DNA of 64,000 nt from an uncultured Caulobacterales bacterium (GTDB lineage Bacteria > Pseudomonadota > Alphaproteobacteria > Caulobacterales > Maricaulaceae), in the NCBI GenBank assembly GCA_947503715.1, contig CANNER010000002.1:620001-684000 (forward strand), read 5' to 3'. Positions 1 through 64,000 of the stretch are shown here, piece by piece; positions within the stretch are counted from its first letter, which is position 1, and the number at the start of each line of letters is the position of its first letter. A model generated the notes under the pieces. It did no database searches. It was given only the letters and a program-made list of their open reading frames with translations, and had not been told where the DNA came from. The position numbers and the translations under genes were made by a program.

Positions 1-1380
1 GAATCAATTGCGCCTGTCGGGGTGGGTGAAGCCACGATTCCGCCTATTCGCCATTTCAATGCGCGGCTCGGAATAGATGAAGCGACTTTTATCCGCGAGA
101 CCAAGGGCAGTTTCAAACTCGGGATTGAATTCGCAGATTGGCGTGTGAAGGGCGAAAGCTATTTCCATCCTTTCGGAAATTACGGCGCAGAATTTGATAG
201 CGTGCCTTTCTATCAATATTGGATTCGCGAGCATTTGGCGGGTAATGTGAAGTCACTGGATGAGTTTACATTGGCTTGGATCGCCGCTCGTGAGGGCCGT
301 TATGAGCCGCCAATGCGGGACCCGCGTAATATCCGGTCGCGGCATGATTACGCCTATCACTTTGACGCCGGACTCTATGCGCAATTCCTGCGGCGCTATT
401 CCGAAGCGCGTGGTGTGACACGGATTGAAGGGAGAGTTTCCGGCGCCAATTTTCGTCCGACTGATGGTCATATCGAAAGCGTCAAGCTGGATGATGGGCA
501 GGAGATTTCTGCTGATCTCTTTATCGACTGCACGGGGTTTTATGGATTGCTGACCGAAAAATATCTGGAAACAGGATATGAGGCTTGGTCGCATTGGTTG
601 CCCTGCAACCGCGCGGTCGCTGCGCCCTGCCATCGGGATGAAACCCCGATCAAGCCTTATACAATTTCAACGGCGAAGACGGCGGGTTGGCAATGGCGTA
701 TCCCGCTGCAACACCGGATTGGCAATGGTTATGTTTATTGCGATCAGTTCCTTTCGCCGGAAGAAGCGGAAGCGGAATTGATTGAGAGTTTGGAAGCGGA
801 GCCTGCCGCACCGCCGAAACACCTGAAATTCACCACGGGTATGCGGAAGAAATTCTGGCATAAAAACTGCGTTGCGATTGGGCTCTCTGCGGGGTTCATG
901 GAACCACTGGAATCGACCTCACTCCATCTTATCCAATATGGTGTCATGCGCCTCGTCGCGATGTTGCCGGATCGGGATATGTCGCCACTCCTGGCGGAGG
1001 AATATAATAAACTCACCCGCGCGGAATATGAGCGTATTCGCGACTTCCTCGTCCTGCATTATCACGCGACAGAACGCGACGACACGCCGTTCTGGCGGCA
1101 CTGTCAGCAGATCGAAATTCCGGACAGTCTGGCTTACAAAATCGCGCAGTTCCGGGAGAACGGCATGATCGTTTCCGATGAACGGGAGTTGTTTCACAAT
1201 CCAAGCTGGATCGCCGTTTATATCGGTCAGGGAATTGTTCCAAAGCGCGCCCCGACGGGCTCAACATTGCGCGATGATGTACCCGTGGCGCAGCGTCTGG
1301 ATCAGATTCATGCGGCGATACGAGAAGGTGCAGCCGCCATGCCGGAGCATGAGGATTATATCCAGCAATTAATTAACTAG
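1..1380 (+). CDS. Flavin-dependent tryptophan halogenase-like protein, 5' truncated by window edge
   Basis: Member of the PF04820 tryptophan halogenase family, FAD enzymes that use reduced flavin, O2 and halide; the real substrate of copies beside TonB receptors is generally unknown. The reading frame is open from base 1, so the N-terminal GxGxxG FAD motif lies outside the window. Visible are GVGEATIPPIR near the start, the segment ETKGSFKLGIEF whose second Lys lines up with the catalytic Lys79 of PrnA, the family motif GWQWRIP, and GFMEPLESTSLHL near the FAD/active-site region. It is tail-to-tail with a full-length paralogue, the two stop regions overlapping by 8 bp. Family assignment is firm; whether it halogenates anything is not. 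Confidence 0.9.
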   Translation, partial: ESIAPVGVGEATIPPIRHFNARLGIDEATFIRETKGSFKLGIEFADWRVKGESYFHPFGNYGAEFDSVPFYQYWIREHLAGNVKSLDEFTLAWIAAREGRYEPPMRDPRNIRSRHDYAYHFDAGLYAQFLRRYSEARGVTRIEGRVSGANFRPTDGHIESVKLDDGQEISADLFIDCTGFYGLLTEKYLETGYEAWSHWLPCNRAVAAPCHRDETPIKPYTISTAKTAGWQWRIPLQHRIGNGYVYCDQFLSPEEAEAELIESLEAEPAAPPKHLKFTTGMRKKFWHKNCVAIGLSAGFMEPLESTSLHLIQYGVMRLVAMLPDRDMSPLLAEEYNKLTRAEYERIRDFLVLHYHATERDDTPFWRHCQQIEIPDSLAYKIAQFRENGMIVSDERELFHNPSWIAVYIGQGIVPKRAPTGSTLRDDVPVAQRLDQIHAAIREGAAAMPEHEDYIQQLIN

Positions 1381-2878
1381 GCCGCACCGCCGCCGCGACA
1401 TAATCCTGATGCGCAGGCAGGGGTGTCACACTCTTATCAATAATTGTTTTCACGCTGCCGAGAAAGTCTGAAAGCTGCTTCTCATCCAAGCGGTCTGCCA
1501 TGGGGTGATAGCCTGACGGCATTAGGTTTTGCCCGAGCATGACCTGCACCCAACTGCTCTCGCGGAATAGATCCTCGGGATCATGATAGATTGTGCCGTT
1601 CTGCGCAAAGAGGTCCATCTTCGCCGTGAGACTGTCCGGCACATCCATATGGCGGCAGTAGCGCCAGAACTCTGTATCATCCCGCTGGGTCAGTTTGTAA
1701 TGCAGGATCAGGAAGTCCCGCACCGTGTCATATTCTTTCCCAATGAGGCGGTTATATTCATCAATCTGAGCCTGTGCGAAATCACGGTTCGGGAAGAGTT
1801 GGATGAGACGCGAGACATTGGATTGAATCAGGTGAATCGAGGTGGATTCGAGGGGTTCCAGGAATCCGCTGGCGAGGCCTAGAGACACACAATTCTTATG
1901 CCAAAATTCTTTCCGCCGTCCGGTGGTGAATCGCAGATGTTTCGGGTCGGCCGTTGGCGCACCGTCCAGATTATCCAATAAGGTTTGTGTGGCGCTCTCT
2001 TGATCCGTGAACCCGTCGCAATAGACGTGCCCATTGCCGGTGCGGTGTTGCAACGGAATTCGCCATTGCCATCCAGCCTCATGCGCCGTGGCTTTTGTAT
2101 AGGGCAGCAATGGGGTCGTGCTTTCGCAGGGAATGGCGACGGCGCGGTTGCAGGGCAGATAGTGCGACCAATCCTCATATTGGACCTTTAAGGCATCCCC
2201 AATCAGAAGCCCGCGAAATCCGGAACAGTCAATAAAAAGGTCGCCCTTAACGATCTTTCCGCTCTCCAGTGTAACGGATTGAATATATCCGTTTTCTGGA
2301 TTGAGCTGCACGGTTTCGACTTTACCTTCCGTCCGGGTGACGCCGGCTTTCTCGGCATAGCGGCGCAGGAAAAGCGCATATTCGCCCGCATCAAAATGAT
2401 AGGCATAGGCCAGGCCTGTCATGGACGTCTTTCCGACGCGTTCCAGGTGCGCGAATTTATGGGCATAGGCGGCACGGTGATGAAGCGAGTGATCCCAGAG
2501 CGAACTCTCCGTGCCGGACAGAACACTGCGCAGCCAGTAATGGTGGAAGTGCAGATTGGTTAAATTGATCCCGGCATCGCCAAATGTGTGCAGATAGCTA
2601 TCACCCTTCCGACCCCAATTATTGAACTCGATCCCGAGTTTAAACGTCGCCTTTGTGGCGCGCAGAAATTCCCGCTCGTCAATGCCAAGTACACCATTTA
2701 AACGGCGGATTTGTGGAATCGTCGCCTCGCCAACGCCGACCGTGCCAATCGCATCGGATTCAATTAGTTCTATATCGACCACGGCACCGAGTAGTTTGGA
2801 CAGCGACGCCGCCGCAATCCAACCCGCGGTCCCGCCGCCGACAATGATAACTTTTTTGATAGGCGCGTGGTCAATCAT
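1373..2878 (-). CDS. Flavin-dependent tryptophan halogenase-like protein
   Basis: Full-length PF04820 protein of 501 residues. The FAD-binding glycine motif GGGTAGW is at residues 14-20, GVGEATIP at about 48-55, a Lys at 80 in ATKATFKLGI aligns with PrnA/RebH Lys79, and GWQWRIP (W270, W272) matches the WxWxIP motif that keeps these enzymes from acting as monooxygenases. EPLESTS follows at about 341-347. It is downstream of the TonB-dependent receptor on the same strand but separated from it by an intrinsic terminator, and is tail-to-tail with a paralogue. No strong Shine-Dalgarno precedes the ATG. Such genes commonly sit in TonB-receptor carbohydrate loci; the substrate cannot be read from the sequence. 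Confidence 0.92.
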   Translation of the reverse strand: MIDHAPIKKVIIVGGGTAGWIAAASLSKLLGAVVDIELIESDAIGTVGVGEATIPQIRRLNGVLGIDEREFLRATKATFKLGIEFNNWGRKGDSYLHTFGDAGINLTNLHFHHYWLRSVLSGTESSLWDHSLHHRAAYAHKFAHLERVGKTSMTGLAYAYHFDAGEYALFLRRYAEKAGVTRTEGKVETVQLNPENGYIQSVTLESGKIVKGDLFIDCSGFRGLLIGDALKVQYEDWSHYLPCNRAVAIPCESTTPLLPYTKATAHEAGWQWRIPLQHRTGNGHVYCDGFTDQESATQTLLDNLDGAPTADPKHLRFTTGRRKEFWHKNCVSLGLASGFLEPLESTSIHLIQSNVSRLIQLFPNRDFAQAQIDEYNRLIGKEYDTVRDFLILHYKLTQRDDTEFWRYCRHMDVPDSLTAKMDLFAQNGTIYHDPEDLFRESSWVQVMLGQNLMPSGYHPMADRLDEKQLSDFLGSVKTIIDKSVTPLPAHQDYVAAAVRPS

Positions 2879-2929
2879 AAAGGCTTTCTAATTAATTATT
2901 CCGCTCATGTCCCGTGACAATCGGACACA

Positions 2930-2962
2930 AAAAAGCCCGCCGGACCAAAAGGTCGGCGGGCA
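2930..2962 (-). terminator. Intrinsic terminator downstream of the TonB receptor gene
   Basis: On the minus strand GCCCGCCGACC, loop TTTT, then GGTCCGGCGGGC (one bulged base) is followed directly by TTTTT. It lies 31 bp after the receptor stop and about 50 bp before the halogenase start, so it should cut receptor transcripts before the halogenase gene. Confidence 0.85.
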
Positions 2963-2992
2963 AGGTGTCGATCGGGATCGTGATCGAATTCT

Positions 2993-5770
2993 TTAGAACT
3001 TCTTGGCAACCGTGAAGTTGAATGTCCGGCCATAAGTTTCGTAGCGGGAGACGAAAGTCTCGCCGGGGAAATCAACGAGGTCGTTCTCTGTCCGGAAAGG
3101 CTCATCTGTCAGGTTATAGCCTTCGATATTGACCGAGAACCCTTCCAAAGCGCCGCTCTGGAATTCATATCCAATTTGCGCATCGACAAGTGTCTCGGAT
3201 AGCGCTTCCGCGCCGTTCAAAGATCCGTCAAATTCTTGGACTTCCGAAAGGAAACCGTCGCGGTAACGCACATTGACACGGGCTTGCAGACCGTTGGCTT
3301 CGTAATAGACGCCGCCGGATGCGACATTTTCAGAATAGCCCGGAATACGAATACTGCGACCGTTCTCATCTTCAATTTCACTCTTCGTGTAAGAGTAATT
3401 GGCGTTGATACCAAAGCCTTCCAAGCTATCGACGAGAGCTTCTAATGGGAAGCGTAGATTGCCTTCAAAACCTGTCACGTCGCCGCTTTGGAAGTTGCCT
3501 GGTGCACCGACCGTTGTCACAGCCGATGTCGGGTTTGCATCCACAAACGCCTGACCGAGGATGTTCACCGCTTGCTCTTCAGATGTCACGACAGTCGAGC
3601 CACCAATGACATAATCCGATAAGTCTTTGTGGAAGACGGCAAGAGAAAGCTCGCCCGTATCACTAAAGAAATGCTGTACGGCGAAATCATAGCTTTCCGC
3701 TTGATAAGGCCGCAGGAAGGGGTTGCCGCCACCAAAGCCGAGGCAAACCTGACCTGCGCCGGGATTGAAGGCTTCCGCGTTATATTCACGAACGCCGTCA
3801 CCGTCTTCATCCGGACAAACAGTATTGTTGAAACCAAACCCTTGGTTGGCTGCCAACTGATCCAAACGCGGGCGCGAAATTGTTTCAGCCGCCGCAAATC
3901 GAACATATGTATTATCGACGACTTCGACAGAGAGGTTCAGGCTTGGCAGAACTTCTGTGTAAGTCTCCGTGACCGTCTGCTCTTGGGAAGGCGCGCCTTC
4001 TGGGAAAGCGAGCGTACCTGTGGATTCTTGCTCAACATCCTGAACTTGGACGCCAATATTACCTGTGACGGGCATATCACCGATATTGAAACCGACATTT
4101 GCCATCGCGAAATATTTCACAATGTCTTCTTCAACCGTCCAAGCCGTAGAGTTGGCCGGGTCGACAACATAGGTACCGTTATCAATCAAGCTGGCGGGAT
4201 CGTAAGCCAGAATATCAAGCCCGATTGAACCTGAGTCCGTTGCGCCCTCAATCGAATCCGCAGGAATTGGGGCTTCGCGGTCCTCGTTAAACCCTGTGCC
4301 CGCACGCAAGAAAGCCTCATTTGAATTAAAGGACTTTTCGCGGTTCGTGATGATGGCACCAGCTCTGATGGACTCAACCCAATCCAGCTCGATATCATAT
4401 TCGGCTTCGAGGCGGATGGCTGTCAGTTCATCACCAATTTCAGGTTCCTTGATAAAACCAACTTGACCCCAGCCGCCCGGATCGGCGAGCAGGACTGTGT
4501 TTGGATCTGTGTAATCACGGCCCGCATTGATGGTGTAATCACCTTCTTCAGGGAAGGTGAAGGTTAGCGTATCCAAGACATCCGCATTGCCGGATCCGAT
4601 AATGCCTGTGCCCGTACCGGCATAGGATTCATAATCAATATCGTTACGATCCAATTCGGAATAGGACAGATCACCCATGACGCGGAAACGATCTGAAACG
4701 TCATAAGTTGTGTTCAGGCCAATCGCGAAGATTTCCGCCGTATTACCTTCTGTATCCGTTCTCAGGATTGGGCCGACATTATTATAAGTCGCGGATGTTG
4801 CGAAAGGACCGGAGCCATTGACTTGACCGACTTCCGCACCCGACCAAGAGGCGAGGGGTGTTTCAACACCGCGGAAAATACCCGTATCCTCATAGTCTGA
4901 ATAATAGGCATCAAGTGTGGCCGCAAAACGATCTGTCGGTTCAAACTGCAAGGCACCTGCAATAGATGTGCGTTCGAAATCACGTGAGACAACACCGGAA
5001 CGCGGGTTATCCGTTGGGAAAACCACACCGTCTTCAGTTGCGCCAACCTGAAATTGGTTTGTCTTCAATTCACGGGAGAAAAACTGCGTTGGATTGGACT
5101 GATGTGTTACACCGACGGACCAACCAATTGTGCCATCCGCATTTTGGTCAATATAAGATCCGAAGAGGCGATATCCGTCAGCGCCGAAATCCGGGTTCAA
5201 GTCGCCATTATCATTGATGACATATTTGCCTGAAACGTTGAACTGGCGATCAGAGTAATCCAGCGGCTTCACCGTTTGAAGATCAACAGCACCCGCAATA
5301 CCGATGGCGGCCAGCGCTGCATCAGGCGTTTTATAAACGAGACCCTTGGCAATCAGCTCTGACGGAAACTGATCAAATTCGATACCCCGGTTATTACCGG
5401 CGGAAACCTGTTCGCGACCGTTTAGAAGTGCGACCGAGAAATCCGGACCGAAACCGCGAATGGAGATGGCTTGCGCCCGGCCCCGGACACGTTGTGCCGT
5501 GACGCCCGGCAAACGGGCCAATGTGTCGGCGATGGAAATATCAGGCAATTTACCAATGTCTTCGGCTGTAACGGCTTCGATGATGGAAGAGCTGTCTTTT
5601 TTCAAAGCCAGGCTATCTTTAATGGACTGGCGAATACCTGTTGAGACGACGACATCTTCGTCTTCTAGGTCCGCATCCTGCGCGAGGGCAGCTTGGCTGA
5701 GTGAAAGTATGAGAGCGGCTGCGGCTGATCCTGCAAGCAGCTTCCGTTTGGCGGATGACTTAAATGACAT
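2993..5770 (-). CDS. TonB-dependent outer-membrane receptor, probably maltodextrin uptake
   Basis: A 925-residue TonB-dependent receptor of the Xanthomonas/Caulobacter type. A Sec signal peptide is clear (cleavage predicted after LAQAALA-like ALA at residue 30), a TonB-box-like DVVVSTG follows at 39-45, then a plug domain with ITAEDIGKLPD-type text (VTAEDIGKLPDISIADTLAR) and an RIRGFGP-like ISIRGFGPDF. The rest is a 22-strand barrel-like sequence and the protein ends in phenylalanine, as outer-membrane barrels do. It is divergent from an alpha-amylase and near an alpha-glucosidase, LacI regulator and MFS transporter, so maltooligosaccharide uptake is the likely role (inference from context). 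A terminator follows immediately. Confidence 0.93.
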   Translation of the reverse strand: MSFKSSAKRKLLAGSAAAALILSLSQAALAQDADLEDEDVVVSTGIRQSIKDSLALKKDSSSIIEAVTAEDIGKLPDISIADTLARLPGVTAQRVRGRAQAISIRGFGPDFSVALLNGREQVSAGNNRGIEFDQFPSELIAKGLVYKTPDAALAAIGIAGAVDLQTVKPLDYSDRQFNVSGKYVINDNGDLNPDFGADGYRLFGSYIDQNADGTIGWSVGVTHQSNPTQFFSRELKTNQFQVGATEDGVVFPTDNPRSGVVSRDFERTSIAGALQFEPTDRFAATLDAYYSDYEDTGIFRGVETPLASWSGAEVGQVNGSGPFATSATYNNVGPILRTDTEGNTAEIFAIGLNTTYDVSDRFRVMGDLSYSELDRNDIDYESYAGTGTGIIGSGNADVLDTLTFTFPEEGDYTINAGRDYTDPNTVLLADPGGWGQVGFIKEPEIGDELTAIRLEAEYDIELDWVESIRAGAIITNREKSFNSNEAFLRAGTGFNEDREAPIPADSIEGATDSGSIGLDILAYDPASLIDNGTYVVDPANSTAWTVEEDIVKYFAMANVGFNIGDMPVTGNIGVQVQDVEQESTGTLAFPEGAPSQEQTVTETYTEVLPSLNLSVEVVDNTYVRFAAAETISRPRLDQLAANQGFGFNNTVCPDEDGDGVREYNAEAFNPGAGQVCLGFGGGNPFLRPYQAESYDFAVQHFFSDTGELSLAVFHKDLSDYVIGGSTVVTSEEQAVNILGQAFVDANPTSAVTTVGAPGNFQSGDVTGFEGNLRFPLEALVDSLEGFGINANYSYTKSEIEDENGRSIRIPGYSENVASGGVYYEANGLQARVNVRYRDGFLSEVQEFDGSLNGAEALSETLVDAQIGYEFQSGALEGFSVNIEGYNLTDEPFRTENDLVDFPGETFVSRYETYGRTFNFTVAKKF

Positions 5771-6101
5771 GGGTTCCCTTCCCGAATGGGGTTTGCGTTT
5801 TATCGCGTTTTTGTTTTCAGCCCTTCAATCACAGACGGAATTGGGGCCATTGATGTGTTTATAAAACTTTTTGTAATGTTTTTGCAAATAAATTTAAAAA
5901 TTATACAGAGAATTGCACTGATATGTTGCAAGAATGTCACGCGACATATTATAGGTAATTGAAAAATATAACTATTATACTTTTCCATATTCAATTTCAC
6001 TTAAAATTCTATGCAAAAATTAATGCAAAAATTTACATTAGGCTTTCCATCTGTGATTTTTGGCCTTAGGGAAATAGAATAATAAGGGAGACACGCCTGA
6101 T
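5771..6101. promoter_or_regulatory. AT-rich divergent promoter region between TonB receptor and amylase
   Basis: 331 bp without a credible gene, strongly AT-rich compared with its flanks. It must hold the promoters of both the receptor (minus) and the amylase operon (plus). A good ribosome-binding site AAGGGAG precedes the amylase ATG. TGCA-centred repeats described separately are the best operator candidates; other TTGCAA words occur near 5883 and 5925. Confidence 0.6.
6011..6034. promoter_or_regulatory. Candidate operator: tandem ATGCAAAAATT repeats
   Basis: Two back-to-back 12-bp units, ATGCAAAAATTA and ATGCAAAAATTT, giving TGCA words 12 bp apart. A related TGCA-rich palindrome lies upstream of the MFS transporter gene at 12410-12425. 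Because a LacI-family gene sits in the same locus these are its most plausible binding sites, but the two sites differ in spacing, so this is inference. Confidence 0.35.
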
Positions 6102-8117
6102 ATGCGCTACAATAAAAATCGTATCCGTCAATCATTCTCTGGCAGTGCCGTGGCTCTGACCCTCTTTCTGGCAGGATGCTCCGCGCAAACAGCGCAGACT
6201 GAAGGTGGGCCCAATGCGATGGAAGCGGCGCTGAACCCGATTGCGGCGCTGGATGCGAAAATCAATCCTGATTTTGTCGCGCCGGATGTCACCGTCTCCG
6301 CTGCGAGCAAACCTGACTTTGGCGATTACCTTACGCGTCCGCCGGAAGATGATGTTGTCTATTTCATGTTGCCGGACCGTTTTGAAAATGGCGACCCGTC
6401 CAATGATACGGGCGGCTTTGGCGGCGATTATTTGCAGCATGGGTTCAAGCCCGATCATAAAGGTTTCTACCATGGAGGGGACCTTGTCGGGCTGACCTCG
6501 CGTCTGGATTATATTAAAGACCTCGGCGCGAGCGCCATCTGGCTCGGACCGATCTACAAGAATAAACCCGTCCAAGGCGAAGGTGAGGGCGCAAGCTCTG
6601 GCTATCACGGTTATTGGATTACTGATTTCACGTCCGTGGACCCGCATCTAGGCACGAATGCGGAGCTCAAAACCTTTGTTGATGAAGCCCATGCGCGCGG
6701 GATGAAAGTCTATCTCGATATCATCACGAACCACACGGCGGACGTCATTAATTTCCGCGAATGTCATGATCCTGACTATGACGGCGCGGACAAGCAGACG
6801 GACGGATGTCCCTATCGCTCCGTCGCGGATTATCCTTACACAACACGTGGCGGTATAGACGGCGAGACAATTAATGCAGGATTTCTCGGCGATGCACCGG
6901 TACACCAAACGGCTGAGAATTTTGCAAAGCTGACGCGGCAGGATTACGCCTACACGCCCTTCATTCCGGCGGGCGAGCAAGATGTGAAGACTCCGGCCTG
7001 GCTCAATGATCCGCGCTTTTACCACAATCGCGGCAATACGACATTTGCGGGCGAGAATTCGCTCTATGGTGATTTTGTCGGGTTGGATGATCTCTTCACC
7101 GAACATCCCGAAGTCGTGGATGGCATGATCGATATTTTCAAAGGCTGGATTACGGATTACCGCATGGACGGTTTCCGCATTGATACGACACGGCATGTGA
7201 ATCCGGGATTTTGGCAGCAATTCTTGCCGGCGATGAAAGAGCATGCGGCGGCGGAAGGGATTCCGAATTTCTATATGTTCGGTGAAGTCTATGATCCTGA
7301 CCCGGGTGCATTGGCCCGTTTCACGCGGGTCGATGGATTTGACCAAGTTCTCGATTTCGGGATGCAATCCGCCGTGTTTGAAACTGTCTCGGGCAAACAA
7401 CCCGCCGTGCGCTTGGATACCTTCATACGCGCCGACGATCTCTACGGCGATGCGACGAAAAAAGGCCGGACGCAGCCGACCTTTGTCGGAAATCACGATA
7501 TGGGTCGTTTCTCCGGCCTGCTTAAAAATGCGATGCCCGGTATCTCGCAGGATGAGCTCTTTGCCCGCACGCGGTTGGGGCATGAGCTTCTTCTGACATT
7601 ACGCGGTGTGCCCGTGATCTATTCGGGTTCGGAACAGGGTTTTGTCTCTGATGCGAATGACCAACTCGCGCGGGAGAATATGTTTCCGTCAAAAGTTGCG
7701 GCCTATAATGACAATGACCTTATCGGCACGGATGCGACGACGGCAGAGTCAAATTTCGATATGGACCATCCGCTCTATCGGACGATCTCCGCACTCTCCG
7801 CCGTGCGACGTGAGCTACCTGCGCTCTCACGCGGTGAGACGGTAGTACGTTTGGCCGAGATTGATGGTGGGCTCTTCGCCTTTTCCCGCTTTGATCCCGA
7901 CACAAACCGCGAAGTTCTAATCGTTGCGAACATGGACAGTGTCGCGCGCGACGCGAATATCCGGATTGATGCGGCGACCACGGTATTGAACCTCGCCTAT
8001 GGTCCCGATGTCGGCGCAAAAGTGCCGGCTGTGGCCACGGCCTCCGTTTCTATGCCGGCTCTGTCCCTTGTTGTGCTAACGGGTGACAAACCCGCCCTGC
8101 GCCCTGCCGGAGAATAG
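6102..8117 (+). CDS. Lipoprotein alpha-amylase (GH13)
   Basis: Glycoside hydrolase family 13 enzyme of 671 residues, hydrolysing alpha-1,4-glucans. A lipoprotein signal with lipobox LAGC at about residues 22-25 places it on a membrane facing the periplasm or outside. All four GH13 regions are intact: DIITNH (D206-H211), GFRIDT with nucleophile D360, MFGEVY with acid/base E395, and GNHD with D466. The start has a clear AAGGGAG ribosome-binding site. The next gene, an alpha-glucosidase, begins 7 bp after the stop, so they form an operon. Divergent from a TonB receptor. Exact specificity (alpha-amylase versus cyclomaltodextrinase) is open. Confidence 0.93.
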   Translation: MRYNKNRIRQSFSGSAVALTLFLAGCSAQTAQTEGGPNAMEAALNPIAALDAKINPDFVAPDVTVSAASKPDFGDYLTRPPEDDVVYFMLPDRFENGDPSNDTGGFGGDYLQHGFKPDHKGFYHGGDLVGLTSRLDYIKDLGASAIWLGPIYKNKPVQGEGEGASSGYHGYWITDFTSVDPHLGTNAELKTFVDEAHARGMKVYLDIITNHTADVINFRECHDPDYDGADKQTDGCPYRSVADYPYTTRGGIDGETINAGFLGDAPVHQTAENFAKLTRQDYAYTPFIPAGEQDVKTPAWLNDPRFYHNRGNTTFAGENSLYGDFVGLDDLFTEHPEVVDGMIDIFKGWITDYRMDGFRIDTTRHVNPGFWQQFLPAMKEHAAAEGIPNFYMFGEVYDPDPGALARFTRVDGFDQVLDFGMQSAVFETVSGKQPAVRLDTFIRADDLYGDATKKGRTQPTFVGNHDMGRFSGLLKNAMPGISQDELFARTRLGHELLLTLRGVPVIYSGSEQGFVSDANDQLARENMFPSKVAAYNDNDLIGTDATTAESNFDMDHPLYRTISALSAVRRELPALSRGETVVRLAEIDGGLFAFSRFDPDTNREVLIVANMDSVARDANIRIDAATTVLNLAYGPDVGAKVPAVATASVSMPALSLVVLTGDKPALRPAGE

Positions 8118-8124
8118 CGTTTCG

Positions 8125-9771
8125 ATGACTGATACAGGGATGACATCAACCGTCGTTGAAGCAGAAACTGTCTCGCAGGACAGTCCTGAAACGGTGTGGT
8201 GGAAGGGCGCGGTTATCTATCAAATTTACCCGCGCAGTTTTCAGGACAGCAATGGAGACGGTGTCGGCGATTTGGCGGGCATTATTGACCGCCTGGACCA
8301 TGTAGCCTCCCTCGGCGTGGACGGTGTCTGGCTCTCGCCCTTCTTCACCTCACCCATGGCGGATTTCGGCTATGACATTGCGGATTTCACGGATGTGGAT
8401 CCAATCTTTGGCACGCTCGCTGATTTTGACAGGCTGATCGCGAAAGCCCATGGACTGGGTCTGAAAGTCATCATTGATCAGATTTATTCCCACAGCTCGG
8501 ACCAACATAAATGGTTCGAAGAATCACGTCAGTCCCGCGACAATCCCAAAGCGGATTGGTACGTCTGGGCAGATGCGAACCCTGACGGCACGCCGCCCAA
8601 TAATTGGCAATCCGTTTTCGGCATGGGCGCGTGGCAATGGGATGCGCGGCGCGGACAATATTATCTCCATAACTTCCTCGTTGAACAGCCGGATCTGAAT
8701 CTACATCATCCGGACGTTCAAAATGCGATATTGGATGTCACGCGGTTTTGGTTGGATCGGGGCGTTGACGGGTTCCGATTAGACGCCCTGAACTTTGGTA
8801 TGCACGACCCCGAATTACGGGATAATCCAGTTGAGACGGTCTTTAAACGTCCCCCGACCCGTCCCTTTGATTTCCAACGTCATACCCGGTCTATGAGCCA
8901 TCCTGACATTGTCGGCTTTATCGAACGCGTTGCCGCCGTCATCAATGAACGGGACGGATGTTTCACCGTCGCGGAAGTGGGCGGACCGTTCCCGTTGGAG
9001 GAGATGAAAGCCTTCACCCAAGGCGATGAGCGGTTGAACTCCGCCTATAATTTCGATTTCCTCTATCTCGAAAATCTCACGGCCGAGAATATCCGGTCCA
9101 CACAGGCCGACTGGCCGAATGAAACGGCGGGCGAAGGCTGGCCGAGCTGGGCCTTTTCCAATCATGATGCGCCGCGCGCGATTTCGCGCTGGGCGGGGGA
9201 TTGCGATCTCGACCATTATGCGAAACTCATTGCGCTCTTGCTGATGTCCTTGCGCGGAAATGTTTTTGTCTATCAGGGTGAAGAGCTGGGCCTGCCACAA
9301 GCCGATGTCCCCTATGACCGTCTCGTTGATCCGGAAGCGATTGTGAACTGGCCGGAAACGCTGGGCCGTGACGGCGCACGCACACCGATGCCGTGGCGCA
9401 ATGACGGGAATGATCTGGCAGGCTTCTCCACAGTCGAGCCGTGGTTGCCGATGACGGAACCCCATGTCGATCTGGCCGTGAGTGCGCAGGAAGAGAACCC
9501 GAATTCGGTGCTGAATTTCTACCGCGAGGCGATTGCTCTGCGTCGTCAATGCCGCGCCCTTCGCGAAGGCCGCATTGATATATTGAAGACGTCAAAGGAC
9601 CTATTGGCATTTACCCGCCGCGAGGGCGCGGAAGCCAAAATATGTATCTTCAATCTGACGGATAAGTCCTTGGAATTAAATATTCCATTTGGCGAGATTT
9701 TCATTCAAGTCGGAGAACACTCCAAAGACGGACAATTACCGGCCTATAGCGGTTTCATCGCCGCGCTCTAA
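8125..9771 (+). CDS. Alpha-glucosidase (GH13), cytoplasmic
   Basis: GH13 oligosaccharide hydrolase of about 548 residues without a signal peptide, so probably cytoplasmic, releasing glucose from imported maltooligosaccharides. It opens with the typical WWKGAVIYQIYPRSFQDSNG. Catalytic residues are D220 in GFRLDALN, E284 in VAEVGG and D348 in SNHD. Region I reads DQIYSH instead of the usual DxxxNH, a variant seen in alpha-glucosidases of related Gram-negatives. I chose the ATG at 8125 because GGAGAA lies 10 bp upstream; a GTG 42 bp earlier would overlap the amylase. Its stop overlaps the convergent LacI gene by 4 bp. Confidence 0.93.
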   Translation: MTDTGMTSTVVEAETVSQDSPETVWWKGAVIYQIYPRSFQDSNGDGVGDLAGIIDRLDHVASLGVDGVWLSPFFTSPMADFGYDIADFTDVDPIFGTLADFDRLIAKAHGLGLKVIIDQIYSHSSDQHKWFEESRQSRDNPKADWYVWADANPDGTPPNNWQSVFGMGAWQWDARRGQYYLHNFLVEQPDLNLHHPDVQNAILDVTRFWLDRGVDGFRLDALNFGMHDPELRDNPVETVFKRPPTRPFDFQRHTRSMSHPDIVGFIERVAAVINERDGCFTVAEVGGPFPLEEMKAFTQGDERLNSAYNFDFLYLENLTAENIRSTQADWPNETAGEGWPSWAFSNHDAPRAISRWAGDCDLDHYAKLIALLLMSLRGNVFVYQGEELGLPQADVPYDRLVDPEAIVNWPETLGRDGARTPMPWRNDGNDLAGFSTVEPWLPMTEPHVDLAVSAQEENPNSVLNFYREAIALRRQCRALREGRIDILKTSKDLLAFTRREGAEAKICIFNLTDKSLELNIPFGEIFIQVGEHSKDGQLPAYSGFIAAL

Positions 9772-10778
9772 GCACCGCAGCTTTCTCGCACAATGACATC
9801 GGTCGGTAATCGTTCAGATGTCATCTCGCCGCCGCCCGCGGAATTAATTAGCTTGCTGACCATTAACCGTCCGGCACGACTCAAATCCTGACGAATAGTC
9901 GTCAGGCCCGGACGGGAATAGCGCGCGAGCTGGATATCATCATAACCAATGACCGCCACGTCATCAGGTACGCTCATCCCGCGATTCATCAGCCCGCGTA
10001 TCGCGCCCAGCGCAATCGTATCGGAACTACCAAAGATCGCGTCGAATTTCACGCCTTGGGACAGCAACGCGTCGACAGCCGTTTCCGCGCTCTCAATTTC
10101 AAAATGCGCGGCGGAGACGAGGTCAGGGTCAAATTCCAAACCCGCTTGCTCCAAGGCCTGTTTATAGCCGTCAAACCGTTGCCCGATTTCCGGTGCGTCC
10201 GTGTCGCCGAAAAACGCAATCCGTTTGCGCCCCAATCGCGCGAGATGGGCCGTCGCCCGCCGACCGCCACGAATATTGTCCGTGCCCACAGACGGGTATC
10301 TCTGCCCCGGCAATTGTCCGCCCCAGACGATGAAACGGTTTTCGTGCTCGGCCAGTCTGTTCAGACGATCATGGAGGAAACTCTGGCCCAGAAAAATGAC
10401 GCCATCACTTCGGTTCGTTGCAATTAATTTTGAGAGGTCATCATAGCTCTGCGGTATGGCGTGACTGACGAGGAAGTCACATTTAATCTCCCGCGCGGCT
10501 TCGCCAATCCCGCCAAGAAGCTCAAGAAAAAACGGGTCCTGCAACCATCCCTCCCGCCCCTGTGGTCGTGGTATGACGATAGAAATCGTCGCCACCGCGC
10601 GGTCCAGCGCGGAGGGCATGTTTGGGCGAAAGCCGTACCCCTGCTCCCGCGCGAGTTTCCAGATGCGCCGCTTGGTCTGTTCATTGACGGCGGGGCTGTC
10701 ATTTAAAGCCCGCGAGACGGTCGCGATGGACACGCCCGCACTCGTCGCAAGATCTTCAAGGCGGACGGATTTAACCAT
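9768..10778 (-). CDS. LacI-family transcriptional regulator of the maltodextrin locus
   Basis: 336 residues. The N-terminal LacI helix-turn-helix is obvious (VRLEDLATSAGVSIATVSRA, residues 5-24), followed by a hinge and a periplasmic-binding-protein-like effector domain containing IFLGQSF, GGRRATAHLARLG and VIGYDD. The ATG overlaps the stop of the upstream MFS transporter gene (TAATG), so the two are translationally coupled. Location between the sugar hydrolases and the transporter makes it the likely local regulator responding to a maltose-type sugar; effector and repression/activation mode are inferred only. Confidence 0.92.
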   Translation of the reverse strand: MVKSVRLEDLATSAGVSIATVSRALNDSPAVNEQTKRRIWKLAREQGYGFRPNMPSALDRAVATISIVIPRPQGREGWLQDPFFLELLGGIGEAAREIKCDFLVSHAIPQSYDDLSKLIATNRSDGVIFLGQSFLHDRLNRLAEHENRFIVWGGQLPGQRYPSVGTDNIRGGRRATAHLARLGRKRIAFFGDTDAPEIGQRFDGYKQALEQAGLEFDPDLVSAAHFEIESAETAVDALLSQGVKFDAIFGSSDTIALGAIRGLMNRGMSVPDDVAVIGYDDIQLARYSRPGLTTIRQDLSRAGRLMVSKLINSAGGGEMTSERLPTDVIVRESCGA

Positions 10779-12397
10779 TAGGCTTTGATATCCTTATAAG
10801 GCACAAACATGAGCAGGATCGCTCCCAGTGCCATGACGACACCGCCGAGGATGAGCGCGTTTGCAACCTCTCCTCCCAGTAACGCTTTGACCACAAGCGC
10901 CATGACCGTGGCAACAATGATTTGCGGCAGGACGATAAAGAAGTTGAATATGCCCATATAAATGCCCATTTTTTCAGCAGGCAGCGCTTCGGCGAGAATG
11001 GAATAGGGGAGGACGAGAACCGAGGTCCAGGCAATGCCGATCAGGATAGCACTGATCGTGAATTTCGTGCCGAACAGACCCAGCCCGATTTCACCAAGCC
11101 CGTCGCCCATGAACTGCCCGACGGGCAACAACGCCATAAGCGCCAGTCCCAGACCGCCGCAGATCAAACCGAAACCATAAGTCGGTTTGAGGCCAAATAT
11201 ACGCCCCATCAGTGGCAGCAACATCGCATAACCAATCGGGATGAGGTTATAGACCCCGAACATGCCGTAAACGGAATTTGCGGCGGCGTCATAGGCGGCA
11301 GAGCCCGCATCTTCCGTCCCGAATTTCGACGCGGCAATGGCGGGCACAGTGTATATCCACATGATGAAAAAGGCGAACCACGACGTGAATTGGACCGCCG
11401 CCAAGCGCTTCATGACGGTCGGCATGGCGACAAGATCGGCCAAGACATCGCCAATCATATGTCCGCGTCTCGCGCCCATCAGGGCATTGAGGCCGAAGAG
11501 GACCGTTGCGACGGCCATCAAGCCGATGAAAATCGAAAAGGACCGTTTGGCATTTAAATAGTCGGCTTCCGCCAAAGTGCTGGATGTCACCATGAAGATC
11601 AGAGAGCCGAGCGTCGCAAGGCCAAAAACAATCGCCAGTTTCCAGAAGGTGGACGGCGCAGCATCCGGCTTTTCCAATTCTGCGCGACGGGCTGCTGCGA
11701 GGTTCGTGTCCTCATTCTCCTCAAAAGAAGCTAATTCTTCCGAACTATATTCTTTCGAGAAAAACACTGTGATGAGAACCGAGAGCAGCAAGAGGCCCGC
11801 CCCAATAAAAAAGGCGAGTTTCACATGTTCCGGAATGCCTTCGCTCGTCGCAACGGCTTCGCCGGGGGAGAGCCAGGCGGGCAGGTTTGAGCCAACAAAT
11901 CCACCAATGCCGATCATCACACCTTGCGCGGCGTAACCCACAGTCTTTTGTTCGGAATTGAGGTTGTCGCCGACAAAGGCCCGAAACGGCTCCATCGAAA
12001 TATTGAGCGCCGCATCCAATATCCACAGCGATCCTACCGCCAGCCAGAGGACGGGAGAGGTCGGCATGAAAATGAGCGCTAGCGTCGCAAGAACTGCACC
12101 CGCCAGAAAGTAAGGTCTACGCCGGCCGAAACGCCCCCATGTCCGGTCCGAAAAATACCCGACAATCGGTTGAATGACGAGGCCCGTCAGAGGAGCCGCC
12201 AGCCACAGTACGGGAAGATTATCGACATCAGCACCAAGCGATTGAAAAATTCGCGACGCATTCCCGTTCTGCAACGCAAATCCGATCTGTAATCCAAAAA
12301 ACCCAACCGCCATAGTGATGATGGACAACAGGCTCATCATCGGCTTTTGTAATTTTTCGCGCGCGCCTATTGCGCCTGTCTGTGCAGTCACGTCCAT
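10778..12397 (-). CDS. MFS sugar transporter (GPH/sucrose-maltose carrier type)
   Basis: A 539-residue polytopic membrane protein with about 12 hydrophobic segments. The loop motif GRFGRRRPYFLAG after the first segments is typical of sucrose/maltose proton symporters of the SLC45-like group. It would bring maltose or maltooligosaccharides from the periplasm into the cytoplasm. I chose the ATG at 12397 because AAAGGGG stands 6 bp upstream; a TTG 18 bp earlier has no such signal. It is first in an operon with the LacI gene, whose start overlaps its stop. A TGCA palindrome lies just upstream of the ribosome-binding site. Confidence 0.9.
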   Translation of the reverse strand: MDVTAQTGAIGAREKLQKPMMSLLSIITMAVGFFGLQIGFALQNGNASRIFQSLGADVDNLPVLWLAAPLTGLVIQPIVGYFSDRTWGRFGRRRPYFLAGAVLATLALIFMPTSPVLWLAVGSLWILDAALNISMEPFRAFVGDNLNSEQKTVGYAAQGVMIGIGGFVGSNLPAWLSPGEAVATSEGIPEHVKLAFFIGAGLLLLSVLITVFFSKEYSSEELASFEENEDTNLAAARRAELEKPDAAPSTFWKLAIVFGLATLGSLIFMVTSSTLAEADYLNAKRSFSIFIGLMAVATVLFGLNALMGARRGHMIGDVLADLVAMPTVMKRLAAVQFTSWFAFFIMWIYTVPAIAASKFGTEDAGSAAYDAAANSVYGMFGVYNLIPIGYAMLLPLMGRIFGLKPTYGFGLICGGLGLALMALLPVGQFMGDGLGEIGLGLFGTKFTISAILIGIAWTSVLVLPYSILAEALPAEKMGIYMGIFNFFIVLPQIIVATVMALVVKALLGGEVANALILGGVVMALGAILLMFVPYKDIKA

Positions 12398-12409
12398 GAT
12401 AATCCCCTT

Positions 12410-12425
12410 TTGCAAATTTCTGCAA
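12410..12425. promoter_or_regulatory. Candidate LacI-family operator upstream of MFS gene
   Basis: TTGCAAATTTCTGCAA is a 16-bp imperfect palindrome (six of eight pairs match) directly upstream of the AAAGGGG ribosome-binding site of the transporter gene. TGCA-rich repeats also occur in the receptor/amylase promoter. Candidate autoregulatory site for the operon's LacI protein. Confidence 0.4.
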
Positions 12426-12470
12426 TTTTTTCATTTTATTACATGGGGGGTGTGCGATTGTCGAGGGAAA

Positions 12471-14735
12471 CTATCCCCAATGTGTTTCGCGGTAATTCAT
12501 CAAATCGGGGCCTTGCAACTCACGGGTTTGGTTGCCCATGCGAACATAAAAACAGGTTGGATTTCCACCCGATTTAGGCTTGCAGAAAATGGGTGCAGGT
12601 GAAGGTCTGACTGTAATGCGGCAGAGGTCTTTCCCTTCTATTTTTTCATAGTTGATGTGTATAAATCCTGCGGAGGTCTGCGAGAGGTGATTTTCAAATA
12701 ATTGTCGCAGAAATAATTCATGCCCGTCCTGGTCTTGTTTTTTCGAGAGCGTTGCATAGTCATTTTCAAGGCCTAAAACCTCACCATCGTCATCAACACC
12801 TATGACGAGAATGCCACCCTGAGCATTAGCAAATCCTGTAACCGTCTTAATAATGGCGTGTTCAATATAGGCCTCTTGTTTTTTGGAACGATAACAAAAT
12901 CTGGCACTGGATTTAAACTCTATACGGTTATTCTCACCGCGCTTGATGTAATCGCGTAAGGACAAGGTCTCGTTTTTCTGAGTTTCATCAATGGCGATTT
13001 TATCAAACGCAATTTGAACAACCGAGGCGATGAGCTTTCGTCGTTTGGATTTGAACAATCCGTAATCCATAGTCTCCCAACCGAGGGGCAGGGCATGATA
13101 TCCCATATGGCGGGTCAGTTCGGCTTCGGAAAACCCATCCAGCATTTTGGGCCAATAGTCTTCCGGGGCATGCGCGCCGGCCTTCATGTTTTCTGGCCAA
13201 TCGACATAGGCCATATTGGCAATCGCATTCCGTTCTGATCTATCGCTGACGCCCTGTGACTTTAGAAAAGCGACTGGGAAAAGGTGATGACGCTCGACAG
13301 ATCGCACCGTCTGCGTACCGGGGTCTAGTAAGTCCCGCATCCGAATATTTGAGAGCAGGGCTGGCGCGTCTTCCAGAACTAGTGCGGCGGCATAGGCCGA
13401 CATGGCCGGAGATTTGCCGGACGAGGAGTCGAGGAGGTTGGGAAATGAAATGGACCAGAAATCCTGTGTGAAACTATCTTCTATGATAGACTCCAAGAGC
13501 TTTTCAAACGCTTCAGCCGATGTCCCCTCACTGGCAAATGCCCGCAGGTCAGCATCTAATGTGGACTCTGTGCTGGATGTATAGCGACTCGTTGTGCTGA
13601 CCATGAAAAACCAGCGCGCAATTATTTTTCGAAGTTTGGAATAATCCAAGCCATGTTTAAGCTTTCCAATGAGCCAAGCGACATAGGTCAACATCACGGT
13701 GTTCCCGGATGAGATCATGGACGCATTTCGAAAACCTGCGAGGTTTAGGCATTTTAAAAATTCATGCCAATGGGTTAGATTCAAGACATGATCTAAAGTT
13801 GTTTCCAATTTTTCAAACTGTACTTGCCTGTCATGACTATCTGTTTCCAGATCTCCAACTGTTTTACCCAGTAAAAGGCGATAGACGGCGGACATTCGTC
13901 CCAGATTAAATGCCAGCGCGACCGCCACTCGAAGTAACTGTTCAGGTTTGGGATCTATGAGTGCATTTGCCGGGCTGGGTTTTCCGGAAGTCGGCTTGAC
14001 AGCCGACTTGCAAAAAGCCTCAAGTTTTACACGCGACTCTTCCGCATTGACAGACATGAGTGTCATAACAAAGTCAGATTGCTTAAGCGGCGTTCCTTTT
14101 GAATTGATACGGACAAAAATATTCGCAACTTCTTCGTCTTTCGCATGCGACATGAGTTCTACGACTTGGAACTCGAAATTTCTTAAATTGCGCACGCGTT
14201 CTATCGCACGTTCAATATTCCCGCGTGCATTGCCGAGATCTCCGCCTCTAGCTATTTTTAGTCTTTTAAAGAACGAGTCGCGATATTCATAATATTCTTC
14301 TGTCCAGAGTTCCGTGACATTTGGTATCCATTCCGCGCTACGCTGATTGGCGGCGTTAGAGACTTCAAATTCTTCACGGGCGGGATTGAACGCAATTTTA
14401 ATGGGCCGCGATTTAAACTGCTTATCTAAAACGTTCTCCCCTGTCAGGATTGCATAGAGTGAGGTAAGACGCTGTTGTCCATCTACAATCAAATATTTTG
14501 TTGTGCGTTTACCTGTTCCGTCCCCGATTTTTTTGGCGCGTTCCGTTTGATCTGTTTCCCAGAACATCAGCGTGCCAATCGGATATCCGCGATACATTGA
14601 GTCCAGCAGGTCGCGTGATTTATATCCCGGCCAAACAAAAGGCCGTTGAATTTCCGGCAGGGCAATCACACCGCTTTTAATATCTGACACGATATTAGAT
14701 AATTCGATGCGGACATCTTTATAGAGTGAAGCCAT
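12471..14735 (-). CDS. DUF262 - HNH (DUF1524) - AlbA_2 three-domain protein, candidate defence nuclease
   Basis: 754 residues from the ATG at 14735, which follows TTGGGGAAA. The N-terminal DUF262/GmrS-like domain has LPEIQRPFVWP (about 26-36) and VDGQQRLTSLY with the hallmark DGQQR at 85-89, an NTPase-like ParB-related fold. An HNH-type DUF1524 part follows with ERHHLFPVAFL (His near 483) and NMAYVDWPENMKAG. From about 600 to 740 is an AlbA_2/Schlafen-like domain (NRIEFKSSARF, then GGILVIGVDDDGEVLGLEN). DUF262 plus DUF1524 is the arrangement of GmrSD, BrxU and SspE anti-phage nucleases; the added AlbA_2 domain is unusual. It stands alone between two metabolic operons and is visibly more AT-rich. 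No cognate methylase or partner is nearby. Confidence 0.85.
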   Translation of the reverse strand: MASLYKDVRIELSNIVSDIKSGVIALPEIQRPFVWPGYKSRDLLDSMYRGYPIGTLMFWETDQTERAKKIGDGTGKRTTKYLIVDGQQRLTSLYAILTGENVLDKQFKSRPIKIAFNPAREEFEVSNAANQRSAEWIPNVTELWTEEYYEYRDSFFKRLKIARGGDLGNARGNIERAIERVRNLRNFEFQVVELMSHAKDEEVANIFVRINSKGTPLKQSDFVMTLMSVNAEESRVKLEAFCKSAVKPTSGKPSPANALIDPKPEQLLRVAVALAFNLGRMSAVYRLLLGKTVGDLETDSHDRQVQFEKLETTLDHVLNLTHWHEFLKCLNLAGFRNASMISSGNTVMLTYVAWLIGKLKHGLDYSKLRKIIARWFFMVSTTSRYTSSTESTLDADLRAFASEGTSAEAFEKLLESIIEDSFTQDFWSISFPNLLDSSSGKSPAMSAYAAALVLEDAPALLSNIRMRDLLDPGTQTVRSVERHHLFPVAFLKSQGVSDRSERNAIANMAYVDWPENMKAGAHAPEDYWPKMLDGFSEAELTRHMGYHALPLGWETMDYGLFKSKRRKLIASVVQIAFDKIAIDETQKNETLSLRDYIKRGENNRIEFKSSARFCYRSKKQEAYIEHAIIKTVTGFANAQGGILVIGVDDDGEVLGLENDYATLSKKQDQDGHELFLRQLFENHLSQTSAGFIHINYEKIEGKDLCRITVRPSPAPIFCKPKSGGNPTCFYVRMGNQTRELQGPDLMNYRETHWG

Positions 14736-14822
14736 ATATATTTTCCCCAAATTTAGTGGATGACCTCTGGTCGCATATTTGTTTAAAGCAATTTTCTATT
14801 GCGTAAATAAGAACCTCTAGAT

Positions 14823-16961
14823 TTAAGCGCCTTGGCTCAACCGCATATTCACAACATCGAGAACTTCCAGAACAGCTTCGGGAATATTCGTACCGGGCGG
14901 GAAGACGGCTTTTGCACCCATCTCTTTTAAGGTCTCGACATCTTCGGGCGGGATGACGCCGCCGACGATGATCAGGATGTCTTCGCGACCGCTGGCTTTC
15001 AGCGCGTCGCGTAGGGACGGGATGAGGGAGAGGTGGCCCGCAGCGAGGGAGCTGGCCGCGATGACATCAACATCTGACGTGATGCCCAGTTCTGCAGCTT
15101 CTTCGGGCGTCTGGAAAAGCGGACCGATCACCACGTCAAACCCGATATCGGAAAAGGCCGTGGCGACGACTTTCTGGCCGCGATCATGGCCGTCCTGTCC
15201 CATTTTCGCGATTAGGATTTTGGGCTTGCGGCCTTCCAGTTCCGTGAAGGCGTCGATGCGGGATTTGGCGTCTTTTAAGGCCGGATTATTTTCATCAAAG
15301 GCCCTGGAATAAACACCGCGTACGCCGGCGGGTTTAGCGGTAAACCGGCCATAGACTTTCTCGAGCGCATCGGAAATCTCGCCAACCGTCGCTTTCTTGC
15401 GCGCCGCATCCACGGCGAGTTCGAGGAGGTTGCCTTGGCCTGTATCCGCGGATTTCGTGAGCGCGTCCAGCGCCTCCATCGTCGCCTGCGTATCGCGGTC
15501 CGCGCGGAGTTGGTTGAGCCGCGCGATCTGTCCCTGCCGCACTGTGTCATTATCGACCTTCAGGATTGGAATGTCGTCAGTCTCGTCTGAGAGATATTTG
15601 TTCACGCCGACAACCGTTTGTGCGCCGCTATCAATCCGTGCCTGAATGCGGGCGGCGGATTCCTCAATGCGAAGTTTTGGAATACCCGCTTCAATCGCGG
15701 CGGCCATGCCGCCCAGCGCTTCGACTTCGCGAATATGGCCAAGCGCTTTCGCGGCAAGATCATGGGTCAATTTTTCGACGTAATAGCTGCCTGCCCAGGG
15801 GTCGATCTGCTTCGTGTGACCGCCTTCTGTTTGTAGGAAAATTTGCGTGTTCCGCGCAATCCGCGCCGAGAAATCCGTGGGCAGGGCAAGGGCTTCGTCG
15901 AGCGAATTTGTGTGCAGCGACTGCGTCCCACCATCCACGGCGGCCATGGCCTCAATGTGGGTGCGGCCCACATTGTTGAAAACATCCTGCGCGGTCAGAG
16001 ACCAGCCGGAAGTCTGGCAATGGGTGCGCAACATATTGGATTTCGGGTTCTGCGGATCAAACGCGCCGATCAGTTGCGCCCAAAGAAGTCGTGCCGCGCG
16101 GAGCTTCGCCACTTCCATAAAATAATTCATCCCGACCGCCCAGAAAAAGCTGAGCCTCGGCGCGAAACGGTCAATATCCATCCCCGCCGCGAGACCCGTG
16201 CGGACATATTCCAACCCGTCGGCCAGTGTGTAGCCCAGCTCAATATCCGCCGACGCCCCCGCTTCCTGCATGTGATAGCCGGAGATCGAAATGGAATTGA
16301 ATTTCGGCATATGGGTGGAGGTATGTTTGAAAATATCCTCGATAATGCGCAGGCTCGGTTTCGGCGGATAGATGTAGGTATTGCGCACCATGAATTCTTT
16401 CAGGATGTCATTCTGAATAGTCCCGGCTAGCTGTTCCTGTTTCACGCCCTGTTCCTCTGCGGCGGCTATATAGAGTGCGAGGACGGGCAGGACTGCGCCG
16501 TTCATCGTCATGGACACAGACATTTTATCCAGCGGGATCTGATCGAACAGGACCCGCATATCGTAAATAGAATCAATCGCGACACCCGCCATCCCGACAT
16601 CGCCAGGGACACGCGGATGGTCTGAGTCATAACCGCGATGGGTTGCGAGATCGAAAGCGACGGAAAGACCTTTCTGACCCGCCGCGAGATTGCGGCGGTA
16701 GAAAGCGTTGGAGTCTTCCGCCGTCGAGAACCCCGCATATTGGCGGACGGTCCAAGGGCGCTGCACATACATGGTGGGATAGGGACCACGGAGGTAGGGC
16801 GCGAAACCGGGATGGGTGTCTGTAAAAGGCAGGGTGGAGGTGTCCGCCGCGGTGTAATTTGCGGCGATGTCGATGCCTTCAGGAGAAGTCCAAGCGGCGC
16901 CAGAGCGTGGAGCGGTTGTTGCCGAGCCGAGGTCGAGTTTAGTGAAATCGGGATAGGTCAT
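14823..16961 (-). CDS. mutB: Methylmalonyl-CoA mutase large (catalytic) subunit
   Basis: Adenosylcobalamin-dependent enzyme of 712 residues interconverting (R)-methylmalonyl-CoA and succinyl-CoA in propionate and branched-chain metabolism. The substrate-binding barrel part has [20 protein letters not shown] and [10 protein letters not shown]. The C-terminal B12-binding domain has [10 protein letters not shown], giving the DxHxxG motif with H592 as the lower cobalt ligand. Length is normal. Its ATG overlaps the stop of the small-subunit gene by 4 bp (ATGA), so the two are coupled. No cobalamin riboswitch or MeaB chaperone gene is seen in the window. Confidence 0.96.
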
Positions 16962-18205
16962 GCCCGTACCTCCGGTACTTTCACACCTTCTGCAGAGTGC
17001 AGCGTGACGCCGAGAATGGGTTCGGCCCGCGCGTCCCGATCCCCCTGCGCTGTCGCAAGATCGGAACTATATGTGTCGCTATTGAGATAGGTTTCCACAC
17101 CGCCAATGCGTTCAATATCTTGGAATTTCGCCCACGCGGCCTGCGCCAGCGCGTCCGTCATATGCTCATGCCAATAACTGCCATAGGCAGCATCAGTGAC
17201 CTGTCCAAGATGGCTTTCCTCCATCATCAGCAATTGCATATTGCGGGCGATGCGATGGGCAAACGGCGTCGCCTTGCCGAGACCGTCCGTGAAGGGGCGG
17301 ATCGTGATGACATCCGCACCGCCAATGACTGCGCCAAATCCTGCGCTCATAATCCGGAGGAGATTGGTCCACGCATCTGTCCTCTGCATCATCCGCCCCG
17401 AGGTCACCGCGTGTAGGGGAATGTTCGATCCATCGCCGCCAAAAGCTTCCGCAATGCGCAAGATCAAACGCCGCGCCGCGCGGAATTTTGTGATTGTGAG
17501 ATGTGCGTCGCGGTCTGTAGAGAGGTCGATGGAAAGATGCCGACACATGGCGTCCACACCGTGGCGACGCATGGATTCCGCAAGAGAGGCTGCCATGACG
17601 GAGAGTGCCTGAACCTCCGTTCCGCCGGCCTCATGCACGTCGGACGGCGCGAGGCTCATCAATCGCCAGTTTTCGGGACAATCCGAAAGCGCCGCCTGAA
17701 CTGTGTTCGCATCCTCGAGCGGGCCGAGGCCGATTTGCAGATGCGCCGTTTGCAAATCCTTGATAGAGAGGGCCATGGCGAACCGCGCTGCATTTTCCGA
17801 ATTCGGGGCAAATTGGAGGGGTACGAGGTCCGTATAAACGCCTTCCAGCAGACGTTTCAGGTCATTGCGATCTTTGAGTGTCGCGCCAGCTTCTATCCGA
17901 ACCGCACTCGCGCCGCCTTTGAGATCTTCGAGCAATTGCCGGTTGGCACGGGCGAGATCGGGATCGCGGACCGGCGCTGCGATATGCCAGGCCCGACCTT
18001 CTAGCAGCGGCATATCCGTGCGTCCGAGAGCCGCCAAACCCTCCGGCAGATCGTCCGCCGTCATGAGGGGGCCGCGCGGCAGTCCGTCTTCCGTGGATTT
18101 GATCAACGTCGCGAAATCGGAGCCGCGCAAACCCTTTTCGACGAGGGCTTGCCAGGCTTCATCCGTGGAAGGCGGGAAATCATTGGCGAGGTTCAGGTCT
18201 GACAT
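16958..18205 (-). CDS. mutA: Methylmalonyl-CoA mutase small subunit, short form without B12 domain
   Basis: 415 residues, homologous to the barrel domain of methylmalonyl-CoA mutase; non-catalytic partner of the large subunit in the heterodimer. Recognisable segments include [30 protein letters not shown]-like text and [14 protein letters not shown] near the end, matching the family's AGSYYVE region. The classical small subunit is over 600 residues with a degenerate C-terminal B12 domain, which is missing here; the short form ends right after the barrel. It is first in the mutA-mutB operon and divergent from ferredoxin-NADP reductase, with a perfect palindrome in between. Confidence 0.88.
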
Positions 18206-18300
18206 GGTGTGTGTTTACCGTGATGGGGCGGGGGTTCAACTTGTAACACTGCAAAGCTGTTGACGCGATTGTGAAAATTTCAGCGAAAATATTCGCGTGC

Positions 18301-18318
18301 CGTTCTTTATAAAGAACG
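18301..18318. promoter_or_regulatory. Perfect 18-bp palindrome between mutA and fpr
   Basis: CGTTCTTTATAAAGAACG is identical to its reverse complement. It lies 95 bp upstream of mutA and 90 bp upstream of the reductase gene, a position suited to a dimeric regulator acting on one or both divergent promoters. The regulator is unknown and no regulator gene is adjacent. Confidence 0.5.
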
Positions 18319-18407
18319 ATAAGTTTCCTATATAGAATATTGTAAAACGGCGTGCCTGCGTTTATGGGGCGCGCGACTTCTATAATTGCAGACGGAATTC
18401 CCACACC

Positions 18408-19205
18408 ATGTCCAACGCCCCTACCGAGGAAAAAGTCCTGAGCGTCGAGCATTTCACCGACCGCCTTTTCTCCTTCTCCATTACGCGTCCGCCCAGTTTC
18501 CGTTTCCGCACAGGTGAGTTCATCATGATTGGACTGCCGAAAACGGAAGAGCAGAAACGCCCCATCATGCGCGCCTATTCCATCGCGTCTCCAGCTTGGG
18601 ATGACAAATTGGAGTTCTACTCGATCAAAGTTGAAGACGGCCCGCTGACATCGCGTCTGCAAGCGATCAAAGATGGCGACACTGTTTTGCTGGGCAAGAA
18701 ACCCGTTGGCACACTCGTCTTGGACGCGCTCCTGCCCGGGAAACGCCTTTGGATGTTCTCCACCGGTACGGGCTTTGCGCCCTTCGCCTCACTTGTCCGC
18801 GATCCGGAAACCTATGAGCGTTATGATGAAGTCATCGTGACACATACGTGTCGTGAAGCCGGAGAGCTTGAATACTCGCAACGCCTTGTCGATGATCTCA
18901 TCAACGACCCGCTCGTGGGCGAGATGGTCGTTAATGAGGATGGCAGCCCGAAATTGAAATTAATCACGTCCCTCACGCGCGAAGATCATCCCCTGAAAGG
19001 TCGTATCACGACATTACTTGAAACCGGAAAATTGTTTGAGGTTGCGGGAACCGAGCCGCTGAATAAAGACACAGACCGCGTGATGATTTGTGGGTCAAAA
19101 GATATGATCGACGATACGGCGAAGCTCGTCGAGGGCTTCGGCCTCACCGAAGGCTCGAACAGTCAGCCCGCAGAATTCGTTGTCGAGAAAAGCTTCGTCG
19201 GCTAA
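18408..19205 (+). CDS. fpr: Ferredoxin/flavodoxin-NADP+ reductase
   Basis: FAD enzyme of 265 residues of the bacterial FPR group, exchanging electrons between NADP(H) and ferredoxin or flavodoxin. The FAD-binding RAYSIASP motif lies near residue 52, the NADP-binding GTGFAPFASLVRDPETYERY segment follows, then VTHTCREAGELEYSQRL and MICGSKDM. The C-terminal VVEKSFVG extends past the usual aromatic end, as in alphaproteobacterial FPRs. The gene is divergent from mutA and its stop overlaps the convergent lptD stop by 4 bp. Only a weak ribosome-binding site is visible. Confidence 0.93.
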   Translation: MSNAPTEEKVLSVEHFTDRLFSFSITRPPSFRFRTGEFIMIGLPKTEEQKRPIMRAYSIASPAWDDKLEFYSIKVEDGPLTSRLQAIKDGDTVLLGKKPVGTLVLDALLPGKRLWMFSTGTGFAPFASLVRDPETYERYDEVIVTHTCREAGELEYSQRLVDDLINDPLVGEMVVNEDGSPKLKLITSLTREDHPLKGRITTLLETGKLFEVAGTEPLNKDTDRVMICGSKDMIDDTAKLVEGFGLTEGSNSQPAEFVVEKSFVG

Positions 19206-21574
19206 CCGCCAAACCCGCCCAGTGTGAGAAGCGAAACTCTGACGCCGATATTGGCATTATTTTGCAGGGCATCATTATTGAAGTTCTGATCAGTATATAG
19301 AACTTCCAGTAAGAGACAGTCATCACGATAGCCAAGGCCGAAGCTTTGGCGACGTGTGATATCTTCATCCAAATCGCGTGTGATGCGGTAACTCGCGCTG
19401 ATTCTATCGGTAAGTCTGAATTGTAGGCGACCTGTTAATTCCTCTGGCGGCGCGTTGGGATTATCTAAAAATTGACGGCTGGCGCTGTTTAATCTGAAAT
19501 AGCGTGCACCACCGCTGATCCATTTTGTTCTAAAGCCTAAGGATGAGTCGATCCGTGTGAGCTCCTTCGTGTCCTCATTATATCTTGCGCGGGTCCGCGA
19601 GCTGATGAGATCGCCCAGCCCGAATTGGAGTTCTCCGACAATATCAGATTGATCTCCCTCCAGACCAGATCCAATCAAATATCCACCATCCTCACCGGCA
19701 ATGCCCTCAACGGCGAGACCGTCTGATTCGAGTGAAAAGGATTGTCCCACAAAGATGCTGGCATAGCTTTTTCGCCCCCAATCGGCGGTCACACTGCCGC
19801 CAATATCGGCGCGAAGACCTTTTTGCCAGAAATCAAATCCTGATGCTTTATTGGACTGCCAGAGCAGGGTCTGGTCCAAGTCTACATTTCCTGCATCCTC
19901 TGTGAAATCAAATATGGCTGTCCCGTCTTCGCGTCTAAAACGGTCCAGCTTGGCATCGCCAAAACTTTGCGTCACTTGTATACGGGGTTCAAGAGTCCAA
20001 TCAATTGGACCTGAGCTATTGATGAAAGGATAGCGTATGTCGACGCCGACTTGCCCGAGTGCGCGGTCTAATGTCTCAGATTCACCTTCCTCAGGTTCCA
20101 GGTCAAATGTGTCGATGCGCGCATTGGCGAAGGGTTTAACCTCAATACCGCCCGGGGCAATGAATGTCTTTAAATAGTCGAGACCAAATGTGCCCCGCGT
20201 ATAATTTGAGCCTTCATTCCGCGTCAAAACGGTCAGGTTTCCATCGGCTTTCAACCGCCCGCCAATAACTGGATCAGTCATATAATGCTGTAGCTCGATG
20301 CGCGGGGCGAGGATGGGAAGCGTTCGGTCATTGATACGCGCAACTGTGAACGTGCCGTCTCCATCGTCAAGAATACGATCCCTCAAACCCTGAAACCCAA
20401 CTGTTGAGACTGTCAGGCGGGTCGAGTCATTTTGACCGATCAAGAAAGCCTGAGTCGTATTTCGCTGTGACTCGCCTTCATAGAGTCCTTGCGTTTGACG
20501 TTGTGCGGATAATCCGTAACGGCGTAAATAATTGTCGTCTGTCGTCAATTGGACACCAAATCCATAAGTCCAGAAATCAGTTGGCGCAAAAAGCCCTTTT
20601 GCAAAAATGTGACTGCGCAATCGTTTGCCGACGGGGGCTCTGTCTGGATTTCTGAAAAGGTTCGGATCCTCAAAGGCATTTCCGTTTCTGTCGAAAATAC
20701 TGCCATAGGTGAAACTGCCGTCAATCTCCACACGGCCCGAGTTAAACTGGCGGGCAAATTGATATTCCAGCAATGGATTGACCTTGCTGTAAATGCGCGG
20801 CGTGATCGTGGCCTCGGTATAATCATCAATCGCCCAATAATAGGGTGTTTGTGTGTTAAACCCCCTGGATTGAGAGTAGCCAGCAAAGGGCATGAGCAGG
20901 CCACTGGCCCGTTCCGCACTGGGGTCGGGGTGAGCCAGGTAAGGCGTGTAGAAAACGGGGATGCCGAACATCTCAATCGTAGCGTCCCGATATTGCACAC
21001 TTCTTGAATTTTTATCCTGCGTGACCTGTCTGGCTTTGATCCGCCAAGACGGTTTTGGGTTTTCCTCACAGACTTCGCAAGCTGTGTAATAGGCGTTATA
21101 GAGCTCGACCTCGCCGTTCGCACCGCGGGCAACAAATCTTGCGGCTGTGACGCCGCCATCGGGCAGGCGCGCGACGAAATCAGTGGCGGTTCCGGTTTCC
21201 AGCTCATTGGAGATTTCGAGTTTATCCGCATATTGTGAACTGCCGTCAGATTGGATGAGAACGACATTGCCGGAGGCTATTATTTGACCGGTCTCAAGAT
21301 TATAGACGACGCGATCCGCGCGTAGGGTTCGGTCCTGATATCGGCCTTCGACTTCGCCGGAGGCGGTTAAAATTCCCGTTGCCTCGTCATTGTCGAGCGT
21401 ATCCGCTTCCAGATAGATGATATCGGGGTCCCGGAAGGGGCTATCCACCGCGAGTTTTAGGTCGCTATCTGACTGCGTTAATTGACCGATTTGAGCCTGC
21501 GCCGGTATGGCCGACAGAACGGAACTGCCCAGAAGTGCTGCCAACCACAATAATGTTCTGGTTCTTTTGGCCAA
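19202..21574 (-). CDS. lptD: LPS-assembly outer-membrane protein LptD
   Basis: Outer-membrane protein of about 790 residues that inserts LPS into the outer leaflet with LptE. It has an N-terminal OstA/LptA-like domain (DIIYLEADTLDNDEATGILTA region) and a long beta-barrel with the family text PVFYTPYLAHPDPSAERASGLLMP. I place the start at the TTG at 21574 because GAGGA sits 8 bp upstream and the product then opens with a compact signal peptide, cleaved after AIPAQA; a TTG 15 bp further upstream is possible. The short cysteine pattern CEVCEENPKP is kept. The usual neighbours surA and pdxA are absent; the next gene is a divergent type I exporter. Confidence 0.93.
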   Translation of the reverse strand: MAKRTRTLLWLAALLGSSVLSAIPAQAQIGQLTQSDSDLKLAVDSPFRDPDIIYLEADTLDNDEATGILTASGEVEGRYQDRTLRADRVVYNLETGQIIASGNVVLIQSDGSSQYADKLEISNELETGTATDFVARLPDGGVTAARFVARGANGEVELYNAYYTACEVCEENPKPSWRIKARQVTQDKNSRSVQYRDATIEMFGIPVFYTPYLAHPDPSAERASGLLMPFAGYSQSRGFNTQTPYYWAIDDYTEATITPRIYSKVNPLLEYQFARQFNSGRVEIDGSFTYGSIFDRNGNAFEDPNLFRNPDRAPVGKRLRSHIFAKGLFAPTDFWTYGFGVQLTTDDNYLRRYGLSAQRQTQGLYEGESQRNTTQAFLIGQNDSTRLTVSTVGFQGLRDRILDDGDGTFTVARINDRTLPILAPRIELQHYMTDPVIGGRLKADGNLTVLTRNEGSNYTRGTFGLDYLKTFIAPGGIEVKPFANARIDTFDLEPEEGESETLDRALGQVGVDIRYPFINSSGPIDWTLEPRIQVTQSFGDAKLDRFRREDGTAIFDFTEDAGNVDLDQTLLWQSNKASGFDFWQKGLRADIGGSVTADWGRKSYASIFVGQSFSLESDGLAVEGIAGEDGGYLIGSGLEGDQSDIVGELQFGLGDLISSRTRARYNEDTKELTRIDSSLGFRTKWISGGARYFRLNSASRQFLDNPNAPPEELTGRLQFRLTDRISASYRITRDLDEDITRRQSFGLGYRDDCLLLEVLYTDQNFNNDALQNNANIGVRVSLLTLGGFGG

Positions 21575-21846
21575 GTCTGAAATCCTCAATCGGTTTTATG
21601 CTGACCCATATCTTTCGGAGTCGATCCTTCAACGCCATAGCGAAGCGATAAGCAGGGGTCTATGTGATTTGCCCTGATTTTAGGGGGCGAGGCGATTAAA
21701 TATCGGCCATTTGCGCTTAATTCTTGAAACAGATGTGAACAATAACAGCTTCTGTTCCGTTTGGCCCTTAATCTGCATTTAGGACTCACAGTTGTAATGT
21801 TTCGCAGTCTATAGGATGAAATCTACCAAGACTGCCGTTGGGGACG

Positions 21847-21871
21847 GCGCGATACACACTGTGTTTCGCGC
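21847..21871. promoter_or_regulatory. 25-bp inverted repeat upstream of the type I exporter operon
   Basis: GCGCGA-T-ACACA, centre C, then TGTGT-T-TCGCGC: 11 of 12 base pairs match. It lies 23 bp upstream of the exporter start, in a 320-bp divergent region shared with lptD, which otherwise shows no gene. With no loop it is more likely a protein-binding site than an RNA hairpin. Confidence 0.4.
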
Positions 21872-21894
21872 GAAAGAACGATAAAAGTGGGATC

Positions 21895-23844
21895 ATGGCC
21901 AAGAAAAAAGAGACATTACCCGATGCGGATAGAACGGGCTTGCGTTCACCTGTCGGTGAGGCCCTGAATTCCGCGCGGGATGCCTTTACAGGTGTTTTGT
22001 TATTCTCGATTTTTGTCAACCTTCTGATGCTGACCGGGCCGATCTACATGTTGCAGGTCTATGACCGGGTTTTGCAATCCAACTCTATTCCAACATTGGT
22101 CGCGATCTCGGTGATTATGATCGTTCTCTATATTTTCATGGGCATATTCGATTTCCTCCGCTCGCGCGTGCTCGTGCGGGTGTCTCAAAAATTTGAAAAC
22201 CTGATGACGGACCGTACATTTGCAGCGTGGCTGCGGGGCTCTGCCAAGGGCGGGAAGTCGGCACAATCCATGCCGCTCAATGATGTGTCCACGATGAAGC
22301 AATTTCTATCCGGCAACGGCCCGGCGACTTTTATGGATATTCCGTGGGCCCCGCTCTTCATCATCGTGATTTTTATGCTCCATTGGACGTTGGGTGTTTT
22401 GGCGGTTGTCGGCTCCGTGATTATGTTCACAGCCGCGCTGATCAATAATCGCCGGATGCGCAAACCGCTCGTTGAGAGCCTGAAAATGCGTCGCGTGGAA
22501 CAGGCTTTCGCGATACAGGCGCAGCGCAATGCCGAAACCCTTGAAGCCATGGGCATGACGCCAAATATCCATCGCCGCTGGAAAGAATATAATGCGCAGG
22601 GCGGACAGGACGGACGCGATGCCTCTGACCGTCAGGGCGGTGCGACGGCCTTTACGAAATCCTTCCGCATGTTCCTGCAATCCGCCATGTTGGGTGCAGG
22701 TGGGGCGCTGGCTGTGAAAGGCATTATCACGCCCGGTGCGATGATTGCGGGCTCCATCATTCTGGGCCGCGCCCTCGCGCCTATTCAGCAAATCATTGGA
22801 CAATGGCGCAGCTTTGGATCCGCACGCGACGCCTATACGCGCCTCAACGAATTTTATCTCGAAAACCCGGAATTCCAAGAGCCCACACAATTGCCCGCAC
22901 CGGAAGGTGTTCTGACGATTGAGGGCGTGACAGCTGCCCCTCCCGGCGGGACAAAAGCCATTCTTGCAGGGCTGAATTTTGCGGTGAAGCCCGGCCAGGG
23001 CCTCGGCATTATCGGGCCGTCTGCGTCCGGTAAGTCGACATTGGCGAAACTCATGACGGGGATTTGGCGGCCACAGCGTGGGTCCATTCGTCTCGACGGC
23101 GCGACATTTGATCAGTGGGACCGAGAGACCATCGGAAAATATATCGGCTATCTGCCGCAAGCGGTCGACCTTTTCGACGGAACGATTGCTGAAAACATTG
23201 CGCGTTTCGATCCGCAAGCCTCTGATGAGGCCGTGGTGGAAGCCGCGAAATGGGCGGGCGTGCATGATCTCATCCTGCGTCTGGATGACGGCTATGATAC
23301 CCGCGTTGGCCTGGGCGCGACGGTCCTGTCGGGTGGGCAGATGCAGCGCATTGCTCTGGCACGGGCGCTCTATGGCGATCCCGTTCTCATCGTCATGGAT
23401 GAACCCAATGCCAATCTGGATGCTGAAGGGGACGCTGCTCTCACACGCGCGATTTCAATTGCGCGGAAGCGGTTGAAGACCGTCATCGTGATGGCGCATC
23501 GCCCGTCCGCCATTGCGGCGGTCGATCTGATCTTGTCGCTAAAAGACGGACAGCAGGAAGCGTTTGGTCCTAAGGATGAGGTGTTGAAAGCCCTGCGTGA
23601 GAAGCGGGCGCAGGAACGCGGCGAAGCGACTCCTACAGCTACGCCCACATCTGCAGAAAACTCTACGCCCCCAAAAGCACCGCCAAACACGCCAACCAAA
23701 AAAGGGCCGGGTCGCCCGCCTTTGGGTGTCGCGGCGGGCGGGCCCCGCGGCTTTATGCTGACCAATAATCCAACGCCGAAAAAGCCGAGTTCAAAAAAGA
23801 CATCGTCTAAGACGAAATCCGATATCGGGGATGCTGCAGAATGA
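21895..23844 (+). CDS. Type I secretion system ABC transporter (PrtD/HlyB type)
   Basis: 649-residue half-transporter: hydrophobic membrane domain in the first half and an ATPase in the second with Walker A GPSASGKST (K380), signature LSGGQ (from L478), Walker B VLIVMDEPNA (D502, E503) and MAHRPSAI. There is no N-terminal peptidase domain, pointing to RTX/protease-type substrates rather than bacteriocins. An unusual tail of about 75 residues rich in Pro, Thr, Ser and Lys follows the ATPase. ATG 21895 is preferred over an upstream TTG. It overlaps the HlyD gene by 4 bp. No TolC or secreted substrate gene is nearby. Confidence 0.92.
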   Translation: MAKKKETLPDADRTGLRSPVGEALNSARDAFTGVLLFSIFVNLLMLTGPIYMLQVYDRVLQSNSIPTLVAISVIMIVLYIFMGIFDFLRSRVLVRVSQKFENLMTDRTFAAWLRGSAKGGKSAQSMPLNDVSTMKQFLSGNGPATFMDIPWAPLFIIVIFMLHWTLGVLAVVGSVIMFTAALINNRRMRKPLVESLKMRRVEQAFAIQAQRNAETLEAMGMTPNIHRRWKEYNAQGGQDGRDASDRQGGATAFTKSFRMFLQSAMLGAGGALAVKGIITPGAMIAGSIILGRALAPIQQIIGQWRSFGSARDAYTRLNEFYLENPEFQEPTQLPAPEGVLTIEGVTAAPPGGTKAILAGLNFAVKPGQGLGIIGPSASGKSTLAKLMTGIWRPQRGSIRLDGATFDQWDRETIGKYIGYLPQAVDLFDGTIAENIARFDPQASDEAVVEAAKWAGVHDLILRLDDGYDTRVGLGATVLSGGQMQRIALARALYGDPVLIVMDEPNANLDAEGDAALTRAISIARKRLKTVIVMAHRPSAIAAVDLILSLKDGQQEAFGPKDEVLKALREKRAQERGEATPTATPTSAENSTPPKAPPNTPTKKGPGRPPLGVAAGGPRGFMLTNNPTPKKPSSKKTSSKTKSDIGDAAE

Positions 23845-25172
23845 ATATGATCCCCACAAATATGGCCCCTGAATCTGAGACTGAAAAAGATCCTTATCGC
23901 TCCTATCTCCTCTGGGGATTTGGCACGATTGCCGCACTGCTCATCGGCGTATTCGGGTGGTCCTTAATTGCCAAAATCAACGGCGCTGTCCTCGCAACGG
24001 GTATTGTCGAAGTGCAGGGCAAGCCCAAAACGATACAACATCTGGACGGCGGTATTGTCGGCGAGATTTTCGTTGAAAACGGGCAAACTGTCCAAGCGGG
24101 CGATGTGCTCGTCCGGCTCGATCCAACTATGCTCGACGTTAATCGCGAGATCGCCGATGTGCAGTTGAACGAAACACTGGCCCGCGTGACACGATTGCAA
24201 ACGGAACGCGATGACCTGCCGACGATTACTTGGCCCGTGCAATTGCTTGAGGCCCAAGACCAACCCCGTGTGGGTCGTGCGATGAAAGGGCAAGAACGTC
24301 TGTTTGAGGCCCGTCGCGCCGCTGCGTTAGGGCAAGCGACTCAATTGCGTCAGCGGATTGCTCAATCTGAGGATCAAATCATCGGCTTGGAAAGTCTAAC
24401 GCGGTCCAAGGAAAACCAGGCGATAAAAATTCGCGAAGAACTCGTCGCGAAACGCGAAATCATGGAAAAGGGATTTCTCGGAAAGCCCGCCGTGCTGGTA
24501 TTGGAGCGTGAGGAATTTCGCCTTGAGGGTGACATTCAAAGCCATCAGGCCGAAATCAGCCGCCTGAAAAACTCGATTATGGAAACGCGCGAGCAAATCC
24601 GTCAACTCAAGCGGGACCGCCAATCAGAAATCCTGACCGAATTGCGGGATGCCGAACTGGAAGCCTCAGGCTACCGCGAACAACTCATTGCCGCGTCGGC
24701 ACAATCGGACCGGATTGATATTACTTCTCCTGTGGCAGGTCGGGTTCACAATTTGGCCGTGACGACGGTTGGCGGTGTTGTCGCCCCCGGGCAGGAATTG
24801 ATGCAGATTATTCCACTCGACGGAAAACTAATCGTCCTCGCCCAAGTCCTGCCGCAGGACATTGACCAGGTTTATGTGGGTCAGCCCACCCGCGTGCTTT
24901 TCTCGGCCTTCAACGCGCGCAAAACGCCGGAGCTTTATGGCACGGTCACGAAAGTCTCGCCGGACCGTCTGCTGGATCCCGCAACGGGATTTCCATTTTT
25001 CGAGGTAGAAGTGATTGTGCCCGAAGAGGAACTCGCGCGGCTCGATAGCAGTCTGACCCTCATACCCGGCATGCCGGCGGAGAGTTTTATGCAGACCGAG
25101 TCCCGCTCGGTTTTCGATTATCTGCTCAAACCCGCCACGGATGCGATGACGCGGGCCGGACGCGAGGAATAG
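23841..25172 (+). CDS. HlyD-family membrane-fusion protein (PrtE type)
   Basis: 443-residue periplasmic adaptor of a type I secretion system. A single transmembrane helix (about residues 25-45, LLWGFGTIAALLIGVFGWSL) is followed by a lipoyl-like half-motif (GIVEVQGKPKTIQHLDGGIV), a long coiled-coil hairpin rich in Glu, Arg and Gln, the second lipoyl half (DITSPVAGRVHNLAVTTVGG) and a C-terminal beta domain. The start ATG overlaps the ABC gene's stop (ATGA), so both are made together. A terminator hairpin begins at its stop codon. The outer-membrane partner is presumably a TolC encoded elsewhere. Confidence 0.93.
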   Translation: MNMIPTNMAPESETEKDPYRSYLLWGFGTIAALLIGVFGWSLIAKINGAVLATGIVEVQGKPKTIQHLDGGIVGEIFVENGQTVQAGDVLVRLDPTMLDVNREIADVQLNETLARVTRLQTERDDLPTITWPVQLLEAQDQPRVGRAMKGQERLFEARRAAALGQATQLRQRIAQSEDQIIGLESLTRSKENQAIKIREELVAKREIMEKGFLGKPAVLVLEREEFRLEGDIQSHQAEISRLKNSIMETREQIRQLKRDRQSEILTELRDAELEASGYREQLIAASAQSDRIDITSPVAGRVHNLAVTTVGGVVAPGQELMQIIPLDGKLIVLAQVLPQDIDQVYVGQPTRVLFSAFNARKTPELYGTVTKVSPDRLLDPATGFPFFEVEVIVPEEELARLDSSLTLIPGMPAESFMQTESRSVFDYLLKPATDAMTRAGREE

Positions 25173-25199
25173 GCGTTAGACTTTCCTAACGCCGCTTTT
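25172..25199 (+). terminator. Intrinsic terminator after the type I exporter operon
   Basis: GGCGTTAG, loop ACTTTC, CTAACGCC, then GCTTTT. The 8-bp perfect stem starts at the last base of the HlyD stop codon and overlaps the final codons of the convergent membrane-protein gene, so it may serve both directions. Confidence 0.75.
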
Positions 25200-25601
25200 C
25201 CCGATGGCCCAGAAATAGATTGCGGCAATCACGGCGTTGCTGAGCGCGTTGACCCAAAACCCGTTGGCGATGCTGATGACACTGTCGATGACCAGCCAGA
25301 TAATCATACCGGTGGTCACACTCCCCCAGAGCGCTTTGACAGATGCCGCATTCATGATCGCCGTATGTTTGGCCAGCGCGAGTAACGTAAGCCCCCAGCC
25401 TAAAGTGACCGCCCCCATCAAGCCGGTCGAGAACCGCAAATGGTCACCCCAAACCGCGTGACCTTCGCCCGGGTGGAAGACTTTATAAAGGAGATCGACA
25501 GGCGCAAGTGTGAGGGTAAATCCTGCTAAACAAAGTACGGCTCCGAATAGAATCACAACCCACGCGAAGAGTTTGAGCGGAAAAATATTGATCTCTGACA
25601 T
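25176..25601 (-). CDS. Small four-helix membrane protein of unknown function
   Basis: 141 residues with four hydrophobic stretches (about 9-31, 55-77, 88-108 and 114-135). I do not recognise a family with certainty. It follows the XRE regulator gene on the same strand, and the palindrome ATGACC-N5-GGTCAT sits about 50 bp upstream of its start, matching the palindrome in front of the regulator itself. It is therefore probably a target of that regulator. Its last codons form one arm of the terminator of the convergent exporter operon. Confidence 0.75.
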   Translation of the reverse strand: MSEINIFPLKLFAWVVILFGAVLCLAGFTLTLAPVDLLYKVFHPGEGHAVWGDHLRFSTGLMGAVTLGWGLTLLALAKHTAIMNAASVKALWGSVTTGMIIWLVIDSVISIANGFWVNALSNAVIAAIYFWAIGKSGVRKV

Positions 25602-25652
25602 GTCGGTCTCCCTGATTTATCTTTAGCTTAGGTCTTCAAATTCATTGAAACA

Positions 25653-25669
25653 ATGACCCCGCAGGTCAT
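25653..25669. promoter_or_regulatory. Candidate XRE operator, copy upstream of membrane protein gene
   Basis: ATGACC-CCGCA-GGTCAT. Same half-sites and spacing as the palindrome at 26444-26460. It overlaps the stop codon of the XRE gene and lies upstream of the 25601 start. Confidence 0.6.
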
Positions 25670-26409
25670 GCTCCCGCGTTTAAAATGGCTTTTGTGGACT
25701 CATCTGCGGGGAACATGAGTTCCACTTTCATATCCGCGAGGGCGATATCCTCGACGGAAGAGAAACTTGCGAGAACGGTAAAAAGCGAAAGGCGGAGGTC
25801 GCCCAGCTTGAAAATAACCGGCACCATAGCGGGTTGTACAGAAGGCGACTGAGCGACTGGACCGAGTTTTGCGCGGGCGGCGTCCAAAATGGCATCCCCG
25901 CCATATTTCGCGGATTCAGCCTGTAAGCGCGTCCGCATATGCGCTTGCACCTCTTCCAGATTTTCAATTGCTTGCGCGACGGGTCCGTCAGTCGAAATCG
26001 CGTCCAACATGGAGCTGCCGACACTCAAACTTAGAGCGCCGACCAAGTGATGCGCGCTCTTATTTAACTGCAAGAGTGTCCAATGACGGTCCAAAGCAAA
26101 AGCCGGAAACGGGTCATGATTGTCCAGCATGAGCGTGACGGCGTCCCGAATGACCGACAGATCTTCCGAGTCCCATTCCCGCTCAGAATAGGCGCTGGCA
26201 AACCCTGCGGCTGACAGCAATTCATTCCGATGCGAGCGCGGTATGTTTAGTGTATCGGACAGGCGGGCAATCATCTCACGGCTGGGCTTTGATTTGCCCG
26301 TTTCCAGACAGCAGAGATGCCGCGTCGAAATCTCCGCCTCCAAGGCCAGAGACATTTGGGAATGACGCCGCCGTGTGCGCCAGTCGCGAAGCAGTATACC
26401 GAAACTCAT
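25666..26409 (-). CDS. XRE-family regulator with MmyB-like ligand-binding domain
   Basis: 247 residues. The N-terminal helix-turn-helix is RRRHSQMSLALEAEISTRHL, residues 13-32 (text LETGKSKPSREMIARLSDTL follows). The remainder matches the MmyB/MLTR ligand-binding type, with FPAFALDRHWTLLQLNKSAHHLVG. Such regulators usually control an adjacent gene, often a dehydrogenase. Here two identical half-site palindromes flank the gene: one 35 bp upstream of its own ATG and one over its stop codon in front of the small membrane protein gene, suggesting autoregulation plus control of that gene. The ligand is unknown. Confidence 0.88.
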   Translation of the reverse strand: MSFGILLRDWRTRRRHSQMSLALEAEISTRHLCCLETGKSKPSREMIARLSDTLNIPRSHRNELLSAAGFASAYSEREWDSEDLSVIRDAVTLMLDNHDPFPAFALDRHWTLLQLNKSAHHLVGALSLSVGSSMLDAISTDGPVAQAIENLEEVQAHMRTRLQAESAKYGGDAILDAARAKLGPVAQSPSVQPAMVPVIFKLGDLRLSLFTVLASFSSVEDIALADMKVELMFPADESTKAILNAGA

Positions 26410-26443
26410 GGGGGTGGCCTATCAGAGACAGGTCACTCTGGCG

Positions 26444-26460
26444 ATGACCTCTGAGGTCAT
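26444..26460. promoter_or_regulatory. Candidate XRE operator, autoregulatory copy
   Basis: ATGACCTC-T-GAGGTCAT, a perfect 8+1+8 palindrome containing ATGACC-N5-GGTCAT. It is 35 bp upstream of the XRE start and overlaps the stop codon of the Lrp-family gene. A further GGTCA half-site is at about 26431. Confidence 0.6.
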
Positions 26461-26921
26461 AGAGCCGGATAACCCGTCCAGCGTTTCACCGTTTTCATGA
26501 CGAGACTGGATTGGATGCGACTGACATGGGGCAGGGCGGCGATGGCGCGTTTGTAAATCCGCTCATAATCGCGCGTATCGGGCGCGGCGACCTTGATGAG
26601 ATAATCCGCCTGTCCCGTCATGAGATGGCATTCAAGGACTTCAGGACGGGACATGGCCGCCTTCTCAAAGGCTGAGAGAATGGCTTCGCTTTGCCCTTCC
26701 AATGTGACCTCGACATAAAATGTCATCGCAAAGCCGAGTTTCTCTCCGTCCAGCCGCGCGGCATAACGTTCAATCAGACCCCGGTCTTCGAGGAGCCCGA
26801 TGCGACGGTGGCACGCAGATGTGGAGAGCCCAACCTTCTCGCCGATCGTGGCGGAGGTCTGTCGGCAATTGGTTTGAAGTTCGTGAAGTATCTTTCGATC
26901 TATATCTGAAACAGTCATCAT
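26457..26921 (-). CDS. Lrp/AsnC-family regulator, probably of alanine dehydrogenase
   Basis: 154 residues. Winged-helix DNA-binding domain (DIDRKILHELQTNCRQTSAT, then IGEKVGLSTSACHRRIGLLE) followed by the RAM/AsnC ligand domain (FYVEVTLEGQ, VLECHLMTGQADYLIKVAAPD). I take the ATG at 26921, where the conserved family N-terminus begins; the frame is open further but has no homology-like text. It is divergent from ald with about 130 bp between them, the common arrangement of an alanine-responsive activator and alanine dehydrogenase. Confidence 0.92.
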   Translation of the reverse strand: MMTVSDIDRKILHELQTNCRQTSATIGEKVGLSTSACHRRIGLLEDRGLIERYAARLDGEKLGFAMTFYVEVTLEGQSEAILSAFEKAAMSRPEVLECHLMTGQADYLIKVAAPDTRDYERIYKRAIAALPHVSRIQSSLVMKTVKRWTGYPAL

Positions 26922-27049
26922 TTTTCCGAAATTTGCAGTCTGAGTTGAGAATATATCCTGAAAATTCTTTAAATACCAAGTCTGATACGGAATTCTCACC
27001 AATTCATTTCGTTTATTGAGCGTAAAAAATAACCGCTTTGGAGTGTCCC

Positions 27050-28162
27050 ATGCGCATTGGTGTCCCAACAGAAATCAAATCCCAAGAATTCCGTGTCGGC
27101 CTGACGCCTGAATCCGTCGCCGAACTTGTCGCGGATGGGCAGGAGCTATGGGTGCAATCCGGCGCGGGGTTAGGGATCGGCTCAACGGACGAGGATTACA
27201 AAGACGCGGGTGCCGAGATTAAAGCGGACGCCGCGACGATTTTCGCGGGCTGCGATATGATTGTGAAGGTCAAGGAACCACAGGCAGTTGAGCGTGCCAT
27301 GCTCCGCCCCGGACAAATTCTATACACCTATCTCCACCTCGCACCCGACGTGCCGCAGACGGAAGACCTGATCAAAAGCGGCGCTGTCTGTATCGCCTAT
27401 GAAACCGTCACGTCGCCAAAGGGAGGGCTCCCGCTTCTCAAACCAATGAGCCAGGTTGCAGGCCGTCTCTCGATCCAAGCGGGTGCTGTTGCTTTGCAGA
27501 AAGAACATGGCGGACGCGGCGTCCTGCTCGGTGGTGTGCCGGGTGTGAATTCCGGCAAAGTCGTCGTGATTGGCGGCGGCGATGTCGGCTATAACGCCGC
27601 GCTTATGGCTGTCGGGATGCAGGCAGATGTCACGATTCTGGAACGCTCCAATGAGGTCATGGAGAAGCTCTCCTATGAATTCGGCGTGCGGGCTAATATT
27701 GAACGCTCTACCCCAGCCGTCTTGGAGAAGCTCTTGGCGGAGGCGGATCTCGTCATTGGCGCGGTCCTGATTCCCGGGGCCGCAGCGCCTAAAGTCGTCA
27801 CGCGCGACATGCTGAAAATCATGAAAGAGGGCGCAGTCCTCGTTGATGTCGCGATTGATCAGGGCGGCTGTTTTGAAACCTCGAAAGCGACAACTCACGC
27901 CGACCCGACTTATATCGTCGATGGTATTGTGCATTATTGCGTCGCGAATATGCCCGGTGCTGTGGCGCGTACGTCGACCTATGCGCTGAACGCGGCAACG
28001 CTTCATCACGCCAAACGGATTGCGCGTTTGGGCTGGAAAGACGCCATGCGCGAGGACCCGCATTTGCTGAACGGGTTGAATGTTTGCGAAGGTAAATTGA
28101 CTTATGCGGCCGTGGGCGAAGCGCAGGGTTTGGAGTGGGTTGAGGCGGCGAGCTGCATTTAA
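27050..28162 (+). CDS. ald: Alanine dehydrogenase
   Basis: NAD-dependent alanine dehydrogenase of 370 residues, interconverting L-alanine with pyruvate and ammonia. Family residues are at their standard positions: R15 in SQEFRVG, K75 in VKVKEP, H96 in YTYLHLAPD, plus the NAD-binding GGGDVGYNAA and the VDVAIDQGGC segment with the catalytic Asp. The ATG at 27050 has GGAG 8 bp upstream. The gene is divergent from an Lrp-type regulator, suggesting induction by alanine. A 127-bp inverted-repeat element begins 7 bp after the stop. Confidence 0.97.
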   Translation: MRIGVPTEIKSQEFRVGLTPESVAELVADGQELWVQSGAGLGIGSTDEDYKDAGAEIKADAATIFAGCDMIVKVKEPQAVERAMLRPGQILYTYLHLAPDVPQTEDLIKSGAVCIAYETVTSPKGGLPLLKPMSQVAGRLSIQAGAVALQKEHGGRGVLLGGVPGVNSGKVVVIGGGDVGYNAALMAVGMQADVTILERSNEVMEKLSYEFGVRANIERSTPAVLEKLLAEADLVIGAVLIPGAAAPKVVTRDMLKIMKEGAVLVDVAIDQGGCFETSKATTHADPTYIVDGIVHYCVANMPGAVARTSTYALNAATLHHAKRIARLGWKDAMREDPHLLNGLNVCEGKLTYAAVGEAQGLEWVEAASCI

Positions 28163-28169
28163 TTAATAT

Positions 28170-28296
28170 GTCACACCGTCGCGACCTGAAAGGTCGCCCG
28201 GTGCCCATGTCGTAGAATTTGCAACACGTCCCAGTTTATAGAGTTACGCGATCAACACGGCATGGGCACCGGGCGGCTTTGCTGCGTCGGTGTGAC
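28170..28296. repeat. Large imperfect inverted repeat after ald
   Basis: Outer arms GTCACACCG / CGGTGTGAC (9 of 9) and inner arms CGCCCGGTGCCCATG / CATGGGCACCGGGCG (15 of 15) enclose about 51 bp. Between outer and inner arms are unmatched spacers of 16 and 12 bp; the left one carries its own small stem GCGACC-TGAAA-GGTCGC. It fills nearly the whole gap between ald and the convergent mutarotase gene and could terminate transcription or be a mobile palindromic element. Confidence 0.7.
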
Positions 28297-28302
28297 GGCT
28301 GA

Positions 28303-29205
28303 TCAAATATCGAACCTATACGCAATCCAATGGTCATAGACCTCGCCCGGTCTTAACAAGCTCCGCTGATCCAGATTGATATCATTGGGCTGAAATTGCG
28401 GTTCCAAGGCCACGCCACTGCGTGGAACGGACAGGGCATCGCCAGTATAAACTTGCATATCCGGGAGGGAGGATGTGACGTTCAATTCGGTTGAATGACC
28501 CTTCAATCTTGCCTCTTTCACATCCTTAAAATTATCGTCCAGTCGGACATGCCCGAGGGGCAGGGCTTTGCGGAAATCGAAGCGCGTCTCTTTAACGGGG
28601 ACGGTTTGTGCTGTTTCTAAGATACTGCGATTGTCTGCTGATACGCTCAAATCATGTCCATCAATCCGCCCCCTGCCGTTCAAATTCCAATAGGGATGCC
28701 ACGTCAGATTGACGGGCGTTGGCGCATTGGTTTCCGCGCGCATTTCCAGCCTGAGAGTATCGTTGCGGAATGAGATCCGCAAAGTCACGGATAGATGGCC
28801 GGGAAATCCGCCTGTCCCCGCCTGAGCCGTATGCGAGAATATCAGGACGTCCTCCTCAATCCGCGCGTTCCAAATCTGCGTGTGAAAACCCGTGTCACCG
28901 CTATGAAGATTATTCTCGCCGTCATTTGTGGAAACTTCAACGTGTTGGCCGTCAATCTCAAAACTCGCGCCGACGATACGATTGGCATTCGGGCCTATGA
29001 TGGCACCTCGATATCCAGCTCCGTCAAGATAGGCGTCCAGCGAGTCATGACCCAGCGTCACATTCCGCCCATCCGGCAGATAGAGTGCCTGTAGTGTCAC
29101 GCCATAATCTAAGACAACCGCCCGAAAACCACTTTCGGATGTCAGCTGATAGGCTGTGACAACGCGCCCCTCCGGCAGCGTTCCAAATGTCCATGCAGAA
29201 ATCAT
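28303..29205 (-). CDS. Aldose 1-epimerase (galactose mutarotase)
   Basis: About 300 residues from the ATG at 29205, catalysing alpha/beta anomer conversion of free hexoses. The family active-site histidine is in NLTWHPYWNLNG, the catalytic Glu in GVALEPQFQPND, and the substrate arginine region in IVGASFEIDG with NDGENNLHSG. The frame remains open upstream but lacks family-like sequence. Cytoplasmic, no signal peptide. It is divergent from a class II aldolase gene, with 73 bp between. Its relation to the maltodextrin locus is only thematic. Confidence 0.92.
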   Translation of the reverse strand: MISAWTFGTLPEGRVVTAYQLTSESGFRAVVLDYGVTLQALYLPDGRNVTLGHDSLDAYLDGAGYRGAIIGPNANRIVGASFEIDGQHVEVSTNDGENNLHSGDTGFHTQIWNARIEEDVLIFSHTAQAGTGGFPGHLSVTLRISFRNDTLRLEMRAETNAPTPVNLTWHPYWNLNGRGRIDGHDLSVSADNRSILETAQTVPVKETRFDFRKALPLGHVRLDDNFKDVKEARLKGHSTELNVTSSLPDMQVYTGDALSVPRSGVALEPQFQPNDINLDQRSLLRPGEVYDHWIAYRFDI

Positions 29206-29278
29206 GGCCTTGCCATAGCTTGCGAAATTCTCTCCGCAAGCTATCAGTAGTAAAAAATTATTTTGCGGGAGAATCCAG

Positions 29279-30124
29279 ATGAATGCCCAAACAGAGAATA
29301 AAGCCTCAGCCGCCATTAGCGGGATGAGCGGTTTCAACATTCCTGACCCGACTGAAATCGAACGGTTGGAAGGTAAAGTCTCAGAGACGGAATGGCGGAT
29401 GCGGTGTGATCTTGCGGCGACCTACCGTCTCTGCGCGATGCATGGTTGGACCGATCTCGTTTTTACGCATATCTCCGCGCGTCTGCCGGATGAGGACGGG
29501 GAACACCGTTTCCTGATTAACCCTTATGGTGTCATGTTTGACGAAATGACGGCCTCAGCGCTGGTCAAAATCAATGGCGAGGGCAAGGTCTGCCAAGAGA
29601 CGCCGTATTTTATCAATCCTGCGGGTTTCACGATTCACTCTGCCGTTCACAATGCCCGCGCCGATGCGGGTTGCGTTATTCACGTCCATACGCCCTACGG
29701 GATGGCGGTCAGTGCGCAGAAAAAGGGCCTGCGCCGTTACACGCAAATGTCCATGCAGGTTTATAACGACCTCGCCTATCATGATTATGAAGGCATCGCG
29801 CTGGAACTGGATGAGCGGGAGCGGATCGTCGAAAATCTTGGGGCGAAATCGCTCCTCATGCTGCGTAATCACGGAACGCTGACACTCGGGCCGACCTGTG
29901 GAACGGCCTTCCTGCGCATGTATTTCCTCGAGAATGCCTGCAAAGCGCAGATTTTCGCACAAAGCGTCGGGCATGAAGACCTGCTCATCGAAGAGCCGCA
30001 GGAGATGGGCGACCGCGTCTATCAACAGGGCGCAGCCGCTTTTGTGCCGGGCATGGGCGATAATCTTGTCTGGCCGGGCCTGATGCGGAAATTGGCGCGG
30101 ACCAATCCCGGTTACGATCACTAA
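29279..30124 (+). CDS. Class II aldolase/adducin family protein
   Basis: 281 residues with the Zn-dependent class II aldolase head domain: GWTDLVFTHISARLP, FLINPYGVMFDEMTASALVKI, the metal pair in VIHVHTPYGMA, and LLMLRNHGTLTLG. Preceded by GGGAGAA nine bases upstream of the ATG. Members include fuculose- and ribulose-phosphate aldolases and epimerases as well as adducin-like proteins of unknown function; the long N-terminus before the domain and the lack of sugar-pathway neighbours favour the latter group, so I give no specific substrate. Confidence 0.88.
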   Translation: MNAQTENKASAAISGMSGFNIPDPTEIERLEGKVSETEWRMRCDLAATYRLCAMHGWTDLVFTHISARLPDEDGEHRFLINPYGVMFDEMTASALVKINGEGKVCQETPYFINPAGFTIHSAVHNARADAGCVIHVHTPYGMAVSAQKKGLRRYTQMSMQVYNDLAYHDYEGIALELDERERIVENLGAKSLLMLRNHGTLTLGPTCGTAFLRMYFLENACKAQIFAQSVGHEDLLIEEPQEMGDRVYQQGAAAFVPGMGDNLVWPGLMRKLARTNPGYDH

Positions 30125-30358
30125 TTTGCATTAAAAACGCGTCATGCTCTGCGCTGGCGCGGTTGACAGGTTTCGCCCTTGGCCTGAAAATGCCCCTGCT
30201 TATACATCCGTTACGTTAGATTCTTTTAAGCTCTCTTCTGTAAGCTTTGAGAAGACTTTCGATATTAACACCTCTTTCATCACGAAGGGCGTCTAACATC
30301 GAAGACTCGTAGCGATTGCGCTAATGCGGCTTGGGGGTCGCCCGTGGGAGGAAATAAC

Positions 30359-31330
30359 GTGCGTTTAACAAAATCTATCTGTGTCCTTGGACTTTTGATG
30401 ACGGGCGCCAGCCTGCCCATCACGGCCTGCGCGCAGACAACACCCGAAGTCGTCGATAGCTACCCGAAGCAGCGTTTGAAAGAACGTGCAGAGGAAGAAC
30501 GTCGCGCCGAGGAGGCCAGACGCGCGGCAGAGGAAGCCGCTCGCGCCAGCGTCCCCGTCGTCCAACCCGCTGCACCACTTCCTGCCGCCAGTTCGCCAAT
30601 GGGAATGGAAATGGTCGTGATTGCACCGGGACAGGGGCAATTGGGTTCACCATCTTCCGAATTCAAACGTGCACGCTTTGAAAACCCGCTGAAGACAACC
30701 TTTATCGATTACGCCTTCGAAGTCGGAAAATATGAAATCACATTTGATGATTGGGGCAAATGTGTCGCCGATGGTGGATGCAACGGATATCGGCCCAAAG
30801 ACGGCGGCTGGGGCAAGGGCAAACGGCCCGTTATCAATATCAGCTTCAACGATGCGCAGAGCTACCTGAAATGGCTTAATCGTAAGACCGGTCAGAATTA
30901 CCGCCTCCTCTCTGAAGCGGAATGGGAATATGTTGCGCGTGCTGGCCAGAATACGCCGTTTGGCCGTGACGGCCGCGGCATCAATGCCAAGGTCGCGAAT
31001 TTTGACGGCAAGGCGCCCTATACTTCTGCTGAGACCGGACCCTATCACCGCAAGACGCAACCCGTCGGAAATTACAATGCCAACCCGTTTGGCGTTCACG
31101 ACATCTATGGCAACGTCTATGAGTGGGTACAGGATTGCTGGAATCCGAACCATCAAGGCGCAACCGGTACAGGTGCCCCACGCACAGACGGGGATTGTAA
31201 ATTCCGCGTCATGAAGGGCGGGTCCTGGGTCACGCATGGTTATCAAATGCGGGCGGCGGCGCGTGTTCGTTATGTCACGGATTACCGTTATGATGATTAC
31301 GGTTTTCGGATTGCCAGAACACTGAACTAG
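30359..31330 (+). CDS. FGE/SUMF1-domain secreted protein
   Basis: 323 residues from the GTG at 30359, which has a strong GGGAGGAAATAAC upstream. A signal peptide ends in PITAC-AQ, which could be either a lipobox or an ordinary cleavage site. A charged helical stretch (about 40-65, RLKERAEEERRAEEARRAAE) precedes a formylglycine-generating-enzyme-like domain with VGKYEITFDDWGKCVADGGC, RLLSEAEWEYVARAG and NPFGVHDIYGNVYEWVQD. This fold often serves in non-enzymatic roles, and no sulfatase is nearby, so enzymatic activity is doubtful. The upstream 234 bp show no gene. Confidence 0.85.
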   Translation: MRLTKSICVLGLLMTGASLPITACAQTTPEVVDSYPKQRLKERAEEERRAEEARRAAEEAARASVPVVQPAAPLPAASSPMGMEMVVIAPGQGQLGSPSSEFKRARFENPLKTTFIDYAFEVGKYEITFDDWGKCVADGGCNGYRPKDGGWGKGKRPVINISFNDAQSYLKWLNRKTGQNYRLLSEAEWEYVARAGQNTPFGRDGRGINAKVANFDGKAPYTSAETGPYHRKTQPVGNYNANPFGVHDIYGNVYEWVQDCWNPNHQGATGTGAPRTDGDCKFRVMKGGSWVTHGYQMRAAARVRYVTDYRYDDYGFRIARTLN

Positions 31331-31364
31331 TTGCGTTGACCGCGCAGGCCATTAGGGTCTGCGT

Positions 31365-32756
31365 ATGACAGAACAGCTCTCGACAGATTATCTCGTTATC
31401 GGCAGCGGGGCCATGGGCATGGCCTTTGTCGATACCTTGCTGGATGAAAATCCGCAGGCTGATATCATCATGGTGGACCGTTTCGCCAAGCCGGGTGGAC
31501 ATTGGAACTCCGCTTATCCTTTTGTCACCCTTCATCAACCGAGTGCCTTTTATGGCGTGAACTCGCGTGAGCTTTCACAAGGTCGTCGGGATGAGATCGG
31601 GTTGAATAAGGGCCTCGGAGACCTCGCGACGGGCGCGGAAATCCTCGCCTATTTTGAAGACGTTATGCGGCAGCGTTTCTTGACGAGTGGACGGGTGCGC
31701 TTTTTCCCAATGTGCGATTATCAGGGCGAGGGCAAATTCAGCCACAAACTGAGCGATCAGGATTATGGGGTTGAGTATAAAAAGCTCGTCGATTGCACGC
31801 ATCTTAATACATCCGTTCCGTCCACGCATAAACCGAATTTCATGGTGGACGCAGACGTCACATTCATACCGCTGAATGACCTGCCGAAAATCACGACCGC
31901 GCCCTCAGGCTATACGGTGATTGGTGGCGGTAAGACGGGGATTGATGCGCTACTCTGGCTGCTCGAAAACAATGTCCCGCCCGCGAAAATCCGCTGGGTG
32001 AAGTCCCGTGATGCTTGGCTCATCAATCGCGAGAACACGCAGCCCGACCCAGAGTTCTTTGAAAAGACCATCGGCAATCAGGCGAATATGATGGAGGCGA
32101 TAGCCTCCGCGACATCCAAATCTGACATGTATGACCGTCTGGAGGCCTGCGGCTATTTCCTGCGCATTGATCCGAATATCCGCCCGACCATGTTCCACGG
32201 CGCGACGATCAGTGAGCCAGAAATGTTCGAGCTTCGCAAAATTAAGGACATCGTCCGTAAGGGCCGTGTCGCGTCTATTACCTCTGACCACATCACTTTC
32301 GTCAATGGCCGGACGGAACCGAGGCTTGGTCACGTCATTGTCGATTGCTCCGCCAGTGCGATCAAGGACAATGTCATCAAGCCGATCTTCAACGGCGATG
32401 TGATTACGCCGCAAACGGTGCGCGCTTACCAACCTGTTTTCTCCGCTGCGATGGCGGCCTGGATCGAGTGTAATATTGAATTAGAGACGGATAAGAACGG
32501 GCTGATGGGCGTCGTGCCGCTCCCCGACGACCTCGACACCTTCATCCGCATGACCGCAGCCAATATGATGAATCAGGTCCTTTGGGGGCAGAATAAGAAA
32601 TTACGCCACTGGATGCGCGAGTCCCGTTTGGACGGGTTCTCGAAGATGGTCAGCGATGTGAAGGAGACCGATACGGAGAAGGTCGCGATCCTGCAAAAAC
32701 TCCGCAATAACGGTATGGGCGCTATGGCCAAATTACAGAGCTTTATGTCGGGCTGA
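31365..32756 (+). CDS. FAD/NAD(P)-binding oxidoreductase, flavin monooxygenase-like
   Basis: 463 residues. An N-terminal FAD Rossmann motif reads DYLVIGSGAMGMAF (residues 8-21), followed by VDRFAKPGGHWNSAYPFV, which resembles flavin-containing monooxygenases. A second dinucleotide motif TVIGGGKTGIDALLWLLEN is near residue 190, with an ELVKSRD-like WVKSRDAWLINRE after it. Substrate not recognisable. The gene stands 34 bp after the FGE-like gene on the same strand and is convergent with a beta-barrel-like gene that begins immediately after its stop. Confidence 0.8.
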   Translation: MTEQLSTDYLVIGSGAMGMAFVDTLLDENPQADIIMVDRFAKPGGHWNSAYPFVTLHQPSAFYGVNSRELSQGRRDEIGLNKGLGDLATGAEILAYFEDVMRQRFLTSGRVRFFPMCDYQGEGKFSHKLSDQDYGVEYKKLVDCTHLNTSVPSTHKPNFMVDADVTFIPLNDLPKITTAPSGYTVIGGGKTGIDALLWLLENNVPPAKIRWVKSRDAWLINRENTQPDPEFFEKTIGNQANMMEAIASATSKSDMYDRLEACGYFLRIDPNIRPTMFHGATISEPEMFELRKIKDIVRKGRVASITSDHITFVNGRTEPRLGHVIVDCSASAIKDNVIKPIFNGDVITPQTVRAYQPVFSAAMAAWIECNIELETDKNGLMGVVPLPDDLDTFIRMTAANMMNQVLWGQNKKLRHWMRESRLDGFSKMVSDVKETDTEKVAILQKLRNNGMGAMAKLQSFMSG

Positions 32757-33470
32757 TCAGAAGCTCTGATTGACGAAAATCCGCAAGTCCATATCGCTGG
32801 AACTCTCCGTTACTCCGAAAAGCGTTCCAAGACGTAGCGTCGTCGAGGGCGTAACTTTCTGCGAGATATAAGGCCCGATTTGGTGCTCTTGATCATCAAA
32901 ACCCGGGATGTCAGATGTTGTGCCTATATCATTGAACATTTCCAGACCAAGGCTGGTATTCCCGTCTAGTTTTTTATTCAGACGCGCGCGTGTTTCCAGC
33001 AATATGCCGTCATCGCGCCCATCGCCCATTTCCAGACCGCCAATTGCGATAGCGCGGATATCCCAGCCATTCCCGATTTTCCATGAATTCGTCCAATTGA
33101 CAGCGAAGAGCGCCGGACGGTCCTCGCCTTGCCTGACGCGGAAATCGAAGCGCAGGCCCGTCTGATAATCCTGACTGTCATCCTGCGTCAGCTGCCACAG
33201 CAATTCCGCCCGTAGATAATCAATGTCTACATCCGAATCTGATGTTTCCCGCGTCTGTACAATCGCCCGCCAGCGGAGTTGATCATTGATGGATTGCTGG
33301 AAATGTAAACGCTGGGCGAAGGTGTCATTATCGGTATCAATAGCAATACGATATTGCGCGGATTTGTCATCGGGTTTGACAACTGGACTATGCGTTCCGC
33401 TCGTATTTTGTGCCTGCGCAATACTGGCCGACATTAGAAAAACGATGAGAGTGGAAATTAATCTTTTCAT
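32757..33470 (-). CDS. Secreted beta-strand-rich protein, probable small outer-membrane barrel
   Basis: 237 residues with a clear signal peptide (MKRLISTLIVFLMSASIAQA) and a mature part of alternating polar/hydrophobic strands such as LRWRAIVQTRE, LRAELLWQLTQ, GLRFDFRVRQ and TLRLGTLFGV, ending in phenylalanine. That pattern suits an outer-membrane barrel of about ten strands. I do not recognise a named family. It is divergent from a GH11-like lipoprotein gene with only 29 bp between the two starts, so the two are probably co-regulated. Confidence 0.7.
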   Translation of the reverse strand: MKRLISTLIVFLMSASIAQAQNTSGTHSPVVKPDDKSAQYRIAIDTDNDTFAQRLHFQQSINDQLRWRAIVQTRETSDSDVDIDYLRAELLWQLTQDDSQDYQTGLRFDFRVRQGEDRPALFAVNWTNSWKIGNGWDIRAIAIGGLEMGDGRDDGILLETRARLNKKLDGNTSLGLEMFNDIGTTSDIPGFDDQEHQIGPYISQKVTPSTTLRLGTLFGVTESSSDMDLRIFVNQSF

Positions 33471-33499
33471 GAATCACTTGTCCCTTCATAGATTCAATT

Positions 33500-34270
33500 A
33501 TGCGTTTTCTAGTCTTGTTTACGGGCCTTGTGCTGTTCGGATGTCAAACTGTCGCAGAAAGGCCTGCGCAGTCTGCTATTTATAGCGATAAGACAAAATT
33601 TAACCTGGGAGACCGAGCCTCCTCCGTTTGGTTAAGTGAGAAATTTGATGGGTCCCACACGCGACAAATTATTGGTGATGAACTTGAGTTCTCGCTCTCG
33701 CAATCCCACCGCGAAGGCGGGTTGGATTTCGGATTGGCGGACCCGAATTTCAAAGCCCGTCCCGTTTCGAAAATCCCTGACACGCTGAGTTTTTGCTCCT
33801 CCTATGACATCAATTTCTCCGGCGCGGGCCGCTGGTGGGCCGGACCGAAGATCAGTGTGAATTGGCAGGGGATTGAATCCGCCAAGGGCAATGGTGATGA
33901 CTGGTACGAAAATTATATTATCGATGTGGCCAGCACCTCCCCACAGGAACTCCATGATATTCTGACCGATGATTATTTCGATGCCGAAGTTTTGGACGAT
34001 ACATTTATCGCCGGATCAAATTATAAACATTATAAAATCCGCTATCAGGATTGGTGGCAATTCTGGTCGGTGCGGCAGGATTACCGCCCCACAGGAACGC
34101 TTCCGATCCAACCCATTTTAAATGTTTGGTCTGCCAATGGATTGCCGACTGACAGGGCATTTGACGGAATTAAAGCCAATATTGAAACCTATGGCGAGAT
34201 GTCGGGTGAGGGTCGTTTCCGCATCGATATTGCGACGGAACCCGACGCCGAATTAGACTGCGCCTTTTAA
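33500..34270 (+). CDS. Lipoprotein with divergent GH11 (xylanase-like) fold
   Basis: 256 residues with a lipoprotein signal (lipobox LFGC, Cys at 15). The second half aligns by eye with family 11 xylanases: WYENYIIDVAS corresponds to their VEYYVVDSWG, QFWSVRQDYRPTGT to QYWSVRQSKRPTG, LNVWSANGL to VNAWKSHGM, and NIETYGEMSGEGRF to MATEGYQSSGSSN. The two catalytic glutamates would be E137 and E229, 92 apart, close to the 94 between E78 and E172 of the Bacillus enzyme. The thumb motif PSIxG is missing, so substrate preference may differ. The alignment is mine and not statistically tested. Confidence 0.6.
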   Translation: MRFLVLFTGLVLFGCQTVAERPAQSAIYSDKTKFNLGDRASSVWLSEKFDGSHTRQIIGDELEFSLSQSHREGGLDFGLADPNFKARPVSKIPDTLSFCSSYDINFSGAGRWWAGPKISVNWQGIESAKGNGDDWYENYIIDVASTSPQELHDILTDDYFDAEVLDDTFIAGSNYKHYKIRYQDWWQFWSVRQDYRPTGTLPIQPILNVWSANGLPTDRAFDGIKANIETYGEMSGEGRFRIDIATEPDAELDCAF

Positions 34271-35418
34271 AGCTTTGCCTTCACCCGCGCGATGGTCGCA
34301 GGATCTAATTTGCCTTCCAATCCTTCGCGCAATGTCCGCTTATCCGCGTCATACTCATCCACGCCCGTTTCACCCGATTTCAGCACCCAGTAATAGGCGT
34401 CTTCCATGGAGGCCGGAACGCCTTCACCTTTTGCGAGCGTGAACGCATAGAGAAATTGTCCCTCCGCATCACCCGCCTCAGCCGATTTGCGGAACCACTG
34501 GGCGGCCTCATCAATGGACTTTGCCGCGCCGTAACCCTGATAGACGAGCAGCCCGTAATCGGCCATCGCCGCCGGATGCCCACCCTTTGCCGCTTGTCGC
34601 AGCAGCGCGGCAGATCGGTCTGAATTTGGACGAATGTCAAAGTTTTCGGCATACATGACACCGGCAATATAGGCAGCTTCGATATGACCATCCTTTGCCG
34701 CAGCCTCATAATGTTTTAGCGCCGCCTGCGGATCGCTCTCAAACACGCTATCGCCCAAACGTTTCGTCGCATCTGCATCGAAACTCTGCGAGGCTTGCTC
34801 TAACAGGCGTTTGGATTCTGCGGTGTTCGCATCAATCCCCTGACCCGTTCGGTAGAGGTCAGACAGCGCCCGCATTGCATCCGTGCGGCCTGCATCCGAA
34901 GCACGGGTCAGCCAGGACACTGCGTCCGCTTTCGTCAATCCCGCCTGTTCGCGAATCCCCATCTCACCCAGGGCGACATAGGCGTCGGGATGACCTTTAA
35001 ACGCGGCCTTTTCATACCACTCGCGGGCGCCCGCCATATCGGTACGTCCGGCTTGACCGTAACGCAGAATATATCCCGCCATGACGGCGGCATCCGCACT
35101 GCCAAGATTGGCGGCGGTCTCCGAGAGGGCGAGAGCCTCTGAGAACTTTCCGGCGTTATAGGCGTCCAGTGCGACTTGGAAATTCGTCTCGACTTCCGCC
35201 GGATTGGACAGGGTTGGCGTCGCTAATGCGGCGGGCGCGTATGCTCCGCACATAATTGCGACAAGCGCGACACAGCTGCGGCGGGCCCATCCGGATGTGA
35301 CCAGACGCCCGAACAGACTGCGATAAAATCCGCGCCCGCCGCTATGACGGCTTTCGCATTGTCCACTGTGATCCCGCCTATTGCGACGCTCGGTATTTCG
35401 ACGGCTTCGTGCCACCAT
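34267..35418 (-). CDS. Sel1-repeat (TPR-like) secreted protein
   Basis: Up to 383 residues, a chain of about six or seven Sel1-like repeats (for example AREWYEKAAFKGHPDAYVALG and AAQWFRKSAEAGDAEGQFLYA), usually protein-interaction solenoids. A hydrophobic signal-like stretch ends in PAALA. The start is uncertain: the ATG at 35418 has GGAG at good spacing but lies 196 bp inside thiE in another frame, giving a long Arg-rich leader before the signal; the only later in-frame ATG, at 35253, leaves a truncated signal. A CTG at about 35304 would give an ideal signal peptide. Convergent with the GH11-like gene. Confidence 0.8.
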   Translation of the reverse strand: MVARSRRNTERRNRRDHSGQCESRHSGGRGFYRSLFGRLVTSGWARRSCVALVAIMCGAYAPAALATPTLSNPAEVETNFQVALDAYNAGKFSEALALSETAANLGSADAAVMAGYILRYGQAGRTDMAGAREWYEKAAFKGHPDAYVALGEMGIREQAGLTKADAVSWLTRASDAGRTDAMRALSDLYRTGQGIDANTAESKRLLEQASQSFDADATKRLGDSVFESDPQAALKHYEAAAKDGHIEAAYIAGVMYAENFDIRPNSDRSAALLRQAAKGGHPAAMADYGLLVYQGYGAAKSIDEAAQWFRKSAEAGDAEGQFLYAFTLAKGEGVPASMEDAYYWVLKSGETGVDEYDADKRTLREGLEGKLDPATIARVKAKL

Positions 35419-35870
35419 GTTAAAATCTCCAACTCGGCTTTCGCCTTGGGTTGCTTTGTCGGCGTCTCGAAAAACGCGCCAAAGGCCACATAATCTGCTC
35501 CGGCTTTCGCGGCGGCAAAGGCCAGTTCCTTCGAATTATGACAGGTCACGCCGACAATGGCATCCCCGCCAAGCACCTCTCGGGATGAATAATAGTCCAT
35601 ATCATCCTGCCCGATATGGGCGCCGTCAGCGCCGATTTCCGCCACGAGGTCGGGATGATCGTTGAGAATAACCTCGACTCCCGCCGCATGACAGATGTCT
35701 GTGATAGCCGTTCCGGCTTGAATGAGGGCTGAACGCGCGATGTCTTTCAATCGGATCTGAACACAGGCGACAGGTGCCGCCGCGAGGGTTGTCTTGAGTA
35801 TCTCGCAGAAGGCCGGGACATCGTCGATGGAGGGCGGGGTGAGCAGATAGATTTGGCAGGGTTCGGTCAT
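35223..35870 (-). CDS. thiE: Thiamine-phosphate synthase
   Basis: 215 residues, TIM-barrel enzyme joining the pyrimidine and thiazole phosphates in thiamine synthesis. Motifs visible are VQIRLKD near residue 38, ILNDHPDLVAEIGADGAHIG, QDDMDY, VGVTCHN, GAFFETPTK and IPSVAIGGITVDNA. The phosphate-binding TCHN and AFFET replace the more common SxHN and PIFxT, a mild divergence. Its 3' end overlaps the likely start of the Sel1 protein gene. No TPP riboswitch is recognisable upstream, but a candidate structured RNA is. Confidence 0.93.
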   Translation of the reverse strand: MTEPCQIYLLTPPSIDDVPAFCEILKTTLAAAPVACVQIRLKDIARSALIQAGTAITDICHAAGVEVILNDHPDLVAEIGADGAHIGQDDMDYYSSREVLGGDAIVGVTCHNSKELAFAAAKAGADYVAFGAFFETPTKQPKAKAELEILTWWHEAVEIPSVAIGGITVDNAKAVIAAGADFIAVCSGVWSHPDGPAAAVSRLSQLCAEHTRPPH

Positions 35871-35984
35871 GGGCGGCGTGTAGAGGGATTGAGCGGAAAT
35901 GGGAATAGAGGAGTGCGGGCAAGCGGATTTTGCGACCGACGATCTGCGCGTGCGGCGAGGTCTTCAATTATTAAGCGGGACAGC

Positions 35985-36051
35985 CCGCGTGGCCGGTACC
36001 CCTGCCGGATACCGAAGAGTAGTTAGTTTCGCAAAGGCATCGGCCACGCGG
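35985..36051. repeat. Inverted repeat upstream of thiE
   Basis: CCGCGTGGCCG (35985-35995) and CGGCCACGCGG (36041-36051) are perfect 11-bp complements around a 45-bp spacer. It lies between thiE and the candidate structured RNA and could be the 3' part of that RNA. The whole 35871-36618 stretch has no credible gene. Confidence 0.5.
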
Positions 36052-36065
36052 CGATGGTTTTTGTT

Positions 36066-36250
36066 ATAACGGTCCTGCGTGGTCACAGTTGTCGGGCCTG
36101 ACTTGCCTACCAAGCCAGACCGGACAGTGTCGGAGCACTCGCCATAAAAGACCCGGCACAGTCCGGCGTCTCACCGCCGGATGCTCAGTCCCACCGTCCT
36201 TCAGTACCAGCAAGCGAGGCCTCGCCTGTCCCGTGTCCGAAAGAACGAGA
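36066..36250 (-). ncRNA. Candidate structured RNA upstream of thiE
   Basis: G+C-rich island in a gene-free stretch. As minus-strand RNA it folds into UCCGGCG-GUGAGA-CGCCGGA (36162-36181) and GGUCUGGCUUG-GUAGG-CAAGUCAGGCC (36095-36121). In the second stem the two imperfect positions are G-U pairs on the minus strand but A-C mismatches on the plus strand, which points to the minus strand, reading toward thiE. It also contains the palindrome CGAGGCCTCG. It does not match the core of TPP, cobalamin, SRP, RNase P, tmRNA or 6S RNA as I know them. Could also be a decayed repeat. Confidence 0.3.
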
Positions 36251-36334
36251 ATGAATATGACACAGCTTATATAAGTGGGGATCATTCTCTTTATAAACGG
36301 GGGTTGTCCACCTTTTTCAGCGACACTCTCCAAA

Positions 36335-36453
36335 TGTCATCCCGCACGCAGCGCAGCGGAGATGCGGGACCTGTCGTCTGCAAACCTAATCTAAGGCCCT
36401 GTAAACATTAGGCCCCGCATCTGCGCCCTTTGGGCTGGTGCGGGGTGACAGAG
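36335..36453. repeat. Paired palindromic units (BIME-like)
   Basis: Two hairpin units in opposite orientation: TCCCGCA...TGCGGGA (36339-36369) and CCCCGCA...TGCGGGG (36413-36445), preceded or followed by TGTCA / TGACA. Arms of the two units also match each other in reverse complement. The arrangement resembles bacterial interspersed palindromic elements. No gene lies here. Confidence 0.6.
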
Positions 36454-36618
36454 CTATGTGATTTCGAGAAATGTTATCGTTGCAAAAGCGAGGATTAAGC
36501 TTCGGGTATCGCGGGATTGCAGCCCTCTATGCCTATGATTGCGACCCAATTTTCTAAATCAACCCTTCCACCGCAAAACCTCTTTCACCCCGCGATAATC
36601 CCGCCTAAACCTCCCATT

Positions 36619-39021
36619 ATGCGTTATCTCCTTCTCCTCCCCCTCATTCTCCTTCTCCTTCTCTCTGCATGTGAACCCCGCACGAATTCTTCCTCGAAAC
36701 CGGGACCTCTGGCCGGGCTGGAACATCGGGAGGGGTTCATCAATCTTCATGTTGATAAGAAAACCAATCGCGTGCTGGCCCGCCTGCCAAAACCGGATAA
36801 GGACGGTGTTAGTCTGCGCATGATCCATTCCGCGCGGTTGACGGCCGGACTGGGATCCAACCCCGTCGGTCTGGACCGAGGCTGGGGCGAGAGTGGGCGA
36901 ATTATTGTCTTTCGCCGTATGGGCGATAAAATGATCGTGGAGGGAGAAAATCTCCGCTACCGGGCCGCGCCGGATAATCCGCTGGAGGCTCGGGCTGTGC
37001 GCGAGAGTTTTGCGCGGTCTTTCCTTGCGGCGCTGCCGATCACGAGTGACATGCGCAAAGGCCCGTTGGTCGATATGACGGATTTTCTGACGGCGGACAG
37101 TCTCAATCTTGTACAATATTTGAAAGATGCTGAGCAGGGGAGTTTTTCCGTCGCGAAGGACCGGACCTTTGTGGATATGAAAAACACATTCGCTTTCCCT
37201 GATAATGTCGAAATCGACGTTTTCTTTACACTGTCTTCCGCCGATGCAGGCCGCGAAGTCGCGACGACGGCCGCCAATGGAAAAGATGTTACCCTTATCC
37301 AGCATCACAGTTTTGTCCGCCTGCCTGAACCCGGATTTGAACCGCTCATCTCCGACCCACGTGCGGGTGCGATCGAGGAAGTCCATTACGATTATTCCGC
37401 CCCGCTTTCCGCACAGATTGAGACGCGCTTTGCCCGCCGCTACCGTCTGGAAAAAGACGCAGAAGGCAATGTCGTCGACCCCATCATTTTCTACATCGAT
37501 GGCGGGGCGCCGGAACCCATCCGTTCAGCCCTCGTCGAGGGTGCGCGTTGGTGGGAAGACGCGTTCACGGCTGCGGGTTTTCCCGGTGGCTATAAAGTCG
37601 AGATCTTACCCGAAGACGCCCACCCGCTCGATATTCGGTATAATACGGTCCAATGGGTTCATCGCCAGACGCGCGGTTGGTCCTATGGCGGCGGCGTGTC
37701 TGATCCGCGCACGGGCGAGATGTTAAAAGGTCATGTGAACCTCGGCAGTCTGCGCGTGCGGCAGGACCGCATGATTTTTGAAGGTCTCGCGGGTGCGGCC
37801 AAGACGGATAGCGGCGAGGCCGACGATCCGGTGCAACTCGCGCTGGCTCGTATCCGGCAACTCTCCGCGCATGAGGTCGGCCACGCGCTTGGCTTCGCGC
37901 ATAATTTCGCAGGCAGTTCCGATAATAAATCCACAGTCATGGATTATCCAGCGCCGGATGTGCGCGTGACGAATGGCGCGCTGGATTTTTCGAATACTTA
38001 CGGGGTTGGTGTCGGGCCGTGGGACATGTTCACGGCGGACTGGCTCTATGGTGAGCATACGCAAGCGGAACGCGACGCGCTGGTCGAGGCCGCCTATGCG
38101 AGCGGCCTGACTTATGTCGCGGATCCCGAAGGGCGTAGTGCCGGAACAGGTCATCCGCAGGGCAGTGTCTGGGATAATGGCGCAGACGCAGCGGCGACTC
38201 TGGACGAAGTCATGCAGGTGCGCCGGATTGCCCTCGATAAGTTCGGGCCGAATAACCTCGTCGAGGGGCGTCCCATGTCAGACCTGAATGCGGCGATTGT
38301 ACCGATCTATCTCTATCATCGTTATCAAACGGCGGCGGCGACCAAGCCAATTGGCGGGATGACATTCGGATATGGCGTGACATTTGATGCCACGCCTGCG
38401 GCGGAGATTGTGTCGCCTGCGGAACAGCGAAAGGCACTGACGGCGGTATTGAAAACACTCGATGCTGCGGCGCTCGATCTTTCTAATGAGACGCTGAAAC
38501 ATCTCACCCCCGCGCTGAGCAGCTTTTCCTTCGCTGATTCTGATCGTGAATTGTTCCGCTCCACGGCCTCGCCAACATTTGATGTCATCGCAGCGGCGGA
38601 TACGGCAGCGAACCTGACCTTTGATGCGCTGCTCCATCCGCAACGCGCGGCGCGCCTTGTCGAGTTCAATCGTCGCGATAGTGCGAACCCCGGATTGGAA
38701 GAAGTGCTGCGCACAACGCAACGCAAAGTCATGGCGGGCCCTGCGCAGGGGCGGACAGCCGAAATCGCGCAAGCCGTGCGAACACGCTATGCCTATTCGC
38801 TGATGGAACTCGCAGAGGCTGACGTGAACGCCGCCGTCAAATCTCGCGTGGATATGGCCCTGCGGTCTTATGCTGAGGCCCTGAACGCATCAGGTCGCGA
38901 TGCGGATGATTGGGTTGCGGCGGAAATCCGGCGCTTCCGCTCCCGTCCGGCCACGGCTTCTGCGCCCGTTGTGCCCGCCAAGCGGCTCCCGCCCGGCAGT
39001 CCGATTGGCTCCGATCAATGA
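36619..39021 (+). CDS. Zinc-dependent metalloprotease lipoprotein (DUF4953-type)
   Basis: About 800 residues from the ATG at 36619, which opens a lipoprotein signal (very Leu-rich, lipobox LSAC). The zinc site is unmistakable: HEVGHALGFAHNF with H418, E419, H422 and H428, the HExxHxxGxxH signature of metzincin-like peptidases, followed by VMDYPAP as a Met-turn-like segment. The N-terminal half has DUF5117-like text (FVDMKNTFAFPDNVE, HHSFVRLPEPGFEPL). The gene has little visible Shine-Dalgarno. The following GFA gene overlaps it by 4 bp. Likely an envelope-anchored peptidase; substrate unknown. Confidence 0.9.
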   Translation: MRYLLLLPLILLLLLSACEPRTNSSSKPGPLAGLEHREGFINLHVDKKTNRVLARLPKPDKDGVSLRMIHSARLTAGLGSNPVGLDRGWGESGRIIVFRRMGDKMIVEGENLRYRAAPDNPLEARAVRESFARSFLAALPITSDMRKGPLVDMTDFLTADSLNLVQYLKDAEQGSFSVAKDRTFVDMKNTFAFPDNVEIDVFFTLSSADAGREVATTAANGKDVTLIQHHSFVRLPEPGFEPLISDPRAGAIEEVHYDYSAPLSAQIETRFARRYRLEKDAEGNVVDPIIFYIDGGAPEPIRSALVEGARWWEDAFTAAGFPGGYKVEILPEDAHPLDIRYNTVQWVHRQTRGWSYGGGVSDPRTGEMLKGHVNLGSLRVRQDRMIFEGLAGAAKTDSGEADDPVQLALARIRQLSAHEVGHALGFAHNFAGSSDNKSTVMDYPAPDVRVTNGALDFSNTYGVGVGPWDMFTADWLYGEHTQAERDALVEAAYASGLTYVADPEGRSAGTGHPQGSVWDNGADAAATLDEVMQVRRIALDKFGPNNLVEGRPMSDLNAAIVPIYLYHRYQTAAATKPIGGMTFGYGVTFDATPAAEIVSPAEQRKALTAVLKTLDAAALDLSNETLKHLTPALSSFSFADSDRELFRSTASPTFDVIAAADTAANLTFDALLHPQRAARLVEFNRRDSANPGLEEVLRTTQRKVMAGPAQGRTAEIAQAVRTRYAYSLMELAEADVNAAVKSRVDMALRSYAEALNASGRDADDWVAAEIRRFRSRPATASAPVVPAKRLPPGSPIGSDQ

Positions 39022-39404
39022 GCGAGGTGACGCATCGCGGTGGCTGTCACTGCGGCGCGGTACAATTTGAATTTGACGCGCCCGCAAAGGTCGATGTGAC
39101 GGACTGTAATTGTTCCAAGTGCCGTATGACGGGCTATGAACACGTCTTCGTTCCGCAGGAGAAGTTGCGCTTTCTCTCCGGCGAAGATCATCTGACGACT
39201 TACACATTCAATACAGGCGCGGCGAAACACACGTTTTGCAACATTTGCGGCATAAAACCCCTCTACCGCCCGAGAAGTCATCCGGAGGCGTGGAGCGTGA
39301 ACTTGCGTTGCGTGGAGGCTGGGACGATGGAAGTCGCACGACGGATCGCCTTTGATGGCGACGATTGGGAAGGGAATATTGCGGGGTTGAGGGCGGAAAC
39401 GTAA
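39018..39404 (+). CDS. GFA-family (CENP-V) zinc protein
   Basis: 128 residues with the full cysteine set of the glutathione-dependent formaldehyde-activating family: GCHCGAVQF (C10, C12), CNCSKC and FCNICGIKPLYRPRS. These bind two zinc ions. The ATG overlaps the metalloprotease stop (ATGA). Members of this family are diverse and few are true formaldehyde-activating enzymes, so the family name should not be read as function. Confidence 0.92.
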   Translation: MSEVTHRGGCHCGAVQFEFDAPAKVDVTDCNCSKCRMTGYEHVFVPQEKLRFLSGEDHLTTYTFNTGAAKHTFCNICGIKPLYRPRSHPEAWSVNLRCVEAGTMEVARRIAFDGDDWEGNIAGLRAET

Positions 39405-39428
39405 CTCATCCGTATAGCATCAATTGTA

Positions 39429-39522
39429 ATCCTCGGACTTGATCCGAGGATCCATTGTGCAAATTTGAACCCAGGCGCGTTCGCAGTGTTATCGAATAGA
39501 TCGTCCGATCAAGTCGGACGAT
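39429..39522. repeat. Inverted pair of short palindromic units
   Basis: ATCCTCGGA-CTTGA-TCCGAGGAT (39429-39451) and ATCGTCCGA-TCAAG-TCGGACGAT (39500-39522). Each is a perfect 9-bp stem; the loops CTTGA and TCAAG are reverse complements, so the second unit is the first in opposite orientation with compensating stem changes. They sit in the 171-bp gap before the HAD gene. CGGACTTGATCCG-type units are widespread in alphaproteobacterial intergenic DNA. Confidence 0.75.
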
Positions 39523-39575
39523 GACATGTATTATGAAGATTGAATTTGCATTCGGTCCAATCTACCTCCCCACCC

Positions 39576-40412
39576 ATGACCAACAGCTTTCTCCCTCTCT
39601 CCGGCCTCGGGCAAATCGCCGATCAATATGATGCGATTTTCTGCGATATTTGGGGGGTGATCCACAATGGCAAAGCGCCTTTTATTGCGGCCTGTGAGGC
39701 GCTGGAGCGGTTCCGAGACCGAGCACCCGTCGTCCTCATCACCAATTCCCCGCGCCCGTCCGTGACGATTCCCGAGAGTTTTAAGCTACTCAATGTTCCG
39801 GGGGAGTTCTACGATGCGATTGTGACCTCCGGCGATGCGACGATTGATGAGCTGGCCCGCCGTGCGCCGGGGCCTGCATTTAAAATCGGACCGGAGCGGG
39901 ATGATGCTCTCTACGCCGGATTGGAACTTAACTTCACCGATCTCGACTCGGCGGAATTTATTTCCTGCACGGGCATGTTCGATGATGATGAACATCCGGA
40001 TGATTACACGGAATTGTTGGGCGAAGCCCGGGAGCGAAACATTCCGCTCGTCTGCGCCAATCCCGACATCAAGGTCAAAGTCGGCGATAAGATTGTCTGG
40101 TGCGGCGGCGCGCTGGCCAAGATGTATGAGGATATGGGCGGCCCTGTTGTCTATGCTGGTAAACCTCACGCGCCGATCTACCGCCTCTGCCGCGCTTGGT
40201 TGGACGAGGTGACGGGACATGTCCCGCCGCCGGAACGCATCCTCTGTATTGGCGATAATATCTTCACCGATCTCGTCGGCGCGCAGGCCCACGGCCATGA
40301 CTGCCTGTTCATTCAGGACGGGCTTTACGGCGAGACGGAGCGGAAGTTCAAAATGCTGATGGGGCAACACGGCATTACCGCGCGATATGTTGCCCCACAT
40401 TTATCGTGGTAA
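39576..40412 (+). CDS. HAD-superfamily class IIA phosphatase (TIGR01459 type)
   Basis: 278 residues of the NagD/PGP-like HAD group. Motif I is FCDIWGVIHNG, in which the usual second Asp is replaced by Trp-Gly context (DIWGV rather than DxDGV), motif II is LITNSPRP, and motif III is CIGDNIFTDLVGA. The cap region includes CANPDIKV and YAGKPHAPIY. Alphaproteobacteria commonly carry this protein; the substrate is not established. The ATG at 39576 is chosen as the start of homologous-looking sequence; no clear ribosome-binding site. It heads a run of same-strand genes to ribF. Confidence 0.9.
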   Translation: MTNSFLPLSGLGQIADQYDAIFCDIWGVIHNGKAPFIAACEALERFRDRAPVVLITNSPRPSVTIPESFKLLNVPGEFYDAIVTSGDATIDELARRAPGPAFKIGPERDDALYAGLELNFTDLDSAEFISCTGMFDDDEHPDDYTELLGEARERNIPLVCANPDIKVKVGDKIVWCGGALAKMYEDMGGPVVYAGKPHAPIYRLCRAWLDEVTGHVPPPERILCIGDNIFTDLVGAQAHGHDCLFIQDGLYGETERKFKMLMGQHGITARYVAPHLSW

Positions 40413-40442
40413 GCGAACTATAGCTTTGCTAACAGGCCTGTC

Positions 40443-40874
40443 ATGAACGTGAAATACTACCTCGAAGATCTCGAAATCGGCATGCGTGCGGAAACCCGCG
40501 CCGTGATTACGGCGGAGATGATTGACACATTCGCCAATATTACAGGCGACCATAACCCGATCCATGTTGATGAAGCCGCCGCGAAAGAGGCGGGCTTTGA
40601 AGGACGGATCGCACATGGCGCACTCTCGGCCAGTTTTATCTCCGCTGTGCTGGGCAATGACCTGCCGGGGCCGGGCGCCGTCTTTGTTGAGCTGAACCTC
40701 CGCTTCCGCAAACCCGCCTTTATCGGCGATGAGATTATCGCCATCGCAGAAGTCGCGGAGATCAATGAACGCACGGGTCGCGTGAAAATGAGATGTCATT
40801 GCGAGGTCGAAGGGCAGAAGATCTGCCGCGGGGATGCGGGTGTCTTCGTGCAAAAGCGACCTGTTGAGGATTAG
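40443..40874 (+). CDS. MaoC-like (R)-specific enoyl-CoA hydratase
   Basis: 143-residue hot-dog-fold protein. The hydratase-2 motif is complete: ITGDHNPIHVDEAAAKEAGF with catalytic Asp and His, then GRIAHGALSASFIS. PhaJ-type members convert enoyl-CoA to (R)-3-hydroxyacyl-CoA, linking beta-oxidation to polyhydroxyalkanoate or other pathways. No PHA genes are nearby. Located 30 bp after the HAD gene and 6 bp before ribF, so likely in one operon. Confidence 0.92.
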   Translation: MNVKYYLEDLEIGMRAETRAVITAEMIDTFANITGDHNPIHVDEAAAKEAGFEGRIAHGALSASFISAVLGNDLPGPGAVFVELNLRFRKPAFIGDEIIAIAEVAEINERTGRVKMRCHCEVEGQKICRGDAGVFVQKRPVED

Positions 40875-40880
40875 CCCCGC

Positions 40881-41822
40881 GTGAAAACGCTTCAAACCTA
40901 TTCAGACTTAGACGCCGCCGACCAAGGTGCGGTGATTGCCCTTGGGAATTTTGATGGTCTGCACCGTGGACATCAAGCCGTTCTGAAACAGGCGCAGGCT
41001 ATCGCGGAGAATCTAGGAGCACCACTGGGTATTGGGTTATTTCGCCCCCATCCATATCGTTTCTTCAAACCGGATGCTGCCCCGTTTCGATTGATGACAC
41101 CGCGCGTTCGGGCACAGGTCATGGCGGAACTGGGGGTTCAGTTTCTCTATGAAATTCCCTTTGATGAGGCTCTACGCGATATGGACGATGTCGAATTTGT
41201 CGACACCGTTCTTCATCGCGGGTTGGGCATACGGCATGTTGTCGTCGGCGAGGATTACGGCTTCGGCAAAAATCGCTGCGGAAATGTTGAGAGCCTCACG
41301 CGTCTCTGCGCGGAACGTGGCATTGGCGTGACGGCGATCTCGCCTGTCGGCCTGCACAAACTCTATGGCAAATATGGCTCGACCGAAATTCGCAAAGCCC
41401 TGCAGGACGGCGATGTTTTCCACGCCCAACATATGCTGTCCCGCCCCTGGCAGGTCGACGGTGTGGTGCAAGAAGGGCAAAAACGCGGACGAACCATTAA
41501 TTTCCCGACGGCCAATCTCGACTTCGGCGATCTCGTGCGTCCTAAATTCGGCGTCTATGTCGTGGAGGTCCGGATTGAAGGCGAAACGGAATGGCGGCCT
41601 GCCGTCGCGAATACGGGCAGCCGTCCAACCGTGGACGGCGAAGACGCCCGTCTCGAAGTCCACTTGCTGGACTTCGACCGCGATCTCTACGGTCAATTAA
41701 TTGATGTTAGATTCCGCAGTTTCATTCGTGCGGAGAAAAAGTTCGAAAGTTTCGATCATCTCAAAACCCAAATCATGCGGGACGCAGATGGCGCGCGCGC
41801 TATTTTAGGGGTGGCGAGATGA
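40881..41822 (+). CDS. ribF: Bifunctional riboflavin kinase/FAD synthetase
   Basis: 313 residues making FMN and FAD from riboflavin. The N-terminal nucleotidyltransferase has GNFDGLHRGHQ (residues 22-32) and VVVGEDYGFGKNRCG; the C-terminal kinase has RPWQVDGVVQEGQKRGRTIN, FPTANLDF and FGVYVVEV. Starts at GTG with GAGG about 12 bp upstream. The stop overlaps the start of the cupin-like gene by 4 bp. Confidence 0.96.
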   Translation: MKTLQTYSDLDAADQGAVIALGNFDGLHRGHQAVLKQAQAIAENLGAPLGIGLFRPHPYRFFKPDAAPFRLMTPRVRAQVMAELGVQFLYEIPFDEALRDMDDVEFVDTVLHRGLGIRHVVVGEDYGFGKNRCGNVESLTRLCAERGIGVTAISPVGLHKLYGKYGSTEIRKALQDGDVFHAQHMLSRPWQVDGVVQEGQKRGRTINFPTANLDFGDLVRPKFGVYVVEVRIEGETEWRPAVANTGSRPTVDGEDARLEVHLLDFDRDLYGQLIDVRFRSFIRAEKKFESFDHLKTQIMRDADGARAILGVAR

Positions 41823-42820
41823 CGCCCGAATACGCCCCCTTAGCGGAACGCCGAGGCGTAGATGTCGATACTTTCCGAAGTGAAATCATGGCGGCAGGCG
41901 AACCGGTTATCCTGCGGGATTTGGTCGGGGACTGGGGCCTCGTTCGCGCAGGGCAAGATGGACCAAACGCTCTCGCAGACAGTTTAAAATCGGCGGCCAT
42001 AGGCGGCCCCGTCAATGTTATGCGCGGCGCACCGGATATTGAGGGCCGCTTTTTCTATGACAATTCTATGCGCGGATTTAATTATCAGAGCGGTCAGATG
42101 GAGTTCGGCGCGTTCATCGATAAAGTCCTGAACATCGAGAATGGCGAAAGCCTTTATATGGGCTCCAACCCGCTGCCGAATATCATGCCGGATATGATTA
42201 TAAAATGCCCGATGCCGCTTGTCCCAAACGGTGTTGCGCCGCGCATTTGGGTCGGCACGAATAGTGTTGTCTCCACGCATTATGACACTGATTTCAATTT
42301 AGCTTGTGTGGTCTCGGGCACACGCACTTTCACGCTCTTCCCGCCGACACAAATCGCCAATCTTTACCCCGGCCCGATTGAACATAATATGGCGGGGCCG
42401 CAGGTCAGCCTGCCCAATCCTGAAAAGCCCGAGCTGAAAAAATTCCCGAAATTTGAAACGGCGATGAAACAGGGACGCCAAGCTGTTCTTGAACCCGGCG
42501 ATGCCATCTATATTCCGCCGCTTTGGTGGCACCACGTTCGGGCCAAGGGCCAGCTAAATGTCCTCATGAATTATTGGTGGAGCCCCGTCCCGCAATATAG
42601 TCGCCAACCGCTGGAAGCGCTCGTCCTCAGCCTGCTTGCCGTGCGACAATTGCCGGAGGCCGAACGTGCAGCGTGGAAAAACCTGTTCGATTATTTCATC
42701 TTCCAAACGGAGGGTGATCCGATGGAACATTTACCGGACGACATTAGCGGTGTCCTTGGCCCACACTCCCCGCAACGCGCCCAGCAGATTTGGGAATTTT
42801 TCAAAGGCATGATGCGCTAA
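41819..42820 (+). CDS. Cupin-like/JmjC-domain protein
   Basis: 333 residues of the cupin_8 (factor-inhibiting-HIF-like) type, Fe(II)/2-oxoglutarate dioxygenase fold. The iron ligands are readable as H154 and D156 in STHYDTDFN and a distal His in LWWHHVRA (H238/H239). DAIYIPPLWWHHV is the typical second cupin motif. Family members hydroxylate proteins or small molecules; in this bacterial group they often accompany TonB receptors and halogenase-like proteins, but here it is coupled to ribF instead. Target unknown. Confidence 0.9.
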   Translation: MTPEYAPLAERRGVDVDTFRSEIMAAGEPVILRDLVGDWGLVRAGQDGPNALADSLKSAAIGGPVNVMRGAPDIEGRFFYDNSMRGFNYQSGQMEFGAFIDKVLNIENGESLYMGSNPLPNIMPDMIIKCPMPLVPNGVAPRIWVGTNSVVSTHYDTDFNLACVVSGTRTFTLFPPTQIANLYPGPIEHNMAGPQVSLPNPEKPELKKFPKFETAMKQGRQAVLEPGDAIYIPPLWWHHVRAKGQLNVLMNYWWSPVPQYSRQPLEALVLSLLAVRQLPEAERAAWKNLFDYFIFQTEGDPMEHLPDDISGVLGPHSPQRAQQIWEFFKGMMR

Positions 42821-42880
42821 GCTTGACTCCACGCTTATTTCTAATCCCGCAGAGGGATACAGCTGCTAGAGGGCAGATAA

Positions 42881-43264
42881 ATGATACAATCTGAAATGAA
42901 CGATATTCTGATGGTATTAGCCGTCGGAGTTTTTGCCGATAAGAAAATTCATTCCAGTGAGATTGAAGTTTTCATTCGATCTGTGTCTCGTATTCGGTTG
43001 TCTGAATATGATGTTCCAAAGGTATCAGAGGCGAAAGCGCTTACGTGGTTTGAAATGAACAAAGACGATATTCGTGAGCGTTTTAACGGCCCGAGATCTG
43101 AATTTGATGCTTGGCTCATTCCGATTCTGAAGCGCGTCGAGGATCATGCGGATAAAGAGGCGCTGCTACACCTGCTCAATATGATCTTCCTAGCGGATCG
43201 CGAAGTTCATAACAGCGAGAGAGCTATGATGGTGCTGATAAAGCGGGTCTGGAATTTAGAGTAA
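42881..43264 (+). CDS. TerB-like small protein, first of three paralogues
   Basis: 127 residues, all-helical in appearance, without signal peptide. It has two similar metal-site-like words, FADKKIHSSEIEVF near the start and LADREVHNSERAMM near the end, which is the pseudo-symmetric pattern of TerB-fold proteins, plus a central WFEMNKDDIRERF. The ATG has GAGGG 8 bp upstream. Two further genes downstream share the central WFxxN word and overall layout. TerB-fold proteins occur in tellurite-resistance and phage-related stress modules; no other ter genes are here, so function is unknown. Confidence 0.7.
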   Translation: MIQSEMNDILMVLAVGVFADKKIHSSEIEVFIRSVSRIRLSEYDVPKVSEAKALTWFEMNKDDIRERFNGPRSEFDAWLIPILKRVEDHADKEALLHLLNMIFLADREVHNSERAMMVLIKRVWNLE

Positions 43265-43320
43265 TGCCAGCTTAACCATATCGCACGATTTCCCCTGCGC
43301 ATTTAATCTTAATTCGGCAG

Positions 43321-43349
43321 GACAGGTTAAGAAGACCTGTCTGAGGGGG
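43321..43349 (+). promoter_or_regulatory. Hairpin adjoining the ribosome-binding site of the second TerB-like gene
   Basis: GACAGGT-TAAGAAG-ACCTGTC (7-bp perfect stem, 43321-43341) is followed after two bases by the ribosome-binding site GAGGGGG and the GTG start at 43354. AATGCC at 43263 and GGCATT at 43348 are complementary across it and would cover the ribosome-binding site, so two alternative folds are possible. Confidence 0.4.
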
Positions 43350-43353
43350 CATT

Positions 43354-43743
43354 GTGAGTGATGGGGAGACCGCAGTGAAATATTGTCGTGACATGGAAGC
43401 GCTACTGACTGTGGCGGCCCTATCGACATATTTGAAAAACGGAATGCGCTGCGAGCATATGTCCGCTTTTGCCGATTTCGCTGCACGATTGGACGGCATC
43501 GACCATCCGGATCAGCCGATTACATCCGCAGACCTGTCCGCTTGGTTCGATTTTAATAGACCCGTTTTGCGCGACAGACTTCGGCTGCGCCCCGCCGGAC
43601 TAAAAATGTGGTATCAGGGCCTCGTGTCCGATTTAGAAGGTTTTCCGCGACAGGATATTGTGCAGGATATTCTCTCCGGCCTCTCGCTTGAAGATTTGCA
43701 GACGGGTCTGGCCAGACGACCAAAAGTTATGCTCGCGGCTTAG
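43354..43743 (+). CDS. Divergent TerB-like paralogue, second of three
   Basis: 129 residues from a GTG start with GAGGGGG upstream. Same size and order of segments as its neighbours, with the central WFDFNRPVLRDRL corresponding to WFEMNKDDIRERF and WFELNRDDIAQM. The two acidic metal-site-like words present in the flanking genes are lost here (YLKNGMRCEHMSAF and LEDLQTGLARR take their places), so metal binding is probably lost. Paralogy is my reading by eye and is less certain than for the other two. Confidence 0.6.
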   Translation: MSDGETAVKYCRDMEALLTVAALSTYLKNGMRCEHMSAFADFAARLDGIDHPDQPITSADLSAWFDFNRPVLRDRLRLRPAGLKMWYQGLVSDLEGFPRQDIVQDILSGLSLEDLQTGLARRPKVMLAA

Positions 43744-43889
43744 GCTCACTGTCTTATTTCAGCTATTTTGGCCCTATAATTTTTAATGGTTGTAATGTGT
43801 CAACTTCAAAACACTTGAAATTTCACATAGTTTTAAGGTTTTTTTCCACATGGTTATTAAATAGATAAGTTTTCACCGATGTGGGTAAG

Positions 43890-44276
43890 ATGTTTAGACC
43901 AGATATTGAGGCAACATTAAAACTGTTGGCGCTCACAATCCTAATTGATAAGCTCGTATTACAAGAAGAAATCGAAGCCTTTATGGACTCCGCACCCGCT
44001 TTAAATCGCGTGAGTTGTTCGACTGTAAAAATTTCTGCGCCTCGATTGCTATATTGGTTTGAATTAAATCGGGACGACATTGCGCAAATGACAAAACTCG
44101 ATCGCGCAGAGTTCCAGCGACAATTCCGTCAATTGATCTGCGAAGCGAGCGCTTTTCCCGACCAGTTCCTGATCTTCAAATTAATGAACAAAATCTCGAT
44201 GTCGGATGGACGCATTCATGTCAGTGAAAGGGCGCTGTCAAAATATGCTCAAGTCGAACTGTCTCAGGTCGCGTAA
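43890..44276 (+). CDS. TerB-like small protein, third of three paralogues
   Basis: 128 residues from the ATG at 43890 (a GTG 9 bp upstream is possible). Resembles the first paralogue: LIDKLVLQEEIEAFMDS near the start, central YWFELNRDDIAQM, and MSDGRIHVSERALSKYA near the end, the latter a good TerB-type DGxIxxxE site. The 146 bp upstream are AT-rich and show no gene, so it probably has its own promoter. It is convergent with the amidohydrolase gene, 4 bp apart. Confidence 0.68.
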   Translation: MFRPDIEATLKLLALTILIDKLVLQEEIEAFMDSAPALNRVSCSTVKISAPRLLYWFELNRDDIAQMTKLDRAEFQRQFRQLICEASAFPDQFLIFKLMNKISMSDGRIHVSERALSKYAQVELSQVA

Positions 44277-44280
44277 GCGT

Positions 44281-45585
44281 TTATTTTTCGCCCTTATAAA
44301 CGACGCCGCCCTTCATCACGAAATCGACGTCCATCAACTCGCGGATATTCTCGCGCGGGTCACCGTCCACGCCGATGAGGTCGGCCTGTTTTCCAGCTTC
44401 CAATGTGCCGATCATATCGCCCATTTCGATATGCTCTGACGCGACGACGGTGGCGGCGCGAATGGCTTCGACCTCTGACATTCCGGCCTCAACCATATAT
44501 TCGAATTCCTTGGCATTCTCGCCATGCTTGGACACGCCCGTATCTGTGCCGAAAGCAATGGTCACACCGTTTTCATAGGCGAGGGCGAGCATATCGAGCA
44601 TTTTGGGACCGACCGCCTGGGCCTTGTCATAGCTGGCCTTTGGGAGAAAATCCCACTCCTTGACGGTCATCCCGGCGAGGACGGTCGGAACCAAAACCGC
44701 GTCATATTTTTTGAACAAACCTGCCGTTTCCGCATCCATATAGGTGCCGTGCTCAATCGATTTCACGCCCGCTTTGAGGGCAGCGTCGATACCGTCCTTA
44801 CCGTGAGCATGTGCGGTGACTTTGCGCCCCATTGTCGTCGCGGCTTCCACGATCGCGACGAGTTCGTCATCCGTCATCTGTTGGCCCGTGCCCGCAGCCG
44901 TGTTGGATAGGACTCCGCCCGTCGAGGCGATTTTGATGAGGTCTGCGCCGTTCTTAATGGCGAGGCGGGTTGCGCGGCGGCAGTCATCCGCCCCGTCGCA
45001 ATTGGTGGGACGTTGAAAATGTTCGAGAATATCGGCGCGAAAACCGTTCATCTCGCCGTGCCCGCCTGTAATGCTGACATTGCCGGAGGCGCGGATATGC
45101 GGTCCGGGCAGTTTACCCGCGTCAATCGCGCGGGAAAGGGCTTTAATAGAAGGTGGTCCACCCACATCCTGCACGGCGGTAAAGCCCGCCATCAGCGTTT
45201 TCTGTGCATTGGAGGCGGCGTCATAGGCGACATCCGCATCCTCTTTCGTGAAATTCTCCAGACGACCATTCGGGTTCCATTCCCCGCGCAAATGGACGTG
45301 GCTGTCGATCAGGCCCGGCAGGTAAAACATGTCCTTGCCGTCAATGATCGTCGCGTCTTCATCCTCCAGAAATCCGTCCTCAATCCCGACGATCTTCCCG
45401 TCATGGATGATGATTGTGTGATCTTCCAACACCGCCTCGCCAGGCACAGCCATGACATGGCCCGCATGGATGAGCGTGTAATCTTCGTGACTGTCATGGG
45501 TTTCGTCATGCGCCGTGGCGACAACAATGCCGCCCATAGCGAAAGCGATGATGGAGGCGGAGAGAATGAGTTTTTTATAGGTCAT
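44281..45585 (-). CDS. Secreted metal-dependent amidohydrolase
   Basis: 434 residues from the ATG at 45585, with a signal peptide (ILSASIIAFAMGG). Amidohydrolase barrel with metal site HxH at 96/98 in PGLIDSHVHL, the carboxylated-Lys candidate in DLIKIASTGG, His ligands in VTAHAHGKDG and IEHGTYMD, and the metal Asp in FGTDTGVSKHG. This set matches imidazolonepropionase-like and Xaa-Pro dipeptidase amidohydrolases, many of which are envelope peptidases in marine alphaproteobacteria. It follows purD by 72 bp, and a CtrA-type site lies in that gap. Confidence 0.92.
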   Translation of the reverse strand: MTYKKLILSASIIAFAMGGIVVATAHDETHDSHEDYTLIHAGHVMAVPGEAVLEDHTIIIHDGKIVGIEDGFLEDEDATIIDGKDMFYLPGLIDSHVHLRGEWNPNGRLENFTKEDADVAYDAASNAQKTLMAGFTAVQDVGGPPSIKALSRAIDAGKLPGPHIRASGNVSITGGHGEMNGFRADILEHFQRPTNCDGADDCRRATRLAIKNGADLIKIASTGGVLSNTAAGTGQQMTDDELVAIVEAATTMGRKVTAHAHGKDGIDAALKAGVKSIEHGTYMDAETAGLFKKYDAVLVPTVLAGMTVKEWDFLPKASYDKAQAVGPKMLDMLALAYENGVTIAFGTDTGVSKHGENAKEFEYMVEAGMSEVEAIRAATVVASEHIEMGDMIGTLEAGKQADLIGVDGDPRENIRELMDVDFVMKGGVVYKGEK

Positions 45586-45593
45586 GAAGCCTG

Positions 45594-45609
45594 TTAACAC
45601 ATTGTTAAC
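45594..45609 (-). promoter_or_regulatory. CtrA-type site TTAA-N7-TTAA
   Basis: TTAACACATTGTTAAC matches the CtrA consensus TTAA-N7-TTAA exactly. It ends 9 bp upstream of the amidohydrolase ATG, between purD and that gene. Its closeness to the start codon would suit repression or a very short leader. CtrA is the cell-cycle regulator of this bacterial group; binding here is inferred. Confidence 0.5.
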
Positions 45610-45657
45610 GGTTTGCCACCCAACTCGCCCGATAGGCGAAACGATAATCTGTATGTT

Positions 45658-46929
45658 TTAAACCTTCAGCGCATGATGCGCGATATCCGTACGGAATTGT
45701 TTATCGTCCCAGTCAATCGCGTCCACCGCGGCATAGGCGCGTTTGACCGCTTGCTCCAGAGTTTCACCTGACGCGGTGACATTGAGAACGCGCCCGCCAT
45801 TGGCGAGAAGTTTGCCGTTGTCACGTTTCGTGCCTGCGTGAAAAATGACAACATCGTCCAGTTCATTCGCGGCGTCGACACCCTTGATCTCTGTACCCTT
45901 CTCATACTTTTCGGGATAGCCTTTCGCGGCGAGAACGACATTGGCCACGGGCTCATCAAACCAACTCGGCTGTTCAACTGTGTCCAGTTCTCCGGCTTCC
46001 GCAGCAATGAGGATTGGCAAGAGATCGGACTGCAAACGCCGCATGACGACCTGACATTCAGGATCGCCGAACCGCGCATTATATTCGATCAGTTTCGGTC
46101 CGTCCTCGGTCAGCATAAGCCCCGCGAAGAGCACGCCAACAAAAGGATGCCCGTCTTTCGCCATGCCGTGAACGGTGGGCAGGATGATGTTTTTCATGAC
46201 ATCCGCCATGACCGCGTCGGTGAAAACAGGGGCGGGGGAGTAGGCGCCCATGCCGCCCGTATTTGGACCCTTATCGTCGTCAAAGGCGCGTTTGTGATCT
46301 TGTGCAGCAATCAAAGGCAGGGCGGTTTTCCCGTCGGAAATGGCGAAGAAACTCGCTTCCTGTCCACGCATGAATTCCTCAATCAGGACGCGTTTTGACG
46401 CGTCGCCGAATTTACCGGAGAAGAACTCTTCCAACTCCGCTTCCGCTTCTTTCAGCGTTTCGGGAATGACGACGCCCTTGCCCGCCGCAAGACCGTCCGC
46501 TTTCAAGACATAGGGGGCTGTCATTGTTTTCAGATAGGCTTTCGCCTCGGCCAAATCGGTGAACACACCGTAATCGGCCGTCGGGATTTTATATTTGTCG
46601 CAGAGCGCTTTGGTAAAAGCTTTGGAGGATTCGAGCTGCGCCGCCGCTTCCGTCGGGCCGAAGACCTTTACGCCCGTGTCCTGCAAGGCATCGACGAGGC
46701 CAAGTGCGAGCGGTTGTTCCGGTCCGATCACAACAAAATCATAGGCTTCGCGCTGGACGAGGCCTAGCAGGCTGAGGATATCATCCGCTGCGATGGGGAC
46801 GATATCCGCAATATCTGCAATCCCCGCATTCCCCGGTGCGCAGTGTAATGTGTCGACCAAAGGCGACTGCGCAAGTTTCCAAGCCAGAGCATGTTCGCGG
46901 CCACCGGAGCCAATGAGTAGGAGTTTCAT
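45658..46929 (-). CDS. purD: Phosphoribosylamine-glycine ligase
   Basis: 423-residue ATP-grasp enzyme of purine synthesis, forming GAR from phosphoribosylamine and glycine. It begins MKLLLIGSGGREHALAWKLA and has the family's PGNAGI, VLKADGLAAGKGV, VLIEEFMRGQEASFFAISDG, PNTGGMGAYSPAP and IEYNARFGDPECQ. Length is normal. Divergent from xseA across 78 bp, an arrangement seen in related alphaproteobacteria. Confidence 0.97.
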   Translation of the reverse strand: MKLLLIGSGGREHALAWKLAQSPLVDTLHCAPGNAGIADIADIVPIAADDILSLLGLVQREAYDFVVIGPEQPLALGLVDALQDTGVKVFGPTEAAAQLESSKAFTKALCDKYKIPTADYGVFTDLAEAKAYLKTMTAPYVLKADGLAAGKGVVIPETLKEAEAELEEFFSGKFGDASKRVLIEEFMRGQEASFFAISDGKTALPLIAAQDHKRAFDDDKGPNTGGMGAYSPAPVFTDAVMADVMKNIILPTVHGMAKDGHPFVGVLFAGLMLTEDGPKLIEYNARFGDPECQVVMRRLQSDLLPILIAAEAGELDTVEQPSWFDEPVANVVLAAKGYPEKYEKGTEIKGVDAANELDDVVIFHAGTKRDNGKLLANGGRVLNVTASGETLEQAVKRAYAAVDAIDWDDKQFRTDIAHHALKV

Positions 46930-47007
46930 GGATGAGTCTCTGATCGGTCAATTATCTCTGCGGCCACCTAATATACATCCACGCGCGAATCCACTACCAA
47001 CCTGTCG

Positions 47008-48417
47008 ATGACCACGAACACACCCGAATATTCAGTTTCCGAACTCGCCTTTGCGCTTAAGCGCACGGTCGAGGACACTTATGGCCATGTGCGTGTGCGG
47101 GGCGAGTTGGGTCGTGTGACGATCGCGAAATCGGGTCACTGCTACTTGGATGTCAAAGACGACAAAGCCGTCATCAATTCCATCATCTGGAAAGGCGTGA
47201 TGTCCCGCCTGTCCATGCGTCCCGAAGAGGGGATGGAAGTGATCTGCGAGGGCAAGCTCTCGACCTATCCGGGGCGGTCGAATTACCAACTCATTATCGA
47301 GAAGATGGAACTCGCGGGCGCTGGGGCGCTGATGGCGCTGTTCGAAAAGCGCAAGAAAATGCTCGCGGCGGAAGGGTTGTTTGACGAGGCGCGGAAGGTC
47401 GAACTGCCCTTCCTGCCCAAAACGATCGGCGTCGTAACCTCGCCCACGGGTTCCGTCATTCGCGATATTCTCCACCGCATCACGGACCGCTTTCCAAGCC
47501 ACGTCCTCGTCTGGCCCGTCCTCGTGCAGGGGGAGAAAGCGGCAGAGCAGATAGCGGGCGCAATTAATGGCTTTAATCACGGGGAAGGTTTTCCGCGCCC
47601 GGATGTCTTAATCGTCGCGCGGGGCGGCGGATCGATGGAAGACCTCTGGTGCTTTAACGAGGAAATCGTCGCCCGTGCCGCCGCTAATTCCAATATCCCG
47701 CTCATTTCCGCCGTCGGGCATGAGACGGATTGGACGCTGATCGATTTTGTGGCGGATTACCGCGCGCCCACCCCGACAGGGGCCGCGGAAGTCGCCGTGC
47801 CGGTGCGCGCCGATTGGCTGGAGACAGTGGATGATTACGGCTCGCGTATCCTCCGCGCCCTGCGCCGGAATTGGATGGATCGCCGCAATCGGTTGCGCGC
47901 GCAGAAATTGCCGAGCCTGCAATCCGTCCTCGCCCCCGCGCAGCAGGGCTTGGACCGCGCAGCGCTCCGCTTGCCGACGCCGGAACGGTTATTTGAGCCG
48001 AAGAAAAATGCGCTCCTGCGGCAGAGCCAAGCGCTGCTCTCGGCCATGCGGTTCACGAAGACGCGCCAACTGACAGAGATTAAACGACAGGGCGAAACAT
48101 TGACGCGATATGGCCAGACTGCGGAAACAGCCCTGAAGCGCCAACTCGAAACACAAGCCCGCCGCCTCGATCGTGCGGGCAAACTCCTCGACGCCTATTC
48201 ACATAAAGGCACTTTAGAGAGAGGTTTCGCATTGGTTCGCGATGCAAATGGCAAAGTCATTAGAAATAAATCCGCGACTACCTCCGGACAAGCCGTAGAA
48301 CTCGTCTTTGCGGATGGCGAGGTCGGGGCCGTGATTGCAGGCAAAGCCGCACCGCGCAAAATTGCAAAACGGAAACCCGCCGTACGGGATGATAAAAAAC
48401 AGGCCGACCTGTTTTAA
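47008..48417 (+). CDS. xseA: Exodeoxyribonuclease VII large subunit
   Basis: 469 residues, the catalytic subunit of the single-strand-specific exonuclease VII. The N-terminal OB-fold has YSVSELAFALKRTVED and VRVRGELGRV; the catalytic core has IGVVTSPTGSVIRDI, VLIVARGGGSMEDLWCFNEE and SAVGHETDWTLIDFVAD. A long Arg/Gln-rich coiled coil and Lys-rich tail follow. The small subunit xseB is not in the window. Followed by the DUF2093 gene, its usual neighbour in alphaproteobacteria. Confidence 0.97.
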   Translation: MTTNTPEYSVSELAFALKRTVEDTYGHVRVRGELGRVTIAKSGHCYLDVKDDKAVINSIIWKGVMSRLSMRPEEGMEVICEGKLSTYPGRSNYQLIIEKMELAGAGALMALFEKRKKMLAAEGLFDEARKVELPFLPKTIGVVTSPTGSVIRDILHRITDRFPSHVLVWPVLVQGEKAAEQIAGAINGFNHGEGFPRPDVLIVARGGGSMEDLWCFNEEIVARAAANSNIPLISAVGHETDWTLIDFVADYRAPTPTGAAEVAVPVRADWLETVDDYGSRILRALRRNWMDRRNRLRAQKLPSLQSVLAPAQQGLDRAALRLPTPERLFEPKKNALLRQSQALLSAMRFTKTRQLTEIKRQGETLTRYGQTAETALKRQLETQARRLDRAGKLLDAYSHKGTLERGFALVRDANGKVIRNKSATTSGQAVELVFADGEVGAVIAGKAAPRKIAKRKPAVRDDKKQADLF

Positions 48418-48446
48418 TCCTGCGATTTTGCGCCTAAGTGAGTGCC

Positions 48447-48659
48447 ATGACAGGACTATTCTCATCCCAGGGCGAAGCCAAAATCCATTTCGGTGCCTCC
48501 GATTTCACCATTATGGAAACGGGCAGCTATGTGACTTGCGCCGTGACGGGTGAACGCATCCCGCTGGAAATGCTCCGCTACTGGAATGCAGATCGCCAAG
48601 AAGCCTATAAGGACGCCGCCGCGAGCCTTGAGGGATTTAAGCGGGCAGGTGTAGTTTAG
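48447..48659 (+). CDS. DUF2093 small protein
   Basis: 70 residues. The sequence (AKIHFGASDFTIMETGSYVT, CAVTGERIPLEMLRYWNADR) matches the DUF2093 family, short cytoplasmic proteins of unknown function typical of alphaproteobacteria and usually placed after xseA. The ATG at 48447 is chosen; the frame is open slightly further. The stop is 1 bp before the next start. Confidence 0.9.
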   Translation: MTGLFSSQGEAKIHFGASDFTIMETGSYVTCAVTGERIPLEMLRYWNADRQEAYKDAAASLEGFKRAGVV

Positions 48660-48660
48660 G

Positions 48661-49704
48661 ATGCGCTTTGTCCTCGCAACATTGGCGTTGATGCTTGTGG
48701 CTTGCGCGGCTGAGCCTGAGGCGGAAGCGCAGATTACCAAGTCTCAGATAAATACGGCAGTAGATGAAGATCTCTCTGAAATCATTCGCAATGCAGAAGG
48801 GAATAGCGAGAACACAGATGTTTCAAATGCCTGCGATACGAAAGAACAATGCGATGCTCTCTTAAAAAAATATCGTTCTGACATTACGATTATTTCTGAT
48901 TACGAAAGCCCAAAAGATAAATACATAAGATCATTAGCTCTACCGCGTCTCTCCTGCCAAGGCATCGTCAAACAGGGCGGGCTCGTCCTCTGCCAGACCG
49001 AGCCCAATGCCAAAGTCGAAGTTGGGCGCTCTGAAAATGACACTTACACGCAAACCGCCGGACCGGATGGTCGTATCCTCGTCGGTTTTGATCGCGATGA
49101 ACCCAACGCTTTCATCCGCGTCGGGGAACAGCGTGTCGATTTCGACATCGCGCCCCGCGACTACGATACCTCCCGCATAGACGGCCTACCCAAAAATATG
49201 GTCAGCGAATATACGGAAGAGGAACTCACCCGTATCCGCAAAGCGACGGCGCTGAAAAAAGTCGGTTTCGCGTCCATGGTCGAGGAGATAGGCTTTGAAA
49301 ACGGGTTCATCTATCCCGTCACGGACCATATCAAGACGACGAATTTCGGGGCGCAGCGTATCCTGAATGGTGATCCGAAAAGGCCGCATTTCGGTGTTGA
49401 TCTCGCTGCGCCGACTGGCACGCCCATCCTCGCGCCTGCGGCCGGTATTGTCAGCCTTGCGAGTGAGGAGATGTATTTCGAAGGCTCCCTAATCATGATC
49501 GATCACGGGCAGGGCCTGATTTCCTATTACCTCCACAATGAAGACGTGATGGTCGAAGAAGGTCAGCGTGTGGAGCAGGGCGAACAGATCGGGACGGTCG
49601 GCTCGCGTGGACGCTCGACGGGACCGCATCTCTGCTGGCGTTTGAAATGGCGCGGGCGTAATCTTGATCCCGAATTACTGACGGAGTGGCCCACCAATGG
49701 CTAA
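48661..49704 (+). CDS. M23 peptidase lipoprotein with His-to-Cys change at the zinc site
   Basis: 347 residues with lipobox LVAC near residue 15. The C-terminal LytM/M23 endopeptidase domain cuts peptidoglycan cross-links: zinc ligands H243 and D247 in PHFGVDLAAP, catalytic His 292 in SYYLHNED, and GPHLCWRLKWR at 321-331, where the usual second His of HxH is Cys325. Cysteine could still bind zinc. The first 170 residues are a poorly conserved region with a Cys pair. Next to a chorismate mutase gene that overlaps it by 8 bp. Confidence 0.92.
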   Translation: MRFVLATLALMLVACAAEPEAEAQITKSQINTAVDEDLSEIIRNAEGNSENTDVSNACDTKEQCDALLKKYRSDITIISDYESPKDKYIRSLALPRLSCQGIVKQGGLVLCQTEPNAKVEVGRSENDTYTQTAGPDGRILVGFDRDEPNAFIRVGEQRVDFDIAPRDYDTSRIDGLPKNMVSEYTEEELTRIRKATALKKVGFASMVEEIGFENGFIYPVTDHIKTTNFGAQRILNGDPKRPHFGVDLAAPTGTPILAPAAGIVSLASEEMYFEGSLIMIDHGQGLISYYLHNEDVMVEEGQRVEQGEQIGTVGSRGRSTGPHLCWRLKWRGRNLDPELLTEWPTNG

Positions 49705-50011
49705 AGCCCCTGAAGACTGCCAGACCATGACCGAAGTCCGAGAAGGCGTCGATGCGTTGGACCGCGAACTCGTGCGCTTGCTCGTGACACGCCAAGGCTA
49801 TATGCACGCCGCCGCACGGATTAAACCCAACCGCGATGCCGTTTATGACGCCGAGCGGATTGAGGATGTTGTGGCGAAGGTTTTGATTGAGGCAAAGAAA
49901 CAGGGCCTGTCTGCGGATATTGCCGAACCCGTTTGGCGGAAATTAATTGAACGCTGCATCGCGCATGAATTTGATGTGTATGATGATACGCGCGGGCGAA
50001 AGAGCGCTTAG
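49697..50011 (+). CDS. Chorismate mutase (AroQ type)
   Basis: 104 residues of three-helix AroQ fold converting chorismate to prephenate. The opening VREGVDALDRELVRLLVTRQ and the second-helix IKPNRDAVYDAERIEDVV are characteristic, with the conserved Arg and Lys/Asp residues in place. It resembles the PchB/isochorismate-pyruvate lyase subgroup in length, so a lyase role cannot be excluded, but no siderophore genes are near. Overlaps the M23 gene by 8 bp. Confidence 0.9.
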   Translation: MAKAPEDCQTMTEVREGVDALDRELVRLLVTRQGYMHAAARIKPNRDAVYDAERIEDVVAKVLIEAKKQGLSADIAEPVWRKLIERCIAHEFDVYDDTRGRKSA

Positions 50012-50428
50012 CTAGTTCTGTTCGGGGTAATACCAAACACGCCGAATTAATCCGTCTTCTAACTCATAAACTGTAAGTGAGCTTTGGGCTTTTTTCTCGC
50101 CCTTATCCGTCGTCCATGACGCAGTTTCTGTTACGCTGATAAAATTCCCGTTCTGGCTCCAACCCCGCAATGTACCGATAACACTTGGATTGGAGTCAAG
50201 GTAATCGGCCATTACTTCTGCAAGTGCGGTACGACCCTTCACGACGGTTTCAGTTTCTGATCCATTCACGCTCAACCATTCAATATCCGGATGTTCAACC
50301 TTGCCCATGGCGGTAATGTCTTTGGCATTAAATGCCTCAACATGGGCTACGATGACGGGGTGAGGTTTCGTCGCTTGGGAGCAAGCCGTGAGAAAAATAA
50401 TTGCTAAAATAATGAAAATAATCCGCAT
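50012..50428 (-). CDS. SnoaL/NTF2-like lipoprotein
   Basis: 138 residues with a lipoprotein signal (lipobox LTAC, Cys at 16) and an NTF2-like cone fold signature: VAHVEAFNAKDITAMGKVEH, PDIEWLSVNG, and GLIRRVWYYP at the end. Such domains bind small molecules or act as isomerases; substrate unknown. It begins directly after the lpxL-type acyltransferase gene on the same strand (adjacent, no gap) and is convergent with the chorismate mutase gene. Confidence 0.8.
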   Translation of the reverse strand: MRIIFIILAIIFLTACSQATKPHPVIVAHVEAFNAKDITAMGKVEHPDIEWLSVNGSETETVVKGRTALAEVMADYLDSNPSVIGTLRGWSQNGNFISVTETASWTTDKGEKKAQSSLTVYELEDGLIRRVWYYPEQN

Positions 50429-51304
50429 TCAATTACCTTTCTTATAAAGTGCTTTCGGCCAACGCCGATGGACCCAAAACCATTGCGCCGGATTTTCCCG
50501 CACGCGGTCTTCAATAAATCTGCTGACTTTTGTCACACCGTCCAAAACATCCGCCTCGCGGTTTCCTGATTTCATTAAGTCTATCGGCTCATAAAAAGTC
50601 ACAACAAAACTGGCTTTGTCCCGCGTGACCGCCATCGGGAGCAGCGGTCGTCCCGTTTTCAACGCCAATCGCACCGCCCCCTGCGCTGTCATGGCGGGCT
50701 CTCCAAAGAACGGAATGCTCAGGCCTGTATTGAATTTCTGATCATTGAGCAGCGCAACACTCTCGCCATTTTTCAACGCCGTCAGCAATTCCCGCCCCCC
50801 GCGATGGGTGGATTTTTGTACTAAGAATTTTGTGCCGTAAGCTTCCCGTTGTTTCCGTACCCGCGCATCAATATGCGGGTTGTTCACCTTGCGATAGGTG
50901 ATGCGCACGGGCAGGTCCGATTGGGTCAGGACCGTGGCCATGACTTCCCAATTCGCGAAATGTCCTGTGACGATCACGGCGGGGGCGTGGCGTTCGAAAA
51001 CCTCCATTCCGACAATCTTGATGCGGCTATTTGCGTCGAAGGGTTTCAGGCGGTGGGTCATCGGAAATTCGCCTAAGGTCCGTCCGGTATTGTCCCATTG
51101 ATCTTTCAAAAGCTGTTTAATTTCGGCGTCTGATTTCTCCGGAAAAGCTGTCCGCAACCCCGTCTCCGCAATTCTGTGTTTTGATGTCAGCGGGCCAATC
51201 AATTTGACGATAAAGGCACCCAGTCCCGAAATCCATGCAAAGGGAAATAGGCGCAGGATGAAGGCGACGATGTCATAGGCGAGCGCCTCTAAACGGTCCT
51301 TCAT
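50429..51304 (-). CDS. Lipid A acyltransferase (LpxL/HtrB family)
   Basis: 291 residues, inner-membrane enzyme adding a secondary acyl chain to lipid A precursors. One N-terminal membrane helix, then the HX4E catalytic motif GHFANWE with H115 and E120, LNDQKFNTGLSIPFFG, and WFWVHRRWPK near the end. The ATG overlaps the lpxK stop by 4 bp, continuing a tightly coupled lipid A operon. Confidence 0.93.
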   Translation of the reverse strand: MKDRLEALAYDIVAFILRLFPFAWISGLGAFIVKLIGPLTSKHRIAETGLRTAFPEKSDAEIKQLLKDQWDNTGRTLGEFPMTHRLKPFDANSRIKIVGMEVFERHAPAVIVTGHFANWEVMATVLTQSDLPVRITYRKVNNPHIDARVRKQREAYGTKFLVQKSTHRGGRELLTALKNGESVALLNDQKFNTGLSIPFFGEPAMTAQGAVRLALKTGRPLLPMAVTRDKASFVVTFYEPIDLMKSGNREADVLDGVTKVSRFIEDRVRENPAQWFWVHRRWPKALYKKGN

Positions 51305-52296
51305 TTGGCCGCTTCGACAATCGGGTGGAGGAGACGGCGGAGCGTCAGCTCATCTTCAAACACAACAGAAACAGGCCAGGTTTGCACGCCGCGACGATAG
51401 CCTTTGGGCAGGCGGACATAATCTTTTTCTGTCGTAATTAATCCGGCGTCCATTTCCGCGGCGAGGACGAAGAGGCTCTCCAAGTCTTCATCCTTATATT
51501 TATAATGATCGGCATAGCCCTCTGTCTCGACAACATTCGCGCCCGCGCGACGTAAGGAGTCGAAAAATTTCGCGGGGCGTCCAATACCGGCAAAAGCGTA
51601 AAGCGGACCTTTGGGCGCAGGTTCCTTGGGCGCGAGATAGGCGGGAATGACAATCACGCCGCCCAATTGTTCGCGCAGATGATCGGATATTTTATAATCC
51701 GGCGTCGGCTTCATCAGGATGATGGCATCCGTGCGGTCCAACGCCGCATCCAAATCTTCGCGTAACGGCCCCGCCGGAAAGACGCAGCCATTCCCGAACC
51801 CGACCTCCGCATCCACGACGAGCAGCGAGAGCGTTTTTGCGAGTGTCGGGTTCTGATGGCCGTCATCCATGATAATGACTTTCGCGCCATTGGCGACCAT
51901 GGCTCGCGCGCCGTCATCCCGTCCGGCGGACACCCAGACGGGCCCGTTCCGTGCCAGTAGTAGTGGTTCATCCCCGACCTGCGCTGCGATGTGGTCGGGT
52001 TGGACGGGCATTGGGCCTTTTTCCGTGCCGCCATAGCCGCGCGACAGACCATGCGCGGGGATACCGAGGCGTCGAAAAGAGTTAAGGAGATAGGCGACGA
52101 CGGGTGTTTTTCCTGTCCCGCCCATGGTCGCGTTACCGACACAAATGACGGGGACACCGGATTGATAGGGTTGCGTGGTTTCCAAACGTCGCGCGGCGGC
52201 CTTCGCATAGAGCCAGCCGAGCGGACGCAGGACCGTCCGCAAGCTGACTTTGGCTTCAGGGCCGGACAGGTGGTTCCAAAAGACGGGCGGCTTCAT
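51301..52296 (-). CDS. lpxK: Tetraacyldisaccharide 4'-kinase
   Basis: 331 residues, phosphorylating the lipid A precursor at 4'. P-loop VGNATMGGTGKTP at about 53-65, preceded by the membrane-associated N-terminus; then LSRGYGG, VGDEPLLLARNGPVWV, IIMDDGHQNPTL and FAGIGRPAKFF, all family landmarks. It overlaps both neighbours by 4 bp. Confidence 0.96.
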   Translation of the reverse strand: MKPPVFWNHLSGPEAKVSLRTVLRPLGWLYAKAAARRLETTQPYQSGVPVICVGNATMGGTGKTPVVAYLLNSFRRLGIPAHGLSRGYGGTEKGPMPVQPDHIAAQVGDEPLLLARNGPVWVSAGRDDGARAMVANGAKVIIMDDGHQNPTLAKTLSLLVVDAEVGFGNGCVFPAGPLREDLDAALDRTDAIILMKPTPDYKISDHLREQLGGVIVIPAYLAPKEPAPKGPLYAFAGIGRPAKFFDSLRRAGANVVETEGYADHYKYKDEDLESLFVLAAEMDAGLITTEKDYVRLPKGYRRGVQTWPVSVVFEDELTLRRLLHPIVEAAK

Positions 52297-53552
52297 AACA
52301 GCGCCTGTAATTTGGTTGCCGTGAAATCCAATATCCCGTCACTTTCCTGCGCGACGGATTTTGCCCGCGCCGACATTTGCCCCCGCGCCGCGCCGTCACC
52401 GAGGAGAGCTATTAAATGCTTGGCGAGGTGGTTTGAGGATTTCACGCGCATGGCGGCGTTAGAGTCAAAAAAACGATCATAGATATCCGTAAAGCTGGCC
52501 ACATGGGGGCCTGTCAAGATCGGCACGCCAGCGCGGGCGGGTTCCAACGGATTATGACCCATCAGGCGCGGGTCAAGTGAGCCGCCCATGAACACGATAT
52601 CCGAGAGGGCCAGCGCCAATCCCGTCTCGCCCAGCGTGTCCATGATATAGACGGCGGTGGACCCATCCGGAATTTCCCCCTGTGAGCGTCGCGCGATTTT
52701 GCCATGCGCGGATGCGGCAAGGGCGATATTGTCTCCGCGTTCGGGATGTCTCGGTTGCCAGATACAGAGCGTATCGGGGTGTTTCTTGCGCAGGATTTCC
52801 AACGTACTGAGGATTTCGAGTTTCTCTTCCTCATGGGTGCTGGCCGCTAACCAGACGGGGCGGTCACCAATGGTGGTTTTTAGCTGCGTGGCTTCCTCTT
52901 TATCATAGGCGAGGGCGGGCGCGGCAGCTTTCAGATTGCCGATCTCCTGGATGACGGAGTCAGAGAATTGATTGAGCGCGTTAAAGGTCAGGCGATCTGC
53001 GGGCAGGATGAGGTCGAATGTCCCGAATACCCGTCGCGCAAATCCCCGTTTCGCCCGCCAGCGATCAATGGAATTCTGGCTCATCCGCGCATTGATGAGC
53101 GCCATTTTCGCGCCGCTCTCTTTTGTCTGCAGGACGAGGTTCGGCCAGATTTCACTCTCGGCCCAGATGGCGAGATCGGGTTTCCAATGATTGAGAAATT
53201 TCGCGACAAAGGTGGGTCCGTCCATCGGGACGAATTGGTGAACGGCCCGTTCGGGCAGTCGTTTGGCCATGATTTCGGCGGAGGTCACAGTGCCACTTGT
53301 GACGAGAATGTTTAACTCCGCATCATCGGATAAGAGCCTATCAATGAGTGGCAGGAGCATTGACGTCTCCCCAACGCTCGCCCCGTGCATCCAGACAAGT
53401 GTCCCGTCAGGTCGGGCGAGGGAGGCGCGGCCTTTGCGTTCCAGAATGCGGGTGGCGTCTTCTTTTTCGGCCTTCACACGTTTGTTCAGGATATATCCGG
53501 CAAAGGGTTCCAACATTCCGCTCACCCCGCGATATAGGGCTTCCCAACTCAT
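52293..53552 (-). CDS. waaA: 3-deoxy-D-manno-octulosonic acid (Kdo) transferase
   Basis: 419 residues, GT30 enzyme attaching Kdo to lipid A. N-terminal membrane anchor, then WMHGASVGE with the catalytic Glu at 62, INARMSQNSIDRWR, ASTHEEEKLEIL and the C-terminal VFMGGSLDPRLMGHNPLEPA donor-binding segment. The number of Kdo residues added cannot be read from sequence. Coupled to lpxK (4-bp overlap) and to the DUF374 acyltransferase gene (4-bp overlap). Confidence 0.96.
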   Translation of the reverse strand: MSWEALYRGVSGMLEPFAGYILNKRVKAEKEDATRILERKGRASLARPDGTLVWMHGASVGETSMLLPLIDRLLSDDAELNILVTSGTVTSAEIMAKRLPERAVHQFVPMDGPTFVAKFLNHWKPDLAIWAESEIWPNLVLQTKESGAKMALINARMSQNSIDRWRAKRGFARRVFGTFDLILPADRLTFNALNQFSDSVIQEIGNLKAAAPALAYDKEEATQLKTTIGDRPVWLAASTHEEEKLEILSTLEILRKKHPDTLCIWQPRHPERGDNIALAASAHGKIARRSQGEIPDGSTAVYIMDTLGETGLALALSDIVFMGGSLDPRLMGHNPLEPARAGVPILTGPHVASFTDIYDRFFDSNAAMRVKSSNHLAKHLIALLGDGAARGQMSARAKSVAQESDGILDFTATKLQALL

Positions 53553-54253
53553 GCGGGCGCGACCGGTATGTGGCCAAGCGACTTGTCAGCTTCCGCGAGA
53601 AGGGCGTTCATTTCGGTTTCAATGAAGAGTCGAATATTTTCCAATTCTTCATCAGTCGCATGTTTCGAAATCGTGACAGGCGTCCCCCAGATGATAAGAC
53701 CCTTACCAAATAATTTCGGCAGGACGAATTTATCCCAACTGTCGAATTGTTTCCGCCGCGCGACGGCAAAAGTACACGGCATAATGGGCGCACCCGTCGC
53801 GCGGGCGAGACGCAAGGGTCCGTCGCCCAAACGTTGTCTCGGCCCGCGCGGACCGTCCGGCGTGATGACGACGCAGCCGCCGGATTTTACGGCCGTAACA
53901 GCGCCCGCGGCAGCTTCTTCACCGCCCTTATTTTTTCCACGTTTCTTGGAACTGCCCCGCAGCGTTTGTAAACCCAAGGCTTTACACGTCGCCGCAACAA
54001 CCGCGCCGTCTCTTGATCTCGAAATCATGACATATGGCAGCTGATACTCCCGTTTCCACGCCGAGGTCAGCATCAGGAACCGCGAATGCCAAGTCAGCGC
54101 GATGACGCCTTTCCGTCCTGCGATAATATCTTCCACCCGTTCGGGATGGAGGATGTCCCACCGCGTGGTCGCCTTGATCAGGCGCATATATTGGGCGACG
54201 CCCCAGCCCAATCCCGATTGGACTGCTGGACGCCGCAAGAAGCGTTTGAACAC
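53549..54253 (-). CDS. DUF374 lysophospholipid acyltransferase-like protein
   Basis: 234 residues of the DUF374 branch of the acyltransferase superfamily, with the acyltransferase His in ALTWHSRFLML and the downstream VVITPDGPRGPRQRL. Starts at GTG with GGGAGG 6 bp upstream. Standard member of the alphaproteobacterial waaA-lpxK operon and presumed to act on lipid A or phospholipid precursors. First gene of this coupled set; divergent from a phosphatase gene. Confidence 0.92.
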   Translation of the reverse strand: MFKRFLRRPAVQSGLGWGVAQYMRLIKATTRWDILHPERVEDIIAGRKGVIALTWHSRFLMLTSAWKREYQLPYVMISRSRDGAVVAATCKALGLQTLRGSSKKRGKNKGGEEAAAGAVTAVKSGGCVVITPDGPRGPRQRLGDGPLRLARATGAPIMPCTFAVARRKQFDSWDKFVLPKLFGKGLIIWGTPVTISKHATDEELENIRLFIETEMNALLAEADKSLGHIPVAPA

Positions 54254-54282
54254 GCGCGGCCTCCCTGTTAGCCAGCTTTAAT

Positions 54283-54960
54283 ATGACCGAGTTAAGCGAT
54301 AAGGGGCTGGACCTCAACAACCCAAGGGACCGAAAACAGGCCCGGCGCGACCTCACATGGGGGGACCACGGATTCCTGCGCAAACGGTTCCCGAATCGGC
54401 ATATTCTGGGCGGCGGGATGTATCGCGAGAATCAGCCGTCACCCGAACGAATTGCCGTACTGGCCGAGGAGGGCATTAAGACCATCCTCAATCTGCGCGG
54501 CCCGTCACCGAAAGGGTTCTACCTGCTCGAGAAAGAAGCCTGCGAAAAGCACGGTATCAAACTCATCAATTTCCGAGTCTATTCCCGCGACGTCCACACG
54601 CCCGATAAAATCCGCGCGGCGAAGGAATTGTTCGAGGCGATAGATTATCCCGCCGTCATGCACTGTAAATCCGGCGCCGACCGGACGGGTTTTATGGGCG
54701 TCCTCTATCGGCACTTCCACATGGGCGACACGATTGCCGCGGCGGTGGAAAGCGAGCTGACGCTGAAAAAGCTGCACGTGAAACAGGGGAAGACGGGGAT
54801 GCTCGATTTCTTCTTCGCGGATTATGTAAAGGCCGCGCAGGAGAAAGACATCAGCTTCATCGACTGGGTCGAAAGCGATTACAATCCGGCAGATGTGAAA
54901 GCGCGGTTCATGGACCAGTGGAGCGGTAATCCGATTACGGAGATATTGCGGCGGGAGTAA
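54283..54960 (+). CDS. Dual-specificity/tyrosine phosphatase-like protein
   Basis: 225 residues. The phosphatase P-loop MHCKSGADRTGF gives catalytic C128 and R134 of CX5R. The preceding NRHILGGGMYRENQPSPERI and KTILNLRGPSP match small bacterial dual-specificity-like phosphatases; a general-acid Asp is likely in the YSRDVHTPDKI region. It may act on phospholipid, inositol phosphate or protein substrates. It is the only plus-strand gene inside the minus-strand lipid A block, separating it from the ABC exporter gene. Confidence 0.88.
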   Translation: MTELSDKGLDLNNPRDRKQARRDLTWGDHGFLRKRFPNRHILGGGMYRENQPSPERIAVLAEEGIKTILNLRGPSPKGFYLLEKEACEKHGIKLINFRVYSRDVHTPDKIRAAKELFEAIDYPAVMHCKSGADRTGFMGVLYRHFHMGDTIAAAVESELTLKKLHVKQGKTGMLDFFFADYVKAAQEKDISFIDWVESDYNPADVKARFMDQWSGNPITEILRRE

Positions 54961-54962
54961 GT

Positions 54963-56711
54963 TTAGTTCTGGGTTCCGCTTAAACCGGCATAAACACCCC
55001 CAACCGTCCGCAATTCCGCGTCTGTTCCGCTCTCCACAACTCGGCCTCCGTCAATCACGTAAATGCAGTCCGCATCCCGCACGGTTCCGAGTCTATGCGC
55101 GATGACCAGTGTCGTCCTGCCCTCGCTCAATCGATCCAAAGCCGCCTGCACTTTGGCCTCGCTTTCCGTGTCTAGCGCTGATGTCGCTTCGTCCAGCAGC
55201 AGGATCGGTGCGTCGCGCAAAATGGCTCTCGCGATAGACAGGCGCTGTTTTTGCCCGCCAGATAATCCTGCGCCGTCTTCGCCGAGCCTTGTGTCATAAC
55301 CTTCGGGGAGGGCCATGATGAACCCATGCGCGTCGGCGGCTTTCGCGGCGTGGACGATGGCCTCGCGGTCCGCGTTCAAATCTCCCAGCCCGATATTCGC
55401 GGCGATGGTGTCGTTGAATAATGTGGCCTCTTGCGAGACGACGGCGATATTCCGGCGCAAACTGGCTTGCGTCACGTCGCGCACGTCCTGCTTGTCAATG
55501 CGGACACTGCCGGAGGCGACGTCATAGAGGCGCGGGATAAGGTGCATAATCGTGGATTTCCCGCCGCCTGACGGGCCGACGAGCGCTGTTGTCTTTCCGG
55601 GGTCCGCCGTGAGGGTCAGACCGTCCAATGCGATGGTGCCGTCCGGATAGGTGAAGCGAATATCGGAGAGGAAGACTTGACCGTCTGTGACTTTTAATTC
55701 TGTCGCGTCAGCCGCGTCTGTTAGCGACGGCTCTGTATCAATCACCTCAAAAATTCGCGCGACGGAGCTCAAGCCTTCTTGCACGGCATTATTCAACGTG
55801 CCGAGCGCACGTAGTCTCGGCGCGAGGATCATCAATCCGCCCAGCACGGCCGCGATCTGCCCGCCCGTTGCCGCGCCTGTTCCATATTGCCAGACGCCGA
55901 AAATCACGACGGCGGCAATAGCCAGCCCGCCGACGACTTCGAGGATGGGATCGACCCGCGCCTGTTGCGTGACGAGTTTGAGATAGAGCCGGATGCGTTC
56001 GTCGAAACTGCGGTTCAGCCGCGTCTGCTCATGCGTTTCCAAGCCGTAGGTTTTGACGAGCTGCGTCCCGCCCAGACTCTCTTTCAACTCCGCCGTGATC
56101 TGACCGATATGTTCCTGCACATCCTTCGCATTGCCGCGTAGGCGTTTGGAAATTTCGATAATCGGCCAGAGCGCGAGGAAAAACACGACCATGAAGAGCG
56201 AGAGTTGCCAGTTGAGCACCAGCATGGCGATCACGGAAAAGATGACGGTCAGCACATCTTTGACCAGATTACCCAAAACCCGCACGAGGCTGGCGGAGAC
56301 GACACTCACATCATTCGTAAATTTCGCGATGAGGTTACCCGTCGGCTCTTCCGCGAAATCGGCATAGTCGCGCCTTTGCGCGGCCTGCAACATCTCGGTC
56401 TGCATCTGCCCGACCGTGTTGAGGGCGAGAGAATTCGTTAGGATGCGCTGGATATATCCGCCAATCGCCGCCGTCAGGGTCAGGCCCAGAATGACGGGCA
56501 GGATGATGAGGGCGTAGGATCTGGCTTGCGCAAAAGCATCGCCGGAATCGTCCAATGCGTTGGCGGCATCAATGATCAGGCTAATGAGATAAACATAGCC
56601 CGCCGTTGCCGCGGCGAAGATCGCCATGAAAAAGAAGGCGAGTATCAAACGCCCTTTTTGCGGCCAGAGATAATCTCGCCAGAGTCGCGCAATGCGTTGG
56701 CGATCCGTCAT
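54963..56711 (-). CDS. ABC exporter, MsbA-like lipid flippase type
   Basis: About 582 residues from the ATG at 56711, a fused six-helix membrane domain and ATPase. Landmarks: LVGPSGGGKSTIMHLIPRLYD (Walker A), LSGGQKQRLSIARAIL (signature), ILLLDEATSALDTESE (Walker B) and VIAHRLGTVRDAD. Adjacent to lipid A genes, so lipid A-core or lipid flipping is a fair inference, though multidrug export cannot be excluded. The start lies 4 bp after the stop of the phosphatase-DUF4170 gene, suggesting coupling. Confidence 0.92.
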   Translation of the reverse strand: MTDRQRIARLWRDYLWPQKGRLILAFFFMAIFAAATAGYVYLISLIIDAANALDDSGDAFAQARSYALIILPVILGLTLTAAIGGYIQRILTNSLALNTVGQMQTEMLQAAQRRDYADFAEEPTGNLIAKFTNDVSVVSASLVRVLGNLVKDVLTVIFSVIAMLVLNWQLSLFMVVFFLALWPIIEISKRLRGNAKDVQEHIGQITAELKESLGGTQLVKTYGLETHEQTRLNRSFDERIRLYLKLVTQQARVDPILEVVGGLAIAAVVIFGVWQYGTGAATGGQIAAVLGGLMILAPRLRALGTLNNAVQEGLSSVARIFEVIDTEPSLTDAADATELKVTDGQVFLSDIRFTYPDGTIALDGLTLTADPGKTTALVGPSGGGKSTIMHLIPRLYDVASGSVRIDKQDVRDVTQASLRRNIAVVSQEATLFNDTIAANIGLGDLNADREAIVHAAKAADAHGFIMALPEGYDTRLGEDGAGLSGGQKQRLSIARAILRDAPILLLDEATSALDTESEAKVQAALDRLSEGRTTLVIAHRLGTVRDADCIYVIDGGRVVESGTDAELRTVGGVYAGLSGTQN

Positions 56712-56715
56712 GGGT

Positions 56716-57822
56716 CTAGCCAATAATGCCGTCCCCATCGGGGTCGAGCAGGTCATGGGCGTGGAGGATGAAATAGCGCATATGCGCGTTATCGACGGTG
56801 CGTTGCGCGGCGGATTTCCACGCCTTGCGGGCGTCTTCAAAATTGGCATAGGCGCCGACAAAATCGACCGCTTTCAGGTCCTTGAATTCCGTCCGGTTCG
56901 GATCGACTAACTCGCCGCCCATCACGATATGGAGGAGTTGAACCGATTTCATCTCGGATGTTTCTTTTTTACGGTCGGCCATACGGGTCCCCAAAAATTT
57001 AAAATCTCTGCCTTTGGCGAATTGCGCCAAATGCGGTTTCACCGCCGCCAATAACAAAGCGTGCAGCGTCGGGCCAGCACAAATCACGCCCAATCCGGAT
57101 GTGCTTTCCGTATCAAAATGCGGGACCTCGCCGCGAATATCTGTGACGACAGCGCTGGCTTCATTGGCGATGAGGCTCGCGGCCGCCACATCCCAATCAG
57201 ATTTTGGCGTGAAAGCGATGGTGGCATCCGCCTTGCCACAGGCGACCAGAACCATGCGATACGCCATGGAGTTTGCGACCGTCACATTCATATCCGGAAA
57301 GCCCAATCGTCGGAATTTTCGAGGATAGCCGACCATGTTGATGTTCTCGATAGAGGCAGGATCGCTGGCGTTGATGTGTTCGCCGTTCAGCCACGCGCCG
57401 CCGCCCAAACTGGCTTCAAAAAACTCATCCTTCATCGGATTGAAAACGACACCCGCGATAGATCGTCCTTTTTCAATCACGGCGACGGACACGGCGAAGT
57501 TCGGGGTGCGGTCAATGAAAGCGCGGGTGCCGTCAATCGGGTCGACGACAAATGTGCGCGGACAGGCATGGCGCGAATGGTCGTCCTTGGTTTCTTCCGA
57601 TAACCAACCATAACCCGGACGGGCGGCGCGTAAGGTCTCAAGCAGATAATCATTTACGGCAATATCGGCATCCGTGACGGGATGGCCTTTTTCCTTATCC
57701 CAGACTTTTGCGTCATTGGCGATGAAAGCGGCTTTGGCAATCGCGCCCGCTTCCCGCACCGCGTCGCGTATCAGGGCCAAATCTTCCGACGGCAAGCAGC
57801 AGCTTGGATCAAGATCCGGCAA
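56716..57822 (-). CDS. CysQ/inositol-monophosphatase-like enzyme fused to DUF4170
   Basis: 368 residues. Residues 1 to about 265 form a lithium-sensitive phosphatase domain: GHPVTDADIAVNDYL, LSEETKDD, VDPIDGTRAFI and KSDWDVAAA with the metal-binding acids, as in 3'(2'),5'-bisphosphate nucleotidase or inositol monophosphatase. After a Lys-rich linker (about 280-292) comes a DUF4170 domain (VQLLHIVMGGELVDPNRTEF, FVGAYANFEDARKAW). In related genomes DUF4170 is normally its own small gene in this position, so this appears to be a gene fusion. Overlaps pmbA by 14 bp. Confidence 0.88.
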   Translation of the reverse strand: MPDLDPSCCLPSEDLALIRDAVREAGAIAKAAFIANDAKVWDKEKGHPVTDADIAVNDYLLETLRAARPGYGWLSEETKDDHSRHACPRTFVVDPIDGTRAFIDRTPNFAVSVAVIEKGRSIAGVVFNPMKDEFFEASLGGGAWLNGEHINASDPASIENINMVGYPRKFRRLGFPDMNVTVANSMAYRMVLVACGKADATIAFTPKSDWDVAAASLIANEASAVVTDIRGEVPHFDTESTSGLGVICAGPTLHALLLAAVKPHLAQFAKGRDFKFLGTRMADRKKETSEMKSVQLLHIVMGGELVDPNRTEFKDLKAVDFVGAYANFEDARKAWKSAAQRTVDNAHMRYFILHAHDLLDPDGDGIIG

Positions 57823-59173
57823 GGGTCAGACCTTCCACGAGGAGCGACGGTGAACAGGTCGCGCTGTCCATTTTCAAATCATTGGCCGGGATCATCGTGC
57901 GGTACATATCGAGCAGGTTACCCGCAATCGTGACTTCGCTGACGGGAAACGCGCGTAGGCCATTCTCAATTTTAAAGCCGGAGACTCCAACGGAGTAATC
58001 GCCCGTATTTGAATTGAGGCTGGGTCCGAACATTTCAGAAATCAGGAAGCCTTCTCCCATTGCAGCGGCTAATGCCTCGGGCGTTTTTTCGCCGGGAACC
58101 AGCCAAGTATTGGTCGCGCTGACACCTGGCGGGCTGCCCAAGCCACGCGTCGCGTGACCCGTGGATGTCATACCCAGCTGACGCGCACTCGCGCAATTCA
58201 GCAGCCATGTTTTCAAGACACCATCTTCAACAATATGCTGTTTCTGAACGACCAGGCCCTCCCCGTCCCAAGGGCGGGAACCGTTGCCGCGTTTGAGTAA
58301 AGGGTCATCAACAATTTGAATATGCGGAGAGAAAATTTCCGTATTTAATTTATCCTTTAGAAAGGACACGCCGCGCGTGATGGACGGACCGGAAATCGCG
58401 CCGAGAAGAGACGCGATCAATGAGGCTGCCACGCGTTCGTCAAAAATAACGGGCATGGCACTGGAGGCAATTTGACGGCTGCCTAATCGCGCAACCGCAC
58501 GGCGTCCGGCGGTGTGCCCGATAGAGGCGGGATCAGGCAGGGCGTCGAAATAGCGTGTGCTCTCATAATCATAATCGCGCTCCATCGCGCCACCGGATTC
58601 CGCGATGGCGGAGACGGAGAGACCGTGACGGCTCGCCCGCCAGCCGTCGAGAAAGCCGTGTGAGGTCGCATAGGCCATGGCGCTCGTCGACCAGCTCGCA
58701 TTCGCGCCTTCGGCTTGCGCGACGCCTTTGATCGACAGGGTCGCGGCCTCCAATTCATGGGCACGGGATTTGAGGGTTGCGGGGTCGAGTTCGGTTGTAT
58801 CGTAAACATCCAGGGCTTCGCCTTGTCCGGGTTGGGCGAGACGCTCAGGATCGGCCAAACCGCACCACGGGTCTTCCGGCGCGAGTTTCGCCATGGCTAC
58901 GGCGCGTTCGGCCAACGCTTTCAGACTTTGCTTCGAGAGGTCAGATGATGAGACGCAGGCTTGGCGTTTCCCAACCATGACGCGCAGGCCGATATCCTTA
59001 CCCTCGCTGCTATCCACATCTTCCAGCGCATTTTCACGCACGGCGATGCCGAGGCTCCGACCGTGGGTGGCGATGGCGTCCGCTGTTTCAGCACCAGCTA
59101 GTTTGGCTTCACGTAGGAGCGATTTCAGCGTTGGGTATAACGCATCCGATGTTATCGGGTCAGATGTTGGCAA
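57809..59173 (-). CDS. pmbA: TldD/PmbA-family metalloprotease subunit
   Basis: 454 residues of the TldE/PmbA side of the TldD-TldE protease, which trims peptides such as microcin precursors. Segments DVDSSEGKDIGLRVMVGKRQ, FSPHIQIVDDP-like text, and the C-terminal region with NSNTGDYSVGVSGFKIENG are typical. The partner TldD with the HExxxH zinc motif is not in the window. I read the start as TTG at 59173 with AGGA 7 bp upstream. First gene of the pmbA-phosphatase-lipid A conserved order. Confidence 0.93.
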   Translation of the reverse strand: MPTSDPITSDALYPTLKSLLREAKLAGAETADAIATHGRSLGIAVRENALEDVDSSEGKDIGLRVMVGKRQACVSSSDLSKQSLKALAERAVAMAKLAPEDPWCGLADPERLAQPGQGEALDVYDTTELDPATLKSRAHELEAATLSIKGVAQAEGANASWSTSAMAYATSHGFLDGWRASRHGLSVSAIAESGGAMERDYDYESTRYFDALPDPASIGHTAGRRAVARLGSRQIASSAMPVIFDERVAASLIASLLGAISGPSITRGVSFLKDKLNTEIFSPHIQIVDDPLLKRGNGSRPWDGEGLVVQKQHIVEDGVLKTWLLNCASARQLGMTSTGHATRGLGSPPGVSATNTWLVPGEKTPEALAAAMGEGFLISEMFGPSLNSNTGDYSVGVSGFKIENGLRAFPVSEVTIAGNLLDMYRTMIPANDLKMDSATCSPSLLVEGLTLAGS

Positions 59174-59182
59174 GATGAGTTC

Positions 59183-59581
59183 CTAGACGGCGTTAAACGT
59201 AAAAACGAGATATAGGATGTAAATTGCCTGCCCGAAATAGACGAGTAATGTCGTCAATGTGCCGACTAAGCGGCCTTGCCCAAAGCTGCCTGCCATACCC
59301 ATCGCGTGTAGAATGCGTCCAATAAAGAAGGCTGCGCCAAAGACATGGAGAGCGATGGCATTCCCGTTTAGGAAGGCGATAGCCAAAAGCCCTAGCAGGG
59401 CGAGCGGTGCATTTTCCGTAAAGTTCCCATGCGCCCGAATACGGGATACCATTAGGTCATCGCCGCCGTCGCCGAGATTGATTTTCTTACCCAACCGCAC
59501 CTGCCCGACGCGGAACATCAGGATGGGCGCGAGGATCATATTCAGGGCAATGTAAAAGCCGACGATTCCAAAAGTTGTCAT
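59183..59581 (-). CDS. MAPEG-family membrane protein
   Basis: 132 residues with four hydrophobic helices; contains the MAPEG pattern MVSRIRAHGNFTENAPLALL (RxxxNxxE) and later FIGRILHAMGM. Bacterial members are glutathione-related but mostly uncharacterised. AGGA stands 7 bp upstream of the ATG. Just upstream of pmbA on the same strand, 9 bp apart. Confidence 0.92.
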   Translation of the reverse strand: MTTFGIVGFYIALNMILAPILMFRVGQVRLGKKINLGDGGDDLMVSRIRAHGNFTENAPLALLGLLAIAFLNGNAIALHVFGAAFFIGRILHAMGMAGSFGQGRLVGTLTTLLVYFGQAIYILYLVFTFNAV

Positions 59582-59599
59582 GAGGGTGTCCTGTTCTAA

Positions 59600-60280
59600 T
59601 TAATTATTCGGGTCGGATTGCGCCGCTTCTGCGATCACATTGCGATGTTGATCGGACGGTTGCGCGCCTTGGACTGCATATTGCCCGTTATAAATGAAGG
59701 TCGGAACACCCGACACGCCGAGACCACGAAAGAACAGGACTTCGTTTTGTATTTCGACTTTGTCTTTGTCGCCCTCCAGCAAGTCCCGGGTAATCTCTTC
59801 GTCCATGCCGATGTCTCCCGCGATACGGACGAGGATATCATGGTCGCCAATATCTTCGCCCTGTTCCATATAGGCGGTGAAGAGCTTTTCGGCGCAGTCA
59901 AAACCGAGGTCTTGGCCTTGCGCCCATTTCATCAGACGGTGTGCGTCCATCGTATTCGGGCGGCGTTTTACGGCGTTGAAATCAAAACTAATGCCTGCAG
60001 CGGGCCCGGCGGTTTCCAAATGTTCGCGCATGGCTTTCCATTGCGAACCGGGTTTGTCGCCAAACTTGGCTTTCATATAGTCTTTATAATCCGCGCCGCC
60101 CTCCGGCACATTCGGGTCGAGCATATAAGGGCGGAAGGTTAGCTTTGGCCGCGGCTTCGTTTTACCTGCCGCTTGCAGGTAATATTTAAATCCCAGCCAG
60201 CACCACGGGCAGACGAAATCCGAGACGATGTCGACTTCGACGGGCAGGGGTTGGGCTTTTTTGGATTTACGTTTGGCCAT
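59600..60280 (-). CDS. DsbA-family oxidoreductase, FrnE-like
   Basis: 226 residues with thioredoxin-fold DsbA topology and active site CPWC (C24, C27) in DFVCPWCWLGFKYYL; the cis-Pro segment is GVSGVPTFIYNGQYAV. There is no signal peptide, so it is cytoplasmic like FrnE and 2-hydroxychromene-2-carboxylate isomerase relatives. Role in disulfide chemistry or oxidative stress is inferred from the family. Confidence 0.92.
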   Translation of the reverse strand: MAKRKSKKAQPLPVEVDIVSDFVCPWCWLGFKYYLQAAGKTKPRPKLTFRPYMLDPNVPEGGADYKDYMKAKFGDKPGSQWKAMREHLETAGPAAGISFDFNAVKRRPNTMDAHRLMKWAQGQDLGFDCAEKLFTAYMEQGEDIGDHDILVRIAGDIGMDEEITRDLLEGDKDKVEIQNEVLFFRGLGVSGVPTFIYNGQYAVQGAQPSDQHRNVIAEAAQSDPNN

Positions 60281-60346
60281 TGGCGCGAGACTTACCCCGC
60301 GCCCCCGTCGGTGTCCAATTGGATTCGATAGCCTGTGCAGCCTTAT

Positions 60347-60793
60347 TTATCGGCGGTAATAGGCCTTGGCCTCGGCGCAGCGTTCCGGGAAATCACCATC
60401 CCCGGTCAGGTTAGCCATTACGTCTTTCGCCGTTTGAATGTCCTGCGGTGAGACATTTTTATCGCGGAGCGCTGCGGAGACTGATTTTGCATCTTGATCA
60501 TATAATCGTACAGCGGCCTTATACTCGTTGAGTGTCAGTTCATATTTCAGGACATGAGTAATGCAGAGGCAAGTGGCTTGCGTCTGACCCTTTGACGTAC
60601 AGGTTTCTACCAAGGCTTTATCATCCGCATAAGTATCGGCATCCCGCGCCAGTTCTGTTTGCAGGGAGATCATCGGATAGGTCTGTTGAACCGTTTGCGC
60701 ATTCGTACCGGCTACGGCATGCTGTGAGAGGAGGCCAACCCCGATTGCTAAAATGGCCAAATTTCGGATTTTAAACTTTGGATTGCGCCCCAT
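60347..60793 (-). CDS. Small secreted four-Cys protein of unknown function
   Basis: 148 residues with a signal peptide (LAILAIGVGLLSQHAVAG). The mature part has four cysteines: VETCTSKGQ, TCLCITHVLK and PERCAEAK, suggesting two disulfides. No known family recognised. The ATG has GGGAGG 5 bp upstream. Upstream 100 bp are AT-rich and carry TTAA-N6-TTAA, one base short of CtrA spacing. Confidence 0.75.
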   Translation of the reverse strand: MGRNPKFKIRNLAILAIGVGLLSQHAVAGTNAQTVQQTYPMISLQTELARDADTYADDKALVETCTSKGQTQATCLCITHVLKYELTLNEYKAAVRLYDQDAKSVSAALRDKNVSPQDIQTAKDVMANLTGDGDFPERCAEAKAYYRR

Positions 60794-60896
60794 AAGTCCC
60801 TCCCTAAGTAAATATATTAACAGATATTAACCCTAAATAAGGCAAAAATAGGGTCTTCGTCTACCCCCATGCAAAAGGCCCCTCACTTATTATTTG

Positions 60897-61334
60897 TTAG
60901 ATGTCCGTATTTTCGACGGAGAGGGCGAGGAATTTCATGACGGCCGCCGTCTCCGCTTCCGTCAGGCCCCGGGTCAGTTTTGTGTTGAAGTCGCGGAAAT
61001 CAAGCATGACGGCCTCTCGCATTGTCCAGCCTTTATCCGAGAGGAACACCATGCGCTGCCGCCGGTCGCCATAAGATTGTTTTCGCAAGATCAGGTCAGC
61101 GGCCTCCATCCGGTCGACCAAGCCGGAGATCGCGGCATTCTTCCGTCCTGTGCCTTCTGCAAGCTCGCTGAGCGTGCACCCATCGTGATATCCGAGATAG
61201 ATGAGCACGGCGGCCTGTGACCGGCTCACGCCAGAGCCATTCGACAGTGTCCGGTCTGCCGCTTGGGCGAGTTTCAGGAAAGTGCGGTCGAGCACGAAGA
61301 AAAGGCGGCGATCAATGGTGCGGGCGATGGCCAT
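60897..61334 (-). CDS. MarR-family transcriptional regulator
   Basis: 145 residues from the ATG at 61334, which has GGAAC 7 bp upstream. Winged-helix core: VSRSQAAVLIYLGYHDGCTL, SELAEGTGRKNAAISGLVDR and the wing YGDRRQRMVFLSDKG. It is divergent from a ZIP-like transporter gene across 56 bp, so a regulator-target pair is plausible. No inducer can be read; a metal link is suggested only by the neighbour. Confidence 0.9.
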   Translation of the reverse strand: MAIARTIDRRLFFVLDRTFLKLAQAADRTLSNGSGVSRSQAAVLIYLGYHDGCTLSELAEGTGRKNAAISGLVDRMEAADLILRKQSYGDRRQRMVFLSDKGWTMREAVMLDFRDFNTKLTRGLTEAETAAVMKFLALSVENTDI

Positions 61335-61390
61335 AGGAAAGTTCCAAAATTGAATAGGCAAGTGGGCGATGTGCGCCCATAGTGCGCGAC

Positions 61391-62137
61391 ATGTTCATGC
61401 TTTCAAGTTCTATTCTGACAAGCCCTATTTTTCTCACCGTTGTTTTGGGGTTCGTCGCAGGATTTGCGGGAACGGTTGGCGGATTTGCCGCGCGGTTCAC
61501 GACTGTCACCCGCTCACGCCACGATTTCATTTCCGCGTTCGGTGCAGGAGCCCTGATCGGGGCCGTCGGGCTCGTCCTGATCCCGCATGGTGTGGAGAAC
61601 CTCCCGCTCTGGCTCGCCGTGCTCACATTTCTCGGCGGCGGGTTGGTGGCCTTGGCATTGGAACAGCTCACGACGAAAAAGGCGGAGGCCAAAACGGGCG
61701 GAACCTCGACCTTTGCCGCCATGATGCTCGACTTTCTACCGGAAGCCCTCGTCGTCGGGGCGCTTATACCCGTGGACCGGATGCAGGCGATTATCGTGAC
61801 AATTATTATCATCGCGCAGAACGGGCCTGAGGGGTTTGCAGCCTTCTCGGAAATGGCAGAGGAAGGCGACCGAAAGTCAAGGCGCAAGGCGCTGTGGCTA
61901 CTCTCCACACTTCCCATTATCGGTATTCTGGCGGTCGGGTTCGGGTTGTGGCTCTGTGAAATTGATGATGCGGCGCTTGGCCTCATCATGGCGGGGGCTT
62001 CGGGCGGTATTCTCTATCTCGTCTTCAAGACGATTATTCCGGAAGCACATGACGAGAATGACGGACCATGGCCGTCTTTTGGCGGGATATTGGGCTTTGG
62101 CGTGGCGCTCCTCGGATATGGCCTGACGGTTCACTGA
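61391..62137 (+). CDS. ZIP-like metal transporter or permease
   Basis: About 248 residues with roughly eight hydrophobic segments. Two ZIP-like features stand out: MLDFLPEALVVG and AQNGPEGFAAFSEM, the latter resembling the HNxPEG metal-binding motif of the ZIP family with Gln for His. Zinc or another divalent ion is therefore a possible substrate. The ATG at 61391 is favoured over a GTG 9 bp earlier. Divergent from the MarR gene. Confidence 0.8.
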   Translation: MFMLSSSILTSPIFLTVVLGFVAGFAGTVGGFAARFTTVTRSRHDFISAFGAGALIGAVGLVLIPHGVENLPLWLAVLTFLGGGLVALALEQLTTKKAEAKTGGTSTFAAMMLDFLPEALVVGALIPVDRMQAIIVTIIIIAQNGPEGFAAFSEMAEEGDRKSRRKALWLLSTLPIIGILAVGFGLWLCEIDDAALGLIMAGASGGILYLVFKTIIPEAHDENDGPWPSFGGILGFGVALLGYGLTVH

Positions 62138-62144
62138 GTGCCAA

Positions 62145-62179
62145 AAACAACAAAACCCGCTTCACAGTATGAAGCGGGT
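62145..62179 (-). terminator. Strong intrinsic terminator reading the minus strand
   Basis: ACCCGCTTCA, loop, TGAAGCGGGT (10-bp perfect stem, 62155-62179); on the minus strand it is followed by TTTGTTGTTTTT, a good U-tract, while on the plus strand the tail is only CCTATTTG. It would end transcripts from the msrB side, about 300 bp beyond msrB. Confidence 0.85.
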
Positions 62180-62400
62180 CCTATTTGAAGTTTGGGTCTC
62201 GTCGGGCGCCATGCCCGATTTCAAGATAGATAGCTCTTTACCCTCATTCGATTTTTACGAAGGTGCTGATTTAACAGCTTAGGGCAGACCCCTCAAAACA
62301 GATAAACAAATTACACCTCCTTTCAAAACGCGGCTCCACAATGGAACGGCTACATTTTAGAAATGGCGGCGATTTCCTATTTTGGCAAGAGGAAAATTTT
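62180..62400 (-). ncRNA. Candidate small RNA or mini-ORF transcript after msrB
   Basis: A 345-bp gap holds no ordinary gene, but its minus strand ends in a strong terminator. It contains TCGGGC-GCCAT-GCCCGA (62202-62218) and AAAGGAGGTGTAAT followed by TTG, a near-perfect ribosome-binding site leading to a 12-codon frame (62271-62309, product MFICFEGSALSC). This may be an independent small RNA, a micropeptide transcript, or simply a long msrB 3' end. No clear promoter is visible. Confidence 0.3.
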
Positions 62401-62482
62401 GTGAAATTTGCGTCACAGACAGCGTGCCGGAAAGGGTTTATTAACCTCAATCAACCGACACTCCGCGACTTTGCAAAATCCT

Positions 62483-62989
62483 CTAGGATTCAATGAAATC
62501 AAGCGCGACGCCGTTATTGCAGTAGCGCAGACCTGTGGGTTGCGGACCGTCTTTAAAGACGTGGCCTTGGTGGCCACCGCACCGTTTGCAGTGATATTCC
62601 GTGCGGGCCACGAAGAGTTTGCGATCAACCTTTTCGCCGACATTGCCCTCAATCACGGTAAAGAAACTCGGCCAGCCAGTGCCGGAATCGAATTTCATAT
62701 CGGAGGTGAAGAGCGGCAACTGACAGCCCGCGCAGACATAGGTGCCTTCGGCTTTATTGTCATTGAGCGGGCTGGAGAAGGGACGTTCCGTGCCCTCTTT
62801 GCGCAGCACGCGGAACTCCATATCGGTGAGTTGTTCCTGCCACTCGCGCTCGGACATATTGGCCCAGTCTGTGTTGGATAGCTCTGTCATAGTCTTTGTC
62901 TCCGCAGCTTCCGCTTTATTTTGCGTCTGTGTACAGGCGGCGATGGTTAGGGCACCGGCGCCCAGGGCGAGGTCACGTCTGGTCAGCAT
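62483..62989 (-). CDS. msrB: Peptide-methionine (R)-S-oxide reductase, exported
   Basis: 168 residues. Tat-type signal with twin arginine (TRRDLALGA) and lipobox-like IAAC at about residues 16-19, so probably a periplasmic lipoprotein. Catalytic Cys157 in RYCNNG, zinc-binding CAGC and CKRC, and SGTGWPSF and HCKRCGGHQGHVF as in MsrB. It repairs R-methionine sulfoxide in envelope proteins. Twin-arginine export is unusual for MsrB but not rare in this group. Confidence 0.95.
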   Translation of the reverse strand: MLTRRDLALGAGALTIAACTQTQNKAEAAETKTMTELSNTDWANMSEREWQEQLTDMEFRVLRKEGTERPFSSPLNDNKAEGTYVCAGCQLPLFTSDMKFDSGTGWPSFFTVIEGNVGEKVDRKLFVARTEYHCKRCGGHQGHVFKDGPQPTGLRYCNNGVALDFIES

Positions 62990-63077
62990 GGAAAAATCTC
63001 CTTCAATTCAGTCCGCTCTATATGGGTACATACGCATGAAGGGCCATGCACGTTGCAATCACGGTGTGGTGAGGTGA

Positions 63078-64000
63078 TTACCGTGAATTGGGAACCATCC
63101 AAGCAAAGAGCAAAATCATCACAATTAAAAAAAACGCTGCCCACCTATTGGAGAGAAATAGCCTCAATGCGGACTTACCATTATCTGGTTCCAATTTCTT
63201 CGTTTGCCAAAGAAAATGAATTGAAAGTGGTAGAATTGTAAAAAGTGCAAGAAAAAGAAAGTGAGAATTGCTGGAAACAACGTCAAATTTTCCGGGAAGT
63301 AATAATTCTCGAGACGACGAATTATCCAGATAAGGTTGAACGCGATTTTCAAAGATTATCGAATTTCTAATTTTATACGCAATTTGCAAGGAAATTACGA
63401 TCATGGTCAAGCTAACTGCATAGCAGAAAACCACCCCCAGCTTCACCCGTCCGCCAAACCGCCGCGCGGTACTCTTTATCCCTACAAAGGCATCATCCTC
63501 AATATCCTGACAGGCATAGATCGTGTCATATCCGACCGTCCAGAACATCAAGCCGAGATAGAGAATAAAGAGTGCGGGGCTCAGTTCCCCCGTCTTCGCG
63601 GCATAGGCCACGAGGACCGCCCAGTTAAAGGTCAGACCCAACCAGACCTGCGGAAACCAGGTGATCCGCTTCATAAAGGGATAGGCCGCGACGAGCGGGA
63701 TGGAGAGTAGGCTGACAATCTGCGCGAGACGCGGCAGCATCAGCAGCACGACCAAGCCGACCGCGCATTGCGCAAAGAGCCAGATCCACGCCTGTTTCGT
63801 CGTGACTGTGCCTGCGGGCAGGGGGCGCAGGGCCGTGCGTTCGACCTGCGCGTCCAAGTCCTGATCGACAATATCATTATAGGTGCAGCCCGCGCCGCGC
63901 ATCGCAATCGCCCCGATCAGGATCAGCGCGGCCCATTTCAAATCCGTCCAGACCAGACCGTGGCTCAACCCCGCAAAGGCCAGCCCGATCCAACCGGGCA
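63078..64000 (-). CDS. ubiA: 4-hydroxybenzoate polyprenyltransferase, 5' end beyond the window
   Basis: The open frame runs through the right edge, so the N-terminus is missing. UbiA adds the polyprenyl tail to 4-hydroxybenzoate in ubiquinone synthesis. The first Asp-rich motif is GAGCTYNDIVDQDLDAQV with RTALRPLPAG after it, the second is GYDTIYACQDIEDD followed by VGIKSTARRFG. In the C-terminal part a hydrophilic insert of about 40 residues (around NRVQPYLDNSSSRELLLPGK) lies between two membrane helices, and the DNA there is AT-richer. The ending LFLSNRWAAFFL matches the family. Confidence 0.93.
   Translation of the reverse strand, partial: PGWIGLAFAGLSHGLVWTDLKWAALILIGAIAMRGAGCTYNDIVDQDLDAQVERTALRPLPAGTVTTKQAWIWLFAQCAVGLVVLLMLPRLAQIVSLLSIPLVAAYPFMKRITWFPQVWLGLTFNWAVLVAYAAKTGELSPALFILYLGLMFWTVGYDTIYACQDIEDDAFVGIKSTARRFGGRVKLGVVFCYAVSLTMIVISLQIAYKIRNSIIFENRVQPYLDNSSSRELLLPGKFDVVSSNSHFLFLALFTILPLSIHFLWQTKKLEPDNGKSALRLFLSNRWAAFFLIVMILLFAWMVPNSR

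Follow-up and report, generated by a model that had tools for sequence, protein, structure and literature searches.

A solitary DUF262-HNH-AlbA_2 gene in a Caulobacterales bacterium: a candidate GmrSD-type restriction protein with a Schlafen-like tail

What is the function of a single gene of deviant base composition that stands alone between metabolic genes? The question is raised by the 64,000-nucleotide stretch of DNA analysed here (the window), positions 620,001 to 684,000 of contig CANNER010000002.1 from an uncultured Caulobacterales bacterium. Its 754-residue product, P0001, was described in the original prediction, made from the letters alone, as a fusion of DUF262, HNH and AlbA_2 domains and a possible single-gene defence system. 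A search for the same domain order across genomes, proposed together with that description, has been run and yields 12 distinct proteins. Seven of the 12 genes lie beside defence genes, and this recurrence supports a single-gene protein of probable defence function. What the third domain contributes is the harder part of the question.

Domain architecture and conserved sites

The gene and the elements of its product are as follows.
12471..14735, minus strand: gene encoding P0001, the 754-aa fusion; intact open reading frame
14064..14702, minus strand: DUF262/GmrSD_N domain (ParB/Srx-type NTPase), residues 12–224; Pfam PF03235, E = 1.9e-33
14469..14483, minus strand: DGQQR nucleotide-site motif, residues 85–89; invariant in 12/12 fused proteins
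13188..13289, minus strand: HNH-like nuclease core (HHLFP 483–487, N507, N516); conserved residues, with BrxU and SspE structure matches of low TM-score
12936..12992, minus strand: linker, residues 582–600, mostly of low model confidence (pLDDT < 50 for 584–600)
12516..12935, minus strand: SLFN_AlbA_2 domain, residues 601–740; Pfam PF04326, E = 7.2e-19, with DIP2311, SAMD9 and Schlafen structure matches
12933..12935, minus strand: E601, aligned with SLFN13 E205 and SLFN14 E206; conserved in 12/12
12918..12920, minus strand: E606, aligned with SLFN13 E210 and SLFN14 E211; conserved in 12/12
12789..12791, minus strand: D649, aligned with SLFN13 D248 and SLFN14 D249; conserved in 12/12

The reading frame runs on the minus strand from an ATG at 14735 to a stop at 12471. 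This is the first ATG; the mechanical list of open reading frames gives an alternative TTG start at 14750. The GmrSD_N and SLFN_AlbA_2 matches both lie far above the curated Pfam cut-offs. In the middle of the protein, Pfam HNH and GmrSD_C profiles yield no match at E ≤ 0.01, and weak, sub-cut-off GmrSD_C matches fall at the same place in two fused archaeal proteins, L024 and L025 (E = 1.9e-4 and 2.8e-3). The three-part description holds: it has Pfam matches at both ends, conserved HNH residues, and structure matches to BrxU and SspE. AlbA_2 is a single stretch by Pfam, and the two tandem lobes of animal Schlafens are absent. P0001 has no match in NCBIfam. Its PHROGs matches are families of unknown function and one helicase family, and its top PADLOC match is HEC-05 (E = 1.6e-32; best stretch, residues 9–243).

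An AlphaFold model of whole P0001, built with a 23-row alignment, has a mean pLDDT of 83.1 and a pTM of 0.62. Foldseek places BrxU first (E = 1.7e-12, TM-score 0.30 over the query) and SspE next (E = 2.4e-5, TM-score 0.17 over the query). The same model matches DIP2311, Schlafen 13, Schlafen 14 and the SAMD9 tRNase domain, presumably via the tail. Because the TM-scores for BrxU and SspE are low, the modelled likeness is taken to concern single domains, whose packing is not reproduced. The tail modelled alone (4-row alignment, mean pLDDT 72) matches DIP2311, SAMD9 and Schlafens including SLFN13 at E-values from 1.7e-6 to 1e-3, with TM-scores of at most 0.55–0.60 over the query. In a sequence search, a profile built from the AlbA_2 domains of the 12 fused proteins matches Schlafens 11, 8, 14, 5 and 12, SAMD9 and CbCash. 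In the Foldseek viral library the matches are DUF262 proteins, from giant viruses and phages, and a single protein with an AAA domain.

The presumptive site residues are strongly conserved. DGQQR, H484, N507, N516, E601, E606, K608, K630 and D649 are invariant in all 12 fused proteins. Within the L-D-S of the RLFDS motif, L43 and S46 are kept in 12/12 and D45 in 11/12; the roles of DGQQR and RLFDS in the GmrSD family are treated in the available text of PMC8565348. Position 483 is histidine in nine of the 12 and aspartate in three, and P487 is present in 11; the GmrSD motif given in passages of PMC10952713 and PMC8565348 is DHIYP. H484, N507 and N516 are also retained in every row of a 23-row alignment, 19 rows of which are unfused. 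Since fused and unfused proteins alike keep these residues, the HNH part of P0001 is likely to be a working DNase.

In an alignment with solved Schlafens, E601, E606 and D649 fall on E206, E211 and D249 of SLFN14 and on E205, E210 and D248 of SLFN13, the Schlafen 13 chain numbering carrying an offset of 13 derived in this analysis. The SLFN14 numbers are those that we take to be catalytic; E211A appears in PDB titles. In Schlafen 13, mutation of any of the three acids diminishes nuclease activity, according to passages of PMC5862951. The original prediction noted that AlbA_2/Schlafen-like domains bind or cut nucleic acid in other proteins. This calls for amendment: the domain of P0001 is not to be taken by default as a mere binder, given that three acids align with the Schlafen active site. 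The P0001 AlbA_2 segment contains 24 gap-free acidic columns; five are invariant in the 12 fused proteins, and three of these five are the triad. The full E-E-D triad occurs also in 12 of 22 unfused AlbA_2 rows, which include partial rows and one protein counted both cut and whole; in the remainder it is changed, or the row is distant or partial. Being common in unfused AlbA_2 as well, the triad is a trait of the AlbA_2 subfamily and is not peculiar to the fusion.

Role of the AlbA_2 tail

The best explanation, with a probability of about one half, makes P0001 a single-gene anti-phage restriction protein of the GmrSD/BrxU type, acquired by horizontal transfer and carrying an AlbA_2 RNase at its tail as a back-up. 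Three steps are proposed, in which all activities, what triggers them, the RNA target and the AlbA_2 dimer are inferences. (i) The DUF262 NTPase part would sense foreign, probably modified, DNA, and NTP binding or hydrolysis would switch its conformation, in the manner reported of BrxU and of SspE. (ii) The HNH domain would cut the DNA so sensed. (iii) AlbA_2, held off at rest, would dimerize to rebuild the two-lobed Schlafen pocket. Once the DNA step engages or fails, it would act as a metal-dependent RNase on tRNA or other RNA, and this attack would stop translation as a back-up.

The important fact about the tail lies outside the P0001 gene: its AlbA_2 subfamily is appended to other, unrelated defence proteins, namely BrxL and helicase-nucleases, and a more distant AlbA_2 to an HsdS-like protein. 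One locus (L178) encodes PglX and PglZ together with an 858-aa BrxL. The BrxL model covers this protein up to residue 679, after which comes AlbA_2; residues 525–652 match the MITD1 C-terminal domain. Two AlbA_2-ended proteins of about 2040–2100 aa are helicase-nucleases. One (L159) matches PDC-S37 and Hhe, its AlbA_2 lying beyond the end of the PDC-S37 profile; the other (L008) contains REase_MTES_1575, DUF3320 and AlbA_2 by Pfam. The HsdS-like protein (L036, 552 aa) has weak HsdS matches and a front that looks methylase-like by eye; its AlbA_2 is distant, on a long branch, and reads E-E-N at the triad positions. In small proteins, AlbA_2 follows one to three N-terminal hydrophobic segments in all eight tested.

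HEPN and Schlafen AlbA_2 domains are different folds. One GmrSD protein (L056) ends in a HEPN domain (Pfam E = 5.4e-22) and bears the motif RTMAAH (Rx4H). Two further relatives have RNSIRH (L184) and RNTIRH (L185) at their C-terminal ends; these tails resemble HEPN by eye only and contain no Pfam domain. Passages of PMC3710099 describe HEPN on DUF262-HNH (VNG7073) and on a helicase that has a Vsr-type REase (MTES_1575). HEPN is thus found in some proteins of the GmrSD and helicase-REase scaffolds, and AlbA_2 in others. HEPN domains with this motif form a family of RNases and occupy the same slot, so the simplest reading is by analogy that AlbA_2 would play the same part, that of an RNase. In the available text of the BREX survey PMC12839542, the BrxL tails are LonP and HKD, Schlafen RNases stand separately beside BREX, and no AlbA_2-tailed BrxL was found.

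The chief rival makes P0001 a type IV-like enzyme in which AlbA_2 is no effector and serves as a target-recognition or DNA-binding domain that steers the HNH cut. AlbA_2 is called DNA-binding in the passages of PMC6299218 on pAgo, and the SAMD9 domain has two kinds of deposition: in one it is a DNA-binding domain solved with DNA, in the other a tRNase domain. Both points favour this rival and are counted against an RNase. The 2015 GmrSD census (PMC4619093), in whose main text the words AlbA and Schlafen are absent, gives DUF4268, DUF4357 and DNA_binding_1 as extra domains, one of them DNA-binding; that the published tails DUF4357 and DNA_binding_1 include a DNA-binding one is likewise counted against an RNase. 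So too are the frequency of the triad in unfused AlbA_2, the E-E-N of the HsdS-like protein and the single AlbA_2 lobe of P0001. A steering domain accords poorly with the retention of all three acids in 12/12 fused proteins, and with the HEPN domain in the equivalent slot of L056 and, according to passages of PMC3710099, on DUF262-HNH proteins. It also makes little sense in the eight small proteins with hydrophobic segments, where there would be scant use for choosing a DNA target. BrxL and the helicase-nucleases already act on DNA, and the tail is probably not a new DNA binder there because neither should need one. On balance this rival is unlikely, while keeping appreciable weight.

The history of the tail bears on its mobility. 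In a tree of 51 hand-picked GmrSD parts (12 fused and 39 unfused, with weak, partial and duplicate rows dropped), the fused proteins form two well-separated groups. By parsimony the fusion label needs five changes, gains or losses, of which at least two are forced by starred branches; a warning attaches that long branches meet in this tree. In a tree of 26 AlbA_2 domains (from 34 distinct rows, distant or partial ones dropped), the 12 fused domains are not one group, and four changes are needed, at least two of them forced; here the warning concerns two long rows, one of them L036. P0001 and its closest fused relative, L015, group in the AlbA_2 tree with a small unfused AlbA_2 protein and with the BrxL-borne AlbA_2. 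Since both trees need several label changes, gain, exchange or loss of the tail took place more than once; a single gain followed by losses may still account for the fusion itself. Plain inheritance of one fusion by all 12 proteins is rejected, both trees forcing at least two changes.

A broader proposal is that this AlbA_2 subfamily would be a movable RNase kill-switch, grafted several times onto the C-termini of defence machines that target DNA, namely two GmrSD lineages, the BrxL of BREX, Hhe-type helicase-nucleases and perhaps an HsdS-like protein. DNA and RNA restriction would then be coupled in one polypeptide, of which P0001 would be a free-standing, one-gene example. This proposal is quite possible and is put forward tentatively.

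A second rival reverses the weight of the two activities: P0001 would be a toxin-like or regulatory guardian whose AlbA_2 RNase is the main effector, acting by abortive infection, and whose DUF262-HNH part is chiefly a sensor or switch with little restriction. In SspE, NTP-coupled sensing of modified DNA by DUF262 triggers a conformational change (passages of PMC10952713), and the tail is exchangeable, being AlbA_2, HEPN or others without a Pfam match; both observations would suit a guardian. A DNase reduced to a switch sits badly with H484, N507 and N516, conserved throughout the 12 fused proteins and the 23-row alignment with its 19 unfused members, and we regard this rival as distinctly improbable.

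Spread of the fusion and probable acquisition of the gene

The DUF262-HNH-AlbA_2 order is found in Pseudomonadota, on haloarchaeal plasmids and on two contigs of a viral collection. A protein of Dokdonella fugitiva (L015) is 49% identical to P0001 and one from the same family as the host (L002) 41%; further fused proteins come from the same phylum (L018 and L019), and the two contigs of the viral collection encode L044 and L072. The remaining five form a second group of shorter proteins (~700–725 aa): L004 from the same order, L027 from the same class, L023 from pSymA of Sinorhizobium meliloti, L024 from a Haloquadratum walsbyi plasmid and L025 from a plasmid of the halophilic archaeon DL31. 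The fusion is present in 3/149 genomes of relatives (the host's own, G060 and G114), in 3/398 of a phylum sample (own, G422 and G300; E ≤ 1e-40) and in 2/337 of a class sample (own and G745; E ≤ 1e-30), these samples overlapping and each counting the host genome. The three-domain order is thus sparse among the genomes sampled. Three relatives that match in the N-terminal part only (G056, G057 and G145) have no AlbA_2 in their re-fetched full tails, which are without a Pfam match.

A scan of viral contigs with P0001 alone gives no matches. With a 9-row alignment, 161 stretches are confirmed and 80 loci kept, two of which are fusions; with an AlbA_2 alignment, the sole result is again the contig of L072. 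Eight records of a phage collection match P0001, none at more than 80% coverage.

The neighbourhoods point to defence. The check for a defence island, suggested at the outset, is positive for seven of the 12 fused genes, which adjoin known defence genes (R-M, Zorya, DrmD-like, DUF499/DUF1156), and negative for P0001 itself. In D. fugitiva, HsdR, HsdS and HsdM precede the fused gene on the same strand and an HNH gene follows. L002 adjoins, on the other strand, a DrmD-like helicase and a type III methylase and restriction subunit. HsdR follows L004, with ZorA and ZorB ~3.5 kb away; type I R-M and Abi genes lie within ~8 kb of L023. On the archaeal plasmids, L024 adjoins a gene annotated as a restriction endonuclease and has two DNA methylases ~6 kb away, and L025 adjoins a second DUF262 gene, DUF499, DUF1156 and a helicase. 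The viral-collection gene L044 is preceded by a C5-methylase and Vsr and followed by an MmeI-like enzyme; L072 is flanked by a resolvase and a phage integrase. L019 adjoins DUF3800 and another AlbA_2 protein, and L018 and L027 are close to contig ends. Because a C5-cytosine methylase gene lies near L044, it is unlikely that plain 5mC triggers every fused protein. The host genome has no match to a C5-cytosine methylase, which is present in 10 of 14 control genomes; this is consistent with a modification-dependent enzyme, and no more than consistent.

Two genes flank P0001 in the window.
14823..16961, minus strand: upstream flank, methylmalonyl-CoA mutase (Pfam); matched in 16/17 other same-genus genomes
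10778..12397, minus strand: downstream flank, MFS transporter (Pfam); matched in 4/17 other same-genus genomes

As originally described, the gene is AT-rich, with a GC content of 46.5% against 54.3% for the window; its third-position GC is 46.8%, against 52–66% in six neighbours. It also stands alone between metabolic genes, as borne out by Pfam for eight neighbours. The side of the MFS transporter also holds a LacI regulator and two alpha-amylases; the opposite side has a pair of methylmalonyl-CoA mutase genes, an oxidoreductase gene and LptD. None of the eight is a defence or mobility gene. The lack of a defence neighbour among the scanned genes and the low TM-scores of the structure matches are counted against the best explanation.

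Conserved presence at this housekeeping locus, which the original prediction would have taken as refuting defence, was looked for, and P0001 has no match at E ≤ 1e-10 in any of 17 other same-genus genomes. The downstream side of the mutase is readable in 14 of the 16 genomes that contain it, and a different gene is found there in all 14. The two unreadable loci have 1 base and 261 bases downstream, the 261-base locus being a 61% match. In its four genomes the MFS gene lies on a separate contig from the mutase or ~360 kb away. Because its GC content deviates, it is matched in 0/17 same-genus genomes and the mutase has other neighbours elsewhere, the gene appears to have been acquired, and it lies at a synteny break, not at a clean insertion site. 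A clean empty site is rejected, the 17 genomes showing a synteny break only. Flanking repeats are short matches with no att-like pair, and promoter and terminator scans at the locus are no richer than in shuffled sequence. The last rival, an ordinary chromosomal gene of the lineage with a housekeeping or regulatory role, fits the solitary position amid metabolic genes without a scanned mobility gene, and is highly improbable in view of the 0/17 count, the deviant base composition, the changed company of the mutase in 14 genomes and the defence loci in which relatives of P0001 sit.

Comparison with known systems

The DUF262-HNH-AlbA_2 order is rated as new to described GmrSD proteins, its GmrSD and Schlafen parts being of kinds already known. 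The rating is given because no description of such a protein was found in the open PMC literature, outside which most subscription papers and all preprints lie, and because the PADLOC match to the candidate family HEC-05 has its best stretch confined to the DUF262 part. P0001 combines a DNase-like and a Schlafen-like site, each open to point mutation, so that the choice between DNA binder and RNase is directly testable. If the tail is an RNase, an animal antiviral fold would be linked to bacterial restriction enzymes, and a reusable second effector would be common to BREX, GmrSD and helicase-nuclease systems.

BrxU/GmrSD (7p9k) is the closest paradigm, the first structure match and the best sequence match among solved structures. 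It has a DUF262 domain with DGQQR, as has P0001, and an HNH-like C-terminal nuclease with a putative counterpart in P0001; solved BrxU lacks an AlbA_2 tail, and GmrSD and BrxU carry DHIYP where P0001 has HHLFP. SspE (6jiv) resembles P0001 in DUF262 and, putatively, in a DUF1524-type nuclease, whereas it works with SspABCD phosphorothioation and no AlbA_2 is reported in it. The HEPN-tailed DUF262-HNH proteins of the VNG7073 type (passages of PMC3710099) present the scaffold of P0001 with an RNase-type domain. The Schlafen RNases SLFN13 and SLFN14 and the SAMD9 tRNase domain have the AlbA_2 fold and the three aligned acids in common with P0001; animal Schlafens have two tandem lobes, whereas in P0001 a single AlbA_2 domain is joined to a predicted DNA nuclease. 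In EcoprrI-PrrC, a tRNase backs up a DNA restriction enzyme, the two being separate proteins. The folds are unrelated to those of P0001, and the coupled logic of DNA and tRNA restriction is the one proposed here for a single polypeptide.

Alternative tails on GmrSD proteins

The GmrSD proteins L007, L030, L076 and L073 are sister to the second fused group, whose members carry the domain order of P0001, the 754-aa DUF262–HNH-like–AlbA_2 protein. Their tails are about 115–128 aa long; that of L076, the one scanned, matched no Pfam family. On a viral contig, the GmrSD protein of L056 (7971–10445) ends in a HEPN_Cthe2314 domain with an Rx4H motif. For the Cthe_2314 family, PMC3710099 gives no fusions. 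GmrSD proteins from a same-family and a same-order genome (L184, 1191–3482; L185, 1184–3421) terminate in RNSIRH and RNTIRH, respectively. A Pfam search with these two tails returned no match; judged by eye from sequence, they appear HEPN-like.

Small AlbA_2 proteins and gene neighbours

In the small proteins at L006, L161, L163, L171–L174 and L177, an AlbA_2 domain of the P0001 subfamily, with a complete E-E-D triad, is preceded at the N-terminus by between one and three hydrophobic segments. These proteins are possibly membrane-tethered nucleases. On a Leptolyngbya boryana plasmid (L175, 2073–4444), a short AlbA_2 frame is overlapped by a phospholipase D-like gene; the pair is perhaps a split PLD–AlbA_2 fusion. 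At L147 (10269–12737), the fused gene has two neighbours: one encodes DUF3800, the other a further AlbA_2 protein that matches pAgo-associated models.

AlbA_2 on larger proteins

In same-order genomes, helicase–REase proteins of about 2040–2100 aa (L008/L179 and L159/L180) have the same AlbA_2 subfamily at their C-terminal end. PADLOC typed L159 as Hhe/PDC-S37, and Pfam typed L008 as MTES_1575/DUF3320. Another same-order genome region (L178, 9622–12198) encodes BrxL with an additional C-terminal AlbA_2, triad intact, placed after the full-length BrxL profile match; the gene lies in a PglX–PglZ–BrxL operon.
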